Positions 1-64,000 of a DNA stretch of 64,000 nt are shown here, in pieces. The position numbers and the translations under genes were made by a program. Each line of letters begins with the position of its first letter. Position 1 is the stretch's first letter. The notes below the pieces were generated by a model. That model did no database searches and was not told where the DNA came from. It worked only from the letters and a program-made list of their open reading frames with translations. Source of the stretch: Phycisphaerales bacterium (GTDB lineage: Bacteria > Planctomycetota > Phycisphaerae > Sedimentisphaerales > Anaerobacaceae); NCBI GenBank assembly GCA_003141275.1, contig PLLM01000009.1, positions 1-64,000 of the forward strand. Reading direction: 5' to 3'.

Positions 1-44
1 GGGGAACGTTTCCCCTCACACTACCCACATAGGAGTCGAGAAAA

Positions 45-1136
45 ATGACTAAGACAAAGACCACCCAGCAGACCAAAGGCGCAGTTGAACCATTAAGACC
101 ACAGCAGGCAGCCGGTGAGAAATCCGGCGCCGAGTCCGCCCTGCAAAGGGTCATCGCTCAAATCGAAAAGCAATATGGCCGTGGCTCGATTATGCAGATG
201 GATGAGCACAAATATGCCAAGATAGAAAGCATCTCGACCGGCGCGTTGTCGCTGGATATTGCCCTGGGCGGCGCGGGCATACCGCGAGGCAGAATAACCG
301 AGCTTTTCGGCCCCGAATCATCAGGCAAAACCACGCTGGCCCTGCACATCATCGCCAACGCCCAGAAGGCCGGCGGCGTCGCGGCGTTCATCGATGCCGA
401 GCACGCCCTTGATACCACCTGGGCAAAGCGTCTCGGCGTTGACGTTAGCTCGCTTCTCGTCAGCCAGCCCGATACGGGCGAACAGGCCCTCGACATCGTG
501 GAAATGCTGATTGCCTCCAACTCTGTTGATGTTGTAGTCGTTGATTCGGTCGCCGCGTTGACCCCCAAGGCCGAAATCGAAGGCGAAATGGGCGCCAGTC
601 ACATGGGGCTTCAGGCACGACTGATGAGCCAGGCGATGAGGAAACTCACTGCCATAATAGCCAAAAGCAAAACCTCGCTGATATTCATAAATCAGATTCG
701 CATGAAAATCGGCGTGATGTTCGGCAACCCCGAAACCACCACGGGCGGCAACGCCCTCAAGTTCTACTGCTCGATTCGTGTTGACCTGCGAAGAGTAACA
801 ACTATTAAGGAAGATACCGGCGCAGTCGGCAACAGGGCCCGCGCCAGGGTCGTGAAAAACAAAATCGCCCCGCCTTTCCGCGAAGCCGAATTCGATATTA
901 TGTTCGACCACGGCATCAGCTACGAAGCCGACCTGATTGACCTCGGCATTGCCTGCAACGTAATCGAAAAATCCGGCACACATCTTGGTTTCGGCCAAAT
1001 ACGCTTGGGCCAGGGCAGGGAAAAGGCACGCCAGTTTCTTATCGACAACAAGGACCTCTGCGAACAGATAAAACACAAAATCCTCGTCGCTAAAGGATTG
1101 TTGGTCGAGGATTTATCCGCCGGGGCAAAAAAATAA
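45..1136 (+). CDS. recA: RecA recombinase
   Basis: 363 aa; Walker [58 protein letters not shown] motifs; RBS aggag upstream. Confidence 0.98.
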
Positions 1137-1170
1137 ACACTGTGTCACGGATTTCAAAAAACAAATTACA

Positions 1171-1200
1171 ATCAGTGTAATCTGTGGAATCTGTGGTTAA
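1171..1200 (+). repeat. dispersed ATCTGTG repeat
   Basis: atcagtgtaatctgtggaatctgtggttaa. Confidence 0.7.
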
Positions 1201-1225
1201 GAACTAATTCAGAAAGGATAACGCT

Positions 1226-1507
1226 ATGAATTTACTTGCAGCGGCAACAGCGCCGGCTCAAACAGCGCCAGCTTATAACCCGGCTTATCAAAACCAGGCT
1301 TACCAGAACACAACGGTGCAGCCCGACAGGCCCGCTCCAAAGTCGTCCTGGGTTGGAAAGACCATTGTTATTGGTAATTTGATGTTCAATTACGTCGTCG
1401 TTATTGTCATCGTCGTGCTGATTTTCAGGTTCATCAGGGCCTTCGAAAAGATAGCGAGCAGTTTGGACAAAGGCATCGTTATCAAAAAAGACGATACGAC
1501 AACCTAA
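1226..1507 (+). CDS. small single-TM membrane protein, function unknown
   Basis: 93 aa; Pro/Gln/Tyr-rich N-terminus then hydrophobic segment FNYVVVIVIVVLIFRFI; between recA and alaS on same strand; aaagga RBS. Confidence 0.6.
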   Translation: MNLLAAATAPAQTAPAYNPAYQNQAYQNTTVQPDRPAPKSSWVGKTIVIGNLMFNYVVVIVIVVLIFRFIRAFEKIASSLDKGIVIKKDDTTT

Positions 1508-1522
1508 TTTCGCAGACCAGAT

Positions 1523-4225
1523 ATGACATTGACCGCAAAGCAAATAAGAGCCGGCTTCATCGACTTTTTCAAAGGCAAAGACCACAAGTTTGTCCCCAGC
1601 TCGCCCATTGTTCCCATCGGCGACCAGACGCTGCTTTTCGCCAACGCCGGGATGAACCAGTTTAAGGACATATTTCTCGGTCTGAGCGCACCATCCTGCC
1701 GTCGCGCGGTCAACAGCCAGAAGTGCCTCCGCGTCAGCGGCAAGCACAACGACCTCGAAGAAGTAGGCCACGACAACTATCATCACACCTTCTTTGAAAT
1801 GTTAGGCAACTGGTCATTCGACGATTATTTCAAGGCCGAGACAATCGAATGGGCTTGGCAATTGCTCACTGACGTTTGGGGCATCAACCCGAAAAACTTG
1901 TACGCAACCGTATTTGCCGGCGACGCCCACGATAATCTCCCCGAAGATAGCGTTGCCGCGAACCTCTGGACAAAGGTTACGTCACTGCCGGCAGACCGCG
2001 TCCTCAAATTCGGCAGAAAAGACAACTTCTGGGAAATGGGCGAAACGGGTCCCTGCGGCCCCTGCAGCGAAATCCACATCGACCTCGGCCCCGACCGCTG
2101 CGACAAAAAGAACGTTCCCGGCCACAAGTGCGCCGTAAACGCCGGCTGCGCAAGATTCATCGAATTGTGGAACCTCGTCTTCATTCAATTCAATCGAGCC
2201 GAAGACGGCAAGCTGACGCCGCTTAACGCCAAATATGTCGATACCGGCGCAGGATTGGAAAGAGTTACGGCCGTCCTGCAAAATAAACGCAGCAATTACG
2301 ATACCGACCTGTTTATGCCCGTAATCGACCGGCTCGCCCAGATGACCGGCAAAAAATTCACCTCGCAACTGAACAATAAAACCGATAACGCCTTCCGCGT
2401 CATCGCCGACCATATCCGCGCTCTCTCAATGGCTATAACTGACGGCGCAACACCGTCCAATGAGGGTCGGGGCTACGTCATTCGCAGAATTCTCCGCCGC
2501 GCCTTCCGTTTCGGCAGAGAGCTTGGCCTTCACGACCCGTTCCTCTTCAAACTTGTCCCTGCCGTCGATGATTGCCTCGGCGAGGCATTCCCGGAAATAA
2601 AAGCACGCAAGGATTACGTCTCCACTGTCATCGAATCCGAAGAAGTAAGTTTCGGCAGAACACTCGACAGGGGACTTGAGATTTTCACCGCCGCCGCCGA
2701 TAAAGCTAAAAACAAAACAATCTCCGGCGACGACGCCTTCCAGCTTTACGACACCTACGGCTTCCCTGTTGACCTTACTCAATTGATGGCGCAGGAGCGG
2801 GGCCTCAAAGTCGATACAGCCGGTTTTAATGCGTTGATGGAGCAGCAGCGAAGCCGCGCAAGGGCCGCACAAAAAGGCACGCAGCTTTTAGTTGCCTCGC
2901 CCGATATGGAATTGCCTGTAACAGAGGACCTGCACAAATACAAAATGGACCGCTGTGAGGCGACAATCGTCGGTTTTATCGACCAGGGTGTCTTCAAAAC
3001 AAAAGGCAAGTTCGAGGCGGGCGAAGAAGCTGGCATCGTCCTCGACAAAACCTGCTTCTACGCCGAAATGGGAGGTCAGGTAGGCGACTGCGGAACAATA
3101 GAGTCCGCCAGGGGCAAATTCGCCGTCGATATCACGACCAAAGTAGCTGAATGCGTCATACACCGCGGCCGGTTCATCGAAGGAACGTTTGCCGTCGGCG
3201 ATAAAGTTACCGCTATCATCGGCCCCGACAGGGACGCCACAAAGAAAAACCACACCGCCACACATCTTTTACAATGGGCTTTGCGGCAAACGCTCGGCAA
3301 TTCGGTCGCTCAGCAGGGCAGTTTGGTCTGTCCCGATTACCTGCGTTTCGATTTCACTTATCCAAAGTCACTGACGCCTGAGCAGATAAAACAGGTTGAG
3401 TCAATGGTTAGAGATAAAATCGCCGCCGATTTGCCCGTTACCTGCGCTGTTCTGCCTCGAAACCAGGCCGACAAGCTTGGCGCAATGGCACTATTCGGCG
3501 AAAAATACGGCGACGATGTCCGCGTAATCGCCGTTGGTGCCGAAAATCAGGATGCCCTCAACCAGGCATTCAGCAAAGAATTTTGCGGCGGCACACACGT
3601 TGACCGAACAGGCGTTATAGGCGGATTCAAAATAATCAAAGAAGAAAGCATCTCCGCGGGTGTTCGCAGAATCACCGCCTACACGGGCCGCGGCCTTGCC
3701 AGATACCTCGAACAAAGAAGCGACATAGTCGACGAGCTTTCCGCAGCACTCAAAATCCCCGCTACGGGCATCGTCGAAAAAGTCGCTAATCTGCTCGCTG
3801 AAAATAAACGACTCGCCAAAGAGCTTAAATCCCCCTCGCGTCAGGCCGCGTCCGATTCGCTCACTGAAGCGAAACAGCTTCTCGAAAAATGCGAAAAAGT
3901 CGGTGACGTCTCGATAGTTGTCGGCAAGCTTTCGCCCGCGACCGCCGAACAGGCACGCGCCGCGATTGATATGCTTAAAAAGAAAGCCCCTTCCTCGGTC
4001 ATCGTTCTCGGCTTCGCCGAAGGCGACAAGGCGACACTGTTCGCTGCCGTAACCGATGACCTCGTAAGTAAAATCGGCGCAGCCGACCTCCTCAAGCAAA
4101 TATCGCCCATTATCGACGGCGGAGGCGGCGGAAGACCGAATATGGCGCAGGCGGGCGGCAAAAAACCCGACAAACTCGACGACGCACTCGCTAAAGCCGC
4201 TGAAATTATAAAAACAAAACTGTAA
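1523..4225 (+). CDS. alaS: alanyl-tRNA synthetase
   Basis: 900 aa; FVPSSPIVPIGDQTLLFANAGMNQFKDIFLG, HHTFFEMLGNWSFDDYFK, editing-domain HTATHLLQWALR and CGGTHVDRTG, C-terminal GGGGGRPNMAQAGG. Confidence 0.98.
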   Translation: MTLTAKQIRAGFIDFFKGKDHKFVPSSPIVPIGDQTLLFANAGMNQFKDIFLGLSAPSCRRAVNSQKCLRVSGKHNDLEEVGHDNYHHTFFEMLGNWSFDDYFKAETIEWAWQLLTDVWGINPKNLYATVFAGDAHDNLPEDSVAANLWTKVTSLPADRVLKFGRKDNFWEMGETGPCGPCSEIHIDLGPDRCDKKNVPGHKCAVNAGCARFIELWNLVFIQFNRAEDGKLTPLNAKYVDTGAGLERVTAVLQNKRSNYDTDLFMPVIDRLAQMTGKKFTSQLNNKTDNAFRVIADHIRALSMAITDGATPSNEGRGYVIRRILRRAFRFGRELGLHDPFLFKLVPAVDDCLGEAFPEIKARKDYVSTVIESEEVSFGRTLDRGLEIFTAAADKAKNKTISGDDAFQLYDTYGFPVDLTQLMAQERGLKVDTAGFNALMEQQRSRARAAQKGTQLLVASPDMELPVTEDLHKYKMDRCEATIVGFIDQGVFKTKGKFEAGEEAGIVLDKTCFYAEMGGQVGDCGTIESARGKFAVDITTKVAECVIHRGRFIEGTFAVGDKVTAIIGPDRDATKKNHTATHLLQWALRQTLGNSVAQQGSLVCPDYLRFDFTYPKSLTPEQIKQVESMVRDKIAADLPVTCAVLPRNQADKLGAMALFGEKYGDDVRVIAVGAENQDALNQAFSKEFCGGTHVDRTGVIGGFKIIKEESISAGVRRITAYTGRGLARYLEQRSDIVDELSAALKIPATGIVEKVANLLAENKRLAKELKSPSRQAASDSLTEAKQLLEKCEKVGDVSIVVGKLSPATAEQARAAIDMLKKKAPSSVIVLGFAEGDKATLFAAVTDDLVSKIGAADLLKQISPIIDGGGGGRPNMAQAGGKKPDKLDDALAKAAEIIKTKL

Positions 4226-4255
4226 AACCCGGCTCGTTTGAAAGAAAGGTCGGCA

Positions 4256-5347
4256 ATGGAGGGTAATTCGCCGAACCAAAATCCGTCCGAATCGGCAATC
4301 CGATTCATCTGCTCCTTTTGCGGCAGACAGGTTCGCGTGCCCTCTATACTCGCCGGCAAAAAAGGTAAATGTCCCCAGTGCAAAAACGTCGTCTTGGTTC
4401 CATGTTCAACACCTTTGTCCCCGCGGGAAAATACGTCGATTGATCCTAAACCGGATTTAGACATGCTTCTTCAGCCGGGTCCTCCTCGCGAACGTACCGC
4501 TGCCGACCAGCCAAAAGACCAGCAGTATGAAGCGCTGCGGGAAAGCGCAGGATTGCCCTCCCTTCAGCCCCCGCCTCCGCTAAAACGAAAATTCCCTTGG
4601 CTTATCGATATATTGTTCTATCCTGCGAGCACGCCAAGTCTTATATCCATTGGAATTATTATCGTCCTGCCTTTTCTAGTTAATGTTGTTGCATGGTCAC
4701 TTGGCCCGTTCGGTTTTTTCGTATCGATTCCAGGATTTTTATTAATAAAAATTCCCATTGCACTGTTTCTGTTCTGGTACTTTTGTGAATGTATAGGTGA
4801 TAGTGCCCAGGGCGGATTCCGGGCCCCTGAAACAATAACCACGATCGCTGAATTAGGGCAAATATTCCGCTTAGTGATTACCTGGCTGGTGTTCTGGCTT
4901 CCGCCTATTTTGTATTCAATACGCAAATACCCGCCGAATAGAATGTTCGCGGCCTTGTTTACCTTGCCTGAAGGCGAATCAGCAAAAGATGTACTGGTTT
5001 ATATAATTCAAAATGACATAACATTTTGTCTGTTGTGGTTTTATGCGATTTACTTTTTCCCCATGGGCTTGTTGAGCGTTATTTTATCTGACTCGCTGAC
5101 CGGTCTCAATCCTTTGCTTATCATCCGCTCTATATTCAGCACTTTTTTTCGATACTTTTTGGTCGTAGTGGTTTTCCACATACCCGCTATGGTCTTGTTC
5201 GGAATGTTTGGGTATTTTCCGAATCTAATGTTTGGACTGCCGGGCTTGCCTTTACGTTTTGCTTGGGTCTGGCTATTGCTAACCGTTGGCCATCTAACAG
5301 GAAGATATTATTATCGCAATGAACAAAAACTCAACTGGGATGTTTAG
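4256..5347 (+). CDS. zinc-ribbon multi-pass membrane protein
   Basis: N-terminal IRFICSFCGRQVRVPSILAGKKGKCPQCK zinc ribbon followed by several hydrophobic helices; ATG at 4256 preferred over the TTG at 4238. Confidence 0.7.
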   Translation: MEGNSPNQNPSESAIRFICSFCGRQVRVPSILAGKKGKCPQCKNVVLVPCSTPLSPRENTSIDPKPDLDMLLQPGPPRERTAADQPKDQQYEALRESAGLPSLQPPPPLKRKFPWLIDILFYPASTPSLISIGIIIVLPFLVNVVAWSLGPFGFFVSIPGFLLIKIPIALFLFWYFCECIGDSAQGGFRAPETITTIAELGQIFRLVITWLVFWLPPILYSIRKYPPNRMFAALFTLPEGESAKDVLVYIIQNDITFCLLWFYAIYFFPMGLLSVILSDSLTGLNPLLIIRSIFSTFFRYFLVVVVFHIPAMVLFGMFGYFPNLMFGLPGLPLRFAWVWLLLTVGHLTGRYYYRNEQKLNWDV

Positions 5348-6660
5348 CTTCGATTTTCCTGGCGTATCCGAACGCTTCTCGCGTGTGCGTCTAATCCCTC
5401 CGCCTCCGCTAATCGGATTATGTCATCCGCGCTCGCCGCTAATTTCTTCTTGTCGTATTCGATGATGCTCGTGGATTTTATGAAGTCGTTTGCGTTCAAC
5501 GCGCTGAAAAATCTCGCGCTTGTCCCCGTAGGCAACGTATGGCTTGGCCCCGCCCAGTAATCGCCAACCGCTACAGGTGAATAATCACCGATAAATATCG
5601 CGCCGGCATTTTGTATCTTACCGGCAATCTGTCTGCTCTGTTTTCCACACTGAATCTGCAAATGCTCGGCTGCAAAACCGTTCGCATGAATTATTGCATC
5701 CGCCATATTTTTTAAGACCACTATGGCGCCGAACCCCAGCAGGCAATCGATGGTTTCTTTCGACCTACCTAACTCTGCAACTTGCCTTTTTAGTTCAGAT
5801 AGGACATCAAGGCCAAGTTTCTCGGAATCCGTGAATAAAGCCGCCGAACCCGGATTATGTTCCGCCTGGCTTAACATATCTGCCGCTACCCAGGCAGGAT
5901 TGGCTGATTTGTTCGCTATTATTAGAACTTCACTTGGTCCTGCAATCGAATCGATATCGACAGCCCCAAAGACCTTTCTCTTTGCGTTCTGAACCCATTG
6001 ATTCCCCGGCCCGACAATCTTGTCAACATAATTTATGGTCTTTGTTCCTTGGGCCATCGCAAATACGGCCTGTGCGCCGCCAATCCTGTAAACTTCTTTA
6101 ATTTTCAATTCCCAACAGGTGGCTAATATTACCGGATGAATGCTCCCGTTATATCTCGGTGGCGATACCACAACGATTTCCTTCACACCCGCAACCTGTG
6201 CGGGAACGGCGGTCATAATGACCGTCGAAGGCAAAGGCGCGGATGCGCCGGGAACACATATTCCCACTCGTCTTATCGGGGTATATTTTATACCCGTCGA
6301 TTTGAAATTTTTGTCCTTGCCGACGAAAATTTTTGACTGATACTCCCTGACGTTTTTAATCGCCTGTCTAATCGATTTCGAAAGTTTTTTGTCGATTGTC
6401 TTATGGGCGGCAATCAATTCCGCCTCCGATATCCTGAACTGCTTAGGAGTAAGTTCAATGCCGTCAAATTTCTCTGTGAAATAGGATATCGCTTCGTCGT
6501 CGCGGTCGATTACTTCTTTAAGAATAGTATCTAATTGTTTATCTTTATCGCTATCGTAGCCGAAATAGGTGGCTCCGAAAGTAGCATCTCGAATTTCAGA
6601 GAGCTTCTCTATGAAATCCGGCTGGTCGTATTTAATCAGAATTTTATCAAGCTCATTCAC
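5344..6660 (-). CDS. hisD: histidinol dehydrogenase
   Basis: 438 aa; YTPIRRVGICVPGASAPLPSTVIMTAVPAQVAGV, IAGPSEVLIIAN, AEHNPGSAALFT, GPSHTLPT. Confidence 0.96.
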   Translation of the reverse strand: MNELDKILIKYDQPDFIEKLSEIRDATFGATYFGYDSDKDKQLDTILKEVIDRDDEAISYFTEKFDGIELTPKQFRISEAELIAAHKTIDKKLSKSIRQAIKNVREYQSKIFVGKDKNFKSTGIKYTPIRRVGICVPGASAPLPSTVIMTAVPAQVAGVKEIVVVSPPRYNGSIHPVILATCWELKIKEVYRIGGAQAVFAMAQGTKTINYVDKIVGPGNQWVQNAKRKVFGAVDIDSIAGPSEVLIIANKSANPAWVAADMLSQAEHNPGSAALFTDSEKLGLDVLSELKRQVAELGRSKETIDCLLGFGAIVVLKNMADAIIHANGFAAEHLQIQCGKQSRQIAGKIQNAGAIFIGDYSPVAVGDYWAGPSHTLPTGTSARFFSALNANDFIKSTSIIEYDKKKLAASADDIIRLAEAEGLDAHARSVRIRQENRS

Positions 6661-6704
6661 TGTTTTTTCTTCCGCCTTTTTACTTTTTGCTTTTTTATTT
6701 TTAT

Positions 6705-6752
6705 TCTCTGTGTCCTCTGTGCTCTCTGTGGCTAAAAAACCTCTGTGGCAAA
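6705..6752 (+). repeat. dispersed CTCTGTG repeat
   Basis: ctctgtgtcctctgtgctctctgtggctaaaaaacctctgtggcaaa. Confidence 0.7.
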
Positions 6753-6753
6753 T

Positions 6754-7566
6754 CTATCTCCCGAAATTACCGTAACTATACATTCTTGTCGCTTTTTGCA
6801 GCAGCAGGTATTGTTCGCCCTTATATTTCGTTAAAATGCCCGCTACGTTAAACCGCACAGGGTTTGACTCGCTTCGCACTTGGGCAATCGCCTCTTCGAG
6901 TTTCTCGCAGGGCAATAATTTAATTGTAAACTTTTCGACTCCGCGTCCCAGCGCATCCGCCTCGAATATGTAACCACCGTTTTTAATTTCCACTCGACCT
7001 GTTTTGTTGGCGAAAATCGTATCCTGTTTCAGCTGCAGCTCTTCGGCCCGGGTTGCCTGCGCCTCAGTCGTCGGCAAAACTTCCGATTGTCTAAGCAACG
7101 CCACTATCTCCGCGGGTATATTTACCACGTCATTCGGGGCATTCACCGCCTGGGTAGCGCTGTTCGGCTCATTTTTAGCCGCCCCTCCCGTCGGCTGGTC
7201 AATTTTGCGAAGCGGCAGATAATATATCGCGAACAAATAATTCTTCCCCTCGAATTTCGTTACCTTCGCCCACAGCCGGACCATCGCTTCGGTTCGTTCC
7301 TTCGCGTCCGCGGCCATTTTCTCCAGCGTCGCCGAACCCAGCATCTCTAACATTTGCCCTGCTTTTATCTCCACCCCGCCGATGTTTGCCGCTGATTCAA
7401 ATTCAAACGCCCATTTGTCGGGGGCCGTCTGAATCAGTTTGCCGTCCACCCCCGCGAAAACATAATCATCAGGCAATAATTTATCGCCGTTCGTTTTTGC
7501 TGCCGCCTGCGACGTCCATACTCCTGCTGCAATCGTCAGGGCCAATATGAATCTCGCTGTCCTCAT
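6754..7566 (-). CDS. secreted protein of unknown function
   Basis: 270 aa; N-terminal signal peptide MRTARFILALTIAAGVWTSQAAA. Confidence 0.55.
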   Translation of the reverse strand: MRTARFILALTIAAGVWTSQAAAKTNGDKLLPDDYVFAGVDGKLIQTAPDKWAFEFESAANIGGVEIKAGQMLEMLGSATLEKMAADAKERTEAMVRLWAKVTKFEGKNYLFAIYYLPLRKIDQPTGGAAKNEPNSATQAVNAPNDVVNIPAEIVALLRQSEVLPTTEAQATRAEELQLKQDTIFANKTGRVEIKNGGYIFEADALGRGVEKFTIKLLPCEKLEEAIAQVRSESNPVRFNVAGILTKYKGEQYLLLQKATRMYSYGNFGR

Positions 7567-9593
7567 CGTTTGTCTTTCCCGGCTTTTTTGTTCGCCCGTT
7601 CAAGCGTATATTTCAGCAGGCCGCCCGAAAGCAGAATCTCCCTGTCCCTGCCCGACAGGTTTAGTTTGCCCGTAATCTCATATCTGTTTTTTTCTTCGAT
7701 AATCTTCACTTCGTCTTTGCCTTTTATCGCATCAACTAAGCCGTCTATCCGCAGGGTATCGCCTTGGCTGATTTTTTCGTAATCATCCTGGTTCGCCAGT
7801 TCAATCGGCACAACGCAGAAGTTTATCAGGTTCGCCTTGTGAATCCGCTCGATACTCTTGGCCAAAACCATCCGCACGCCGAGATACATCGGGCATAGCG
7901 CCGCGTGCTCCCTCGACGACCCCTGCCCGTAGCTCGCACCGGCAACAATAATACCACCTCGGCCTTCGCCTTTCACCTTCATCGCCCGTTCAGCGAAACT
8001 GGGCTTACCTTTTTCGTTGAAGCAGTGGAACACAACCTTCGCGTATTCGGGCACGTTGCTGCGAAGCTTCAAAAATGCCCCCGCGGGCATTATATGGTCC
8101 GTCGTAACCTTATCGCCGCACTTTATCAGCACTTCCGCCTTCAAATCCGCAGGCAATTGCTTGGGTTGTTCGGGCACAACTATCGTCGTCCCGCGAATAA
8201 CCTCTTGCTTGGCCGCCTCTTTCTCGCTCAAAGGCGCCTCAATCATATTATCATTGATAATAAATTCCGCCGGCTGCTCAATCTTCGGATGCTTTATCCC
8301 GAACAATTTTCCAATTTCTCGCGGGTCGGTAATCTTTCCCGTCAAAGCCGACGCGACCGCCGTCTCAGGGCTTACGAGAAATACCTTGTCGTCTTTCGTT
8401 CCGCTCCTGCCCGCGAAATTCCGGTTAAACGTCCGCAAGCTAATGGCCTCGTCGGCGGGCGAAAAACCAAGCCCTATACAAGGCCCGCACCCGCTCTCAA
8501 GAATCCTCGCCCCCGCCGAGATGATGTCCCTCAGTGCGCCGTTGGCCGCCAGCATATTCAAAACTTCCCTGCTGCCCGGCGCAACCGCGAACTCCACCGT
8601 CGGGTCAATCTTCCTGCCCTTTAACGTCTTCGCAACCATCATCAAATCTGTGTAGCTCGAATTTGTGCAGCTTCCTATCGCTATTTGTTTTGATGGTGCT
8701 CCGGCGATTTCTGTGATTGTTTTCACATTATCAGGCGACGATGGACACGCCGCCATTGGCTCTAAATTAGACAAGTCAATCTCAATCAGCCGGTCGTAAA
8801 TCGCACCAGCATCCGCCGCCATTGGCTTGTAATCATTCTCCCGTTTCTGTGCCGCCAGGAATTTCTTTGTTTGCTCATCGCTGGGGAAAACGCTCGTCGT
8901 TACCCCTAATTCCGCGCCCATATTCGTAATCGTCGCCCGTTGGGGCACAGTCAGCGTCGCAACCCCAGGCCCGAAATATTCAACTCCCCAGCCGACGTTG
9001 CCCTTCGTAGTCAGTATGCTCAACAGTTTCAGGATTACGTCTTTCGCCGCCACCCAGTCGGGCAGTTGCCTAGTCAATTTAACGCCTATGACTTTTGGGC
9101 AAGTCAGATAAAATGGTCCCCCGCCCATGGCAACTGCCACGTCTAATCCGCCCGCGCCTATCGCTATCGCCCCGATTCCTCCCGCGGTAGGCGTATGCGA
9201 ATCACTCCCCAATAGTGTCGCGCCAGGTTTTGCGAACCGTTCCAACTGCACCTGATGACAAATCCCGTTGCCTGCCCGCGAATGGTAAACCCCGCTTTTG
9301 GCCGCTATCGTCTGCAAATACAAATGGTCGTTATGATTCTCCGGCCCAAACTGCGACATATTATGGTCAATATAACTGACCGATAAATCCGTCCGGACCC
9401 TGCCCGCCCCCATCGATTCGAACAATAAGAACGCCGTTGTTCCCGTCGCGTCCTGTGTCAGCGTCTGGTCTATCCGTATCCCAATCTGCTCGCCTGCCGC
9501 GAGTTTTCCTTCAACAATATGTGCTCCAAGTATCTTGTAAAAAAGCGTCTCAGCCAACTTATAACTCCAATCATTATCGTTTAGCCCCACCAC
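7563..9593 (-). CDS. aconitate hydratase
   Basis: 676 aa; GSDSHTPTAGGIGAIAIGAGGLDVAVAMGG, IGSCTNSSYTDL, GCGPCIGLG, GASYGQGSSREHAALCPMYLGVR. Confidence 0.95.
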   Translation of the reverse strand: MVGLNDNDWSYKLAETLFYKILGAHIVEGKLAAGEQIGIRIDQTLTQDATGTTAFLLFESMGAGRVRTDLSVSYIDHNMSQFGPENHNDHLYLQTIAAKSGVYHSRAGNGICHQVQLERFAKPGATLLGSDSHTPTAGGIGAIAIGAGGLDVAVAMGGGPFYLTCPKVIGVKLTRQLPDWVAAKDVILKLLSILTTKGNVGWGVEYFGPGVATLTVPQRATITNMGAELGVTTSVFPSDEQTKKFLAAQKRENDYKPMAADAGAIYDRLIEIDLSNLEPMAACPSSPDNVKTITEIAGAPSKQIAIGSCTNSSYTDLMMVAKTLKGRKIDPTVEFAVAPGSREVLNMLAANGALRDIISAGARILESGCGPCIGLGFSPADEAISLRTFNRNFAGRSGTKDDKVFLVSPETAVASALTGKITDPREIGKLFGIKHPKIEQPAEFIINDNMIEAPLSEKEAAKQEVIRGTTIVVPEQPKQLPADLKAEVLIKCGDKVTTDHIMPAGAFLKLRSNVPEYAKVVFHCFNEKGKPSFAERAMKVKGEGRGGIIVAGASYGQGSSREHAALCPMYLGVRMVLAKSIERIHKANLINFCVVPIELANQDDYEKISQGDTLRIDGLVDAIKGKDEVKIIEEKNRYEITGKLNLSGRDREILLSGGLLKYTLERANKKAGKDKR

Positions 9594-9695
9594 CTGTGGG
9601 CGGGGTCAAGCCAATTTAACACAAAGCTTCGGCAAACACAAACCCCTCTATCTTCTCCGCTTTTTTCCTTTTACTTTTTGCTTTTTGCCTTAGTT

Positions 9696-10823
9696 TTAGA
9701 AGTAGTATCTGCCCAGATAGCCAATTATTACCTTTTTCACTTCCAAGGGGTCTATCGGGCCGGTATGTCGATAAATTATCTCTCCGCCCGGCTTAATAAT
9801 AATCGTGTAAGGGATGCCGCCTTCCCAGCCCTTGTCCAGTGCCTCACTTAATTCGGTTCTGTCCTCCGAGTTGAACTGGTAATTAGTACAGGAAACCTGC
9901 TTATCCTTCAGGAATTTTATAACAGCGTCTTTTTTGCTCGGCATATCCCCGCTGATTGTTACCATTTCGAACGGTCTGCTGCTGCGGTACATCCGGTTTA
10001 TATTGACTAATTCCGGCATTTCAATCACGCAGGGTCCGCACCACGTCGCCCATATATTGACCAGCCGCAGTTTACCAGAATTATTTTTCATAATCTCGCG
10101 TACGCCGTTGGCGTCAATCAGATTCACCTCAACCGCTTCTTTTGCCCATTCCGCAAGCGCCTTTTGTGCCAGGTTTTGTTTGTCCGCCCATTTTATCGAA
10201 CAGCCGAACGGCTTCATTTTCTTTATCGCGACCTCTCGCCCCTCAAGTAATGCCTCAATCGCGTCTCGCGCGAAACTCTTTTTGATTTTGCTCGGGTCTT
10301 CGGAGTTATCTACCGCGCCGCAGTATGCCAGTTTGCGTTCCTTGTCGAACACAAAAACATGAGGTGTGCTCATCGGCCCATAAGCACGCGATACCTCCTG
10401 TGTTTTGCCGTCATAAAGATACGGGAAATTAAACTTCCTTTCAGCCGCGCGAATCTTCATCTCCTCGAAAGAATCGCCCATGTCGGTATATCCCAGTTCA
10501 TCCAGCCGGATTGCCAGCGGGTCATTAGGCGATATCGCCACAACCGCCACCCCCTTACTCTTATAGTCCGTTACCAATTGCATTATCCGGCTTTCGTATG
10601 CCTGCGCCGTCGGGCAGTGATTGGCCATAAATACAACCACGAGGATATTCGCCTTGGCAAAATCCGCTATACCGTAGGTTTTACCATCCACGCCCGGCAA
10701 ACTGAAATCCGGTGCAGCAGACCCGATTTCCAATGGCACAACCTTACTCGCTTCCGCCATAACGGGTCCCGTCATTAATATCGCGATGAGAATCGCCGAC
10801 CAAAATATGTTCCGTCCGTTCAT
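9696..10823 (-). CDS. two-domain exported thioredoxin-fold protein (redoxin domain + TlpA-like domain)
   Basis: signal peptide; domain 1 GSAAPDFSLPGVDGKTYGIADFAKANILVVVFMANHCPTAQAYE; domain 2 LVNIWATWCGPCVIEMPELVNINRMY. Confidence 0.85.
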   Translation of the reverse strand: MNGRNIFWSAILIAILMTGPVMAEASKVVPLEIGSAAPDFSLPGVDGKTYGIADFAKANILVVVFMANHCPTAQAYESRIMQLVTDYKSKGVAVVAISPNDPLAIRLDELGYTDMGDSFEEMKIRAAERKFNFPYLYDGKTQEVSRAYGPMSTPHVFVFDKERKLAYCGAVDNSEDPSKIKKSFARDAIEALLEGREVAIKKMKPFGCSIKWADKQNLAQKALAEWAKEAVEVNLIDANGVREIMKNNSGKLRLVNIWATWCGPCVIEMPELVNINRMYRSSRPFEMVTISGDMPSKKDAVIKFLKDKQVSCTNYQFNSEDRTELSEALDKGWEGGIPYTIIIKPGGEIIYRHTGPIDPLEVKKVIIGYLGRYYF

Positions 10824-10905
10824 ATTCGTTACACCTCCATATAATTATCTTTGCTCAAATGATACGCCATCGGCAATCGATAATCAACCCGGCAAATCTG
10901 CGCAT

Positions 10906-10944
10906 AAAAAAACCGGCCCACCCCGTTAATTCGGAGCAGGCCGG
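10906..10944 (-). terminator. Rho-independent terminator downstream of 10969..11604
   Basis: reverse strand GGCCGG / CCGGCC stem ending the loop region CTCCGAATTAACGGGG, followed by TTTTTTT. Confidence 0.75.
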
Positions 10945-10968
10945 CGTTACATTCGGTTATTCCGCCGG

Positions 10969-11604
10969 CTAAATTGGCGCCGGTTTATTCACTTCTGTGT
11001 ATGTGTAGTGCTTTTCTGCCAGTATCCCTTTTAACTCATCAATTATTGTATCCTGCGTCCATGCAGCGGCAGGGTCATTGAACAGTTTGGTCTTGGTGGT
11101 GTAAAGAGACGCCGAAATATTTCCCACTGCCGCAAGGTCATGCTCTAAATCAAAAAATATGCCGTTTTCTTGCCTGATATAGCCCTTCAGCGTCGTGGCG
11201 ATATTTTTTCTGTTTGCGGGGCCGATAGTTGTTCTGTGGACGTTGCCCATAATAAGCGACCTGAAGCCGAAGGGCGGTTCGCCGTTGAGCGAGTAGAAAT
11301 TCCTCACATCCCGCGTCAATATATGCGCATCGAGGAACTCGTTTGCGTCGCTTGAGTTAAGCTGTATGAAAACCTTATTCCTGTTGGGGTCTCTGCCGTA
11401 AATAATCATATTCGAGTCAACAAGCGAATTAGTGTCGTTATCAAAGTTCATTACCAGGTAGCCCCTGAAGGAAATCGTTACCTTATTCGCATCTTCCACG
11501 CCCCTGACGGTTCCCGACAGGTTATAAACAAGGAAATAACCATAAGATGAGGTGCTTGTCCCCAAAATCACCAATGCCGCAAATATCGCCGACAGCAGTT
11601 TCAT
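10969..11604 (-). CDS. uncharacterised secreted protein, tandem paralogue A
   Basis: signal peptide MKLLSAIFAALVILGTSTSSYG; extensive identity to the next ORF (YFLxYNLSG, LVMNFDxDTNSLVDxNMIIYG, DVRNFYSLNGExPFGFxSLIMGNVHRxTIG). Confidence 0.7.
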   Translation of the reverse strand: MKLLSAIFAALVILGTSTSSYGYFLVYNLSGTVRGVEDANKVTISFRGYLVMNFDNDTNSLVDSNMIIYGRDPNRNKVFIQLNSSDANEFLDAHILTRDVRNFYSLNGEPPFGFRSLIMGNVHRTTIGPANRKNIATTLKGYIRQENGIFFDLEHDLAAVGNISASLYTTKTKLFNDPAAAWTQDTIIDELKGILAEKHYTYTEVNKPAPI

Positions 11605-11677
11605 TTTCCGTTTCCCCTGATTAAACATTCATTCATTTTCTCTTACTTTACTATCGATTGATAAATACCTGGCCATA

Positions 11678-12340
11678 CTATTTCAGTGCCGGGATGCTCA
11701 CTGCCTTGCAGTGTTTTTCCGCCACCATTATTTTCAGCGTATCAATAATTCCTTCCTGCGTATGCGGGGCAACATAATTACGAGGGTTGTTGACCCCTCT
11801 TGTAGCAACGCCGTAAAGCGACGCTGATATCCTTCCTACCCCCGCAACATCCTCGTCTAAAGCAAAGAATATGCCTTCTTCCTGCGTAATAACGCCGCTC
11901 AAATCTGGAGCGATATCTTTTCTAAGTGCATGCCCGACGATATCTCTCCCGATAGTTCTTCTGTGAACGTTACCCATAATAAGCGAGCCGAAACCGAAAG
12001 GTGATTCGCCGTTGAGCGAGTAAAAATTCCTCACGTCCTGTTTCAATACGGCGGTATCGAGGAACTCGTTGCTGTCGTGGGCGTTGAGCTGGACATAAAC
12101 CTTATGCCTGTTTTGATTTTTGCCGTAAATAATCATGTTCGCGTCAACGAGCGAATTGGTGTCATCGTCAAAGTTCATCACCAGAAAACCCTTGAAGGGA
12201 ATCGTCACCTTTTTTACATCAACCGTCCCGTCCGTCCCTTTAATTCTGCCCGACAGGTTATAAATAAGGAAATAACCGTAAGATGATGTGCACATCCCCA
12301 GCATTACCAATACCACTAATACCGCCGACAACCTTTTCAT
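11678..12340 (-). CDS. uncharacterised secreted protein, tandem paralogue B
   Basis: MKRLSAVLVVLVMLGMCTSSYG start at 12340 aligns with paralogue A; upstream part of the ORF (to 12445) probably not translated. Confidence 0.7.
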   Translation of the reverse strand: MKRLSAVLVVLVMLGMCTSSYGYFLIYNLSGRIKGTDGTVDVKKVTIPFKGFLVMNFDDDTNSLVDANMIIYGKNQNRHKVYVQLNAHDSNEFLDTAVLKQDVRNFYSLNGESPFGFGSLIMGNVHRRTIGRDIVGHALRKDIAPDLSGVITQEEGIFFALDEDVAGVGRISASLYGVATRGVNNPRNYVAPHTQEGIIDTLKIMVAEKHCKAVSIPALK

Positions 12341-12559
12341 TTGCCGTTTCCTCTTATAAGCATTCAGTTCTGCCATACGGGTGAAGATATTTATGATTGT
12401 GCATATTATCCCCTGTGCTGGCCTGTTTGCAATCGAAATCCGCACCTTTTACTCTTCACGTTTATATAGTTGCATATTATTATCTTATCAGAATAATGGA
12501 TAGTGCTGCCGGTAAGTTCGAACAATTAAAACATGGTTTCGCAGTAATGGATTAAGCTA

Positions 12560-14638
12560 ATGAGGATTAAAGTTTGCATTGCTTTGGTTTTGGAGGTTCT
12601 TTTTGGTGCAGACAACGCTTTTTCGCAGGAATTTTTGGGTTATCGCGACAGCTTCAATATCACCAGCTGGAAGTTTTATAAAGGCGATATACACTCTGCT
12701 GAAAGCGGCGACAAAATCTCAGAACAAGGTTGGGAAGATGTAACTATACCTCATACCTGGAATGCCAAAGACGTTCTGACTGAGGGAGACCATTGTTATC
12801 AGGGGGTTGGATGGTATCGCGGCAGTTTTGATTTGCCAAAGGAGCAAAATAGCAGGCGGTACTTTATTCGTTTTGAAGGCGTATGCCTGGTGTCCGATGT
12901 ATATGTCAATGGCGTTTTCATTGGCCGGCACAAAGGAGGGTTTTCCGCTTTTTGCTACGAAATCACCCGGCGGGTCAAGCCGGGCCGCAAAAACAGCATT
13001 TCCGTCAAAGTGGATAATTCGATGCAGCCGGACGTGGCGCCTTCCGGGACTTACCTTTATCCTTTGTTCGGGGGCATTTACCGTCCTGTTACAGTATTCA
13101 GCACGGACGATTTATGTATATCACCGCTCGATTACGCTTCGACCGGCGTATATATCCGTCCCGTGAATGTTTCACATAAACAAGCGGATATTGAAGTGGT
13201 GACGCTCTTGAATTCAAAAGACCCAAACGACGCCAAAGTAGTGCTGAAGACGACCGTGATGGACAATAATAATGTGATTGCTCAAAATCGCCAGAAAGTC
13301 ATTGTAAAGAACAATCAGCAGGCCAGAACCGTTTCGAAAATTCACATAGATAATCCCCATCTCTGGAACGCTAAAAAAGACCCGTATTTATACAAGCTGA
13401 ATGTCCGTGTGGAAGACACGCGGGGAGTAAAAATAGACGAAATAGACCAGCCGCTTGGGCTGCGTTTCTTTGAGGTTAACAGGGACAATGGGCTTATACT
13501 GAACGGCACACCATATCATTTATACGGTGTCTGTAGGCATCAGGAATGGGAAGGATTTGGTTCCGCTCTTACCGATGAGCAGCACAAAAAAGACATCGAG
13601 TTGATACTCGAACTCGGTGCCACCGGCGTCCGCCTGGCGCATTATCAGCAGGCGGATAAGATGTACAGTTTGTGCGACGAGAGCGGCCTTGTTGTCTGGG
13701 CGGAAATCCCGAATACTCCCGCGTATCGGGCAGAGAATCCGGCGTATCTTCAGAACTGTAAAGAGCAGCTGACGGAACTTGTCAAACAAAACTACAATCA
13801 CCCCTCGATTTTCTTCTGGGGAATGTACAACGAGATTCCAATCTCCGCCGAAGATGTAAAATCGCTGCATCAGACCGCCAAGCAGCTCGACCCTTATCGC
13901 TTAACTACCCAGGCGGACTTCACGCAGCCCGCAGCCAGACATTCTGTGACGGATGTCGTCGCCTGGAACTGGTATTTCGGCTGGTACTATGACAAGGTTG
14001 ACAAATACATTACATGGTATGACAAACTTCACAAAGAACACCCCCAAATAAAAGGCGGCCTGAGCGAATACGGCGCCGAAGGTTGTATCAGCCAGCAGCA
14101 GGAAGACCCGAAACGGCTGAATCCCCTCGGCAGGTTTTTCCCCGAGCAATACCAGCGTCTTTACCACGAGGAGGCCTGGAGAACTATAAAAGACAGGGAC
14201 GACATCTGGTGCAAATTTATATGGAACATGTTCGACTTCAGCTGGACGTTTGCCAAACGCGGTGACCGTGATTTTATAAATCACAAAGGGCTTGTTACGC
14301 ACGACCGCCAGGTGAAAAAAGACGCCTTCTATTTCTACAAGGCGAACTGGTCCGATGAACCGGTCCTGTATATCCTCAGCAGACGCAATACGCAGCGCAC
14401 CCAAAGCGATGCGCAGGTCTCGGTTTATACAAATCTCGACGAAGTCGAGCTGTACATCAACAGCAAACTGCTCTCGAAGAAAAAAATGGATTCAGACATC
14501 CACAAGATTACCTGGGAAAACGTCGGTCTTGTGCCGGGGAATAACCAGCTAAATGTAATTGGCTACAGAGGCGACCAAAAATATACCGACGTCTGTGAAT
14601 GGACGCTGGTCACAAAATCCGACAGCAATTCCCCATAG
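12560..14638 (+). CDS. glycoside hydrolase family 2 (beta-galactosidase-like)
   Basis: 692 aa; WxDVTIPHTWNAKD, GVCRHQEWEGFGSALTDEQHKKDIELILELGATGVRLAHYQQ, NHPSIFFWGMYNEI. Confidence 0.93.
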   Translation: MRIKVCIALVLEVLFGADNAFSQEFLGYRDSFNITSWKFYKGDIHSAESGDKISEQGWEDVTIPHTWNAKDVLTEGDHCYQGVGWYRGSFDLPKEQNSRRYFIRFEGVCLVSDVYVNGVFIGRHKGGFSAFCYEITRRVKPGRKNSISVKVDNSMQPDVAPSGTYLYPLFGGIYRPVTVFSTDDLCISPLDYASTGVYIRPVNVSHKQADIEVVTLLNSKDPNDAKVVLKTTVMDNNNVIAQNRQKVIVKNNQQARTVSKIHIDNPHLWNAKKDPYLYKLNVRVEDTRGVKIDEIDQPLGLRFFEVNRDNGLILNGTPYHLYGVCRHQEWEGFGSALTDEQHKKDIELILELGATGVRLAHYQQADKMYSLCDESGLVVWAEIPNTPAYRAENPAYLQNCKEQLTELVKQNYNHPSIFFWGMYNEIPISAEDVKSLHQTAKQLDPYRLTTQADFTQPAARHSVTDVVAWNWYFGWYYDKVDKYITWYDKLHKEHPQIKGGLSEYGAEGCISQQQEDPKRLNPLGRFFPEQYQRLYHEEAWRTIKDRDDIWCKFIWNMFDFSWTFAKRGDRDFINHKGLVTHDRQVKKDAFYFYKANWSDEPVLYILSRRNTQRTQSDAQVSVYTNLDEVELYINSKLLSKKKMDSDIHKITWENVGLVPGNNQLNVIGYRGDQKYTDVCEWTLVTKSDSNSP

Positions 14639-14658
14639 AATACAAACTTTGCTCGACT

Positions 14659-15420
14659 CTACATACCTGCCGGGTTTTGGTGATAGAAATTGCTTAACTC
14701 TTGATACAACTCCGGATATGTCTTTTGCAAATCCTTTGGCCGTTCGAAAAAACATTCGGTCGCGACTGCGAAAAACTCCGCCGGATTCTGCCCCGCGTAA
14801 GAACCCAATAGCGTAGGCCTGTTGTTCGATAAATCCTGCTGCAGCTTCAGGTAGTTTTTATGCAGCACCCTCGCCCAGGCGATAAATGTGGACTGGCGCT
14901 GAAGGACCGCGCTATTGTCTCCCTGCCCCGCGGAGGCGTCCAATTGATGCGCAAATTCGTGCAGCGCGACGTTGTGCCCCGCGCGTATGTCCGCCGAGTC
15001 ACGCCGAACATCATCCCACGAAAGCACCACCGACCCGTGATGCCACGATTCGCCTAATCGCACGTCGAATCCTTCCTCCACAATCCCGCCCGCCAGGTGC
15101 CTCGTCGCTTTAGCCACGTATGCCGCGGGATAGACAAGTATGGAATGCAATCCGGGGTAATAATCGGTTTGGCGGTGAAGCAGTAATACGCATGCCTGTG
15201 CCGCTATCGTTACCCTGATTTCGTCGGTAATCTCCAATCCGCCGCAGCCGACGAAATGCTTCTCCGCGAGGAATATCAGGATGTGCCGTTGCAGTTCCTC
15301 TTTGTCGGCTCTTGTTAGCTTGCGATATATTGAGACATTGGCCTCAATAATGCCCAGCCACCCCGCCGGAAAAGGCCCGCCGGCTATTTTCTTTCTACGC
15401 CATTTCTTAAAAAACCACAT
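14659..15420 (-). CDS. MtfA-like zinc peptidase
   Basis: 253 aa; LHEFAHQLDASAG zinc motif, PAEFFAVATECFFERP, GSVVLSWDDVRRDSADIRAGHNVALHEFAH. Confidence 0.85.
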   Translation of the reverse strand: MWFFKKWRRKKIAGGPFPAGWLGIIEANVSIYRKLTRADKEELQRHILIFLAEKHFVGCGGLEITDEIRVTIAAQACVLLLHRQTDYYPGLHSILVYPAAYVAKATRHLAGGIVEEGFDVRLGESWHHGSVVLSWDDVRRDSADIRAGHNVALHEFAHQLDASAGQGDNSAVLQRQSTFIAWARVLHKNYLKLQQDLSNNRPTLLGSYAGQNPAEFFAVATECFFERPKDLQKTYPELYQELSNFYHQNPAGM

Positions 15421-15642
15421 ACCCCGGATTATAAACGCAAACTATTATCTTTCCCAAAATATTAATCTGTCCGCCGAAAGCGAGACCGGATGTCCTCTCG
15501 GAGCGTAGCGTAGACCCCAGACTACGATCTGGGATCCAGCATCCTTAAAAAATTTAGCCCCTCAATTTACCTGTCCTCGAATGTCTTTGTCGGGGATTGA
15601 GGGGTTACGTAAGCGTAACTATAGTCTTATACTGTACTTATA

Positions 15643-15676
15643 AATCAGTGTCCATCTGTGGAATCTGTGGCTAAAC
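15643..15676 (+). repeat. dispersed ATCTGTG repeat
   Basis: aatcagtgtccatctgtggaatctgtggctaaac. Confidence 0.7.
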
Positions 15677-15781
15677 CTCCTTTTTTGCCCATTTTTAGCA
15701 TGGTTTTTGACATGTTTTTAACGCAGACCTTTTGCTGTAACATCTTGTGTAATAAGGACATAAAACAGGATTAAAAAAGTC

Positions 15782-15820
15782 GTATAAAACGCTTGTATAA
15801 AACGTTTGTATGATACAGTT
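15782..15820 (+). repeat. three tandem 13-nt iteron-like units
   Basis: GTATAAAACGCTT / GTATAAAACGTTT / GTATGATACAGTT back to back. Confidence 0.75.
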
Positions 15821-15971
15821 GTTCGCCGATTTCGCGCAAGTGTTTTTTGGCTAATCCGGGAATTTTTGAAATTTTTTTTATTCCTTATACCATAACAACT
15901 TAAGTGCATTTCGAGGCATCCCCAAAATCGGAATTTTCGTCAAAAGCGCGCAAGTTCGCGCCATATACAGA

Positions 15972-15989
15972 GGGCCGCATTGGCGGCCC
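15972..15989. repeat. perfect hairpin upstream of HNH-AP2 gene
   Basis: GGGCCGC-ATTG-GCGGCCC. Confidence 0.8.
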
Positions 15990-16071
15990 GAAGACGGATA
16001 ACCGAGGTCGGAGGACGGCCAATCTGTCTTCTGTCATCAGTCCTCCGTCATCTGCTAAAAGGGAGAAGATT

Positions 16072-16662
16072 ATGACAATGATTCACATAAGTATTCCGAA
16101 TTGGCTGGACCGTTTTTTTACCTTTCCGCTGCTCGTCTTTCGCCTTCTCCGCTATGGCTACACCTTCCGCAGGATTTACCTCAGCGAGGACGCATGGACC
16201 GTTCTCGACCAGCAGGATTACTATCGCTTTGGCAGATTCAAATGGGAAATCAGCGGAGACGATAACATATTCTATGCTGTTCGGAATACAATAGTCGATT
16301 CATCCCGGACGACCACTATCCGTTTGCACAGGGAAATTATGAATGCCCCTAAGGGCCTTGTGGTTGACCATATAAACGGCGATTCGCTCGATAATCGCAG
16401 GGCAAATCTGCGTTTGGCAACACACTCGCAGAATTCCTGCAACAAGCGAAAAAGAAAAAATACCACGTCACAGTTCAGAGGGGTCTGTTTTTGCAAGGCA
16501 AAAGGGAAGTGGGATGCTAACATTAACCTGGCGGGAAAAAGAATATGGCTCGGAAGCTTTGATTCGGAAATTGAGGCCGGTAAGGCGTATGATGTCGCAG
16601 CCAAAAAGTATCATGGGGAATTCGCCCGCCTCAACTTCCCTGAAGTCGCTACTCCGTCCTGA
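16072..16662 (+). CDS. HNH endonuclease with C-terminal AP2 DNA-binding domain (homing-endonuclease-like)
   Basis: LHREIMNAPKGLVVDHINGDSLDNRRANLRLATHSQNSCN (HNH) + FRGVCFCKAKGKWDANINLAGKRIWLGSFDSEIEAGKAYDVAAKKYHGEFARLNFP (AP2); ATG at 16072 with ggagaag RBS. Confidence 0.88.
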   Translation: MTMIHISIPNWLDRFFTFPLLVFRLLRYGYTFRRIYLSEDAWTVLDQQDYYRFGRFKWEISGDDNIFYAVRNTIVDSSRTTTIRLHREIMNAPKGLVVDHINGDSLDNRRANLRLATHSQNSCNKRKRKNTTSQFRGVCFCKAKGKWDANINLAGKRIWLGSFDSEIEAGKAYDVAAKKYHGEFARLNFPEVATPS

Positions 16663-16676
16663 GCGCAGTCGAAAGG
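16654..16676 (+). repeat. dispersed CGTCCTGAGC..GTCGAAAGG element overlapping stop codon of the HNH-AP2 gene
   Basis: ccgtcctgagcgcagtcgaaagg; related copies at 31446 and inside addB at 55711. Confidence 0.6.
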
Positions 16677-16711
16677 CGAGTTGATTATCAAATGGTCTAT
16701 TGTTGTTCTGC

Positions 16712-17560
16712 TCATCGGTTGTTCTTCTGGGGCAATGCCTTTCTGTCCGGAGGTCCTCCCAGATAATTCTTACGGGATACTACTCTCCTACCTGTCCGCG
16801 ACTCTAAGTCCTTTCTGGCCTTGCCCGCCACCTCGCCTCCTTCGCGGGCTGTCTCCTTGTTCTCCAAAAATCCACGCGAGTCTTTATTCTTTGTTATCTC
16901 CGTTGTCGCCGCCTCGCCTAACATATTGAATATCAGTTCGAGGTCGTTGAAATGGTCCCGCAGATTTTCACGCTTCAATCCCTTAAGCCGTTTATATTGT
17001 GAGGGCGTCAGTCCGAACGTCGCCTTCGAGATTTCGGCTGTCAGTATCGAGTATTCGGCGTCTTCTTTCACGCCCCTATTTCTCCATTCGTCTGTCAATT
17101 CCTCGCGTATCGCGATACCCCGCATACGCTTTTCTATCCAGCCGTCGGGATACCCTTTGGCTTTGTATAGTGCGCGGGTCCTTTTGGTTCCGAGTTCAGG
17201 GTCTTCAATTTCCTGGATGCGTTCATAGCCGACCTTGGCTAACCAGCGTTTGAAGGGTTCGGCCTTGGGGCTGGGGATTGACTGGATAATGCGGAATATG
17301 CCTTCGGTATTGGCACAGTTTGACTTTCTTATCTTGCCGTCAGGAGCAGGCAAATCAAGGGGGGTACAAATTGTACCCCAGTAGGAGTTCAACTGCGGGT
17401 CGCGTTGCCTCATTTTCTTGATATACTGCTTTGTGTCGGCACTGTCCGTTAGAGCCGCAACAACATCAGTTATCGAAAACCACCATTCCTTGTTATGAAT
17501 GGTCTTTCTAACCTCGCTGCCTTTGAATACCGCGATTTTCGTCGTTTCCATACGGTTCAT
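16712..17560 (-). CDS. BRO-N family (phage antirepressor-like) protein
   Basis: 282 aa; AVFKGSEVRKTIHNKEWWFSITDVVAALTDSADTKQYIKKMRQRDPQL, CANTEGIFRIIQSIPSPKAEPFKRWLAKVGYERIQEIEDPELGTKRTRALYKAKGYPDGWIEKRMRGI. Confidence 0.92.
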   Translation of the reverse strand: MNRMETTKIAVFKGSEVRKTIHNKEWWFSITDVVAALTDSADTKQYIKKMRQRDPQLNSYWGTICTPLDLPAPDGKIRKSNCANTEGIFRIIQSIPSPKAEPFKRWLAKVGYERIQEIEDPELGTKRTRALYKAKGYPDGWIEKRMRGIAIREELTDEWRNRGVKEDAEYSILTAEISKATFGLTPSQYKRLKGLKRENLRDHFNDLELIFNMLGEAATTEITKNKDSRGFLENKETAREGGEVAGKARKDLESRTGRRVVSRKNYLGGPPDRKALPQKNNR

Positions 17561-17587
17561 CCCTCTTAACTGCCACCTTTATTTTCA

Positions 17588-17610
17588 GTTGTCGATAAAG
17601 TGTCGACAAC
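17588..17610. promoter_or_regulatory. 8-bp inverted repeat just upstream of the BRO-N start; candidate operator
   Basis: GTTGTCGA-TAAAGTG-TCGACAAC, 28 bp upstream of the ATG at 17560. Confidence 0.45.
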
Positions 17611-17718
17611 TCAATGCCGGACGATTCTTTTTGCTGCCTTTCTGCTCTGGCCCCCGTTGGTCTCGACCACAAGGGGGGTGGCAATTTGCCCCCACCCTTT
17701 TCCAAGCTCCGGGTCTCG
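17611..17718 (-). pseudogene. remnant of a second BRO-N gene
   Basis: reverse-strand frame reads RDPELGKGWGQIATPLVVETNGGQSRKAAKRIVRH*, collinear with RDPQLNSYWGTICTPLDLPAPDGK of the neighbouring BRO-N protein; stop codon (TAG) immediately upstream. Confidence 0.7.
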
Positions 17719-17827
17719 CTAAACGTCTGCCTGCAATTTCAACTGTCCGATTTTTCCGGACAGTTCAGATTCCGATGTTTTTTCTTTGCCACAGATTACA
17801 CGGTATTTGCTCGGCTTGCGTTCTTCG

Positions 17828-17872
17828 GCAAGGCCTTTTCTCAAAGCGAGCTTTTGTGAAAGGCCGTTGCCT
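17828..17872. repeat. long imperfect palindrome (REP-like hairpin)
   Basis: GGCAAGGCCTTTTC...GAAAGGCCGTTGCC with inner AAAG/CTTT. Confidence 0.55.
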
Positions 17873-18002
17873 TGCCCGCCCAAGTCCTTCGGCCTTCCTT
17901 TTTAAGTCGAGCAAATAACACGGATTAAACAATTACCCACGCCTTCTTCACCCTATTAGCTCTTCGATAATCTGCTGCACGCTGTCCGCTATATGCTGTA
18001 CG

Positions 18003-20873
18003 CTACTTATTGCCTTCAACTATCGCGATTTCCTCTTCCGTCAGGCCATACAGGTCATAAACAAGCGTATCTATCTGCTTATCAGTTGCGTTTATCTCTC
18101 GCTGCAAACGCTCCTTCTCCGTAGGAACCTTGACTGCTCCTATTTTCTTATTCAAATCCAGCATCCGCTCCACCAACTTGACCATTTTGTCGTGCTGACG
18201 CTTATCGGCAGGGTTACCAAAATCAATTGTGCGAATAGGAAGTTCCTTTATCACACTGGGCTTAATTTCAGCAAAAATTTTGCCAGTTTGCGGATTACCA
18301 AGTTTATAGACAAAGGTTAATAATTTAGAGTTCAACAATCCTAATAGGAACTTTAAATTGATATCAGTTGAGTGAACGATAAACAAGGAATTTTGACAAT
18401 AATATCCGTTCTCATCGTAACACGCCCGTATGATATCGCTTGTTTGACGCATCAGTATCTTAGGATTTAACATCAATGATTCATTCGACTGATACATCAG
18501 CCACTTTCCATATTTGATAAATCTATCACCTGGGAAAGATACATGGTAGCGGTTTACATCTTCACCGACAACGAGCGGTTTCCAGTCCTTTCCTTTCTGA
18601 ACCATGCTATGATAAACACGATTCGTCATTATTTCTTTGGTTTGTGGAGGAACTCCATACCCAATCTGATAAGGTTTAATACCCCAAATAATCGAACAAT
18701 TCTTGTTGAACGGAGAACTTTTCGTATAAAGCTTTTCTTGTAATCGCTTCTTATTTTCATCCAAGTCAATAATGATGCGGCAATACTCATCAGCCAGCCA
18801 AATATTCTTATCAACCACGTGATCAGAAACTTTTGATCCTTTTCTAAAACGTACTGCCCGACATTTACTTGTTGTCTCTTTTGATTTAACAAGAAGTAAT
18901 ACGGAACTCTCAACTACACATTGCTTAAACACGCCATCACCATAATCAATCACTTCTTTTATATCGAATGACAAAAGATATTGTCGGTATTCCTTTGTGT
19001 TGTTGATCAGTAACCATGTGTTTGGGATGATTAATCCCAACGAACCTTCTCTTCGTAGTATCTCAAGTTCCATCAAGACAAAATACAAATAGCTATCTTT
19101 TGTTTTGGTGGGTATGAGCGGGAACTTTTTTACAAGATATTCTTTTTCTATCTTCGTTATTTCTGCGCCCCATGGTGGATTGCCTATCACTGCGTCAAAC
19201 CCGCCTTGTTTGAAAACATCCGGAAACCCATCTTCCCAATCAAAAGCATTTATTCGTTTTCGTTCATCTTCAGTTAGTTTCTCCCCTTCTTCTGTTTGAT
19301 AAACATCATTTCCAATAAGCGAATTGCCGCACTTTATATTGTCCCCTAAATCCGGCAATGCCCGCTCGTGATGTATTTTGAACTCCGACCCTACCGTCTC
19401 CTGATTCTCGCCCTCAAGAACCTTCAAAAGCAAACTCAATTTTGTAACCTCGACCGCCTGAAAATCGATATCCACCCCGTAAATGTTATTAAGTAGTATC
19501 TGTTTTTTCTCTTTGATTGTCAGATACCATTGTCCGCCCCTGCCCTGATAAATATGCTTTGTGTGTTTCTCTGGCCCGTCGTTAACGTACCAGTCCCGGT
19601 GACAATTCAAAAGATACGTATATGCCCCAAGTAGAAACGAACCAGAACCGCACGCAGGGTCAAGAATCTTTAATTTGCTTATTTCCTTCGGTGTCTTGCC
19701 TTTACAAAGTTTCCCCACCGTGTTTTGCACAATGTAATTTACGATATACTCCGGTGTATAATAAACCCCACCCGCCTTTTTTACCTCCGGCTTGTCATCG
19801 ATTTTGACCATTCGGCCCGGCGTAATTCGAATGACCTTACCTAAAAATTGTTCATATACGTTGCCAAGTATCTCCGCCGGAAAAACTCTAAAATCGTATG
19901 GTTGCGGATAATATAAATTATTCAGAATCCAGCTTATCGGCTCATCGGGGACATCAAGCCCAAGCGTCAGTTCATCAGGTGGCTCATTTCTACCCTTCTC
20001 CGGCTTGAAATAAAATAATCCCGAGTTATACTTCGTGTCCGCCTTTTCAAACAATTCCCCAAGTCGGCGGTATATATTATCGCCGTTCTTTAACGCCATT
20101 AATTGCCCGTATGACTCAATCCCCCAGTCCTCGCACATCCGCAAAAACAATATCCGGTCTATTATTCGCTGAACCGCAAAACTTACCTCCGCTGTCCCAA
20201 GGTTTCTGTTTTGCCAAGCAATACGAGTCGCGAGGGTTTTTCGCCAGCTCTCTATTTCCTTCAAAAACTCTTTATCAACCGTGCTTGTCCCGCGTTTTCC
20301 CTCTGCCTTCGCCGCGTATTTGTCAAATGACCCCTTCAACACCGCGTCTTTTGAAAATATCGCCGCAATCTCATCCCATCGCTCCGCGTAATCCTTGTAC
20401 GTCATATAAATTGTTCGTGCTGTGTTCGCTCGCTCGGTGTGTTGAGGTCTGACTAAGCAATCATAAACCGCGAATTTCTCAAAATTCGTCAAAATAGATA
20501 ATGGCAGTTTCGCGCTCCACGCATACCGTCGCAATTGATATGCCGATTCCTCACTGTCTCCGATATCTATTGCCGGCTTCTTTGCCTCTAAGAAAAATTT
20601 CCGTGTACCGCCTATCCGGAAACAATAATCCGGCGCCTTTGTCTCCCCGCCTATCTTTATCGCGTCCTCATTTATGACGTATTTATATGCCTCGGCTATT
20701 CCCCCTTTATTCGCCACATCCCATCCCAGCGCGTCAAAAAACGGGTCGATGAATTCCTTCCGCACCTGTGCCTCGTTGTATCCCTGTCCCTTGTACGATT
20801 CGATATTCCGCTCGAATCGCTCAATAAGATCTATTACTTCCTTCGGTGCTCCGCCCATATCGCAAAACTCCAT
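18003..20873 (-). CDS. single-chain Type IIG-like restriction endonuclease/N6-adenine methyltransferase (Eco57I-type)
   Basis: SAM motif I ILDPACGSGSFLLGAYTYLL, motif IV VIGNPPWGAEI, N-terminal PD-(D/E)xK-like PDYCFRIGGTRKFFLEAKK, C-terminal specificity-like domain; likely start M at 20873, ORF extends to 20969. Confidence 0.88.
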   Translation of the reverse strand: MEFCDMGGAPKEVIDLIERFERNIESYKGQGYNEAQVRKEFIDPFFDALGWDVANKGGIAEAYKYVINEDAIKIGGETKAPDYCFRIGGTRKFFLEAKKPAIDIGDSEESAYQLRRYAWSAKLPLSILTNFEKFAVYDCLVRPQHTERANTARTIYMTYKDYAERWDEIAAIFSKDAVLKGSFDKYAAKAEGKRGTSTVDKEFLKEIESWRKTLATRIAWQNRNLGTAEVSFAVQRIIDRILFLRMCEDWGIESYGQLMALKNGDNIYRRLGELFEKADTKYNSGLFYFKPEKGRNEPPDELTLGLDVPDEPISWILNNLYYPQPYDFRVFPAEILGNVYEQFLGKVIRITPGRMVKIDDKPEVKKAGGVYYTPEYIVNYIVQNTVGKLCKGKTPKEISKLKILDPACGSGSFLLGAYTYLLNCHRDWYVNDGPEKHTKHIYQGRGGQWYLTIKEKKQILLNNIYGVDIDFQAVEVTKLSLLLKVLEGENQETVGSEFKIHHERALPDLGDNIKCGNSLIGNDVYQTEEGEKLTEDERKRINAFDWEDGFPDVFKQGGFDAVIGNPPWGAEITKIEKEYLVKKFPLIPTKTKDSYLYFVLMELEILRREGSLGLIIPNTWLLINNTKEYRQYLLSFDIKEVIDYGDGVFKQCVVESSVLLLVKSKETTSKCRAVRFRKGSKVSDHVVDKNIWLADEYCRIIIDLDENKKRLQEKLYTKSSPFNKNCSIIWGIKPYQIGYGVPPQTKEIMTNRVYHSMVQKGKDWKPLVVGEDVNRYHVSFPGDRFIKYGKWLMYQSNESLMLNPKILMRQTSDIIRACYDENGYYCQNSLFIVHSTDINLKFLLGLLNSKLLTFVYKLGNPQTGKIFAEIKPSVIKELPIRTIDFGNPADKRQHDKMVKLVERMLDLNKKIGAVKVPTEKERLQREINATDKQIDTLVYDLYGLTEEEIAIVEGNK

Positions 20874-21161
20874 CCAATGCTTTAATTTCCCTTTCGCCAC
20901 AATACCGCAGTTTTTATCTTTCGTCAACCCCCGCAGTTTTGCTTCTCCCCGCAAGGCGGGACATCGCATAACTAAGCGCGGGGGCAGGTAATCGCTTTTT
21001 CTCGCCTCCGGCGGACGACCCGCGTAAAAAAGGCAGAGACGGCACAGAATGCCCAGAAAATAGTTGCGGTATTATGCCAGCTTTGAGACAATGTTAGTCG
21101 GCATCATGTCTGTGAAACATGCGTTCGAAACTAATACTTGTTCAGGTAAAGGAGTAGAACA

Positions 21162-21305
21162 ATGGTCGCGCACACGAATCTGCTGTTAGTGGCCCTGCCT
21201 GAGAGCTTTCAATTTCTTCACGGCGGATGGTTTGTCGTTCATATTATTGGTATATGTCTGGTCGGCTATTTGGGTTACAAACTCGGCCGGATGAAAGAAA
21301 GTTAG
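21162..21305 (+). CDS. 47-aa single-TM small protein
   Basis: MVAHTNLLLVALPESFQFLHGGWFVVHIIGICLVGYLGYKLGRMKES*; aaaggag RBS. Confidence 0.5.
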   Translation: MVAHTNLLLVALPESFQFLHGGWFVVHIIGICLVGYLGYKLGRMKES

Positions 21306-21358
21306 CACTTAACCCCGTATTCGGGACTCCTCCGTCCGCCGCGCCGAAGGCGGGCAAA

Positions 21359-22355
21359 CCCCGGCATAAACAACATTTTGCGCCCGGTGATGTAAATACT
21401 TGCGCCATAAAGAGTTCGCCTCCATAATATAAGGCGCCAATGAAAACCTTTTGAAAGGACATGATTATGGAAGACGAACTGTACAAGGAAATATACCGAA
21501 TGTTAAGACAAACCGGCAACAACAAAGTGCCACAAAGAGGTACCTACACAGACGAGGATGTCGTGTTGACTTATCTATGGGCGGTGCTTCACGACAGACC
21601 AACTTACTGGGCCTGTCAAAAGACCAACTGGCCGATTTGGTATCGAAGAAAACCCTTGCCGACTGCATCGACAATGTCACGCAGGTTACGCACGGAATCA
21701 GTACAAGGACTTATGCTGCAACTTGAGCGACAGTTGCATAACAGATTCCCTGCCAATTTATGTCGATGGATAGACGCGAAACCATTGCCGATAAGCCACT
21801 GTAGTAAAGACAAGCAAGCCGGTTTCGGCCCTGGTGCCGGCTGTATGACGAAGGGTTATAAACTTTATACAATAGCCGATAAGATGCAAGGATTCGTGAT
21901 TTGGACAGTCAGACCCATTAACAATCCGGAGTGGGTTGTTGCCCATGAATTGATTAACAAGCTCAATAGTGAGGGGTATCTGGTCGGAGACAGGGCATAC
22001 GATACAAATCGGCTGTATGATTCAGCACATGCAAAGGATGTTCAGCTTGTTACACCACACAGATGGAAAACTGCAAAAGGACTTGGTCACAGGAAAAGTA
22101 GCCCTCATCGTCTAAGAGCGATGTCGTTTAAGGATAGTCTCATGGGACAGGCCTTACTTGCAAGCCGAGACAACATAGACAGGATGTATGGCCAGTTGAC
22201 AAATCTGGGTTTCGGCCTGAGCCCTTTGCCGAATTGGGTTCGCACGCAGTTTAGGGTGGAGATGTGGGTTCGCGGCAAACTTATTTTCTATCATCTTTGG
22301 CGTTGCAGACAACACGCTAAAACAGGGTAGATGCAAAATGTTGTAAATGCCGGGG
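21359..22355 (+). mobile_element. complete insertion sequence, IS4/IS5-type DDE
   Basis: 23-bp terminal inverted repeats: left ccccggcataaacaacattttgc (21359-21381), right gcaaaatgttgtaaatgccgggg (22333-22355), 21/23 matched, flanking one transposase ORF. Confidence 0.88.
21461..22330 (+). CDS. DDE transposase (IS4/IS5 superfamily)
   Basis: 289 aa; WIDAKPLPI (D1), VGDRAYDTN (D2), RDNIDRMYGQLTNLGFGLSPLPNWVRTQFRVEMWVRGKLIFYHLWR. Confidence 0.88.
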   Translation: MIMEDELYKEIYRMLRQTGNNKVPQRGTYTDEDVVLTYLWAVLHDRPTYWACQKTNWPIWYRRKPLPTASTMSRRLRTESVQGLMLQLERQLHNRFPANLCRWIDAKPLPISHCSKDKQAGFGPGAGCMTKGYKLYTIADKMQGFVIWTVRPINNPEWVVAHELINKLNSEGYLVGDRAYDTNRLYDSAHAKDVQLVTPHRWKTAKGLGHRKSSPHRLRAMSFKDSLMGQALLASRDNIDRMYGQLTNLGFGLSPLPNWVRTQFRVEMWVRGKLIFYHLWRCRQHAKTG

Positions 22356-22440
22356 CTAAATATTTGAGGAAGGGGAAATCCGTGTAATCCGCACCCCCGC
22401 CGTTTTGCTTGGCCCCTCTGCTTCTTGCACCCCACTGCTT

Positions 22441-22604
22441 CGCTTTGCGAAGCAAAGCGTGGGGGCGTGTGAAGCAAATTGAGGGGCTTCGCAAAAGCGA
22501 AGCCGCGGGGGGCTGCGCAAAAATATGGCCGGCGACCTCCCTATTCGTCGCCGGCCAATAGCTTCTTCATTCCCCTGCTTGCCCTCGACTGTTGTTATCG
22601 AGGG
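22441..22604. repeat. run of four hairpins
   Basis: CGCTTTgcgaagcAAAGCG (22441-22459); GCTTCGCaaaaGCGAAGC (22486-22503); GGCCGGCGAC-n10-GTCGCCGGCC (22527-22556); CCCTCGA-n9-TCGAGGG (22582-22604). Confidence 0.8.
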
Positions 22605-22649
22605 AATGCTGTCAGAAAATGCCACTCGGCATTTCTTATTTCGATCAGA

Positions 22650-22722
22650 AAACCCTAACCACTAAGACACCAAGACACTAATTTTTAAATAATCTGTGTA
22701 AATCCGTGTCAATCCGTGGTTA
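22650..22722 (+). repeat. dispersed repeat, CTAAGACACCAAGACAC + ATCTGTG/ATCCGTG composite
   Basis: ctaaccactaagacaccaagacactaatttttaaataatctgtgtaaatccgtgtcaatccgtggtta. Confidence 0.7.
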
Positions 22723-23055
22723 CGATTCGATGCTTTCGAAGACGATGCCGATGCCTATTGAGCCGTCGTCAAGCAATTCGCCTCGTTCGATTCGCACCAC
22801 TCTTCCGCTCTTAATCCGCGCGAAGCTGCCTTTTCTCTTGGCCAGCGCCATTGTGCGCGGGAAATTCAGCTCGACAACGTGCCCGGTCCGCAAAGGCGTA
22901 GTCGCCGGTATGCGCACCAGCACGCCGCTGCTGCTGATATTGGAGCTTCTGCCGTTGAAGAACCTGTTTGCTTCCGGTAGCCAGACGCTTACGGGCCAGG
23001 CGACCTGTGTTCGTGTGGTTTTCCTGTTTTCAACCGCTACTGTCGCTTCATTCAT
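22720..23055 (-). CDS. PilZ-domain protein
   Basis: 111 aa; ENRKTTRTQVAWPVSVWLPEANRFFNGRSSNISSSGVLVRIPATTPLRTGHVVELNFP. Confidence 0.75.
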   Translation of the reverse strand: MNEATVAVENRKTTRTQVAWPVSVWLPEANRFFNGRSSNISSSGVLVRIPATTPLRTGHVVELNFPRTMALAKRKGSFARIKSGRVVRIERGELLDDGSIGIGIVFESIES

Positions 23056-23281
23056 AGTCTAATCTCCATATTAGAGTAATTTAACTTCGATACCTACTCT
23101 ATCGGCAGTGTTAAATTGGGTAGATTAGGGTATTTGGGTGATTTGCAGGTTTTACTCGAAAAAATTTGTTTTTCCGGCGAAAGGAATACCGTGGCGACAT
23201 ATTATAAGACCTTTGATGTTAAATTAGGCAATTTTCTTTTTGAAAAATTGAAGAATCGCCCGGAATTTAGTATTATACGGC

Positions 23282-23977
23282 CTAATCATTTGAGCTCTTG
23301 GTGGACCTGAATTGAAGAAGTATGCCCAAAAGGGTTCCTGCGATAAGCAACAGGGGCAGGAACCAGCCATTGCCGTAATATAAATCATTGAGGTGCGTTG
23401 TCGGCGGGTCGCAGGCAAAGGTTTCATAGCGGTACATAAGGGCGAAGACACCGACTATGATAAGTGAGGTCCCGCTCAAACTTGTGAATAACATAACGGA
23501 CAGCTTGAAGACGACGAAGGAAATCATAAAGCCGGCGACGATGCCGGTCAGCGCCCCCGCCCAGACAAACTGCTGCGGCAGATTACACGAATGCCATATC
23601 CCAGCGGAGAGTATTCCGCCCGCCACCGCGCCGAGGACCGCGACGGCCCATCGCATAAGCGGGATGGCCAATATGACCAGAAGGGCGCCGCCGATGATTG
23701 CGCCTGGGAGGGCCTTTTGGAACTGTTCGCCAATCCACAAGCCGGCATAGAGACCGATAAGGCCAAATCCGATAACTGTGAGTGCCTTGTAGATTCGCCA
23801 GCCATACATAAGGATGATAACGCCGAATGAAATACCGATAACGGCCTGGAGCCAGGTGAGAATGGTGGCCTGCTGCCAGATGAAATCGAGGGCGCGCAGG
23901 ACGTATTTAGTGCCGTACTCAACGGTAGCGTTGTCAAAATGATGTGACGTTTTTGCCAAAAGTAACGAAAAACTCAT
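23282..23977 (-). CDS. multi-pass membrane protein
   Basis: 231 aa; repeated Gly-rich hydrophobic helices; adjacent to a similar ORF. Confidence 0.65.
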   Translation of the reverse strand: MSFSLLLAKTSHHFDNATVEYGTKYVLRALDFIWQQATILTWLQAVIGISFGVIILMYGWRIYKALTVIGFGLIGLYAGLWIGEQFQKALPGAIIGGALLVILAIPLMRWAVAVLGAVAGGILSAGIWHSCNLPQQFVWAGALTGIVAGFMISFVVFKLSVMLFTSLSGTSLIIVGVFALMYRYETFACDPPTTHLNDLYYGNGWFLPLLLIAGTLLGILLQFRSTKSSND

Positions 23978-24025
23978 TTATACTTCTCCTTCTTCTTCAA
24001 CATTCAAGCCCGACAAGTCGGGAGA

Positions 24026-24760
24026 TTAAGAGGTACGCCAGGTTACGGATTTTGCTGCCGGTTCGGTATTGCCGCTCCTGATTTTGATTTTTTTAACTTT
24101 GGCCTTGGCGGCGACAAATTGCTTGCTAATCTTCGGCAACAGCCACAATTGGGTGATAGTGCCGAGGATTGTTGCCAGGGCGATTCCCGCGATGTAAATA
24201 TCCTGTTTGGTGGTCATATAGCCGATGGCGGGATAGTCGAAATTCAACAGAGCCATAATCGTTCCCGCCAGGATAAGTATTGTTCCCGCGGCTGAACTGA
24301 AAAGAGCTGAGGCGCCCGCCCAGGATATAACAGTGAATGGCAAAGCGGTTATCGCCAGCAGCATGGGCCAGTTGTAGTATGGGACGCCGATAGCCAACTG
24401 CCTGATTACCGCCATAATGTCACTGGAGGGACGGAAATAAGGCCGGACCAGCATAGAATAGCCGATTGCGGCGGCTATGGCCGAGGCGACCAGTATAAAG
24501 AATGTATCCTGCAATTTAAGCGCAAGCAACGCAAAGATGCCTATCATGGCTGCGGCGAGATACCAGTTTGTGCCGGAAGAGAATAATGTGCAGAATGCGC
24601 CGAAAAAGACGCCTACCGCAGCAAACATAATTTTTTTGTAGCCGAGTCCGCCGAGCCAGACAAACAGGCCCGCCGCGATAGTAATGGCCGCGAGCGCCAA
24701 AAGCAGCGGGGGCTGCAAATGCGTTACGCGGTTTTGAAATGTCCATAGTAAGCTTGCCAT
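24026..24760 (-). CDS. multi-pass membrane protein
   Basis: 244 aa; many hydrophobic segments; basic C-terminus. Confidence 0.65.
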   Translation of the reverse strand: MASLLWTFQNRVTHLQPPLLLALAAITIAAGLFVWLGGLGYKKIMFAAVGVFFGAFCTLFSSGTNWYLAAAMIGIFALLALKLQDTFFILVASAIAAAIGYSMLVRPYFRPSSDIMAVIRQLAIGVPYYNWPMLLAITALPFTVISWAGASALFSSAAGTILILAGTIMALLNFDYPAIGYMTTKQDIYIAGIALATILGTITQLWLLPKISKQFVAAKAKVKKIKIRSGNTEPAAKSVTWRTS

Positions 24761-24890
24761 AAGTTTTTAGCGCCTCGAAAAAGGCGTCCTGAGAATGCAA
24801 GTTTAGCCCACGTATTTATCGGCCTAATAAGGCCCTTTCGTTAAGTCCGGAGTTAATGCGGGGAACCCGCACGAATAATGGCGAGGTAAT

Positions 24891-24973
24891 GCGGATGAGA
24901 GGAGTTGAACCTCCAAGGGCCTAAGCCCGCAGGCACCTGAAGCCTGTGCGTCTGCCAGTTCCGCCACATCCGC
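24891..24973 (-). tRNA. tRNA-Leu(CAG)
   Basis: reverse strand GCGGATGTGGCGGAACTGGCAGACGCACAGGCTTCAGGTGCCTGCGGGCTTAGGCCCTTGGAGGTTCAACTCCTCTCATCCGC; 7-bp acceptor, anticodon loop TTCAGGT, long class II variable arm. Confidence 0.95.
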
Positions 24974-25585
24974 TTACTGAGCCGATAATAACGGTTTTTG
25001 GTCGGCTCGTCAATATATAAGGCGGAATCGGGCGGGGATAATAAACGGGCAACGCGTGATGTTTCGCCAATTTGAAGAATTTCAATATTCATACGGCCAC
25101 TACGAGTGGTCGGCGGGTTTGCAACGTTATCAGACGTTGCGCAGAACGCTACGCGGGAAAGTAGAGAGTGGAGCAGGTGAGCAGGAGATGGAAACCCCGG
25201 CTCACTACAGGCAAAATCCTCACGGTTTACGCAAATTATCCGGTTTGTGCGCATACGTAAAGTATAGGAAAAAAGGCGGGGGAGAAGAAATTGCGGATTT
25301 AAGAACTTCGTTAAACGGTTGCGGTTACGCGGCCCATTTCCGAAGCGGGCTCGTCGCTTCGCTCCGTGTCGTCATGCGTCCGCCGTGATGGGCTTGGCCA
25401 TCCTTTTCGGGAGGCGTCCATTTCGGGAGTGCGTACTGCGGTTAAAAAATAGAGAAACACACGCAATTTTTATGACCCGCAGGCGGGCCTGCGGGCTAAC
25501 CGATAAGGAAAAGCCCTGTCGCATGCCAAGGACGATGCTGACGGAGCTAAATATTTTAAGGAAAATAAAGTAATCTCCTGGCAGA

Positions 25586-28327
25586 TTACCTCAGGTCAAT
25601 GGTCTCCAAGCCATCAAGGTTTACGCCGAAGCAGTCGATGCCGAAACCCTCGACGCTGGATTGTGTAATAGACGCATATTTGACGGATATGGCAAAGGTG
25701 CATTTGACATAATCCAGCTTTGCAGTTACACGAACAAGAGGCCCTTCATTCGAAAGGGCGTTCTTGCAGCTTACTACGCCTTTCTTGCTCAGGAATTGAT
25801 TTCCCGTCACCGTAAACGTCTGGCTTCCCACGGTTATCACCAAAGGATTGGCTAAGTTGGGCCCGCCTGCCGTGGTGAACCGTCCTGAAACCGTTAATGA
25901 GTTGGCATCGGGTCTTGAGCTTCGTTTGAAACGCACCTTATCGGCCACCAGCGAATTTTGCACGTCCATCATCAACTGGTAGGGAATAAGTTTTCTTGTG
26001 CCGTTGACTATTGTCTCTCCGATGGAAATAGATCCGAAACGATTTCCGATTCGGATGCTTAGGATAACCGGGCAGTCAAGCCCAGTCAGGTCAATATTTT
26101 TGGCGGCTAAGGAAAATTTCCCTGTTTTGGTGCTGAACTTAAAGGTGCTCTTAAATGCAGCGCCTTTGATTGTGTAATTATATGATCCCTTCTTGAAGGT
26201 CGTCGTGTTAATGGGGAAGGTCATAACGCATGGATCCATCGGTTCGTCCGAAATGGCTGTTACGACTATCTGGCTGGCTGCGAGCATGTCCGTGTCATTG
26301 GCGTCCATTGTCCCTGAAATCGAAATCGAGTCGCAAACTATATTATACTTGCTGCCCGCGGCAACCGTGCACTTTGCTGCCGTAATATTCATCCATTTTC
26401 CCAGGCTTATTACAATATCAACAGCCGAACCCGGTGATGCGCTTGTCCCTGCGGCCGGGTCCTGGCTTATTATGCTCCCCCTGATAATGGAATCGCTGTA
26501 ATCATATGCAATATTGCCGACAACAAAGCCCGCGGAAATAATGGCCGTTGTGGCATTTGCCTCAGTCATCCCCACAACATCAGGCACTTCAGATTCTTCG
26601 ATACCCAGGCTCACCACGTAATCGACAGCCGTATCGAGTTCGACACTTGTCCCCGCAGCCGGACTCTGGCTTATTACATCGCCCGCAGCGACGGAATCGT
26701 TGTAATCAGTGGTAATCGTGCCGACAATCAGCCCGGCAGAAATAATCGCCGAATTGGCATCCGCCTGCGTCAAGCCGACGACATCAGGCACATCCACGGT
26801 TGGTATCGGGATAAAACCTAAGCGTATGTTCGGTACATAGGGGTCGCTGACCGGCATTGGGCTGCTGTCCGACCACGCCAGTGGATTGTTGTAACTGCTG
26901 TCGTCGGTGCCGCAAGATATTGTTCTGTTGCCCCCGCCCCCAGGTACCGAATAATAGCAAAAGGTTACCGAAGCCCGGTTACTGTAATTAAAGCTCATAT
27001 CGACTATCAGATTATCAGTACCATTATATTCGAAAGGCGTATCGAATATGAAAGTCACCCACCCGTCCGCTGAAACAGTCAAATCAGATTGATAAACCGT
27101 TGTCCAGTCGCTGGTTTCCCACAAATTGGATGCGTATGAGGCCATGTTTGTGTGTTTGACTCTTACTGTAAAATTTTGCATCCAGGAGCCGGTCGCCAGG
27201 AAAGTATGCAGAGCCAGCGACCTGAGCGTTTTCTTGCTGCCTATTTCCGATGAAAGATAAATAATCTGTATTCGTGAGTAATAATAAACCGATTCAAATG
27301 GTAAAGCCCACGCCCCCGCCCCAGTCCCTATGGTAACGGTATTCTCCCATGATAACACCGGATAGCCGCCGTCGAAGGGCATTTTCCACATATCATCGGC
27401 TCCGTTAGCCATCTCGACGATAAAATCCCAGCCCGCATCGGTAAACGTCGATTGCGTCTGCATCTCTGCCGTCGTCTTGCCTGTCCCGCCGGCGCTCTCG
27501 TCTTGTCCTGATGTTTGCGTATCCCAGAAACTCGCGGTAATCAAATCATCACCACCGCCATTATATCCCACCATACCGCCGAAATATGTAGTGCCGACAA
27601 CAGTGCCAGTGGAATAACAAGAGGTAATTCTGCCTTTATATTCCTCACTACTATCCCCGTTGAAACCCACCAGGCCCCCTACCATGTTAGTTCCGACGAC
27701 CGAACCCGTGGCGTAACAGTTTGTAATATCGCCATAATTTATCGCCGCCAGGCCGCCTGTATAAACATCGTTGTTGTTGACATCGACTGCGGCATAACTG
27801 GAGGTAATAGTGCCGTCCCAGTTATACCCTACAAGTCCCCCAACTCCTGTCCCTGCGCCGACAATCACACCCGTAGCATAACAGGATGTAATCGCTCCAT
27901 CGTTATATCCAACCAGACAGGCGACATTACCTCCGCCACAAATATTAGCATCCACGATGCCGAGGTTTTTCACCTGCCCGCCGGGGGCGAGATAGCCAAA
28001 CAGACCAATCCAATAACTGCTCGGCATATTTATTACTAAATTACGGATGATATGGTCGTTGCCGTCAAAGACGCCGGTGAACGACGTGACATTGTAATTT
28101 CCCATTGGATTTATAGTGACCCCCGCAAGATCAATGTCATTTACCAGAACAAAGGCCTTGCCGTAATCATTAGCATCCGCAGTCAAAACCTGGAGGTCTG
28201 CTGCAGAAGCGATTCTGTATGGGTCATCAGTTTCACCCGTCCCGCCGCTGTATTTGGCGAAGGCGCTGCCTGCCGCAAGGGTTAGTATGGCTGTAAGGGA
28301 CAGGATAAATGTTGTTCTGGTTTTCAT
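25586..28327 (-). CDS. large secreted protein with GLUG-type repeats and two PASTA domains
   Basis: signal peptide; GGLVGYNxGxITSCYATG repeats; VPDVVGLTQADANSAIISAGLIVGTITTDYNDSVAAGDVISQSPAAGTSV and VPDVVGMTEANATTAIISAGFVVGNIAYDYSDSIIRGSIISQDPAAGTSA. Confidence 0.88.
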   Translation of the reverse strand: MKTRTTFILSLTAILTLAAGSAFAKYSGGTGETDDPYRIASAADLQVLTADANDYGKAFVLVNDIDLAGVTINPMGNYNVTSFTGVFDGNDHIIRNLVINMPSSYWIGLFGYLAPGGQVKNLGIVDANICGGGNVACLVGYNDGAITSCYATGVIVGAGTGVGGLVGYNWDGTITSSYAAVDVNNNDVYTGGLAAINYGDITNCYATGSVVGTNMVGGLVGFNGDSSEEYKGRITSCYSTGTVVGTTYFGGMVGYNGGGDDLITASFWDTQTSGQDESAGGTGKTTAEMQTQSTFTDAGWDFIVEMANGADDMWKMPFDGGYPVLSWENTVTIGTGAGAWALPFESVYYYSRIQIIYLSSEIGSKKTLRSLALHTFLATGSWMQNFTVRVKHTNMASYASNLWETSDWTTVYQSDLTVSADGWVTFIFDTPFEYNGTDNLIVDMSFNYSNRASVTFCYYSVPGGGGNRTISCGTDDSSYNNPLAWSDSSPMPVSDPYVPNIRLGFIPIPTVDVPDVVGLTQADANSAIISAGLIVGTITTDYNDSVAAGDVISQSPAAGTSVELDTAVDYVVSLGIEESEVPDVVGMTEANATTAIISAGFVVGNIAYDYSDSIIRGSIISQDPAAGTSASPGSAVDIVISLGKWMNITAAKCTVAAGSKYNIVCDSISISGTMDANDTDMLAASQIVVTAISDEPMDPCVMTFPINTTTFKKGSYNYTIKGAAFKSTFKFSTKTGKFSLAAKNIDLTGLDCPVILSIRIGNRFGSISIGETIVNGTRKLIPYQLMMDVQNSLVADKVRFKRSSRPDANSLTVSGRFTTAGGPNLANPLVITVGSQTFTVTGNQFLSKKGVVSCKNALSNEGPLVRVTAKLDYVKCTFAISVKYASITQSSVEGFGIDCFGVNLDGLETIDLR

Positions 28328-28727
28328 CTTTGCTCTTCTCCATGTGTTTCTTTAGCTATCTTCTGATACGGGTTCTTTTGTGTCTGTTGGAAGTGTGTTT
28401 GAGCCAAAAAGCCGACCGCGACTTTGAAAAAGCGTTTTTACTGAACCAATTATAGTTTTTCATAAACGAGATGTCAAGGAAGAAGCAGCCCGGTTTCGTT
28501 AAAGAATTTTCGCCTTCGCTTGCGCTACGCCGGGACAGGACGTTGAGGCAAGGGTTCAGTGTGGAGCGTATAGCGTGCAGCGGACGAGAACCTCGTTTTT
28601 CCTGTTTTTGCTTTACTGGCTGGCAGTGCAGAGAGAGAATACCTCCGTGGACACAAGACAAAACGTGAGTAATTCGCCGGGCCGGCGCATATATATAAGA
28701 AAAGGAAACTAATTAAGGAGAAACCAA

Positions 28728-30182
28728 ATGAGATACGGAACTTTTTATGCATTAGCGGTGATGGCGATTTTAAGCACGGTTTGTTTTGGTGCTGAATCCG
28801 CTCCCCTCGACAATGCTCGGGACAGGCAGGGCAAACCTGGGGTGGGGCTGACGATTTACAATGATAATTTCGCGGTGGTGCGCGAGGCCCGCAATATGAA
28901 ATTCGACAAGGGACAAAACACGGTGCGCTTTACGGACGTGGCTTCGGCAATCGACCCGACGAGCGTGAAGTTTTCGTGTTTATCTTCGCCGGGGGCGGTG
29001 TCGGTTCTGGAACAGAATTACGAATACGACCTTGTGAATACCGACAGTTTGCTGAAACGGTATATCGATAAGGAAGTCAAAGTGGTGGTTAAGGGCAGCG
29101 GGTCGGAGGCAAGGAAGGTCGTTGATGGAAAGCTGTCGGCGGCGATAGGAGAGGATTTGATTTTGCAGAGCAGTAACGGCATTGAGGTGATTGGGCGGGG
29201 GAGCGTCGAGGAGATTGCGTTAAAGGAATTGCCTGAGGATTTGGTGACAAGGCCTACGCTTGTGTGGCTGACGGATGCGCAGAAGGGCGGCGAACAGCTT
29301 TGCGAGGTGACATATACGACGGGGGCGATTGGCTGGAAGGCGGATTATACGGCGATTTTGAACAAGGACGATACCGCTCTGGATTTTTCGGGCTGGGTGA
29401 CAATAAATAACAAAAGCGGCGGGGGATATAAGGACGCGACGCTGAAACTGATTGCGGGGGACGTGCGGAGGATTCAGCCGGCGATGTCAATGCAGCCAAT
29501 AGCGATGGGGATGATGAAGGATAGGAGTGCGGGGGAGTCAGGATTCGTGGAAAAGTCGTTTATGGAATATCATATGTACACGCTTGGCCGGAAGAGCACG
29601 ATAAATAATAATCAGGTCAAGCAGATTGAGTTTATCGAGCCGGCGGAGGGGGCCAAGGCAAAGAAGATTTATGTTTATGAGCGAAGCGACTACTGGAACC
29701 CGCGGGGAGGCGACCAGAGTAAAAAAGTTATGGTCAAGATTGAATTCGAGAACAAGAAGGAAAATAAATTAGGGATTGCGCTGCCGAAGGGCAAGGTGCG
29801 GGTATTCAAGAAGGACCCCGCAGATAACAGCTTGCAGTTTGTGGGCGAGGACGAAATTGACCATACGCCGAAGGATGAGAAGTTGTCGCTTTATATCGGG
29901 GACGCGTTCGATATTGTCGCGGAGCACACGCTGGTTGACAGCAAGGAGCAGTTCGGCAAACATCGCGAGTCGCACAAGATTGAGCTGCGCAACAGGAAGA
30001 ATGAGGAGGTTACTGTCCTGGTGGATGAGAAGTTCGCGAGATGGGTTTACTGGGAGGTTGAGAAGTCAACACAGGAGTACGAGAAGAAAGACGCATATAC
30101 GGCTCGGTTCCCTGTGAAGGTCGGCGCAAACGCGACGGTAACGCTGGAATACGCCGTCGTATGGTCAACGTGGAAATGGTAG
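28728..30182 (+). CDS. DUF4139-like secreted protein
   Basis: 484 aa; signal peptide; VGLTIYNDNFAVVREARNMKFDKGQNTVRFTDVASAIDPTSV, TTGAIGWKADYTAILNKDDTALDFSGWVTINNKSGGGYKDATLKLIAGDV. Confidence 0.8.
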   Translation: MRYGTFYALAVMAILSTVCFGAESAPLDNARDRQGKPGVGLTIYNDNFAVVREARNMKFDKGQNTVRFTDVASAIDPTSVKFSCLSSPGAVSVLEQNYEYDLVNTDSLLKRYIDKEVKVVVKGSGSEARKVVDGKLSAAIGEDLILQSSNGIEVIGRGSVEEIALKELPEDLVTRPTLVWLTDAQKGGEQLCEVTYTTGAIGWKADYTAILNKDDTALDFSGWVTINNKSGGGYKDATLKLIAGDVRRIQPAMSMQPIAMGMMKDRSAGESGFVEKSFMEYHMYTLGRKSTINNNQVKQIEFIEPAEGAKAKKIYVYERSDYWNPRGGDQSKKVMVKIEFENKKENKLGIALPKGKVRVFKKDPADNSLQFVGEDEIDHTPKDEKLSLYIGDAFDIVAEHTLVDSKEQFGKHRESHKIELRNRKNEEVTVLVDEKFARWVYWEVEKSTQEYEKKDAYTARFPVKVGANATVTLEYAVVWSTWKW

Positions 30183-30286
30183 TTTTGAGTTATGGGGTGA
30201 AGGGAGCTTTAAAATAAAGGCAACGTATAAAGCGTATTGCCGAGATTGAAGCCGAATGAGGGGTTATCATTGCCGGGTGAAAATAA

Positions 30287-30319
30287 AAGCGGCCTTATAC
30301 TTGACGTATAAGGCCGCTT
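30287..30319. terminator. bidirectional terminator between convergent genes
   Basis: perfect 14-bp arms AAGCGGCCTTATAC-TTGAC-GTATAAGGCCGCTT between 28728..30182(+) and 30350..31405(-). Confidence 0.85.
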
Positions 30320-30349
30320 ATTAAAGCTAAAACAGCCGCTTGCTGTTAA

Positions 30350-31405
30350 TTACGGTTTAATCTCATTAACCAAAAGCGCATCTTCGACATCCCCCGGATA
30401 TAATAAGTTGACGGGGGAGGGGGTGAATGTTATCGTCCCGGTGTACGCCGGTAAAAACCCGGCCGCTTCCCTCTCTAGCTTTAACGGCACTGTTGACGGT
30501 ACACCGGAGGCCGGGTCTGACCAAGATGCACCCCATCTTTGGTAGATGTTGTCGTTATTTATGCCCACATTGGCCAACGTCTCAAATTTCACGTGGCCGT
30601 CGTTGTACAACACGTTTTGCCCTTCTCGCTGATGGGGATACGCGTTATACACCAAATCCTTGTCCTTGTATTCATTGTTGTTGTTGTTCCACACCGCAGT
30701 GGCGCCAGGCAAATCACTTGTCGTGTCGCCAGGAGCCCGTTGCGCGCCTGCAACCGCTCCGCCCAATATGTAAGTGGACGCATTCCTGTCCAGCCCCGGG
30801 TTTCTATCTGCCGCAAGCGGACAACTCGGCTTGTTGTTAACGGATATCGGGCGCCCCGCAATAGTGCCTGTTGCATTAAGGGCAAAGGGGAAATGGTAGG
30901 CATAACTGTTATGCTTGCCTGGCACCGTGCCGAAATCGTAGCACTTGGTCACGTCCGTCTGTGACGTGGCGGTATAGCTTGTGAGCTTGAAAATCTCAGC
31001 GCCGGAGTCGCCCTTGCAGTTAAACTGTTTTGGCGAGACGTCCTCATATTTTATGAGCATGAAGAGCAGTGAACCTATGGTTGCAACGCCGCCGTTACCA
31101 CTACCTGTCCCCAGGAAGGCATCCTTCACAGTGCCGGAGCCTTCCCAACCAGGATTACTATTAATGTGGCCGTTCGTGGCGTAAACTACGGGGAGTGCTT
31201 GCCAACCTGGCATTGGGTATGACTCCGCAGAGTCGCCTGCATACAGCAGCAGCCCCTTGCCTATGCCCGACAGATTTGCCCCGCAGACCATACGGTTGGC
31301 AATCATCCTGACCCTTGCCAGAGCCGGCATCAGGATACCCATCAGCAGAGCTATGATCGCTATGACGACCAGCAGCTCAACTAACGTAAAACCTTTCTTT
31401 TTCAT
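30350..31405 (-). CDS. prepilin-type N-terminal cleavage/methylation domain protein (Type II secretion pseudopilin-like)
   Basis: MKKKGFTLVELLVVIAIIALLMGILMPAL; C-terminal VLYNDGHVKFE. Confidence 0.93.
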   Translation of the reverse strand: MKKKGFTLVELLVVIAIIALLMGILMPALARVRMIANRMVCGANLSGIGKGLLLYAGDSAESYPMPGWQALPVVYATNGHINSNPGWEGSGTVKDAFLGTGSGNGGVATIGSLLFMLIKYEDVSPKQFNCKGDSGAEIFKLTSYTATSQTDVTKCYDFGTVPGKHNSYAYHFPFALNATGTIAGRPISVNNKPSCPLAADRNPGLDRNASTYILGGAVAGAQRAPGDTTSDLPGATAVWNNNNNEYKDKDLVYNAYPHQREGQNVLYNDGHVKFETLANVGINNDNIYQRWGASWSDPASGVPSTVPLKLEREAAGFLPAYTGTITFTPSPVNLLYPGDVEDALLVNEIKP

Positions 31406-31878
31406 TTGTATTCTCCTTTATACATTTTGAGATTCGCTATCCGGCCGTCCTGAGCACAATCGAACATGGTTTTAGACGGATTAATGCAACCTACTCTTAA
31501 CCGCACAACACTTTCGGTAATTCCCCGCGAATCTCACTGTTACACTGTTTCGCTCGGAATCAGCCGGCAAAAAACTTTTTTAGACCAGATTTTATGGGAC
31601 TTGTTGGTTGCCTTAATCTTGACTCGAAATGCCGCCAATTCAAGTTAAGCAAGGCAAAACCACTTCTCATAGGCAGGTTACGATATTTGGTAGGAAACAA
31701 TTTATAATTACGGCCAACATTATGATATTAACTTTACTTGCCTGCCTACCTTACTCTATTCTTAGTATAGTGCCGCCCAATACTATTGTCAAGGGGGTTT
31801 TCGGCAAAAAATGCTATATTCCTTGAAAATTTCGGTCTGATACCTTATAAAAGGCGTTTTTGACGTGGAAAAAGGCCT

Positions 31879-33306
31879 ATGACTGACCAAAGTGAGTTTC
31901 AAAACCTTCAGAAAGTCCTAAAAAAATATGGACAGACCCGCCTTTTGGCCTTCTGGGACCGGCTTGGCCCGGTCAGGCAGGAACGGCTTCTCGCCCAGAT
32001 TGGCCAACTGGACTTTATTCAGTTAGACCGCTGGCGGGCAGAGTTTGTTATGAACGCCGCCCCTTTCAAGCTGCCCGTCAAGCTCGCGCCTGCCCCGTTC
32101 TACGCCCATCAGCCGGGCGATGCCGGCCAGCGAGGAAAATACGACCAGGCGCGTCAACTGGGTGACAAGCTGATTTCGCAGGGCAAGGTCGCGGCGTTTG
32201 TAGTTGCAGGCGGGCAGGGGACCCGGCTGGGTTTCGATGGGCCGAAAGGAAACTTTCCCATAAGCCCCGTCAAAAACAAGGCGCTGTTCCAGATTTTTGC
32301 GGAGGGCATTTCCGCCGCCAGTAAAAAATACCATACCAGTTGTCCCTGGTATATTATGACCAGTCCTCTTAATCATCAGCAGACGCTGGATATTTTTTCC
32401 GCCAACAATTATTACGGATTGAATAAAAAAGACGTATTCATATTCCAGCAGGGGACACTGCCAAATTTTTCTTTAGACGGCAAAATACTTCTGGCCGACA
32501 TTGACGCCATTGCCACCTCGCCCGACGGCCACGGGGGCAGCTTGCGCGCGCTCTACAACAGCGGCGCGATGGCTGATATGAAAAAACGCGGCGTCGAGTT
32601 CATAAGCTACTGGCAGGTAGATAATCCCCTCATCAATATTTTTGACCCGCTGTTCGTCGGTCTGCACGCCCTCGACGGCGCGGAGATGTCCTCGAAGGCG
32701 CTTGTTAAAACAGGCCCGTTTGAAAAACTCGGCAACTTCTGTTTAGCCGACGGGAAAGTTACGGTCATCGAATACAGTGATTTACCGGACGAGCTTGCCG
32801 AAAAGAAAAATCCGGACGGCTCACTGGTTTTTGAGCTCGGCAGTATCGCCATCCACATCATAAGCGTTGATTTTGTTGACCGGCTTAACAATCACGGGTT
32901 TGTCCTGCCGATGCACAGGGCGGTAAAGAAAATTTCCCATATAAACGATAAGGGGCAGCGTGTTGAACAAAAGGAGCCGAACGGTGTTAAACTCGAGAGC
33001 TTCGTCTTCGACGCGCTGCCGCTTTGCAAAAAGTCGGTTATCCTGCAAACCATCCGCAGCGAGGAATTCGCCCCGACTAAAAATGCGACTGGTGTTGACA
33101 GCGTCGAAACAACAAGGCAAATGATGATTGACCGTTCGGCTGCCTGGCTCGAATCGGCGGGCGTTAAGATTCCGAGAAAATCGGACGGTTTGCCCGATTG
33201 CGTTATTGAGATTGCGCCGAGCTTTGCCCTGACAAAAGAAGACGTCATTAAAGAACGCGACAAGATACCCGCAATAAAACCCGGAGATAAAATCTATCTT
33301 GCGTGA
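31879..33306 (+). CDS. UDPGP-family nucleotidyltransferase (UTP--hexose/N-acetylhexosamine-1-phosphate uridylyltransferase)
   Basis: 475 aa; VAAFVVAGGQGTRLGFDGPKGNFPISPVKNKALFQIFAEGI, TLPNFSLDGKILLADIDAIATSPDGHGGSLRAL. Confidence 0.9.
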   Translation: MTDQSEFQNLQKVLKKYGQTRLLAFWDRLGPVRQERLLAQIGQLDFIQLDRWRAEFVMNAAPFKLPVKLAPAPFYAHQPGDAGQRGKYDQARQLGDKLISQGKVAAFVVAGGQGTRLGFDGPKGNFPISPVKNKALFQIFAEGISAASKKYHTSCPWYIMTSPLNHQQTLDIFSANNYYGLNKKDVFIFQQGTLPNFSLDGKILLADIDAIATSPDGHGGSLRALYNSGAMADMKKRGVEFISYWQVDNPLINIFDPLFVGLHALDGAEMSSKALVKTGPFEKLGNFCLADGKVTVIEYSDLPDELAEKKNPDGSLVFELGSIAIHIISVDFVDRLNNHGFVLPMHRAVKKISHINDKGQRVEQKEPNGVKLESFVFDALPLCKKSVILQTIRSEEFAPTKNATGVDSVETTRQMMIDRSAAWLESAGVKIPRKSDGLPDCVIEIAPSFALTKEDVIKERDKIPAIKPGDKIYLA

Positions 33307-33312
33307 GGGAAT

Positions 33313-35007
33313 ATGTGCCTTCGCAAAATTATTTTGTTGTCGGCGGTAATAATATCCGCGTTTGGCTTGAGTTCCTGCGCCAAAAATACGTCCGGCACTT
33401 TTGTCATAACCGGCTATGCGGCAGTGGGTGACGCAAAGACGCTTAATACCGCCTCGATTAACAAGGCCTTGTCCGCCTGCGCAAAATCGGGCGGCGGCAT
33501 GGTGATAGTCCCGCCGGGGACATTCCGCACGGGGCCGATACGGATATATGCCAACACCACCCTGCATCTTGAGGCAGGCGCGGTTCTCAAAGGCAGCGCA
33601 GACCTCAATGACTACATCATCAACGGTCAAAGATACGGCCTCATATCAGCTGCAAACGCAGACAACATCGCAATTACAGGCAGGGGGACAATCGACGGCA
33701 GCGGCGTTAAATTTATGAATATGAAAAAAACCCTTGCGGGAAGCGGCAACTATGGCGATTTCGACCCGAAATTTACGCGCCAGGGCAGGGAATATATGGA
33801 CCCGAAGTTCGGCACGGCGGATGGGCCGGTGATTCCTTACGAAAGGCCCGGCCGGCTTGTCGCTTTTTCGCTTTGTAAGAACGTGCTGATTCGGGATGTT
33901 ACAATCACCGATGCCCCGCTCTGGACGGTTCATCTGGACCGATGCAGGGATGTTGTCGTTTCTGGTGTTCATATAGATAATCCGCTGGGAGTGCCCAACA
34001 ACGATGGGATTCATTGCACCTCGTGCGTCAACGTTCATATCAGCGATTGTATTATTTCCGCGGGCGACGATGGTATTGCAATTACCTCGATAGGCGACCC
34101 TCGTCATCATCAGATTCTCGGCGGCGACCCCTTAGGGCCGGGCAAAACCGAAAATATAACCGTGACCAACTGCACGCTGCAATCACGCTCAACCGCGCTT
34201 CGCGTCGGCTACACGGGCGGGGACATTAAAAACTGCACTTTCTCAAATATTGTCATCCGCGAATCCAATCGCGGCCTGCTCGTCAACGTCCGTGATGAGG
34301 CATCGGTTGAAAATGTGTTTTTTTCGAATATCATCATTCAAACCCGCCTGCACACGGGCCACTGGTGGGGACATGCGGAACCCATCCAGGTTTCCGCCGT
34401 TCCTAACGCCCCAGATATAAAAAAGCTCGGCCAGATAAAAAACGTTCGCTTCTCAAATATAATTGCCGAGTCGCAAAGCGGTATAGTCGTGTGGGGCAGC
34501 AAGGACAGCGTCATCAAAGACCTCGCTTTCGACAACGTCAAAGTAAAAATAAAAAATGGCCCGCTGAGCGCATCATACGGCGGGAATTTTGACCTGCGAA
34601 CAAGCGGCGATTTGGCTACTGCGCAATTCAGGCACGATATACCGGCGATTTACTGCAAAGACGTGGCAGGGCTGAAAATCAGCGGATTCGAGACCGAATG
34701 GGAGGAAGGTTTGCCCGACTTTTTCAGCAATAGCATCTGGTGCCAAAATGTCAGCGATGTTGAAATCGACGGATTTGTCGGCAGGCAGGCGCATCTCGGC
34801 GACAGCAGGGCGGCTATCGTCCTCGACAAAGTGAATGGCGCAACAATTAGAAATTGCAGAGCCGCTGAGGGAACGGGTGTTTTCCTGCAGGCCGTCGATG
34901 TGAATGACGGGCGGCTGTTTGTGAACAATGACCTGTCGAAAGCGCAGCAAACGGGCGAATCCGCGGAATCGGTTTTCCGCGAATTCGGCAATTACGAGTC
35001 GAAGTAA
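33313..35007 (+). CDS. glycoside hydrolase family 28-like (polygalacturonase)
   Basis: 564 aa lipoprotein-like N-terminus; NNDGIHCTSCVNVHISDCIISAGDDGIAI, parallel beta-helix repeats. Confidence 0.9.
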   Translation: MCLRKIILLSAVIISAFGLSSCAKNTSGTFVITGYAAVGDAKTLNTASINKALSACAKSGGGMVIVPPGTFRTGPIRIYANTTLHLEAGAVLKGSADLNDYIINGQRYGLISAANADNIAITGRGTIDGSGVKFMNMKKTLAGSGNYGDFDPKFTRQGREYMDPKFGTADGPVIPYERPGRLVAFSLCKNVLIRDVTITDAPLWTVHLDRCRDVVVSGVHIDNPLGVPNNDGIHCTSCVNVHISDCIISAGDDGIAITSIGDPRHHQILGGDPLGPGKTENITVTNCTLQSRSTALRVGYTGGDIKNCTFSNIVIRESNRGLLVNVRDEASVENVFFSNIIIQTRLHTGHWWGHAEPIQVSAVPNAPDIKKLGQIKNVRFSNIIAESQSGIVVWGSKDSVIKDLAFDNVKVKIKNGPLSASYGGNFDLRTSGDLATAQFRHDIPAIYCKDVAGLKISGFETEWEEGLPDFFSNSIWCQNVSDVEIDGFVGRQAHLGDSRAAIVLDKVNGATIRNCRAAEGTGVFLQAVDVNDGRLFVNNDLSKAQQTGESAESVFREFGNYESK

Positions 35008-35022
35008 ACACCGGCCAACGGT

Positions 35023-36207
35023 TTATTTTGTCGAGAACGTGTGTATTGTAATCGTCTCGTATTTTTCGCCCGGCCGCAAAACTGTCGATGGGAACATCGG
35101 CTTGTTCGGCGAATCGGGATAATGCTGCGTTTCGAGGCATAATGCGCCGTATTTGTTATAGGCCTTGCCATCCTTGCCCTTGAGCGAACCATCAAGCCCG
35201 ATAGCGCTGTAGAACTGAACTCCCGGTTCGGTTGTTTCTATTGTCATTACTCGTCCGCTGGTCGGCTCATAAACTTTCGCGGCGAGTTTCATTTTCCCCA
35301 CCTTGCCCTTGAGGACGTAGTTATGGTCGTAGCCGCCGATTTCGATTTGCTTTATCCGGGAGCCAATCGTCATCGGCTTAGTGAAATCCAACGGTGTGTC
35401 ATTAACATCTTTCAACTCTCCCGTTGGTATCAGGCCTTTATCGACTGCGGTGTACTTGTCGGCGTTTATCATCAGTTCGTGGCCAAGGACGTCGCCGCTG
35501 CCCTGCCCGGCGAGGTTCCAATATGCGTGGTTCGTCAGGTTCACAACCGTGGGTTTATCCGTTGTCGCCTCATATTTCATTTCCAGCTTATTATCCGATG
35601 TAAGGGTATAAGTAACGACGCACTTGAGATTTCCGGGGAAACCTTCCTCGCCGTCCTTGCTGGTATAGCTGAGTTTTAATTCGGCTTTATTGCCTTTTGC
35701 CTCGGCCTTCTCAATTTTCCAGACAACTTTATCAAAGCCGACTATCCCGCCGTGCAGAGAATTCTCTCCGTTGTTTGCCGCAAGCTTGTATTCCTTGCTG
35801 TCCAGTGTGAACTTCGCCCCGGCGATACGGTTGCCATAGCGTCCGACTATCGCGCCGAAATACGGACTTGCCTTGATATACCCGTCCAGATTATCGAATC
35901 CGAGGACAATATCTCCGGGTTTTCCATTTCTGTCCGGCGCTTCAAATGAGACGATAATTCCTCCGTAGGTCATTATTTTGGCAGTAAGCCCTTTGTCGTT
36001 TGCAAGCGTTACGATATCAATTTGCTGACCGTCCTGTGTTTTCCCAAAAGGTTGGACTTTAACGCTCATTTTTACCGGCTCCTTACATTTTTTAGCACAG
36101 CATTTCATTTCGCAGCAACTGCTCACATAAACCACAACTGCCGTCAAAACCACGCCAACCAGAATTCTCCTGTTCATTTTCGAACTCCTGCTTATACGAT
36201 AATCCAT
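35023..36207 (-). CDS. galM: aldose 1-epimerase
   Basis: 394 aa; GRYGNRIAGAKFTLDSKEYKLAANNGENSLHGG, NLTNHAYWNLAG, YDHNYVLKG. Confidence 0.92.
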   Translation of the reverse strand: MDYRISRSSKMNRRILVGVVLTAVVVYVSSCCEMKCCAKKCKEPVKMSVKVQPFGKTQDGQQIDIVTLANDKGLTAKIMTYGGIIVSFEAPDRNGKPGDIVLGFDNLDGYIKASPYFGAIVGRYGNRIAGAKFTLDSKEYKLAANNGENSLHGGIVGFDKVVWKIEKAEAKGNKAELKLSYTSKDGEEGFPGNLKCVVTYTLTSDNKLEMKYEATTDKPTVVNLTNHAYWNLAGQGSGDVLGHELMINADKYTAVDKGLIPTGELKDVNDTPLDFTKPMTIGSRIKQIEIGGYDHNYVLKGKVGKMKLAAKVYEPTSGRVMTIETTEPGVQFYSAIGLDGSLKGKDGKAYNKYGALCLETQHYPDSPNKPMFPSTVLRPGEKYETITIHTFSTK

Positions 36208-36317
36208 TATTCGATATTTTCACGCGCAATGAATATATCTTCCCTTTCCGGGTTTGTCAAAAAGTAATACAAAGAGGCAGAAACACGATTGATATGGTTT
36301 TATTGGGGTCAGAAATG

Positions 36318-37973
36318 TTAGCAGTTGTCGCTGCCGGCGGAAGTATTCTGGAGGCGCATATTATTTCTCGTTCTCTGCTTTGGCAACGCGAAGAAGAATG
36401 TACTTCCCTTTCCGGGTTCTGATTCGACCCATATAGCACCATCGTACATATCCGCTATTTTTTTGACCAGGGCCAAGCCGACGCCGACGGCTTCGACCTC
36501 GTCATGCGTGTTAAGCGTCTGAAAAGGCCGGAAAATCTTCGCAAAATACTTACTCTCTATCCCAGGCCCGTTATCAGTAACGCTGAATTTGCAGAACCCG
36601 TTCTTTTCCACACAGGCGATTTCGATTTGGCCTTTCGCCTTGTCCATAAATCTTACGGCATTGCCGATAAGGTTCTTGAACACCAGGACTAAATGCTGTT
36701 CCCCACAAGTGATTACAGGCAGTTCACCCTCAATCGTTATTTCGATATTCTCAGGCGAAGCAATTTCTCTAATCGTCCTTTGTACAAGCTCGTTTATATC
36801 TACCTGTTTCTCTTTATAAACAAGCCGTCCGACTTCAGAATATTCTATTACGGCATTGAGAAGGTCGTTCATTCGCTCCGACCTTCCGAGAAGCAACCCA
36901 AACAATCTTTTGCCTTCGGCGTCCAGTTTGTCGGCATAATCCAGGGCCATCATACCGGCCAAGCTTCCAATCGCCCTGATGGGAGTTTTCAGGTCGTGAG
37001 CTGCCACATAAGCCATATCCTCAATGTCGCGATTCGCCGTTGATAGTTTATACACCGTCATTTCGAGCTCTTTGTTCAGTTCGGCTAATTTCTTTTCCGC
37101 ACGCTTGCGCTCGTCAATCTCCAGTCCACAAGCTATAATTTCATCCTGAAGACTTTGGGTCATCCTGTTAAAGGCCAAAGCCAGGGTGCCTATCTCGTCA
37201 TTCGAGTACAAGGGTACTCTGTAGCTCAGGTCGCCGTCGGCAATGCGCTCGCTGGCGGCAGTCAGTTTGACAATCGGCGCAGTCAATGTTCGCCCCAGCA
37301 GCCATCCCAGCACCATCGCCACAGGGATGGTGGCGCCAAAGAATGTCAACGCCACCCGAAAAAATTGCCTCTCGTGCGATATTACGTCGGCGGCAGCAAT
37401 ATCCATGCCTATAATACCCTCCATGCGGCCATCAGACTTGTAGAAGGGAGCATAACCCGACAACCATACCCCCCATTCATCGGTGTCAAATTCTTCAGCG
37501 GCCATTGGGCCTTTAATATCTGCCAGTTTTTGTCGCAGTTCCTTCTCGTCATCGCTGTGATAAATGTCTCCGAGATGAGAGATATCCTTGGGGTTGGTTT
37601 CAGCATCAACAACAAAGACAAGTTCGCCGGCATCGTTAAAACGCCAGGTATAGATAAAGCGAATATTAGGACTGTTATCACGGATTCTCTGGAGGACACG
37701 TTTGATTCGCATGTATGCAGCATTGCCCTCCTGAGAGGGTTCCATCAGTGTGGCGTGCGCATCAGCATCAACCTGCAGGGCCGCAATACTTGCAATGCTG
37801 CGCAGGTGTTCACGGATATCCTCACGCAGTTGGCGTCGCACCGTTTGATACAAGGCAAAGGTTAATAGTGCGGAGATGATTATTGCAAGGACCGAAAAGC
37901 TTACGCCGAGCTTTGTCCCCAGCCGGGCGTATCTGTGCGACATGGATCGTGCATCCGTGAGGTCTTTATGCAT
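36318..37973 (-). CDS. membrane sensor histidine kinase (extracytoplasmic sensor, HAMP, HisKA-type, HATPase)
   Basis: two TM segments, LTAPIVKLTAASERIADGDLSYRVP (HAMP), AYVAAHDLKTPIRAIGSLAGMM, KNLIGNAVRFM, VTDNGPGIESKYFAKIFRPFQTLN. Confidence 0.92.
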   Translation of the reverse strand: MHKDLTDARSMSHRYARLGTKLGVSFSVLAIIISALLTFALYQTVRRQLREDIREHLRSIASIAALQVDADAHATLMEPSQEGNAAYMRIKRVLQRIRDNSPNIRFIYTWRFNDAGELVFVVDAETNPKDISHLGDIYHSDDEKELRQKLADIKGPMAAEEFDTDEWGVWLSGYAPFYKSDGRMEGIIGMDIAAADVISHERQFFRVALTFFGATIPVAMVLGWLLGRTLTAPIVKLTAASERIADGDLSYRVPLYSNDEIGTLALAFNRMTQSLQDEIIACGLEIDERKRAEKKLAELNKELEMTVYKLSTANRDIEDMAYVAAHDLKTPIRAIGSLAGMMALDYADKLDAEGKRLFGLLLGRSERMNDLLNAVIEYSEVGRLVYKEKQVDINELVQRTIREIASPENIEITIEGELPVITCGEQHLVLVFKNLIGNAVRFMDKAKGQIEIACVEKNGFCKFSVTDNGPGIESKYFAKIFRPFQTLNTHDEVEAVGVGLALVKKIADMYDGAIWVESEPGKGSTFFFALPKQRTRNNMRLQNTSAGSDNC

Positions 37974-38348
37974 TCACCCCTACTCCTCTGTGCTTATCAG
38001 ATATTGAAGTGCCCCGAGCCATAATTACTTTTCCGGCAATATCGTGTTAGGACAACAGCATTCTCCCCTCTTATCAGATTTTTCGGCACATATTCTGCCC
38101 TGTTATACCCCCAAATCCTTTTGCCCCTCATATCTTGAAGAAAATGCGCTCTAAGGGAAGGTTTTTCCGCGTAACCGATATATTATCGGCCTATTCCATT
38201 GCCCCAGGAACGTTAATTGTTCAAGTTAGCTTCTTTGTGGGCCGAAAAACCCTTGTGCTCGTTAATGACCCTTTTGTATCTAAAATTAGAATTTACACGG
38301 TTAAATGTTGCGGGGAAATTGGGAAGAAGTTTCCTTCAGGACACAATA

Positions 38349-39134
38349 ATGGCAAAAAGCAGGACTTTACTAATTGTCCTCTTCTTCTTAAGCGGGACCG
38401 GGCTGGCCGATGACCAGGAACAAAAACTGGGCGTCACCCTCGACCTGACCTATGTCAGCAGATATATCTGGCGGGGAATGGATATCTATCCGCAACACCA
38501 CAGTGCAACTCAACCAAGTATCGATATTGATTTGTACGGAACAGGATTTGGCTTGAATGTCTGGTCGTCGATGGCGAACCGCAGCGGATTTGAAGAAGAC
38601 AAGGAAATGGACTACACAGTTTATTACAATAACACTATCTTTGAAGATGAAGTTTACGCCACAAATTACAACGTTGGCTGGACATATTACACCTACCCAA
38701 ATCTGCCCCCAAAAGCCGCAGATATGCAGGAGCTTATCGCTACTTTCTGCTGGCCAAAGTTTCTGCCCGCAGGTTTAGTTCCTCATTACACCATTGTCTG
38801 CACCTGGCCATCCGCAAGCCATTCCGATGTCAGCGACGATGGCGGCTGGCTGCATATGTTCGGGCTTTGCTGGGAGCTGCCAATAACGCCATGGCTGCCT
38901 GGAACAAAGGAGCAAACCGTCGAACTGTCCGCAGAGGCGACCTACAACGATAATGCTTACGGTCCCCAGGTAAATCACGGCTGGTCACACGCCGTCTTTG
39001 GCGTCTCAACCGGTATTGGCCTCGGCGACAATCTCACCTTCAAGCCCGGATTCTATTACCAGTCATCGTTGGGTAATTCCAGTAAAATAAAAGACCAGTA
39101 CTGGGTCAGCCTGGGTCTTGAGTATAAATTCTAA
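38349..39134 (+). CDS. putative outer-membrane/periplasmic beta-sheet protein
   Basis: MAKSRTLLIVLFFLSGTGLADDQEQKLGVTLDLTYVSRYIWRGMDIYP; terminal LGLEYKF; start at 38349 preferred over 38217. Confidence 0.7.
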   Translation: MAKSRTLLIVLFFLSGTGLADDQEQKLGVTLDLTYVSRYIWRGMDIYPQHHSATQPSIDIDLYGTGFGLNVWSSMANRSGFEEDKEMDYTVYYNNTIFEDEVYATNYNVGWTYYTYPNLPPKAADMQELIATFCWPKFLPAGLVPHYTIVCTWPSASHSDVSDDGGWLHMFGLCWELPITPWLPGTKEQTVELSAEATYNDNAYGPQVNHGWSHAVFGVSTGIGLGDNLTFKPGFYYQSSLGNSSKIKDQYWVSLGLEYKF

Positions 39135-39155
39135 GATCCAGCGAGCCGGCCTGTC

Positions 39156-40205
39156 TTAGATTATCAGCATCGCGTCGCCGTAGGAGTAAAAACGATAATG
39201 CTTTTCAATGGCGTGTCTATATGCGGCGAATACCGTATCAAGTCCGGCGAAAGCGCCGACAAGGGCGAGCAGCGTCGATTTGGGGAGGTGAAAATTTGTT
39301 ACCATACCGTCAACCATTCTGAATTTGTATCCCGGTTTGATAAACAGGCGAGTTGAGCCGGTGATTGCGGGCAGTTGTCCCTGTGCGCCAGCGGTTTCCA
39401 AAACGCGGACCGAGGTTGTCCCGACGGCGATTATCCTGCCGCCGGTTTTTTTGACGCGATTTATCAATTCAGCGTTTTTTTTGTTGATGCTGAATTGCTC
39501 CTCGTGTATCTGATGTTCTTCGAGCGTTTCGGCGGTTACGGGCTTGAACGTCCCCTCGCCCACAGCCAGCGTGACGTATGCGAATTCAACGCCCCGCGTT
39601 TTCAGTGTCGCCATCAATTTTTTGGTGAAATGCAACCCGGCGGTCGGGGCGGCTACTGCCCCCAGATTGCGGGCGTAAACCGTCTGGTATCTTTGCCTGT
39701 CTCTGGCGGCCTGGCGCAAATCGGTGTCGCGCCTGATATACGGCGGCAGGGGGGGAAAGCCGATTTTCTCAAGAGTTTTTTGAGCCGGCTCTTCGGTTTC
39801 GATTTTCATAAGACACTTGCCCTCGGCCTTTTTCTCGATTACTTCCGCGCGGCAAAAATCGTCGCCTTTGATATCCTTGAGCCGGATGTATTCCCCCGTT
39901 TTGACTTTGCCGAGGCCTTTGAGCATTATCTCCCAGAGGCCTTTATCCTGTTGATTCAAAAACAACCCTTCGAGCGAGCCCCCCGTCTGACGTTTTGCGA
40001 AGAAACGCGCAGCCAATACCTTTGTATCATTTAAGACAAGGCAATCGCCCTTGCGCAGAAATTCCCCGATTTTGTCAAACCTGGTGTCGGTTAACGACCC
40101 ATTTTGCCGCTCCAAAACCAGCAGTCGGGACTGGCTGCGGTTTTTCGCCGGCTGCTGGGCAACCAGCTCTTGGGGCAGGTAATAATCCAGTTCTTCGGTC
40201 TTCAT
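39156..40205 (-). CDS. queA: S-adenosylmethionine:tRNA ribosyltransferase-isomerase
   Basis: 349 aa; YYLPQELVAQQPAKNRSQSRLLVL, AVAAPTAGLHFT, GTFKPV, VGTTSVRVLE, TNFHLPKSTLLALVGAFAG. Confidence 0.97.
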   Translation of the reverse strand: MKTEELDYYLPQELVAQQPAKNRSQSRLLVLERQNGSLTDTRFDKIGEFLRKGDCLVLNDTKVLAARFFAKRQTGGSLEGLFLNQQDKGLWEIMLKGLGKVKTGEYIRLKDIKGDDFCRAEVIEKKAEGKCLMKIETEEPAQKTLEKIGFPPLPPYIRRDTDLRQAARDRQRYQTVYARNLGAVAAPTAGLHFTKKLMATLKTRGVEFAYVTLAVGEGTFKPVTAETLEEHQIHEEQFSINKKNAELINRVKKTGGRIIAVGTTSVRVLETAGAQGQLPAITGSTRLFIKPGYKFRMVDGMVTNFHLPKSTLLALVGAFAGLDTVFAAYRHAIEKHYRFYSYGDAMLII

Positions 40206-40383
40206 ACCAGAAACTTATCAGACCATACTCAAATCGCGTAATAATTTTTTTCACGATAACAGTATGATTTTAACGCTTTACACATAAAAGAGCAAATTCC
40301 CGTAAAAGCTGCTGATTGCCGTGTCGATACGTGAATTGTTGGCCCGGTTTCGCAAATGCGTCGTAGAAATAAGAGGTGATACA

Positions 40384-40581
40384 ATGGCTTCGAAGGAATT
40401 TTTTGAACAGACAGCAACCTCAATCGCGGCCCTGAACAGGGACGAGCTTAAAAGACGCATCAAGAACTTCCACGGTCGTTTCAAACTGGACTTCACCGAA
40501 GATTATCTAAATCAGCTCAACGTTGACCGGCTCAGGCACATCCTTCTGGCCGCCCACATCAGCGCAAGCGGCTCCTGCTAA
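40384..40581 (+). CDS. small protein of unknown function
   Basis: 65 aa; MASKEFFEQTATSIAALNRDELKRRIKNFHGRFKLDFTEDYLNQLNVDRLRHILLAAHISASGSC; gaggtgat RBS. Confidence 0.55.
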   Translation: MASKEFFEQTATSIAALNRDELKRRIKNFHGRFKLDFTEDYLNQLNVDRLRHILLAAHISASGSC

Positions 40582-40762
40582 AACCGAATATCAGCCCGCC
40601 CCGCCGTTGCCCTTCCTCACGTTTGCCGCTCGCAACTTCTGCATTCAAAAGAAATTAGGTAATCGCAATCCCAAATCAAAAAAACGCGTAACTCTTGCTA
40701 ATGATGCTGAAAACAGCTATCATTGACGGGCAGCATATAGGGAATAATAAGAGGTTATCGAA

Positions 40763-41560
40763 ATGAAACCAAAACTGATAATTTGCGGCGCAGCCGGAAG
40801 GATGGGCAGACGCATTGTGGCCCTGACAGCCGAAGAAGGCGTGTTTGAAATCGCGGGCGCGGTCGAAAAAACAGGTCATCCCGACATGGGTAAAGACGCA
40901 GGCGTTCTGGCGGGAGTGCCGCAACTGAATGTTAAGGTGGCGGACGGTTTCCCCGCAAAAGCGGACGTGGTAATTGATTTTTCGCTGCCAGAGGCGGCGG
41001 ACAAGTCGATTGATTATTGTTCGGGCAATAAAACAGGTTTGGTCCTGGGCACAACGGGCCTTAGCGGCAGCCAGCGGAAGAAAATCGAAGCGGCATCCTC
41101 GAAAATCCCGATTGTCTGCGCGACCAATATGAGCGTGGGGATGAATACCCTATTTGCCCTTGTTGGTAAAGTAGCATCGATGCTGGGGCCTGATTACGAT
41201 ATTGAAATTGTCGAGCAGCACCATCGTTTCAAGAAAGACGCGCCGAGCGGCTCGGCTTTGACGCTTGCTGAGAATATCGCCAAGGCGACGGGTAAGAAAT
41301 TTCCCGGTTGCCTCACCAACGGCAGGAACGGCAAAGACGCCCTGCGAGAGAAAGGCACAATCGGTATGCACGCGGTTCGCGCGGGCGATATTTTCGGGAT
41401 TCATTCTGTTATTTTCTCGACTTTAGGCGAGACGGTAACGTTGAATCATACCGCGCATAGCAGGGACACATTTGTTCGCGGCGCCCTTCGCGCGGCCGGC
41501 TGGCTCATCAATAAAAAACCCGGCCTGTATTCGATGGCCGACGTATTAGGGTTGAAATAG
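40763..41560 (+). CDS. dapB: 4-hydroxy-tetrahydrodipicolinate reductase
   Basis: 265 aa; IICGAAGRMGRRIVAL, GTTGLSG, EIVEQHHRFKKDAPSGSAL. Confidence 0.96.
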   Translation: MKPKLIICGAAGRMGRRIVALTAEEGVFEIAGAVEKTGHPDMGKDAGVLAGVPQLNVKVADGFPAKADVVIDFSLPEAADKSIDYCSGNKTGLVLGTTGLSGSQRKKIEAASSKIPIVCATNMSVGMNTLFALVGKVASMLGPDYDIEIVEQHHRFKKDAPSGSALTLAENIAKATGKKFPGCLTNGRNGKDALREKGTIGMHAVRAGDIFGIHSVIFSTLGETVTLNHTAHSRDTFVRGALRAAGWLINKKPGLYSMADVLGLK

Positions 41561-41616
41561 CGAGACGGCAGGGATGCCCCGAAGTTTGGTATCAGACATA
41601 AGAAAGGAAGTGAGAT

Positions 41617-41811
41617 ATGAATATTGTATTTTCATTGATAGCGATAATTGGGGGCGTGCTGTTGTCGCTGATTGCGTTTAACAAGATACAGCTTGGTAAG
41701 TTTATAGACCCCGGAGAGGCGGAGGACTGGCACAGGAAATTCGGCAAGATAGCCAAAGTTTTAGGCCCTATTGTGGTCGTCTTGGGATTATATTTTATCA
41801 TTTTCAAATAA
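41617..41811 (+). CDS. small two-TM membrane protein
   Basis: 64 aa; hydrophobic helices at both ends; RBS aaaggaag. Confidence 0.6.
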   Translation: MNIVFSLIAIIGGVLLSLIAFNKIQLGKFIDPGEAEDWHRKFGKIAKVLGPIVVVLGLYFIIFK

Positions 41812-41860
41812 TCGGATGGCAACGCGGGAGACGGCAAAGCGGCTGCTCAGCTGTCGCGAG

Positions 41861-42538
41861 ATGAATTTCAATCAGGTTATCGACTCGCTAAACTCTTTAG
41901 CTGACCCGGATTACCTGGCGGGTATGACCCATTTTGCAATCAAAACAGACCGCGCGCTGGGCGTATCAGCGCCGCGTATGCGTAAACTCGCCAAAGAAAT
42001 CGGAACAGACCATAAACTTGCGATGGAACTGTGGGAAAGCGATATTCACGAAGCGAGGATAGTAGCGGCGCTTATAGATGACCCGAAGCAGGTAACGAAA
42101 TCCCAGATGAATAACTGGGTGCGTCAATTCGATAACTGGGGCGTGTGCGATGCGTGCTGCTGTGTGCTGTTCGACAAGACACCATTTGCCTGGGTCAAGG
42201 CAATTGAGTGGCCCCGGCGAAAGGAAGAATTTGTCAGACGAGCGGGTTTTGTTCTGATGGCCGCTTTGGCCGTGCACGATAAAGAATCGCCGGATAAAAA
42301 ATTCATCCCGTTCTTCAGCATTATCAAGCGTCACGCAGACGACGAGCGGAACTTCGTCAAAAAGGCCGTAAACTGGGCGCTGCGACAGATAGGCAAACGA
42401 AACATTCCGCTCAACAAAAAGGCCGTGGCCGTCGCAAAGGAAATCCGGAAGATGGATTCGCCCGCTGCTCGCTGGATAGCCGCCGACGCGATTCGGGAAC
42501 TGACAAACAAGAAAATATTAGCCCGTTTGCGTACCTGA
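41861..42538 (+). CDS. DNA alkylation repair family protein (AlkD-like HEAT repeat)
   Basis: GVSAPRMRKLAKEIGTDHKLAMELWESDIHEARIVAALIDDPKQVT, VRQFDNWGVCDACC, FVKKAVNWALRQIGKRN; exact start uncertain (41816 or 41861). Confidence 0.85.
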   Translation: MNFNQVIDSLNSLADPDYLAGMTHFAIKTDRALGVSAPRMRKLAKEIGTDHKLAMELWESDIHEARIVAALIDDPKQVTKSQMNNWVRQFDNWGVCDACCCVLFDKTPFAWVKAIEWPRRKEEFVRRAGFVLMAALAVHDKESPDKKFIPFFSIIKRHADDERNFVKKAVNWALRQIGKRNIPLNKKAVAVAKEIRKMDSPAARWIAADAIRELTNKKILARLRT

Positions 42539-42602
42539 TTGCGTGACGTTTGAGGTTTCCAAAACGAGGTCGGCGTGATAAAATTCCCTTCAGATAATTG
42601 AT

Positions 42603-43529
42603 ATGACACAATTTGCAATTACAGTTAAAGATATAAGCAAGAGCTTCGGCAAGGTGAATGCCGTCCGCGACCTGAGCTTCGAGGTCGAGGCCGACACCTG
42701 TTATGGTTTCCTGGGTCCAAACGGCGCGGGCAAGACGACGATGATGAAGATGCTCTACGGCAAATGCACCAGGGGAGAAAACGGCTCGATAAACGTTTTG
42801 GGCTATGACCCCGCGAGCGACGAGCTTGCAATCAAATATCTCTCAGGCGTCGTCCCGCAGGATAACAATCTCGACGATGAGCTTGACGTAATAAGCAACC
42901 TGATGGTTTATTCGCGGTTTTACGCACTGCCTCGCAAGGCGGCGACGAGCAGGATTGATTATCTTCTTGGGTTTATGGAATTGTCCGACAAACGCACCGC
43001 CAGAATCAGGGAGCTTTCGGGCGGTATGCAACGGCGATTGATTATCGCGCGTGCGCTGATGAATAACCCTAAGTTATTGATACTCGATGAACCCACCACG
43101 GGCCTTGACCCGCAGGTGCGGCATTTGATATGGGACAAGCTGCGCCAGCTAAAAAGGCACGGCACGACGATTCTGATTACGACGCACTATATGGAAGAGG
43201 CGTTTGCGCTTTGCGATACAATTTTGATTATGGATAAAGGGGCGGGTATGCTTCGCGGCTCGCCCGCTGAATTGCTTGCGAAAAATGTCGAGAAGCACGT
43301 CCTTGAAATTACGGGCAGCCATTCGCTCGAAGCGATAGCCGATGGCGCGATACTGCAAAAGCTTCGAATCGACCGCACACAGGAGACAACGCGGGTGTAT
43401 TGCGATGATGACCAGCTTCTGCGGAGTTTGACCGGTCGATTAGAGGGCGCACATTACTTTTTGAGACAGACAAATCTTGAAGATGTGTTTTTGAAGGCGA
43501 CGGGAAGGGCTTTGAATGAAAAACAGTAA
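42603..43529 (+). CDS. ABC transporter ATP-binding protein (DrrA/NodI-like)
   Basis: GFLGPNGAGKTTMMKMLYG, LSGGMQRRLIIARALMNNPKLLILDEPTTGLDP. Confidence 0.95.
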   Translation: MTQFAITVKDISKSFGKVNAVRDLSFEVEADTCYGFLGPNGAGKTTMMKMLYGKCTRGENGSINVLGYDPASDELAIKYLSGVVPQDNNLDDELDVISNLMVYSRFYALPRKAATSRIDYLLGFMELSDKRTARIRELSGGMQRRLIIARALMNNPKLLILDEPTTGLDPQVRHLIWDKLRQLKRHGTTILITTHYMEEAFALCDTILIMDKGAGMLRGSPAELLAKNVEKHVLEITGSHSLEAIADGAILQKLRIDRTQETTRVYCDDDQLLRSLTGRLEGAHYFLRQTNLEDVFLKATGRALNEKQ

Positions 43530-44307
43530 ACCATATCCTTACCCGCCGCTTGCGAGGCGTCTTTTCGGCGTGTGGTTCCGACATATGCGGGTCTATACGA
43601 AAAACATCTTCAGCAACGGTCTGCCTCCATTTCTGGAACCGCTGATTTTTTTGGCGGGCGTCGGACTGGGCCTGGGCAAATACATAACCCAGTCGATGGA
43701 GGGGCTTACCTATATCGAGTTTCTCGGGACGGGACTTCTTATGACGGCGGCGATGTTTACCGCGTCGTTCGAATGCACCTTCGGAACATTTATCAGGATG
43801 GAATTCGAGAAGGTTTATGACGGGATGTTAGCTGCGCCGATTACCGCCAACAATCTGATTATCGGTGAAATTATCTGGGCGGGGACAAAGGGATTTTTCT
43901 TCTCGTTTGCCGTGCTGTGCGTGCTTACCTGTTTCGGCATAATATCTTTGCCGAGGGGTTTGCTCGCGCCGTTTATAGGGTTTTTCACAGGGCTGATGTT
44001 TTCTGTTATGGCGTTATTAGTTACGTCATTTGTGAGGACGATTAATCATTTCAATTTTTATTTTTCGGGTTTTATCTCGCCTATGTTTTTCTTTTCGGGC
44101 GTGGTTTTTCCGATTTCCAATCTGCCCGCTTATATTCGCCCCTTCGCCGAAATCATTCCCCTGACGCATTCGGTCCGGCTTACACGCGCCGTCTGTGCCG
44201 GCCAATACAATATGTATCTCCTGCTCGATATGCTTTACATTATCGCCTTTATCCTCGTCATCGGCTTCTTCGCAGTCAAACGCCTCAAAAAACGGCTTGT
44301 ATTTTGA
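43516..44307 (+). CDS. ABC-2 type permease (NodJ-like)
   Basis: 263 aa; six hydrophobic helices; overlaps ATPase gene by 14 bp. Confidence 0.92.
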   Translation: MKNSKPYPYPPLARRLFGVWFRHMRVYTKNIFSNGLPPFLEPLIFLAGVGLGLGKYITQSMEGLTYIEFLGTGLLMTAAMFTASFECTFGTFIRMEFEKVYDGMLAAPITANNLIIGEIIWAGTKGFFFSFAVLCVLTCFGIISLPRGLLAPFIGFFTGLMFSVMALLVTSFVRTINHFNFYFSGFISPMFFFSGVVFPISNLPAYIRPFAEIIPLTHSVRLTRAVCAGQYNMYLLLDMLYIIAFILVIGFFAVKRLKKRLVF

Positions 44308-44322
44308 CGGCTTATTGAAAAA

Positions 44323-45422
44323 ACGGTAGCTGTCCCCGGTTCGGTTAGGGTTACACAGGAGACGACATCAAAAGATAAATTTGCCGAGGGGGCTTAAAGG
44401 ACTATTCACTGGCGAATAATTTGCATTGCCTTTGGCGATAATTGGGGGGATAATAATTTAATAGAAATGAAAACACTTTAAGTTGAAAGACCCCTAAGAA
44501 AGCCTAAAAATGAAACAAGAAAATAACTCGTGGGGAAAGCAAATCAAAGAAGGTTTTCTAATTGAAGAATTAAATTCATGGGAAGGTTTCGTAGAATTTG
44601 TCAAAGATGAAAAGAGATGTTGGGCTACTCAGATTTTCCGAGGGCAGGCGAATGCTAAATGGACACTATTATCGAGATTAGATCGCCTTGAAAAAAAGTA
44701 TAACAAAAAGCCGAATCTAAGCGGGAATAATCCTGAAGAGTTCAGTTGTCCACGAGTCGATCGCGATATTCATTTGAACCGATTCAAAGAACTTGCCCTT
44801 GATAAAATTAACAAAGATGTTAAAAATGATGATGTGTTGTGGGCCGTAGCGCAACATCATGGCTTAGCCACGCCTTTATTAGATTTTACATATTCGCCGT
44901 TTGTCGCATTATTTTTTGCTTTTGAAGAAGAGAAGTGCTGGTGTGAGGAAAATAATATTACAGTATTTAAAGAACCTCGCGAGCGAGCGGTATTTGCATT
45001 AACTCATCATCTTGTAGAAGAGTTGATACAGCCATTCTCAGTAGCAGGTTATGGAATTTATCGAGCAGCTAGTCAGGCTGGATTATTTTTAAATATGCCC
45101 CAAAAAGATTATCCTGATAAATGGGATCTGGAATCTTATATCCAGGAAAAAGGTAAGAATGAGACATGCAAACAACATACAAACAGATTGATTCTGAAAA
45201 AATTTATAATCCCAAATAAAGAAAGAATTGAGTGTTTAAGGTTCTTAGACCAAATGAACATTAACCGTGCGACACTTTTCCCTGACCTTGATGGTGTAGC
45301 AAAATATGTAAATGATTTATGGGAAATTAACTTTGACAAAGCGCTTGGGTATATTAAGCAATTATAATAACCCAAGCAAGGGGGTTAAATAGAGGTTAAA
45401 TAGGGACAGCCATCCATTATTT
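44323..45422. mobile_element. candidate cassette with inverted GGGACAGC-type ends carrying an FRG-domain gene
   Basis: left acggtagctgtccccggtt (44323-44341), right ggttaaatagggacagccatccattattt (45394-45422); AT-rich interior. Confidence 0.5.
44510..45367 (+). CDS. FRG-domain protein
   Basis: 285 aa; QIFRGQANAKWTLLSRLDRL, WAVAQHHGLATPLLDFTYSPFVALFFAFEE. Confidence 0.88.
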   Translation: MKQENNSWGKQIKEGFLIEELNSWEGFVEFVKDEKRCWATQIFRGQANAKWTLLSRLDRLEKKYNKKPNLSGNNPEEFSCPRVDRDIHLNRFKELALDKINKDVKNDDVLWAVAQHHGLATPLLDFTYSPFVALFFAFEEEKCWCEENNITVFKEPRERAVFALTHHLVEELIQPFSVAGYGIYRAASQAGLFLNMPQKDYPDKWDLESYIQEKGKNETCKQHTNRLILKKFIIPNKERIECLRFLDQMNINRATLFPDLDGVAKYVNDLWEINFDKALGYIKQL

Positions 45423-45433
45423 AAATATTTTAA

Positions 45434-45460
45434 AGAATCAGTGGAATCTGTGGTTTTGTG
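45434..45460 (+). repeat. dispersed ATCTGTG repeat
   Basis: agaatcagtggaatctgtggttttgtg. Confidence 0.65.
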
Positions 45461-45492
45461 AATTTTGGGCATTTTTGCGGCAAACAGCTTGT

Positions 45493-46437
45493 TTACTGAT
45501 TCAGCGCGGCGAGGACGCTCATTGCGTTGAAGAGGGCGTGGACGAAAATGGAGCGGAAAAGCGAGCCGCTTTTTTCGTATGTATAGCCGAGGCACAGCGA
45601 CAGGACGAACAAGGCGGGCCAGTGCGGGGCGTTGGCGTGAAAAACAACGAAGACAAACGAAGCCAGGAAAATAGCGGGCCAGGGCCGGATAATATATGAC
45701 CGAAAAAGGGTTTGGAGCATCCCGCGGAAAATAAGCTCCTCGACAAACGGCACGACCACAACAGCGGTGAAAACAATCAGGGCACGAACCTGCCACTGGG
45801 AATAGGCGATTATCTCCTTTAACTCCTCGTGCTGGGGCATTTTGAATTTGTCGCCTAAGATTAATTTGCCGATTATGGTTGTCAGGATAATCGCGCCGAG
45901 GACGACCGGCATAACAGCGAGCAGATTGAGGAACGCGGCGACAAAGTCGCGTGGAATGGTTTTCGGATTCAGCCCAAGACCCTTGAGACCGCGAACAAAA
46001 GCTATCCTTGCTATTATTACGCTCGTCACGATTGCGGGTATGACGCCGATGCAGAGTATCAGGTTGTCCGCTATGGCGTCTTGCCAGTCGGGCAGGCCCG
46101 CCAACAATTTTTCCTTGACGAAAAGCAACACTGATACCGTCCCGAACCACAGAAAAAACGGCGTGAGAGCCAATAGGGGCGGCATGTTATTTTCGCGTAC
46201 GGGCGAATTGTCGAGCGCCTTTGTGCCGAGGGATGTTCTTAATGCCCAGGCCGCCAGAACCAATACTCCGCCCCCGCAGACAAAGAGGTCCGCTATGGTG
46301 GTCTGGCCGCCAAATTCTTCGAGAATACTTGTTATTTTTGCGATATACACAATACGACTGTCTCTCCACCTCCCGTTAGGGATGGCCAAGCCATTAGGTG
46401 TACAGGTATTGATAAAAACGAACGTTTGTATTACCAT
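45493..46437 (-). CDS. CPBP-family intramembrane protease
   Basis: VVPFVEELIFRGMLQTLFR, FVFVVFHANAPHWPALFVLSLCLGYTYEKSGSLFRSIFVHALFNAMSV; true start probably internal. Confidence 0.88.
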   Translation of the reverse strand: MVIQTFVFINTCTPNGLAIPNGRWRDSRIVYIAKITSILEEFGGQTTIADLFVCGGGVLVLAAWALRTSLGTKALDNSPVRENNMPPLLALTPFFLWFGTVSVLLFVKEKLLAGLPDWQDAIADNLILCIGVIPAIVTSVIIARIAFVRGLKGLGLNPKTIPRDFVAAFLNLLAVMPVVLGAIILTTIIGKLILGDKFKMPQHEELKEIIAYSQWQVRALIVFTAVVVVPFVEELIFRGMLQTLFRSYIIRPWPAIFLASFVFVVFHANAPHWPALFVLSLCLGYTYEKSGSLFRSIFVHALFNAMSVLAALNQ

Positions 46438-46473
46438 ACACGAAGTCGATTTCGCTTTTCAAGGAAAATAGAT

Positions 46474-47751
46474 ATGGACACATTTCGAATCGAAGGACCG
46501 GTTCGGCTTTCGGGCACGGTATCCGTCAACGGGTCAAAGAACGCTGCGTTGCCGATTATGGCCGCGGCGATACTCGCTCCGGGCAAATCAACCCTCAAAG
46601 GCGCTCCACGGCTTTCGGATATTTCGGTCTTTGCGCAACTGTTAGACGACATCGGCTGCAAAGTTACAACGGCAGATGATGGAAACATAACAATTGACTC
46701 AACATCGATAGGCAAACCCGTCGGCGAATACGACATCGTCCGCAAGATGCGCGCGGGAATCTGCATTCTCGGCCCGCTTCTGGCTCGGTGCGGCAAGGCG
46801 AAGGTCTCGATGCCCGGCGGCTGCGCAATCGGTTATCGCCCCGTTGATATCCACATTCGCGGCCTGCGCGAACTTGGGGTTCATATCGACCTCGAAAACG
46901 GCTACATTGTCGCGGACGCGACAAAGGGCTTACGGGGTAAAGAGATATTTTTAGGTGGGGCTTTCGGCTCGACTGTTCTGGGCACGGCAAACGTGCTGAT
47001 GGCGGCGACATTAGCCAAAGGCACGACTGTGATTGAATCCGCCGCCTGTGAGCCGGAAGTTACAGATTTGGCGAACTGCCTCAATAAAATGGGCGCAAAA
47101 ATAACCGGCATCGGCTCGCCCCGTCTGACAATCGAGGGAGTCAAGCAGCTAAAACCCTTCGAATACGAAGTTATACCCGACCGCATCGAGGCAGGGACAT
47201 TTATGGCCGCCGCGGCGATTACCAAAGGTTGTCTGCACATAAAAAACTGCCGGCTCGGAGACCTGATGGCGGTAGTTGACAAGCTGCGAAATATCGGCGT
47301 TACCGTCGAGGCCGAAAATTCCGGTTGCATCGTTGCCTGCTCAGGGCACGTCAGGCCGACGGATATCACGACCCAGCCGTATCCAGGTTTTCCAACCGAC
47401 CTTCAGGCGCAGTTTATGGCCCTTCTGGCTTTGGCGGAGGGAAACAGCATCATAATTGAAAAGATTTTCCCGGACAGATTTATGCACGTCGCGGAACTTG
47501 CGCGAATGGCGGCCGATTTACGAAAAGAAGGCGCGGCTGTAATCGTATCGGGAGTCAAGAAACTAATCGCGGCGCCTGTTATGGCGTCGGACCTGCGCGC
47601 ATCAGCCGCTCTTGTAATCGCGGCGCTGGCCGCTGAGGGCACAACCATAATCAACAGGGTTTATCACATCGACCGCGGCTACGAAAAAATCGAAGAGCGT
47701 CTCAATCCCGTCGGCGCAAAAATCATCCGCGAGGGCGACGGTTCGGTATAG
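46474..47751 (+). CDS. murA: UDP-N-acetylglucosamine 1-carboxyvinyltransferase
   Basis: GSKNAALPIMAAAIL, RKMRAGICILGPLLARCGKAKVSMPGGCAIGYRPVDIHIRGL, PTDLQAQFMALL. Confidence 0.96.
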   Translation: MDTFRIEGPVRLSGTVSVNGSKNAALPIMAAAILAPGKSTLKGAPRLSDISVFAQLLDDIGCKVTTADDGNITIDSTSIGKPVGEYDIVRKMRAGICILGPLLARCGKAKVSMPGGCAIGYRPVDIHIRGLRELGVHIDLENGYIVADATKGLRGKEIFLGGAFGSTVLGTANVLMAATLAKGTTVIESAACEPEVTDLANCLNKMGAKITGIGSPRLTIEGVKQLKPFEYEVIPDRIEAGTFMAAAAITKGCLHIKNCRLGDLMAVVDKLRNIGVTVEAENSGCIVACSGHVRPTDITTQPYPGFPTDLQAQFMALLALAEGNSIIIEKIFPDRFMHVAELARMAADLRKEGAAVIVSGVKKLIAAPVMASDLRASAALVIAALAAEGTTIINRVYHIDRGYEKIEERLNPVGAKIIREGDGSV

Positions 47752-47776
47752 GGCCAAAGGCAGCCCGGAGCATCTT

Positions 47777-48871
47777 ATGAGATGGAGAAATATTTCAAGA
47801 AGGAATTTCCTCCGGCTCACCGGTTATGCTGCGGCTGCGGCAGTTCTTGCCCCCGGCTGCGTCACCGCCAAAAAATCTGGTGTGGATGTGAAGCCGACGA
47901 AGGCACAGGCGGCCTGGATGAAATTGGGCTACGGGATGTTCATTCATTTTGGGCCTAACACAATCAGAGGGGTCAGCTATGGAGACGGCAGATTTCCGCC
48001 TGAAAAGGTCGTATTTGGAAAACTGGATGTCGCGCAGTGGGCGGGCGCAGCAGCCGAAGCCGGTATGAAATACGCCGTGCTTACATCCAAACACCTCGAT
48101 GGCTTTTGCCTCTGGCCAAGCAAACACACCGAATATTCGATAAAGAACTCTCCCGTAAAAAAGGACATCGCCCGCCTGTTCGTTGATGAATTTAGAAAAG
48201 CGGGACTCAAAACCGGATTCTATTATTGCCTGATTGACAAAAACTTTCGACAGTTCGGAGACGACCAGGTCTATAATGAATACGTGCGAAACCAGGTCGC
48301 CGAGCTGCTTACCGATTACGGCGACGTGCTGGAACTCTGGTTTGACGGGGCGTGGGTGAAGGACCACCCGACGAGAGATTGGCCCTGGGACCCGAACTGG
48401 GAGAAGAACCCGAACAGCGGCCTGAAACACGGCGAAAGATGGGAGTGGAATGAGCTTTATACGCTCGTTCACAAATTGCAGCCGGATTGCCTCGTCCTGA
48501 ACAATTCCAGCAGCGACAGTCCGGGCCGGGTGAAGTATCTTCCTGTAGATGCCCGCACGGCGGAACGTTTCGACTTTGTCTGGAAAGGGAAAATCTGCGA
48601 GCCGATTACAGACCCGGTTTTTACCGGGGCCGACGGCCGAAAGGTATATCTGCCGCTGGAATACTGTGATTCACTTGCGCCGGGCTGGTTCTGGAAAAAA
48701 GGCGATGATGCAAAACAGCCGTCGGTAGCGACAATCTGTGACTGGTATCAGAGGGTGCGAAAGACGCAGGCGAATCTGCTGCTCAATGCAGGCCCGGATA
48801 TAACCGGTGTGATACCTGATTATAACCGCCAGAATCTGTCGGCGGCGGCAAAACAGTTGAATCTGGTTTGA
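47777..48871 (+). CDS. alpha-L-fucosidase-like (GH29), Tat-signal lipoprotein
   Basis: SRRNFLRLTGYAAAAAVLAPGC; KLGYGMFIHFGPNTI, YAVLTSKHLDGFCLWPSKHTEYSI, ELWFDGAW, LLNAGPDITGVIP. Confidence 0.92.
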   Translation: MRWRNISRRNFLRLTGYAAAAAVLAPGCVTAKKSGVDVKPTKAQAAWMKLGYGMFIHFGPNTIRGVSYGDGRFPPEKVVFGKLDVAQWAGAAAEAGMKYAVLTSKHLDGFCLWPSKHTEYSIKNSPVKKDIARLFVDEFRKAGLKTGFYYCLIDKNFRQFGDDQVYNEYVRNQVAELLTDYGDVLELWFDGAWVKDHPTRDWPWDPNWEKNPNSGLKHGERWEWNELYTLVHKLQPDCLVLNNSSSDSPGRVKYLPVDARTAERFDFVWKGKICEPITDPVFTGADGRKVYLPLEYCDSLAPGWFWKKGDDAKQPSVATICDWYQRVRKTQANLLLNAGPDITGVIPDYNRQNLSAAAKQLNLV

Positions 48872-48920
48872 AGCGGGTCGTTGATGGTCATAACGAGATG
48901 AAGGACAGAGGAAACATTCG

Positions 48921-49478
48921 ATGATGAAAAAGATATTGGCTGTTGTAGGCAGTCCTCGCAAGGGCGGCAATACCGATTTGCTTGTTCGCAAATTGGCGGA
49001 AGGGGCGGCGTCGAAAGGCGCACAAGTCGATACAATCTGGCTGGCCGGCCTGAATATCCGTGAGTGCGACGGCTGTCACGTCTGCTGGAAAGGCAAATCC
49101 TGCTGTAAAAAAGATGATATGCTCGGCCTTTATGAGAAAATAAGCGAAAGCGATGCGATTGTGTTCGGCACGCCTGTTTACTGGTTTGGGCCGACGGCGC
49201 TGATGAAAGCGTTTATCGACCGGTTCGTATATTTTAACTGCCCCGAGAACAGGGTGAAAATCAAAGGCAAAGCAGTTGCTACAATAATACCTTTCGAGGA
49301 TGACGACCTCGATACCGCAAGACCTCTTGTCGAGCTTTTTAAGAAGTCGTTTGACTACCTCGAAATGCGATTAGTCGGCAGCGTAGTTGTGGGCGGGGTG
49401 GGCGAGAAGGGCGATATTCTCAAAAAGCCGGACCGGCTGAATGAGGCATACGAACTGGGCAAACGGCTTGCGGATTAA
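48921..49478 (+). CDS. flavodoxin-like FMN reductase
   Basis: VVGSPRKGGNTDLLVRKLAEGA, CDGCHVCWKGKSCCKKDDM, FGTPVYWFGPTALMKAFIDRF. Confidence 0.9.
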   Translation: MMKKILAVVGSPRKGGNTDLLVRKLAEGAASKGAQVDTIWLAGLNIRECDGCHVCWKGKSCCKKDDMLGLYEKISESDAIVFGTPVYWFGPTALMKAFIDRFVYFNCPENRVKIKGKAVATIIPFEDDDLDTARPLVELFKKSFDYLEMRLVGSVVVGGVGEKGDILKKPDRLNEAYELGKRLAD

Positions 49479-49562
49479 CGATGTGAGCCACAAAGTTTAG
49501 CACCTGCCGCGGCAACTTTCGTATAACCCGTAAAATTTTGTTTATACAGAAACAGTAACTTT

Positions 49563-50330
49563 ATGAAATGGTCGATAAACGCAGGCCGGTTGTTCGGCAT
49601 AAAATTTCGCATTCACGTTACGTTCTTTTTGCTGCTGCTGTATGTGTTCTTCTCGGATATAAAGGAGGGCTTCGGGCAGGCCGGGTTATCGGTGCTGTTT
49701 GTGTGCGCCATCTTCGCCTGCGTAATCATTCACGAGCTTTCGCACAGTTTGGTCGCCCGGCGGTTTGGCAGAGAGCCGAAGAGCATCATGCTGCTGCCCA
49801 TCGGGGGTGTAGCGACAATCGATATGATGCCGACCAAGCCGTCGCAGGAAATAGTGATATCAATCGTCGGCCCGGCCACAAATATCGTGATAGCGATTCT
49901 GCTCGCTTTGGTTGGCGGTCCATCAATTGCTGCTGCTTTCAATAAGAGCGTTAACCCGACCGCGTCTCAATTATTCATCTTAAATCTTATTGCGGCCAAC
50001 ATAGTGCTGGCGGTGTTCAATCTCCTCCCGGCGTTGCCTATGGACGGAGGACGAGTTCTCAGAAGTATCCTTGCGATGAAGTTCGATTATTTGCGAGCCA
50101 CTATATGGGCAGTGGCTGTCGGCAAAGTAATCGCGGCGTTTTTTGTAGTGTATGGTTTTTACAGCCGGAATTTCCTGCTGGCATTGATTGGCTTTTTTAT
50201 TTTCGCCGGTGCAGACAGCGAAAAACGGCAGGCAATCTACCTGGCGATGCTTGCTCAAAGGCCGCCCGATTTGACAATACCGCCCGAATATATTAACTTG
50301 GAGCAGGATGACCGGATTACGCGGCAATAA
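49563..50330 (+). CDS. site-2 (M50) metalloprotease
   Basis: ACVIIHELSHSLVARRFG (HExxH), VFNLLPALPMDGGRVLRSILA. Confidence 0.93.
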   Translation: MKWSINAGRLFGIKFRIHVTFFLLLLYVFFSDIKEGFGQAGLSVLFVCAIFACVIIHELSHSLVARRFGREPKSIMLLPIGGVATIDMMPTKPSQEIVISIVGPATNIVIAILLALVGGPSIAAAFNKSVNPTASQLFILNLIAANIVLAVFNLLPALPMDGGRVLRSILAMKFDYLRATIWAVAVGKVIAAFFVVYGFYSRNFLLALIGFFIFAGADSEKRQAIYLAMLAQRPPDLTIPPEYINLEQDDRITRQ

Positions 50331-50378
50331 CCGCACGGTCAGGTAGTATCACCGTTATCGATTTGGAGGTATAAGGAC

Positions 50379-51638
50379 ATGTCGAGACAAGATGACAAAA
50401 GAATCAATCGCAGGAATTTTCTGAAGACAGCGGGGCTTGTTGGAGTGGGCAGTGTAATCGCGGCGGCAAAAGCCAACGCGGCTGAAGCCAATGAGCCGAA
50501 TGCGCCGGCGGCGCAGCCCCCGATTCAAAAAGTGCCGAAACGCAAACTCGGCAAAACGGGCGTTGAGGTTTCCGTGCTGTCGCTGGGGCTGGGCAGACCC
50601 GCTGAACCGGCGGTTTTGAGACAGTCGCTTGACTGGGGCATAAATCACTGGGACACTTCATTGGCGGCCGGAAACGGGACGAGCGAACAAAGTATCGGTG
50701 AATTTATCGCCAAAAATCCCGACCGCAGGAAAGATATATTCCTCGTTACAAAGGAAAACAAATCGAAAACGCCCGACGATTTGGAAAAATGCCTGCAAAC
50801 ATCACTGAAGCAGCTCAATACGAATTACATCGACCTGTATTTCGGCGTTTATATGGTAAATGATATGGTGCGATTCACCGACGACATAAAAAACTGGGCC
50901 CAGAACGCCAAGAAGAAAGGCGTGATAAAACACTTCGGCTTCACCACCCACGAGAATATGCCTCAGTGTCTTATGGCTGCCTCGAAGCTCGATTGGATTG
51001 ACGCCATAATGATGAAATATGACTTCCGGCTGATGCAGGACAAACAGATGCAGGACGCAATCGACGCCTGCCACAAGGCGGATATCGGTCTTATTGCGAT
51101 GAAGACGCAGTCAATGCGGCAACGCAGGGGGCCAGCAGATGCCAATGCTGCTGCCGCTGAAGCCGAAGCCGACAAAAAGATGCTTGCCCATTTTCTCGAA
51201 AAGGGCTACACCGAAGGGCAGGCGAAAATAAAGGCCGTAATGGATGACCAGCGCATCAGTACGGTTTGCTCTTCGATGACCAGCACTACGCTGCTGATGA
51301 CCAATATTGCTGTCGCACTCGATAAAACCAAACTTGCCGCCGATGATATGGATATGCTCAAACAATACGCGCAGGCGACGTGCAGCGGATATTGCGCGGG
51401 CTGTGCGCATATTTGCGAGCCGGTCGCGTTGGGTGTTCCGGTCAGTGATATTATGCGGGCGTTGATGTATCACGACAGCTACGGCGATGTTGCCCAGGCA
51501 AAAGCGACATTCGCGGAAATTCCTGCTGACGTAAAACAGCGTTTGCTGAGCGTCGATTACGGTGCCGCGGAACACGTCTGCCCGAACCGTATGCCGATAG
51601 GCAAACTCATCGCGGACGCGGCAGCCAAATTAGCGTAG
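50379..51638 (+). CDS. Tat-exported aldo/keto reductase
   Basis: NRRNFLKTAGLVGVGSVIAAA; KRKLGKTGVEVSVLSLGLG, WDTSLAAGNGTSEQSIGEF; C-terminal Cys cluster CSGYCAGCAHIC. Confidence 0.9.
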   Translation: MSRQDDKRINRRNFLKTAGLVGVGSVIAAAKANAAEANEPNAPAAQPPIQKVPKRKLGKTGVEVSVLSLGLGRPAEPAVLRQSLDWGINHWDTSLAAGNGTSEQSIGEFIAKNPDRRKDIFLVTKENKSKTPDDLEKCLQTSLKQLNTNYIDLYFGVYMVNDMVRFTDDIKNWAQNAKKKGVIKHFGFTTHENMPQCLMAASKLDWIDAIMMKYDFRLMQDKQMQDAIDACHKADIGLIAMKTQSMRQRRGPADANAAAAEAEADKKMLAHFLEKGYTEGQAKIKAVMDDQRISTVCSSMTSTTLLMTNIAVALDKTKLAADDMDMLKQYAQATCSGYCAGCAHICEPVALGVPVSDIMRALMYHDSYGDVAQAKATFAEIPADVKQRLLSVDYGAAEHVCPNRMPIGKLIADAAAKLA

Positions 51639-51658
51639 GCAGTTGCGGGAAACAAGTT

Positions 51659-52078
51659 ATGATTCGGATAACCGATGAGACGGTCATCAGCGAGGGCGAT
51701 ATTGTTTACAGATTCTCCCGAAGCGCCGGTCCCGGCGGGCAGAACGTCAACAAGGTCAATAGCCGCGTTACGCTTCTTTTCGATATAAACAAGAGCCGGG
51801 GCCTGACGGCTGAACAAAAGCAGCGCCTGTTTGACCGGCTTTCATCGCGAATTTCAGATGATGGATTTTTGACGGTTGTCTCGCAGAGGCACAGGACCCA
51901 GAGCGCAAACCGTAAGTCAGCACAAAACCGTCTTGTTGAGTTGCTCAAATTCGCCTTGAGAGATATACCTGTTAGAAAGGAAACCGGCGTCCCGCACGGC
52001 GAAAAACGGAAACGCCTGCTCCGCAAACGCCGCCGAAGTGAGATTAAACAGATGAGAAAATCCGTCGCTTTTGACTAA
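51659..52078 (+). CDS. arfB: peptidyl-tRNA hydrolase ArfB
   Basis: FSRSAGPGGQNVNKVNSRVTLLFDI (GGQ) and basic C-terminal tail. Confidence 0.93.
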   Translation: MIRITDETVISEGDIVYRFSRSAGPGGQNVNKVNSRVTLLFDINKSRGLTAEQKQRLFDRLSSRISDDGFLTVVSQRHRTQSANRKSAQNRLVELLKFALRDIPVRKETGVPHGEKRKRLLRKRRRSEIKQMRKSVAFD

Positions 52079-52086
52079 ACTGTTTA

Positions 52087-52581
52087 GAATAATAGGTGGC
52101 CGTCCCTATTTATTCTTTGCAGAAAACTTGCTGACACGACAGGAATAACACCTCAGCTCGCGCCTTGCCAGAATAAAACCGAAACTCGAAGTGCGAGTTC
52201 TTGTTGGCACTACATATAACCTCTTGAATATCAGAATAATCAATTCCCTCCGTTTGTTTGAAAGTAAAACAGTCCGTTGTCTTGAAATCAAACACAACCA
52301 CCTGGTCTTTCTTCGCCCCTTTGTAGCTGTTAAGCAAGAGTTCAACTTCAATGTCACAGTAAACAGCATCCTTCATGTCACCGAAGGGGTATACTAGGTT
52401 GCCATCCTCATTAAAGGCCCTATCTTTCACAAAGCTAATCCTTTTGAGACTCCCGTCATGGCAATGGCATAGCCGAGAAAGGATGCCATTCACCTCTTTC
52501 ACTGTCTTTGGTGCAGATATCTTCATTTTATGATACACCTCATTTCTTTATTAGAATAAATAGGGACAGCCGCCTATTATT
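52087..52581. mobile_element. candidate ~495-bp cassette with 29-bp terminal inverted repeats, single orphan ORF, no transposase
   Basis: left gaataataggtggccgtccctatttattctt (52087-52117) versus right agaataaatagggacagccgcctattatt (52553-52581), 27/29 matched as inverted repeat. Confidence 0.75.
52110..52538 (-). CDS. uncharacterised 142-aa protein
   Basis: LCHCHDGSLKRISFVKDRAF...DIEVELLLNSYKGAKKDQVVVFDFKTTDCFTFKQTEGIDYSDIQEVI; stop codon lies inside the left inverted repeat. Confidence 0.65.
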   Translation of the reverse strand: MYHKMKISAPKTVKEVNGILSRLCHCHDGSLKRISFVKDRAFNEDGNLVYPFGDMKDAVYCDIEVELLLNSYKGAKKDQVVVFDFKTTDCFTFKQTEGIDYSDIQEVICSANKNSHFEFRFYSGKARAEVLFLSCQQVFCKE

Positions 52582-52597
52582 ATCTTTGTCTTCAATT

Positions 52598-53521
52598 TTA
52601 TTTTACCGAATCGTCCATCGGCATACCGAGTTGTTTGTAGATGCCCTGTCTTGCGGCCTTGTCCTTTTCCAGTATCACTTTTGCGTATTCGGCGACTTCT
52701 TTTGCCTTTGCCCTCGGGACGACCACGACGCCCTCGCCGTCGGCGACGATGATGTCGCCCGGCTCAACCAATGCGCCGCCGCAAACTACGGGACGGTTCA
52801 CTGATTCTAATTCGTTTCTGCCCGGCCTGATTCCCCTGCCCACTTTCTTGAGATACAGCGGCATCTTTTCTGTTATGATTTCATCGGTATCACGCGATGT
52901 GTTGCTTGTAACCACACCGATGCATCCGGCCATTTTCCAGACCATTATGTTGTTGGACCCGATGGAGCCGGTGTCGCCGTCGCCGGATTCTTCTATGACC
53001 AGAACGGTCCCCTTGCGGATAAGAGGTATAAACGGCTCGCCGGAAAAATTGGTGTACCAGTTGTCTCTCCATTCATCGTAGGGCTTTGCCTCCATCGCCG
53101 GCGCCTGAGGTTTGTTCGTTGGGACGTACCTCGCCGTAACCGCTATGCCCTGAATGCGATGCGTATAATGCTCCGTATCTTTCCACAAGGGGTGGATATC
53201 GGGCGACATCGTTCCTATGTTCTTCAAGCCGACTTTATCCATTCCGTCCACAACGTCTGCCACGCGCAACCCTTTATACAGATTCAGCATCTCTTCGTCT
53301 TCCTGTGCGCTGTAAACCTTTGTCGCGATGTAATTTTTGCCCGCCTTCAATTCTTCGATACTGGGTTTTACCGCCTTTGGAGGGTTCGCACCTGCGGGCG
53401 GCGCGGCGTTGACGGCCTTGTTTGGCTCAGCGGTTATCGCCGTATTCGAGCATGAAGCACAGGCCAGAACCATAAACAACGATAAAACCGAAATCATCAC
53501 CTTCGATTGCCCGGTTTTCAT
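52598..53521 (-). CDS. RraA-family (demethylmenaquinone methyltransferase-like fold) protein with lipoprotein signal
   Basis: VISVLSLFMVLAC signal/lipobox; VADVVDGMDKVGL, GDTGSIGSNNIMVWKMAGCIGVVTSNTSRDTDEI, PVVCGGALVEPGDIIVADGEGVVVVPR. Confidence 0.85.
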   Translation of the reverse strand: MKTGQSKVMISVLSLFMVLACASCSNTAITAEPNKAVNAAPPAGANPPKAVKPSIEELKAGKNYIATKVYSAQEDEEMLNLYKGLRVADVVDGMDKVGLKNIGTMSPDIHPLWKDTEHYTHRIQGIAVTARYVPTNKPQAPAMEAKPYDEWRDNWYTNFSGEPFIPLIRKGTVLVIEESGDGDTGSIGSNNIMVWKMAGCIGVVTSNTSRDTDEIITEKMPLYLKKVGRGIRPGRNELESVNRPVVCGGALVEPGDIIVADGEGVVVVPRAKAKEVAEYAKVILEKDKAARQGIYKQLGMPMDDSVK

Positions 53522-53571
53522 CTTTTTGTCTCCTTGAATGGTGAGGTTTTTCCTGTTTGTTCCAAATTATT

Positions 53572-54192
53572 TTACCCTGTAAGCTCCACGTCAATGGGTT
53601 TTTCCGGCACAGGCCCCGCAGTAAGGGCAAGTTCCTTGCCGAGTCGAATCGCTTCCTGCATCGCATCGGCGTTATCAGCAATTTTGCTCGCTTCGTCGGC
53701 GTTGCTGACAAACAGATTGGCAAAATAACCCATATCAACCGTATCTAAGTAATATTTCATCATCAGCCGGATGCAATCGAATGCTTTTCCTCCTTTTTTT
53801 CCCCCAACGGCAATGACCATAGCAAGCCGGCTTGTCTCTCGCGGCCCAATGATGGGACGCTTAAGAATATATTTGGTTGCCCACAGGCACTGGCAGCGGT
53901 CGATGAGTATTTTCGCCTGTGCGCAGACGCTCATAAAAAATATCGGCGTCGCAAAAATCAGGCGGTCCGCTGCAAGGATTTTCGCGAGTACGACTGCGAA
54001 ATCGTCCTGGACGGGACATTCACCCGTCGCGTAGCACGCACCGCACGCCGAACAGGGTGCGATATTAAACTTGCACAGGCGCAGGTATTCCGCCTCTGCG
54101 CCGGCGGCACTGGCGCCGGACAGCACCTGGCGCAAAAGCATATCACTGTTGCTGTTTTCTCGCGGGCTTGTTGATATTCCGAGTACTTTCAT
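53572..54192 (-). CDS. flavodoxin-like NAD(P)H/FMN oxidoreductase
   Basis: VLGISTSPRENSNSDMLLRQVLSGA, CSACGACYATGECPVQDDF, FATPIFFMSVCAQAKILIDRCQ. Confidence 0.9.
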   Translation of the reverse strand: MKVLGISTSPRENSNSDMLLRQVLSGASAAGAEAEYLRLCKFNIAPCSACGACYATGECPVQDDFAVVLAKILAADRLIFATPIFFMSVCAQAKILIDRCQCLWATKYILKRPIIGPRETSRLAMVIAVGGKKGGKAFDCIRLMMKYYLDTVDMGYFANLFVSNADEASKIADNADAMQEAIRLGKELALTAGPVPEKPIDVELTG

Positions 54193-54210
54193 AATTTTCT
54201 CTAAAAGAAG

Positions 54211-55482
54211 TTACCTGCGGCTTCTTACTTCCCTTGATGTTTTTTCGTAATCGGCCTGGAGGGAATTCAGGACCTTCTCGATATCCTGAACGTCCATGTC
54301 CAGGTCAGGATACTTTTTCGCAAGCGCTTTGAGGTTTTCAAAATCGCTCCTGGCGCCCTGCAGGATACCCAGGACTTTGGCCGCCGGCTGCGGGTTTTTC
54401 GATTGTTTTATCTTCAGGTCAAGCGATTTTATTAGATCATCCATACGGCGTTTCGCTATTTGCAGCTCTTTTCTGGCGTTCGCTATTTTCTTGTCGGTAA
54501 CAACGTTCGCGTCGCCGGCCTTGAACTGCTGGAGCAGTTGTTCCCGCGAGTCGACAAGCCCGTCGGCGATTGTGCATTCGACGGCATCCTGGGCCGTCAG
54601 AGTTACAAGCGACCCCGCCTTGTTCCATGTCCGCACGACTTGCTGCTCCGGCTTTTTGTTTACCGGCTCGATAAACAAACGCTTGCCCGCCTGGTTTATC
54701 TCAACGACAGCAATATCGCGGTCGACCATCGCCCTTGCCAATAAGCCGGGCCGGCCGTTTTGCTGCGCCAGTGAAGCAAGATACGCCCGCCAGACGGAAC
54801 TCATTTTCTCATCGACTACTTCGCCGTAATTTTTCTTCCTGGTATTTTCATAATCTTCTTTGTTTTTTGGCATAGTGACAAGGGTGGCTGCACCTATAAC
54901 CGTGTTGTTCGCCATATAAATTTTGTTGCAGGATAGCGCCACCGCGGCCCCGGCGGATATTGCGCCGCCATTTTTGCCGCCTTTGATGAACGCGAATACA
55001 TTGCAGTCAGTATCTTTTGTAATGGCCGTGCACATTCGATGGGCTAAATCAATCCGTCCGCCGGGCGTATCAATTTCCACCAGTATGAACAGGGGACCTT
55101 CCTGCGAACTGTCGGCTAAGGCCTTCTCGAAGGCGTCGGTTTCTATCTCATTCATTATCTGCTCGTCCACAGGCACAACGATTACCTTGTTGTTCCTGCC
55201 GAGATTGTCCCGTTTGATTTCCCATTCTTTGGGATTCAGCTTGAGCAGGCCTTTTTCCTGTGTAAAGACGCTCGTCGGGCCATTTTCAGCTTCGGCGGCT
55301 TTGGGGGAACTGTTATCCTGGAGGGCGTTTCGGGCGGAGCCGGGGAGCCGGGCCGTAATGTATCCGTGGAGTTTCTCATTGGTCTGACGATTGGTGAATG
55401 TGTCCGCAAGACAAGCGCCGGCAAACAGAATTATCATCGCCGATGTCAAAGTAACTACAGTTCTTAGTTTTTTCATTATCAT
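54211..55482 (-). CDS. ClpP/NfeD-like membrane-associated serine protease
   Basis: signal peptide; VEIDTPGGRIDLAHRMCTAI, NVFAFIKGGKNGGAISAGAAVALSCNKIYMANNTVIGAATLV; C-terminal coiled coil. Confidence 0.82.
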   Translation of the reverse strand: MIMKKLRTVVTLTSAMIILFAGACLADTFTNRQTNEKLHGYITARLPGSARNALQDNSSPKAAEAENGPTSVFTQEKGLLKLNPKEWEIKRDNLGRNNKVIVVPVDEQIMNEIETDAFEKALADSSQEGPLFILVEIDTPGGRIDLAHRMCTAITKDTDCNVFAFIKGGKNGGAISAGAAVALSCNKIYMANNTVIGAATLVTMPKNKEDYENTRKKNYGEVVDEKMSSVWRAYLASLAQQNGRPGLLARAMVDRDIAVVEINQAGKRLFIEPVNKKPEQQVVRTWNKAGSLVTLTAQDAVECTIADGLVDSREQLLQQFKAGDANVVTDKKIANARKELQIAKRRMDDLIKSLDLKIKQSKNPQPAAKVLGILQGARSDFENLKALAKKYPDLDMDVQDIEKVLNSLQADYEKTSREVRSRR

Positions 55483-55629
55483 ACCTTGCCACTTTTTTAA
55501 CGCCGTTATTATATCATAAGCAATCCAAAATAAATATACGCTTCGATGCCGCGTGCAGGGGCTTGCAAAAAATCGTCACTGTGGTAAAAGATTCATTGCC
55601 TCGATTCATATTTTTCTCAGGAATCCGGT

Positions 55630-58600
55630 ATGGCGGTTAGGTTTATACTTGGCAGGAGCGGCACGGGCAAGACACACCATTGCGTAAAGGCAATAGTGGA
55701 TGCTTTGTCGCAGCCTGCCCCGAGCGGACCTGTGGTGAGCGCAGCCGAACCAGTCGAGGGGCCGGATAACGGGCCATTATTGCTTCTTGTTCCCGAACAG
55801 GCGACCTATCAGGCGAGCGAGGCAATACTCAGCGATACGCGTATAACCGGCTATAGTCGGCTGCACGTCCTTTCTTTTGACCGCTTAGTTTATCTTGTCC
55901 TCGGCAAAAATATCGCCAGGCCCGCGATTTCGCGCCTTGGCCGGGCAATGGTCATTCAAAGAATCCTCCGCGACTGCGCCAGCAAATTGAGCATATTTGC
56001 CGATTCGGCCGGGACTCCCGGCATCGGGCAGCGTTTGGCTGACACGATTACCCAGTTGCAGCAGTACGCGAACACGCCGGACGATATAAAAAATCTCGTG
56101 AGCAATCTGCGAAAACAGCAGGGCGACGCCTTGACAGCAGCTAAGTTCGCCGATTTGGGAATCGTTTTCGAGGAATACCTGAAGTTTATCGAAGGTAAGT
56201 TTCTTGACCCGGATATCCAACTGACTTCGGCCTGCAAGGCGGTAGCCGGCGCGGATTTGGTGCGCGGGGCGAAACTATGGGTCGATGGCTTCGCGGGCTT
56301 CACAACAGGCGAGCTTGCCCTGCTTACCGAATTGCTCAAGGTCGTCGAAGACGCCCAGATTGCCCTTTGCCTCGACCCTGCGACGACCGACATAGCCAAC
56401 CCGGACAAAAACAAAATTGACCCGACCGATTTATTCGGCCACACCGCCGAGACGTATGCCGAGCTTGTCGAGCGGGTAAAAAAGTGCAAACTCAAACTTT
56501 CTCCGCCTTTAATTTTGAATCAGCCGATGCGCTTTTCGGACAGTCCGCCGCTTGCTCATATCGAGCAGAATATTTTTAATCAGGATGCCGAAAAGATATT
56601 CGCAAGCCGTAATATTCGCGTCGTATCAGCGCAAAACGCACGTGCCGAGGTGCAGTTTGTCGCCCGGCAGATAACAAAATTAGTCAGACAAAACGGTTTA
56701 CGGTATCGCGACATCGCCGTCATCGCATCCGACCTCGATTCTTATGAAAACTACATCAAGACCTGTTTCGAGGATTACAGCATCCCCGTCTTTATAGACA
56801 AGCGAAGGCCTCTCAATCAGCATCCCGTAATAGAGATGATTTGTTCCGCGCTTAACGCGGTAACAAACGATTTTCCCGCAGGCGAGATATTCGCGTATCT
56901 CAAGACCGACCTGCTGAATATCGAGCGAGATGAAATTGACCTGCTGGAAAATTATTGTCTCGCCTTTGGCATCACCGCCGGCGACTGGAAAAGCGACAAG
57001 CCCTGGAAATACGCCGCCCAGAACGCCGAACAATTCGACGAAGAGCGTGTAAACCGAATCCGCAAAAAGGCAATCGACCCCCTGCTGGAACTGAAAAAGA
57101 AACTTGGCGATACCGCCGGCGATAATAAGTCGCTTGCCCCGGAGCAGTTCACAAAAATAATTTTCGACTTTCTTGAAGCAGCAGAAGTTCGCAAACAGTT
57201 GTCGAGTTGGGTTGAGCAGGCGATACAAAAAGGCGACTACGCGGCCGCCGACGAGCATCGCCAGTTTTATGACCGGCTAATCGACATCTTCGACGAAATG
57301 GTCGCGGCGTTTGAGGGTGTATCCCTTAACTGTGAGGATTATCTTGCGATTATGCGAAGCGCGTTTTCGCAGATAACGCTCGCGTTCATTCCTCCAAATC
57401 TTGACCAGGTGCTCGTCGGCTCGATTGAGCGCAGCCGACATCCCGATTTGAAGGCGGTTTTCCTGATTGGCACAACCGAAAGGCAATTCCCCTCACCCGT
57501 TGTTTTCGACAGCATACTAAGCGAAGAAGACCGCCTCGCCGCACAGTCATCAGGCGTTGACCTTCCGCCCGGCGTCCGACAGGAGCTTGCCAACAGGCCC
57601 TATCTTGCCTATATCGCGTTCACAAGGCCATCGGAATTTCTCTGCATTTCTTATCCGGCCGTTGACCAGAAATCGAACGCGGTTGTTCGTTCGCCTTTCG
57701 TCGATAACCTGTGCAGTTTGTTTGATGACCTTAAAGAGGAGTCGGTCGATTCCTCGCCGCCGGCTATTGAAGAGGTCTGCACAACATACGAGCTTGAGGA
57801 TATTCTTTGCTGTTCACCGCAGCCGGAAAAGTTGTTGGAGAAAATAACCCGCGATAACCAGCTTTCAGCGATTGGTTCAAGAGCGGCCAATGCGCTCGGT
57901 TATAAAAATGAAGCATCGCTGGATAGTTCAGTCGTCGGGGAGCTTTTCGATAAACAGTTGTCCAGTTCCGCGTCCCGGCTAAGCACCTTCGCCGAATGTC
58001 CCTACAGGCACTTCTCAAGATACACTCTGGGCCTGAGTAAACGCGAGGAATTCAAACTTGAGCCGCCCGACTTGGGCGAGTTTTATCACCGCGTCCTCGA
58101 CAGGTTTCTCAAAAGGGCCGTCGCCGACAAAATAGATTTCGAGACAATCGCCGACGAGGCCCTGATTAAAATCCTCGATGAGGAAACCGAACGACTTTGC
58201 CGGGAGGATTCATTTATATCCAAATTTGCCGCCCACAGTCCGCACAACGCTTTTATGATTGGCTCTGCACGGGAATATCTGCGGGATTGCGTCATCGCTA
58301 TATCGCAGATGATTCGCGCAGGCGCTTTCAGGCCCGCGATGTCCGAGATTTCATTCGGCAAATCCAAATCTGTTGACGATTCAATCGGCGAATTGACGTT
58401 AACGCTTGCCGATGGCAGACGACTCACCCTAAATGGCCGAATCGACCGGCTGGATATCGCGAAGATTGACGGGCGAAAGGTCGCTGTTGTCTTCGATTAC
58501 AAGAAACGTTCCAAAGATTCCTTTAGCTGGGCAGAGTTTTACTACGGCCTTGATATTCAGCTCGCGGTTTATATGCTCGCTGTTCGCAACGCCGCCGGGA

Positions 58601-59082
58601 AAATAGCCGACGATATCGCCGGCGCATTTTATATGCCAATCGAGATCGGTCCGGAAAATGTCGAGCTTGGCAAATCCATCGACAACAATCCCAAATTCGC
58701 CCATAAGGCAAGAGGGATATTCAACGGCAATTATTCCTCCTCGCTCGACGGCACAGCCGCAAAAGACAGTCATTATTATAATTTCTTCGTTACAAAAGAA
58801 GGCGACCCCTACGGGAAATATAATTCCTACGGCGCTCTTAAACCCGCGGATTTCGAGGCGTTTATGAATTTCGGCTCGCGCAAGATAACTGATCTTGCCG
58901 GACAAATCACGTCGGGTAAAATCACCGCTTTGCCCTATCGCCTCGGCACAGATTCGCCCTGTAAACAATGTGAATATAAACCCGTCTGCCGATTCGACTG
59001 GCAGATAAATAATTACAACCTGCTGACACGCGTCAATAAGGAGCAGGTCCTTGAGCGAATTAAAACAGATGAGTCAAAGTAA
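55630..59082 (+). CDS. addB: AddB helicase-nuclease subunit (PD-(D/E)XK, Fe-S)
   Basis: 1150 aa; FILGRSGTGKTHHC, RSRHPDLKAVFLIGTTERQFP, FAECPYRHFSRYTLGL, VAVVFDYKKRSKDSFSWAEFYYGLDIQLAVYMLA, CKQCEYKPVCRFD. Confidence 0.93.
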   Translation: MAVRFILGRSGTGKTHHCVKAIVDALSQPAPSGPVVSAAEPVEGPDNGPLLLLVPEQATYQASEAILSDTRITGYSRLHVLSFDRLVYLVLGKNIARPAISRLGRAMVIQRILRDCASKLSIFADSAGTPGIGQRLADTITQLQQYANTPDDIKNLVSNLRKQQGDALTAAKFADLGIVFEEYLKFIEGKFLDPDIQLTSACKAVAGADLVRGAKLWVDGFAGFTTGELALLTELLKVVEDAQIALCLDPATTDIANPDKNKIDPTDLFGHTAETYAELVERVKKCKLKLSPPLILNQPMRFSDSPPLAHIEQNIFNQDAEKIFASRNIRVVSAQNARAEVQFVARQITKLVRQNGLRYRDIAVIASDLDSYENYIKTCFEDYSIPVFIDKRRPLNQHPVIEMICSALNAVTNDFPAGEIFAYLKTDLLNIERDEIDLLENYCLAFGITAGDWKSDKPWKYAAQNAEQFDEERVNRIRKKAIDPLLELKKKLGDTAGDNKSLAPEQFTKIIFDFLEAAEVRKQLSSWVEQAIQKGDYAAADEHRQFYDRLIDIFDEMVAAFEGVSLNCEDYLAIMRSAFSQITLAFIPPNLDQVLVGSIERSRHPDLKAVFLIGTTERQFPSPVVFDSILSEEDRLAAQSSGVDLPPGVRQELANRPYLAYIAFTRPSEFLCISYPAVDQKSNAVVRSPFVDNLCSLFDDLKEESVDSSPPAIEEVCTTYELEDILCCSPQPEKLLEKITRDNQLSAIGSRAANALGYKNEASLDSSVVGELFDKQLSSSASRLSTFAECPYRHFSRYTLGLSKREEFKLEPPDLGEFYHRVLDRFLKRAVADKIDFETIADEALIKILDEETERLCREDSFISKFAAHSPHNAFMIGSAREYLRDCVIAISQMIRAGAFRPAMSEISFGKSKSVDDSIGELTLTLADGRRLTLNGRIDRLDIAKIDGRKVAVVFDYKKRSKDSFSWAEFYYGLDIQLAVYMLAVRNAAGKIADDIAGAFYMPIEIGPENVELGKSIDNNPKFAHKARGIFNGNYSSSLDGTAAKDSHYYNFFVTKEGDPYGKYNSYGALKPADFEAFMNFGSRKITDLAGQITSGKITALPYRLGTDSPCKQCEYKPVCRFDWQINNYNLLTRVNKEQVLERIKTDESK
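55711..55763 (+). repeat. in-frame dispersed repeat-like insertion in addB
   Basis: cagcctgccccgagcggacctgtggtgagcgcagccgaaccagtcgaggggcc encodes QPAPSGPVVSAAEPVEGP between Walker-A helix and the PLLLLVPEQ strand. Confidence 0.6.
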
Positions 59083-62000
59083 AGTTAATCCGCCTCGACA
59101 GATAAAATGGACGACACAGCAAAGCCGGGCCATTGTTGAGCACGGCAGGAACGTCTTTGTCTCCGCTTCGGCGGGGACAGGCAAGACCGCCGTGCTTTCC
59201 GGCAGTTGCGTCAACGTCGTGACCAACCCGTCCGCCTGCCCCGACGTCTGGAGCGTACTTGTCGTTACTTTTACCGAAATGGCCGCCGAGGAAATGCGTT
59301 CCCGCATCGCAAAGCAGTTAAGCTCCGCGATGGAAACGACCTCCGACGCTGGCCTTCGCAGGCATCTCCGCAGGCAGTTGATTCTGCTCGGCGCCGCCGA
59401 CATTAGTACCATTCACTCATTCTGCAAACGCATTATCACCGAGCATTTTTACGAAATCGGGCTTGACCCGACCTTTCGTATTATCGACGCCGACGAGGCG
59501 AAACTGCTCAAGACCGAGATACTCGAAAAAACAATCGACTGGGCCTGGAAACAAAACAATATAGCCGAGGCGCTGCGGCAGCTTATGGCTCGCAGGGACT
59601 TGCGAATGACGGACGGCTTCCCCGCGACCATAATCGAGATAAGTGATTTTCTCGATGGCGTCGTATCGCGCGATAACTGGCTTGAGCGGGCGAAAGTTTT
59701 AGCCGAAGCAGTTGACCCGTTCGCTACCGATATTGCCCAGGCCCAAAAGCAAATCGTAACAGATAAACTCCAGGACGCGCTTGGCCGGCTCGAATTTGCG
59801 ATGAAAGTTTATAATGACCAGAATCTGTCCGGCAAGTGGGCCGCGAAATGCAGAAACGAATATATAAAACCTGTTCAGCAATGTATCGAGCAATTCAACG
59901 CAGGCCGGTGGGAATTCGAAAGACCGAAAGTTTATAAACCAACGGATGTCTCGCAGGCGGAATTTATCGGCGGAATCGTAGGTGATGCCCTTGATTCCGT
60001 CAGGGAACTCAAAAACTTGGCTATTTTAAATCCCGAATACCTTAACAAATTCGCCGGTGCAATCGGCACGCAGACAAGAGTCCTCGTCGAATTAGTCAAA
60101 CGTTTCGATGATTCGTATCGCCAGGCCAAAAAGGCAATCAACTGTTTGGATTTCGCTGACCTTGAACATTATGCGTTGTGTTTGCTTACTGCGGAAGAAT
60201 CCAAACCATCACAGACCGCGTTGAAACTGCGTAAGAAATACAAATACGTTTTTGTGGATGAATACCAGGATATCAACGATGTCCAGCAGGCAATCATCGA
60301 TATGGTCGGTTCGCCCGGCAACGTCTTCGCAGTAGGCGACCCGAAGCAAAGCATTTACCGTTGGCGCGGCGCGAGACCTGAAATTTTTATTGAGCATCTT
60401 GGCCGAGCGTCGATAAAACCGGAATCGAGTAACGCAGGTCTGCGCGTTGACCTCAACGTCAATTTCCGCTCCGTCAAACCAATACTTGATTTTGCCAATA
60501 AGGTATTCGGCCGGATAATGACCGCCTCGTTTGCCGGCATCGATTACGATGAGTCGGCATATCTTAAGCCCAATTCTGATACCGCCGAAACCGCGATTTC
60601 TCCTGCCGTTGAATTGCACATACTCGATGAGGCACAAGACAATTCCGATGCGTCGTCCTTAAGTGACAGGCAACTACAGGCAGCGATGATTGCCCGGCGA
60701 ATAAAGCAGCTCGTAGATGCCGATTCAAATGAGCGAATCCTCGACAAAGAAACAAAAAATCCGCGCCCCGTCGAGTATCGTGACATTGTTATCCTGATGC
60801 GCTCGCTTGCGGGCAAAAGCGACTTTATCGAAGCGCTGCGACTCACCGGCATTCCCGTAAGCTGCGATGCCGCCGCCGGCTATTTCGAGGCGACCGAAAT
60901 CACCGATATGTTGTGCCTGCTGAAGGTCCTCGATAACCCGCGGCGCGACATAGAGTTTGCCGCGACACTGCGTTGCCCATTTTTCCGGTTCACCGACACC
61001 GAACTCGCAAAAATTCGTTTACATGGCAAAAAAGATAATCACAATTTTAGCTTCTATGATTGCGCAATGTCTTTTTGTAAATCGAGAAGCGAACTGGCAG
61101 ATAAACTTATTAAATCATTCGCCGCGCTCGACGAATGGCGAACCGTTGCGCGCCGAGGCCGGCTCGCAGAATTAATTTGGCACATCTATCGCCGGACCGG
61201 CTATTTGTCATTTGTCTGTGCTTTGCCAGATGGTCCTGCTCGCAGGGCCAATCTGCTCAAACTTCACGACAGGGCCATTCAGTTCGAGGGGTTCGCGGGC
61301 AATTCGGGTGTTCCCTCGCTTACCCGCTTCATCGTTTTTTTAGAGAAGCTCATCTCCGCTGGCGAGGACTGGTCAAAGCCCCAGCCCGAAGCCGGCACAG
61401 GCAATACGGTTCGCGTTATGAGCATCCACAAAAGCAAGGGTCTCGAATTTCCCGTCGTCTTCGTCGCCGACCTCGACAGCCGGTTCAGCAAAAAGGACTT
61501 CAGCCGTGATTGTGTTCTGGATGAACACCTTACCCTCGGCCTGAAAATCATCGATGCCGAAAGCAACTCCCGCCTCGACTCGCCGGCTTACCAGGTAATC
61601 GAAGAGCGAAACCGCCGAAAGTCGCTGGCCGAGGAAATGCGAATTCTCTATGTCGCAATGACAAGGGCGATGAATCGGCTCATACTCGTCGGCTGCAAAG
61701 ACCGGGATAGCTGCCAAAACATTCTTATCGCGGCACATTCATTCGCAGACCAGCCAATCCCGTCTTGGCATCTCGATACTTACCAGAACCATCTCGACTG
61801 GATTTTGTCGGCACTTGGCACTGAGCAAATCCTGCATCAGGTATTTCAAACCAAACTGCCGACGCAAGCCACACAGGATAATTTGTTCAGCGTTCAGTTT
61901 TACGACCAGCCGGAGTTGGTGAAATTTTCCGCTGCTATCCATCCCTCAAAACTAAAAACTCAAAATTCAACACTCAAAACTCAAGTCGTTAAATATGACC

Positions 62001-62809
62001 TGGCCGGCCTTAAACGCTCTCTTGATTGGCAATACCCATTCGGCAACGCGCCGGTGCTGCCCGCCAAAAGAACCGTTACCCAGTGGACTCATCGCAACGA
62101 CGAATTCGCGAAAATCGATTATTCGCTTGCCTTCGACCGAAAACCAAAAGCTGTTTTCGCGACTAAGCAAATCGATGGTAGGTCTGTCGGCACAGCCACA
62201 CACCTTGTTATGTCAAAACTTGACCTGGCTAAATCCGTAACGACTGACGCTATAAATCGACTTATTGAAAAACTCGTAAAAGATGGCGCCATTATTCAGG
62301 AAATCGCGTCGCAAATAAACGCCGAATCAATCACAAAATTCTTCAAAAGCAAACTCGGCCAAACAGTCCTCAATAAAGATAATACCGTCCTGCGAGAATG
62401 GCCATTCACCTTTGCCGTCCCCGCCTCGCAGTGGAAATCGGATAACTTAGGCGAAATACCCGCCATTGGGCGAGGTCTCGCCTTCGGCGGACGAAATACC
62501 ACGCTTCGCCAAGGCTACGCAGGGCAGGCGCAATACCCGCCATTTGGCGAGGTCTCGCCTTCGGCGGACGAAATACGAGATACAATTATCGTTCAGGGCA
62601 TAATCGATTTGCTTGTCAAAACACCTGAAGGTCTGGTGGTCATAGATTTCAAAACCGATGATGTTTCCGCCGAAAGTGCGCTAAAGCGAGCAGCAATTTA
62701 CCGCCAACAATTAGACCTTTACGCCCAGGCCGCCAGCATTATCCTTAACCAAAAAACAGGGAGCAAATGGCTCTATTTCCTGAGGCCCGGCTGCGAAGTC
62801 GAGGTCTGA
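59069..62809 (+). CDS. addA: AddA UvrD-type helicase-nuclease subunit
   Basis: VSASAGTGKTAVL, VVTFTEMAAEEMRSRI, YVFVDEYQDINDVQQAIIDM, GDPKQSIYRWRGARPE, MSIHKSKGLEFPVVFVADLD, LYVAMTRAMNRLILVG, VVIDFKTDDV; ATG 59069 overlaps addB end. Confidence 0.95.
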   Translation: MSQSKVNPPRQIKWTTQQSRAIVEHGRNVFVSASAGTGKTAVLSGSCVNVVTNPSACPDVWSVLVVTFTEMAAEEMRSRIAKQLSSAMETTSDAGLRRHLRRQLILLGAADISTIHSFCKRIITEHFYEIGLDPTFRIIDADEAKLLKTEILEKTIDWAWKQNNIAEALRQLMARRDLRMTDGFPATIIEISDFLDGVVSRDNWLERAKVLAEAVDPFATDIAQAQKQIVTDKLQDALGRLEFAMKVYNDQNLSGKWAAKCRNEYIKPVQQCIEQFNAGRWEFERPKVYKPTDVSQAEFIGGIVGDALDSVRELKNLAILNPEYLNKFAGAIGTQTRVLVELVKRFDDSYRQAKKAINCLDFADLEHYALCLLTAEESKPSQTALKLRKKYKYVFVDEYQDINDVQQAIIDMVGSPGNVFAVGDPKQSIYRWRGARPEIFIEHLGRASIKPESSNAGLRVDLNVNFRSVKPILDFANKVFGRIMTASFAGIDYDESAYLKPNSDTAETAISPAVELHILDEAQDNSDASSLSDRQLQAAMIARRIKQLVDADSNERILDKETKNPRPVEYRDIVILMRSLAGKSDFIEALRLTGIPVSCDAAAGYFEATEITDMLCLLKVLDNPRRDIEFAATLRCPFFRFTDTELAKIRLHGKKDNHNFSFYDCAMSFCKSRSELADKLIKSFAALDEWRTVARRGRLAELIWHIYRRTGYLSFVCALPDGPARRANLLKLHDRAIQFEGFAGNSGVPSLTRFIVFLEKLISAGEDWSKPQPEAGTGNTVRVMSIHKSKGLEFPVVFVADLDSRFSKKDFSRDCVLDEHLTLGLKIIDAESNSRLDSPAYQVIEERNRRKSLAEEMRILYVAMTRAMNRLILVGCKDRDSCQNILIAAHSFADQPIPSWHLDTYQNHLDWILSALGTEQILHQVFQTKLPTQATQDNLFSVQFYDQPELVKFSAAIHPSKLKTQNSTLKTQVVKYDLAGLKRSLDWQYPFGNAPVLPAKRTVTQWTHRNDEFAKIDYSLAFDRKPKAVFATKQIDGRSVGTATHLVMSKLDLAKSVTTDAINRLIEKLVKDGAIIQEIASQINAESITKFFKSKLGQTVLNKDNTVLREWPFTFAVPASQWKSDNLGEIPAIGRGLAFGGRNTTLRQGYAGQAQYPPFGEVSPSADEIRDTIIVQGIIDLLVKTPEGLVVIDFKTDDVSAESALKRAAIYRQQLDLYAQAASIILNQKTGSKWLYFLRPGCEVEV
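61945..61985 (+). repeat. A-rich tandem-like repeat in addA
   Basis: ctcaaaactaaaaactcaaaattcaacactcaaaactcaag encodes SKLKTQNSTLKTQ. Confidence 0.65.
62463..62575 (+). repeat. in-frame direct repeat flanking a REP-like spacer in addA
   Basis: ccattgggcgaggtctcgccttcggcggacgaaatac and ccatttggcgaggtctcgccttcggcggacgaaatac separated by cacgcttcgccaaggctacgcagggcaggcgcaatacccg. Confidence 0.85.
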
Positions 62810-62847
62810 ACCCGGAGAAAAAATTTTATTTTATTATGGAGGCAAAA

Positions 62848-64000
62848 ATGTTCACCACACCCAACACCAGGTATCTAATAGTATCAGTGTTTTTATTTCA
62901 GATGGTTGTTAGCCGCGCAGCTATCGCTTATCTTGAAACAACAAAACTTTTCCCTCCCGACGCCAACGCCGGCGACAGTTTTGGTTCTTCAGTTGCTATC
63001 GACGGCAATATTGCGGTGGTCGGAGCATATCAGAATGACTCAAATGGCAGCGACTGCGGTGCCGCTTATGTTTATGTACTTTCCGGCTCACAGTGGATTC
63101 AAAAACAAAAGCTTGTCCCTTCCGACGGTGCGGCCAACGACCAATTCGGCAAGTCGGTTGCCGTCGCAGGTAATACAATTGTCGTAGGCAGTTATTTGGA
63201 TGACAATAAAGGTTCCGCATATGTCTTTACTTGTTCAGGTGGTATCTGGTCACGGCAGCAAAAACTCGTTGCTCCCGACGCTGCCGCCAAGGACAAGTTT
63301 GGCTGCTCCGTCGCAATCGATAATAATACAATCGTCATAGGCGCTTACGGCGATGATAGCGGCAAAGGCAGCGCCTATGTTTTCACTCGCACCGGCACAA
63401 ACTGGGGCTTTCAGGGAAAACTGACTGCATCAGATGCCCAGTCGGGTGCATATTTCGGTAACAGCGTCGCAATCGACCACAACACAATTATCGCCGGCGC
63501 GCCAAATTGGAATACTCCGATTGGCTCCGCCTATTTTTATCAACGTCAAAACACGACGTGGTCTGAACAAAGTATTCTGCGCGGCGATGCCGGCCATTTC
63601 GGATACTCCGTTGCTCTCGATGGCAACTGGGCCGTTATCGGTGCGTATGAGGGCGATACCAATGTTGTTTCTGGCGCGGGTACGGCTTATGTCTTCGCCA
63701 AGACCGGTGCCGTCTGGGTCGAACAACAAAAGCTTTTTGACGCCAACTCTCCCGCTTACAGCGAGGACTTCGGCTGGGCAGTCGCCATAAAAAATGACAC
63801 AATACTTGTCGGCTGCCCTTATGATTTCGTTAATGGCAATATGACCGGCTCGGTATTCGAATTTGTACGTACTGGCACAACCTGGATTCAAAGCGCCTGG
63901 CTTACGGCTGACGATGCCAATACGAACGACAAATTTGGCTCTTCTACCGCATTATCAGGTCGTCATATCATCATTGGTTCGCCTTACAACTCTAACAACG
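62848..64000 (+). CDS. secreted FG-GAP/integrin-like beta-propeller repeat protein (3' end beyond window)
   Basis: open frame to window end; ggagg RBS; repeats (DAAAKDKFGCSVAIDNNTIVIGAYGDD); missing from ORF track because no stop falls in the window. Confidence 0.85.
   Translation, partial: MFTTPNTRYLIVSVFLFQMVVSRAAIAYLETTKLFPPDANAGDSFGSSVAIDGNIAVVGAYQNDSNGSDCGAAYVYVLSGSQWIQKQKLVPSDGAANDQFGKSVAVAGNTIVVGSYLDDNKGSAYVFTCSGGIWSRQQKLVAPDAAAKDKFGCSVAIDNNTIVIGAYGDDSGKGSAYVFTRTGTNWGFQGKLTASDAQSGAYFGNSVAIDHNTIIAGAPNWNTPIGSAYFYQRQNTTWSEQSILRGDAGHFGYSVALDGNWAVIGAYEGDTNVVSGAGTAYVFAKTGAVWVEQQKLFDANSPAYSEDFGWAVAIKNDTILVGCPYDFVNGNMTGSVFEFVRTGTTWIQSAWLTADDANTNDKFGSSTALSGRHIIIGSPYNSNN

Follow-up and report, generated by a model that had tools for sequence, protein, structure and literature searches.

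Gene content and structure of the arfB-RraA gap

The window, by which we mean the whole 64-kb stretch of DNA that was analysed, belongs to a planctomycete MAG (G000; 3.05 Mb in 104 contigs, 92% complete), and the genomes with which it was compared are MAGs as well. In this genome two convergent resident genes, arfB-like and RraA-like, are separated by a 0.5-kb stretch that contains one ORF inside an inverted repeat. The insert has a GC content of 41.8%, against 49.7% for the window as a whole, and the features of the region are the following:

51659..52078, plus strand: arfB-like resident gene (RF-1 domain), whose 3' side borders the insertion on the left
52088..52116, minus strand: left end hairpin, assigned to the TIRYT type (see below), with its TAGGG side toward the gene and the orphan stop codon inside
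52110..52526, minus strand: orphan ORF of no known family, 138 aa from ATG 52526 or 142 aa from GTG 52538
52553..52581, plus strand: right end hairpin, an inverted copy, with its TAGGG side toward the gene
52598..53521, minus strand: RraA-like resident gene, convergent with arfB, with its stop at 52598; upstream of the orphan and on the same strand

An earlier sequence-only reading of this DNA had described an inverted repeat matching at 27 of 29 positions around a single ORF, the stop codon of which would lie inside the repeat. This description is correct: the two arms (52088-52116 and 52553-52581) are 29 nt long, match at 27 of 29 positions (93% complementary) and lie 436 nt apart, and the ORF, which spans 52110-52538 on the minus strand when read from the GTG, ends within the left arm. 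A degenerate 27-mer matches the two arms and nothing else in the window, and gives no match in 100 shuffles. The same reading took the arms for the 29-bp inverted ends of an element; the repeat is indeed real, but either arm on its own forms an imperfect palindrome, AGAATA(A)ATAGG-GACGGCCA-CCTATTATTCT, with a one-base bulge, so that the structure is a pair of inverted hairpins and not one of plain terminal repeats. The pair points outwards, the TAGGG sides of both hairpins facing the orphan gene.

When folding is compared with that of shuffled sequences, the left arm performs better than almost all of them and the right arm only modestly better. No Rfam family was found for the hairpins, and no clear terminator is present at them. 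The two window copies have a longer flank in common (AGAATAAA) than do most of the remaining copies of the repeat. Their cores are two positions apart from each other and each is one position away from the core of a copy on contig C24 of the same genome; that is, the likeness between the two window hairpins is no greater than that of each to the C24 copy.

The orphan gene

The ORF had been read as encoding a protein of 142 aa of no recognised kind. The length holds if translation begins at GTG 52538, but the ATG at 52526, which gives 138 aa, is the better start, because a GAGGTG lies 8 nt upstream of it and the sole distant homologue, in G056, starts at the same place. As to its kind, comparison with Pfam, NCBIfam, PHROGs and PADLOC gave nothing above threshold, so that the product is indeed unrecognised; the protein was not found in plasmid or phage records, and 60 relatives and 395 genomes of the phylum yielded none except the weak G056 match. 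Nor did the ORF turn up without the repeats in any of these genomes. An AlphaFold model, for which two sequences were used, is of low quality (mean pLDDT 40.5). With only about 15 bp between the hairpin and the ribosome-binding region, the gene probably lacks a promoter of its own and, as RraA lies upstream on the same strand, may be read through from RraA.

A second type of repeat, GGGGTCAGGAGYCGTTTTT and its variants, was observed beside orphan genes at L084:6648-6666 (G003), L089:8670-8688 (G000, contig C24) and L056:1361 (G056), the last of which adjoins the distant homologue of the window orphan.

The same gap in sister species

In G002, a genome of the same genus, arfB and RraA likewise converge, and their stops lie about 20-25 bp apart. 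In the congener G003 (RraA 86% identity) the gap is filled by 3.2 kb of unrelated genes, comprising a pseudopilin-like gene (PF07963), a repeat protein and a 238-aa orphan, behind which comes another repeat, distinct but similar in type, GGGGTCAGGAGTCGTTTTT. An empty site, for which the sequence-only reading had proposed to look, and other cargo at the same place are therefore found in relatives. At the left edge, the sequences of G000 and G003 cease to agree within about 1 bp of the start of the hairpin, and at the right edge the RraA stop is separated from the hairpin by 16 bp that are not shared with G003; both edges are set against G003, the empty gap of G002 being too diverged for a base-exact edge. 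A hairpin-gene-hairpin unit at another site was not found in the 60 relatives and 395 genomes of the phylum. Considering the gap of about 20 bp in G002, the other cargo in G003 and the lack of a close relative of the orphan, the gene and its hairpins look recently acquired, as a species-specific insertion at a hot spot between convergent genes.

Such an insertion could be what is left of a larger foreign stretch, introduced by homologous or illegitimate recombination from a hairpin-rich donor and followed by loss of the remainder, in which case the hairpins would be intergenic repeats of that donor. The 3.2 kb of foreign DNA at the same site in G003 are in line with this, as are genomes such as G045, where copies are numerous within and near AT-rich islands. 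We nevertheless consider this origin improbable, as only 16 bp of unexplained DNA lie outside the bracket and no close relative of the orphan was found in the genomes that carry the repeats. Homologous recombination between repeats was also considered as the source of the pair and discarded, since it would leave direct and not inverted copies.

A dispersed family of hairpins

Copies in G000 were located by pattern search, and the genome holds about five of them: the two arms, a third in the window at 45395-45418, and one each at C24:22638 and C6:24891. Under relaxed matching, copies occur in at least 94 of 162 genomes of the order (Sedimentisphaerales), whereas the reversed pattern, taken as a control, gives sporadic matches (0-1 per genome and strand). 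Exact copies are present also in MAGs of Fischerbacteria, Omnitrophota, Holophagales and Hydrogenedentes, and a search for the exact 24-mer across 85,462 species genomes returned only six loci, too few for a census of brackets. Clearly, the repeat is dispersed and not unique in its genome, uniqueness being what would have counted against the sequence-only reading.

The existence of this family bears on whether the inverted similarity of the two arms could have arisen by chance, with no shared origin. Both arms are AT-rich and partly self-complementary, and when the 2-kb region was shuffled 60 times by mononucleotide, its best match between inverted 29-mers was 25/29, against the 27 observed. 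However, the same 18-24-mer recurs in G000 and across the order, where the reversed control is so scarce, and the copy family already refutes a chance origin, the probability of which we take to be practically nil.

Two loci outside the source genome present other arrangements. In a Holophagales MAG (L149:107-1097) a gene of 43% GC is followed by an exact hairpin copy, the rest of the contig being near 65% GC. In G093 (L218:1260-3340) three direct hairpin copies lie between genes for secreted proteins, two of them with long identical flanks; these direct copies probably represent a tandem duplication including the hairpin.

Association of the hairpin with Y1 transposase genes

In relatives, 16 genes have the hairpin close by, and 11 of these have it at both ends, always pointing inward. 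The hairpin-flanked genes that were scanned match Y1_Tnp (PF01797); 15 of the 16 are 220-257 aa long and one reads 403 aa, and they carry NHVH/NHIH and LWQ motifs, together with a Y[IV]ExNP motif in 14 cases. The inverted repeats of TIRYT, the TIR-associated tyrosine transposases, share the motif GGGGWSAS (PMC3733652), and TIRYT correspond to subclass 2.1 of TnpA-REP, whose tabulated protein motifs (PMC6006769 Table 1) agree with those of the hairpin-flanked genes. This GGGGWSAS motif is found in the G045 copies as GGGGACAG, and the window hairpins read TAGGGACAG or TAGGGACGG, one base off the motif at its first G. That the ends are of TIRYT type, which is the TnpA-REP subclass 2.1 kind, is the firmest outcome of the analysis. 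The guess that they belong to a Y1/REP-type transposase was therefore right as far as the ends are concerned, given that the hairpin forms the ends of 16 Y1 genes in relatives.

Mini-elements made of two inward hairpins a short spacer apart are found in G045, L146 and L147. A matching trans-acting transposase in the source genome, which had also been envisaged, was not encountered: the 92% complete G000 yielded no TIRYT gene that would match, and the only Y1 gene found in it is divergent and cut by a contig end.

In G045 (L127:11700-13427, L128, L130, L131), arrays of AT-rich orphan genes are split by 48-bp double-hairpin mini-elements, near Rhs-like fragments. These arrays look like the outcome of successive mini-element insertions between tandem small genes.

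Relative ages of hairpins and genes at comparable sites

A 2.4-kb island that is absent from G003 has the C24 hairpin in its middle, away from its edges. Within the window, the segment 44308-45492 contains an AT-rich FRG-domain gene between hairpin-like repeats, and the resident genes on either side, which are convergent, encode an ABC permease and an Rce1-like protease:

44321..44338, minus strand: degenerate hairpin-like sequence with 3 mismatches, after the ABC permease gene; common to G003
44510..45367, plus strand: FRG-domain gene with a GC content of 36%, occupying the window's second re-filled gap between convergent genes
45395..45418, plus strand: third hairpin copy of the window, with 2 core mismatches, after the FRG-domain gene

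In other genomes this gap is closed (G002) or holds a subtilase gene (G001) or an exonuclease gene (G003); despite its other cargo, G003 has the left degenerate hairpin too. Where birA starts, G117 and G119 have a solo hairpin without the transposase and the 133-aa gene of G113, a genome in which an outward hairpin pair surrounds that 133-aa gene beside a TIRYT gene. At these three sites the hairpins thus differ in age from the genes, which suggests that the two have accumulated stepwise.

The nadC-birA junction (L114 in G113, L117 in G117, L153 in G121 and L228 in G119) is a hot spot whose variants comprise a solo hairpin, a TIRYT gene with the 133-aa gene, and a different Y1 gene with other ends; in L228 (G119) a hairpin is also present inside the birA reading frame.

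The AT-richer neighbour of a solo hairpin is found on its TAGGG side in 31 of 45 cases (p = 0.003), and in 25 of 37 (p = 0.013) when the window and G113 are left out and one case per locus is counted; we arrived at this measure of polarity once the data had been looked at, and genomes that are related do not count as independent, and it is to be taken as a lead only. It is conceivable, although we regard it as quite unlikely, that solo hairpins beside convergent resident genes act as gene-capture sites, at which promoterless foreign genes would be taken up, lost and swapped on the side of TAGGG. If true, this would amount to an integron-like role performed by a single-strand transposase.

How the gene and its hairpins may have arrived

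The origin that we favour, and to which we give about an even chance, is a stepwise accretion of solo Y1 ends of the TIRYT/RAYT type and of a foreign gene at a hot spot between convergent genes. A Y1 enzyme acting in trans would have inserted the hairpins as solo ends beside the 3' ends of genes, and the foreign gene and the hairpins would have accumulated in more than one step, and not as a cassette defined by the two repeats. This reading is preferred because the window pair points outwards whereas the transposase genes and mini-elements have inward hairpins, because the hairpins at C24, in the FRG gap and at birA differ in age from the genes, and because the window cores are no closer to each other than to the C24 core. 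The 16 Y1 genes of relatives that carry the hairpin, the empty gap in G002 and the other cargo in G003 are also in line with it. Counting against it are the left hairpin edge, which falls within about 1 bp of the point where G000 and G003 diverge, the fact that the bracket covers nearly all of the new DNA, and the long flank AGAATAAA common to both window copies.

That the left edge is exact and that the bracket takes in almost all of the new DNA are in fact points in favour of a single transposition, in which hairpin, gene and hairpin entered the arfB-RraA gap as one unit by means of a Y1 transposase in trans; we hold this to be a serious possibility, even if we lean against it. The empty site in G002, the outward pair around the 133-aa gene beside the TIRYT gene in G113 and the modest TAGGG-side tendency of the AT-richer neighbour also agree with it, and, since the hairpin is nearly palindromic, orientation may matter little. 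However, among the matches listed, transposase genes and mini-elements all have inward hairpins, no inward pair contains foreign cargo, and no other bracket of the same subtype surrounds a lone gene; the failure to find a TIRYT gene in G000 and the 16 unshared bp outside the right hairpin likewise speak against entry as one unit. The proposal of a mobile cassette mobilised in trans is thus sustained only in part: the Y1-type ends, the dispersed repeat, the empty or re-filled site and the failure to find the ORF elsewhere without the repeats agree with it, but the outward pair, the TIRYT gene not found in G000, the lack of a second clear lone-gene bracket among the matches listed and the neighbouring sites, which suggest stepwise build-up, do not.

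Comparison with known systems

The window ends resemble those of TIRtrons/TIRYT (PMC3733652; PMC6006769) in having the [G/A]GGGACAG form of GGGGWSAS and in that the repeats flank Y1 genes in relatives, but in the window they flank an unrelated orphan, their orientation is outward, and G000 yielded no TIRYT gene. With REP sequences, BIMEs and REPINs they share the character of short dispersed hairpins near the 3' ends of genes, which form inverted dimers in relatives; unlike these, the window hairpins have no GTAG or CGTC foot, as read in both arms, and their copy number in G000 is low.

As in mobile insertion cassettes (MICs) and cargo-bearing MITEs, a gene without a transposase lies between inverted transposon ends and an enzyme in trans would be needed. 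Both window ends match, as in MICs, the ends of an autonomous element, in this case that of the relatives and judged by sequence only, with the orientation reversed; this reversal relative to the autonomous element sets the window apart from MICs and cargo MITEs, and movement as a unit is putative. Integron gene cassettes are similar in that an apparently promoterless small gene adjoins a foldable site and the cargo varies at the place, whereas by reading neither hairpin has the GTTRRRY/RYYYAAC cores of attC, and the enzyme family associated with the hairpins is Y1 and not a tyrosine recombinase.

Cargo genes between Y1/TIRYT ends were not found in a literature search of incomplete coverage. 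Lone, recently acquired genes between TIRYT ends, with empty or re-filled sister sites, offer a test of whether the widespread TIRYT/RAYT enzymes move genes. Should the pairing be accidental, the case would still document a hairpin-forming TIRYT family in planctomycetes, as well as orphan-gene hot spots between convergent resident genes. In respect to the known systems, the ends belong to a known kind, and it is their outward geometry and their association with cargo that appear to be new.
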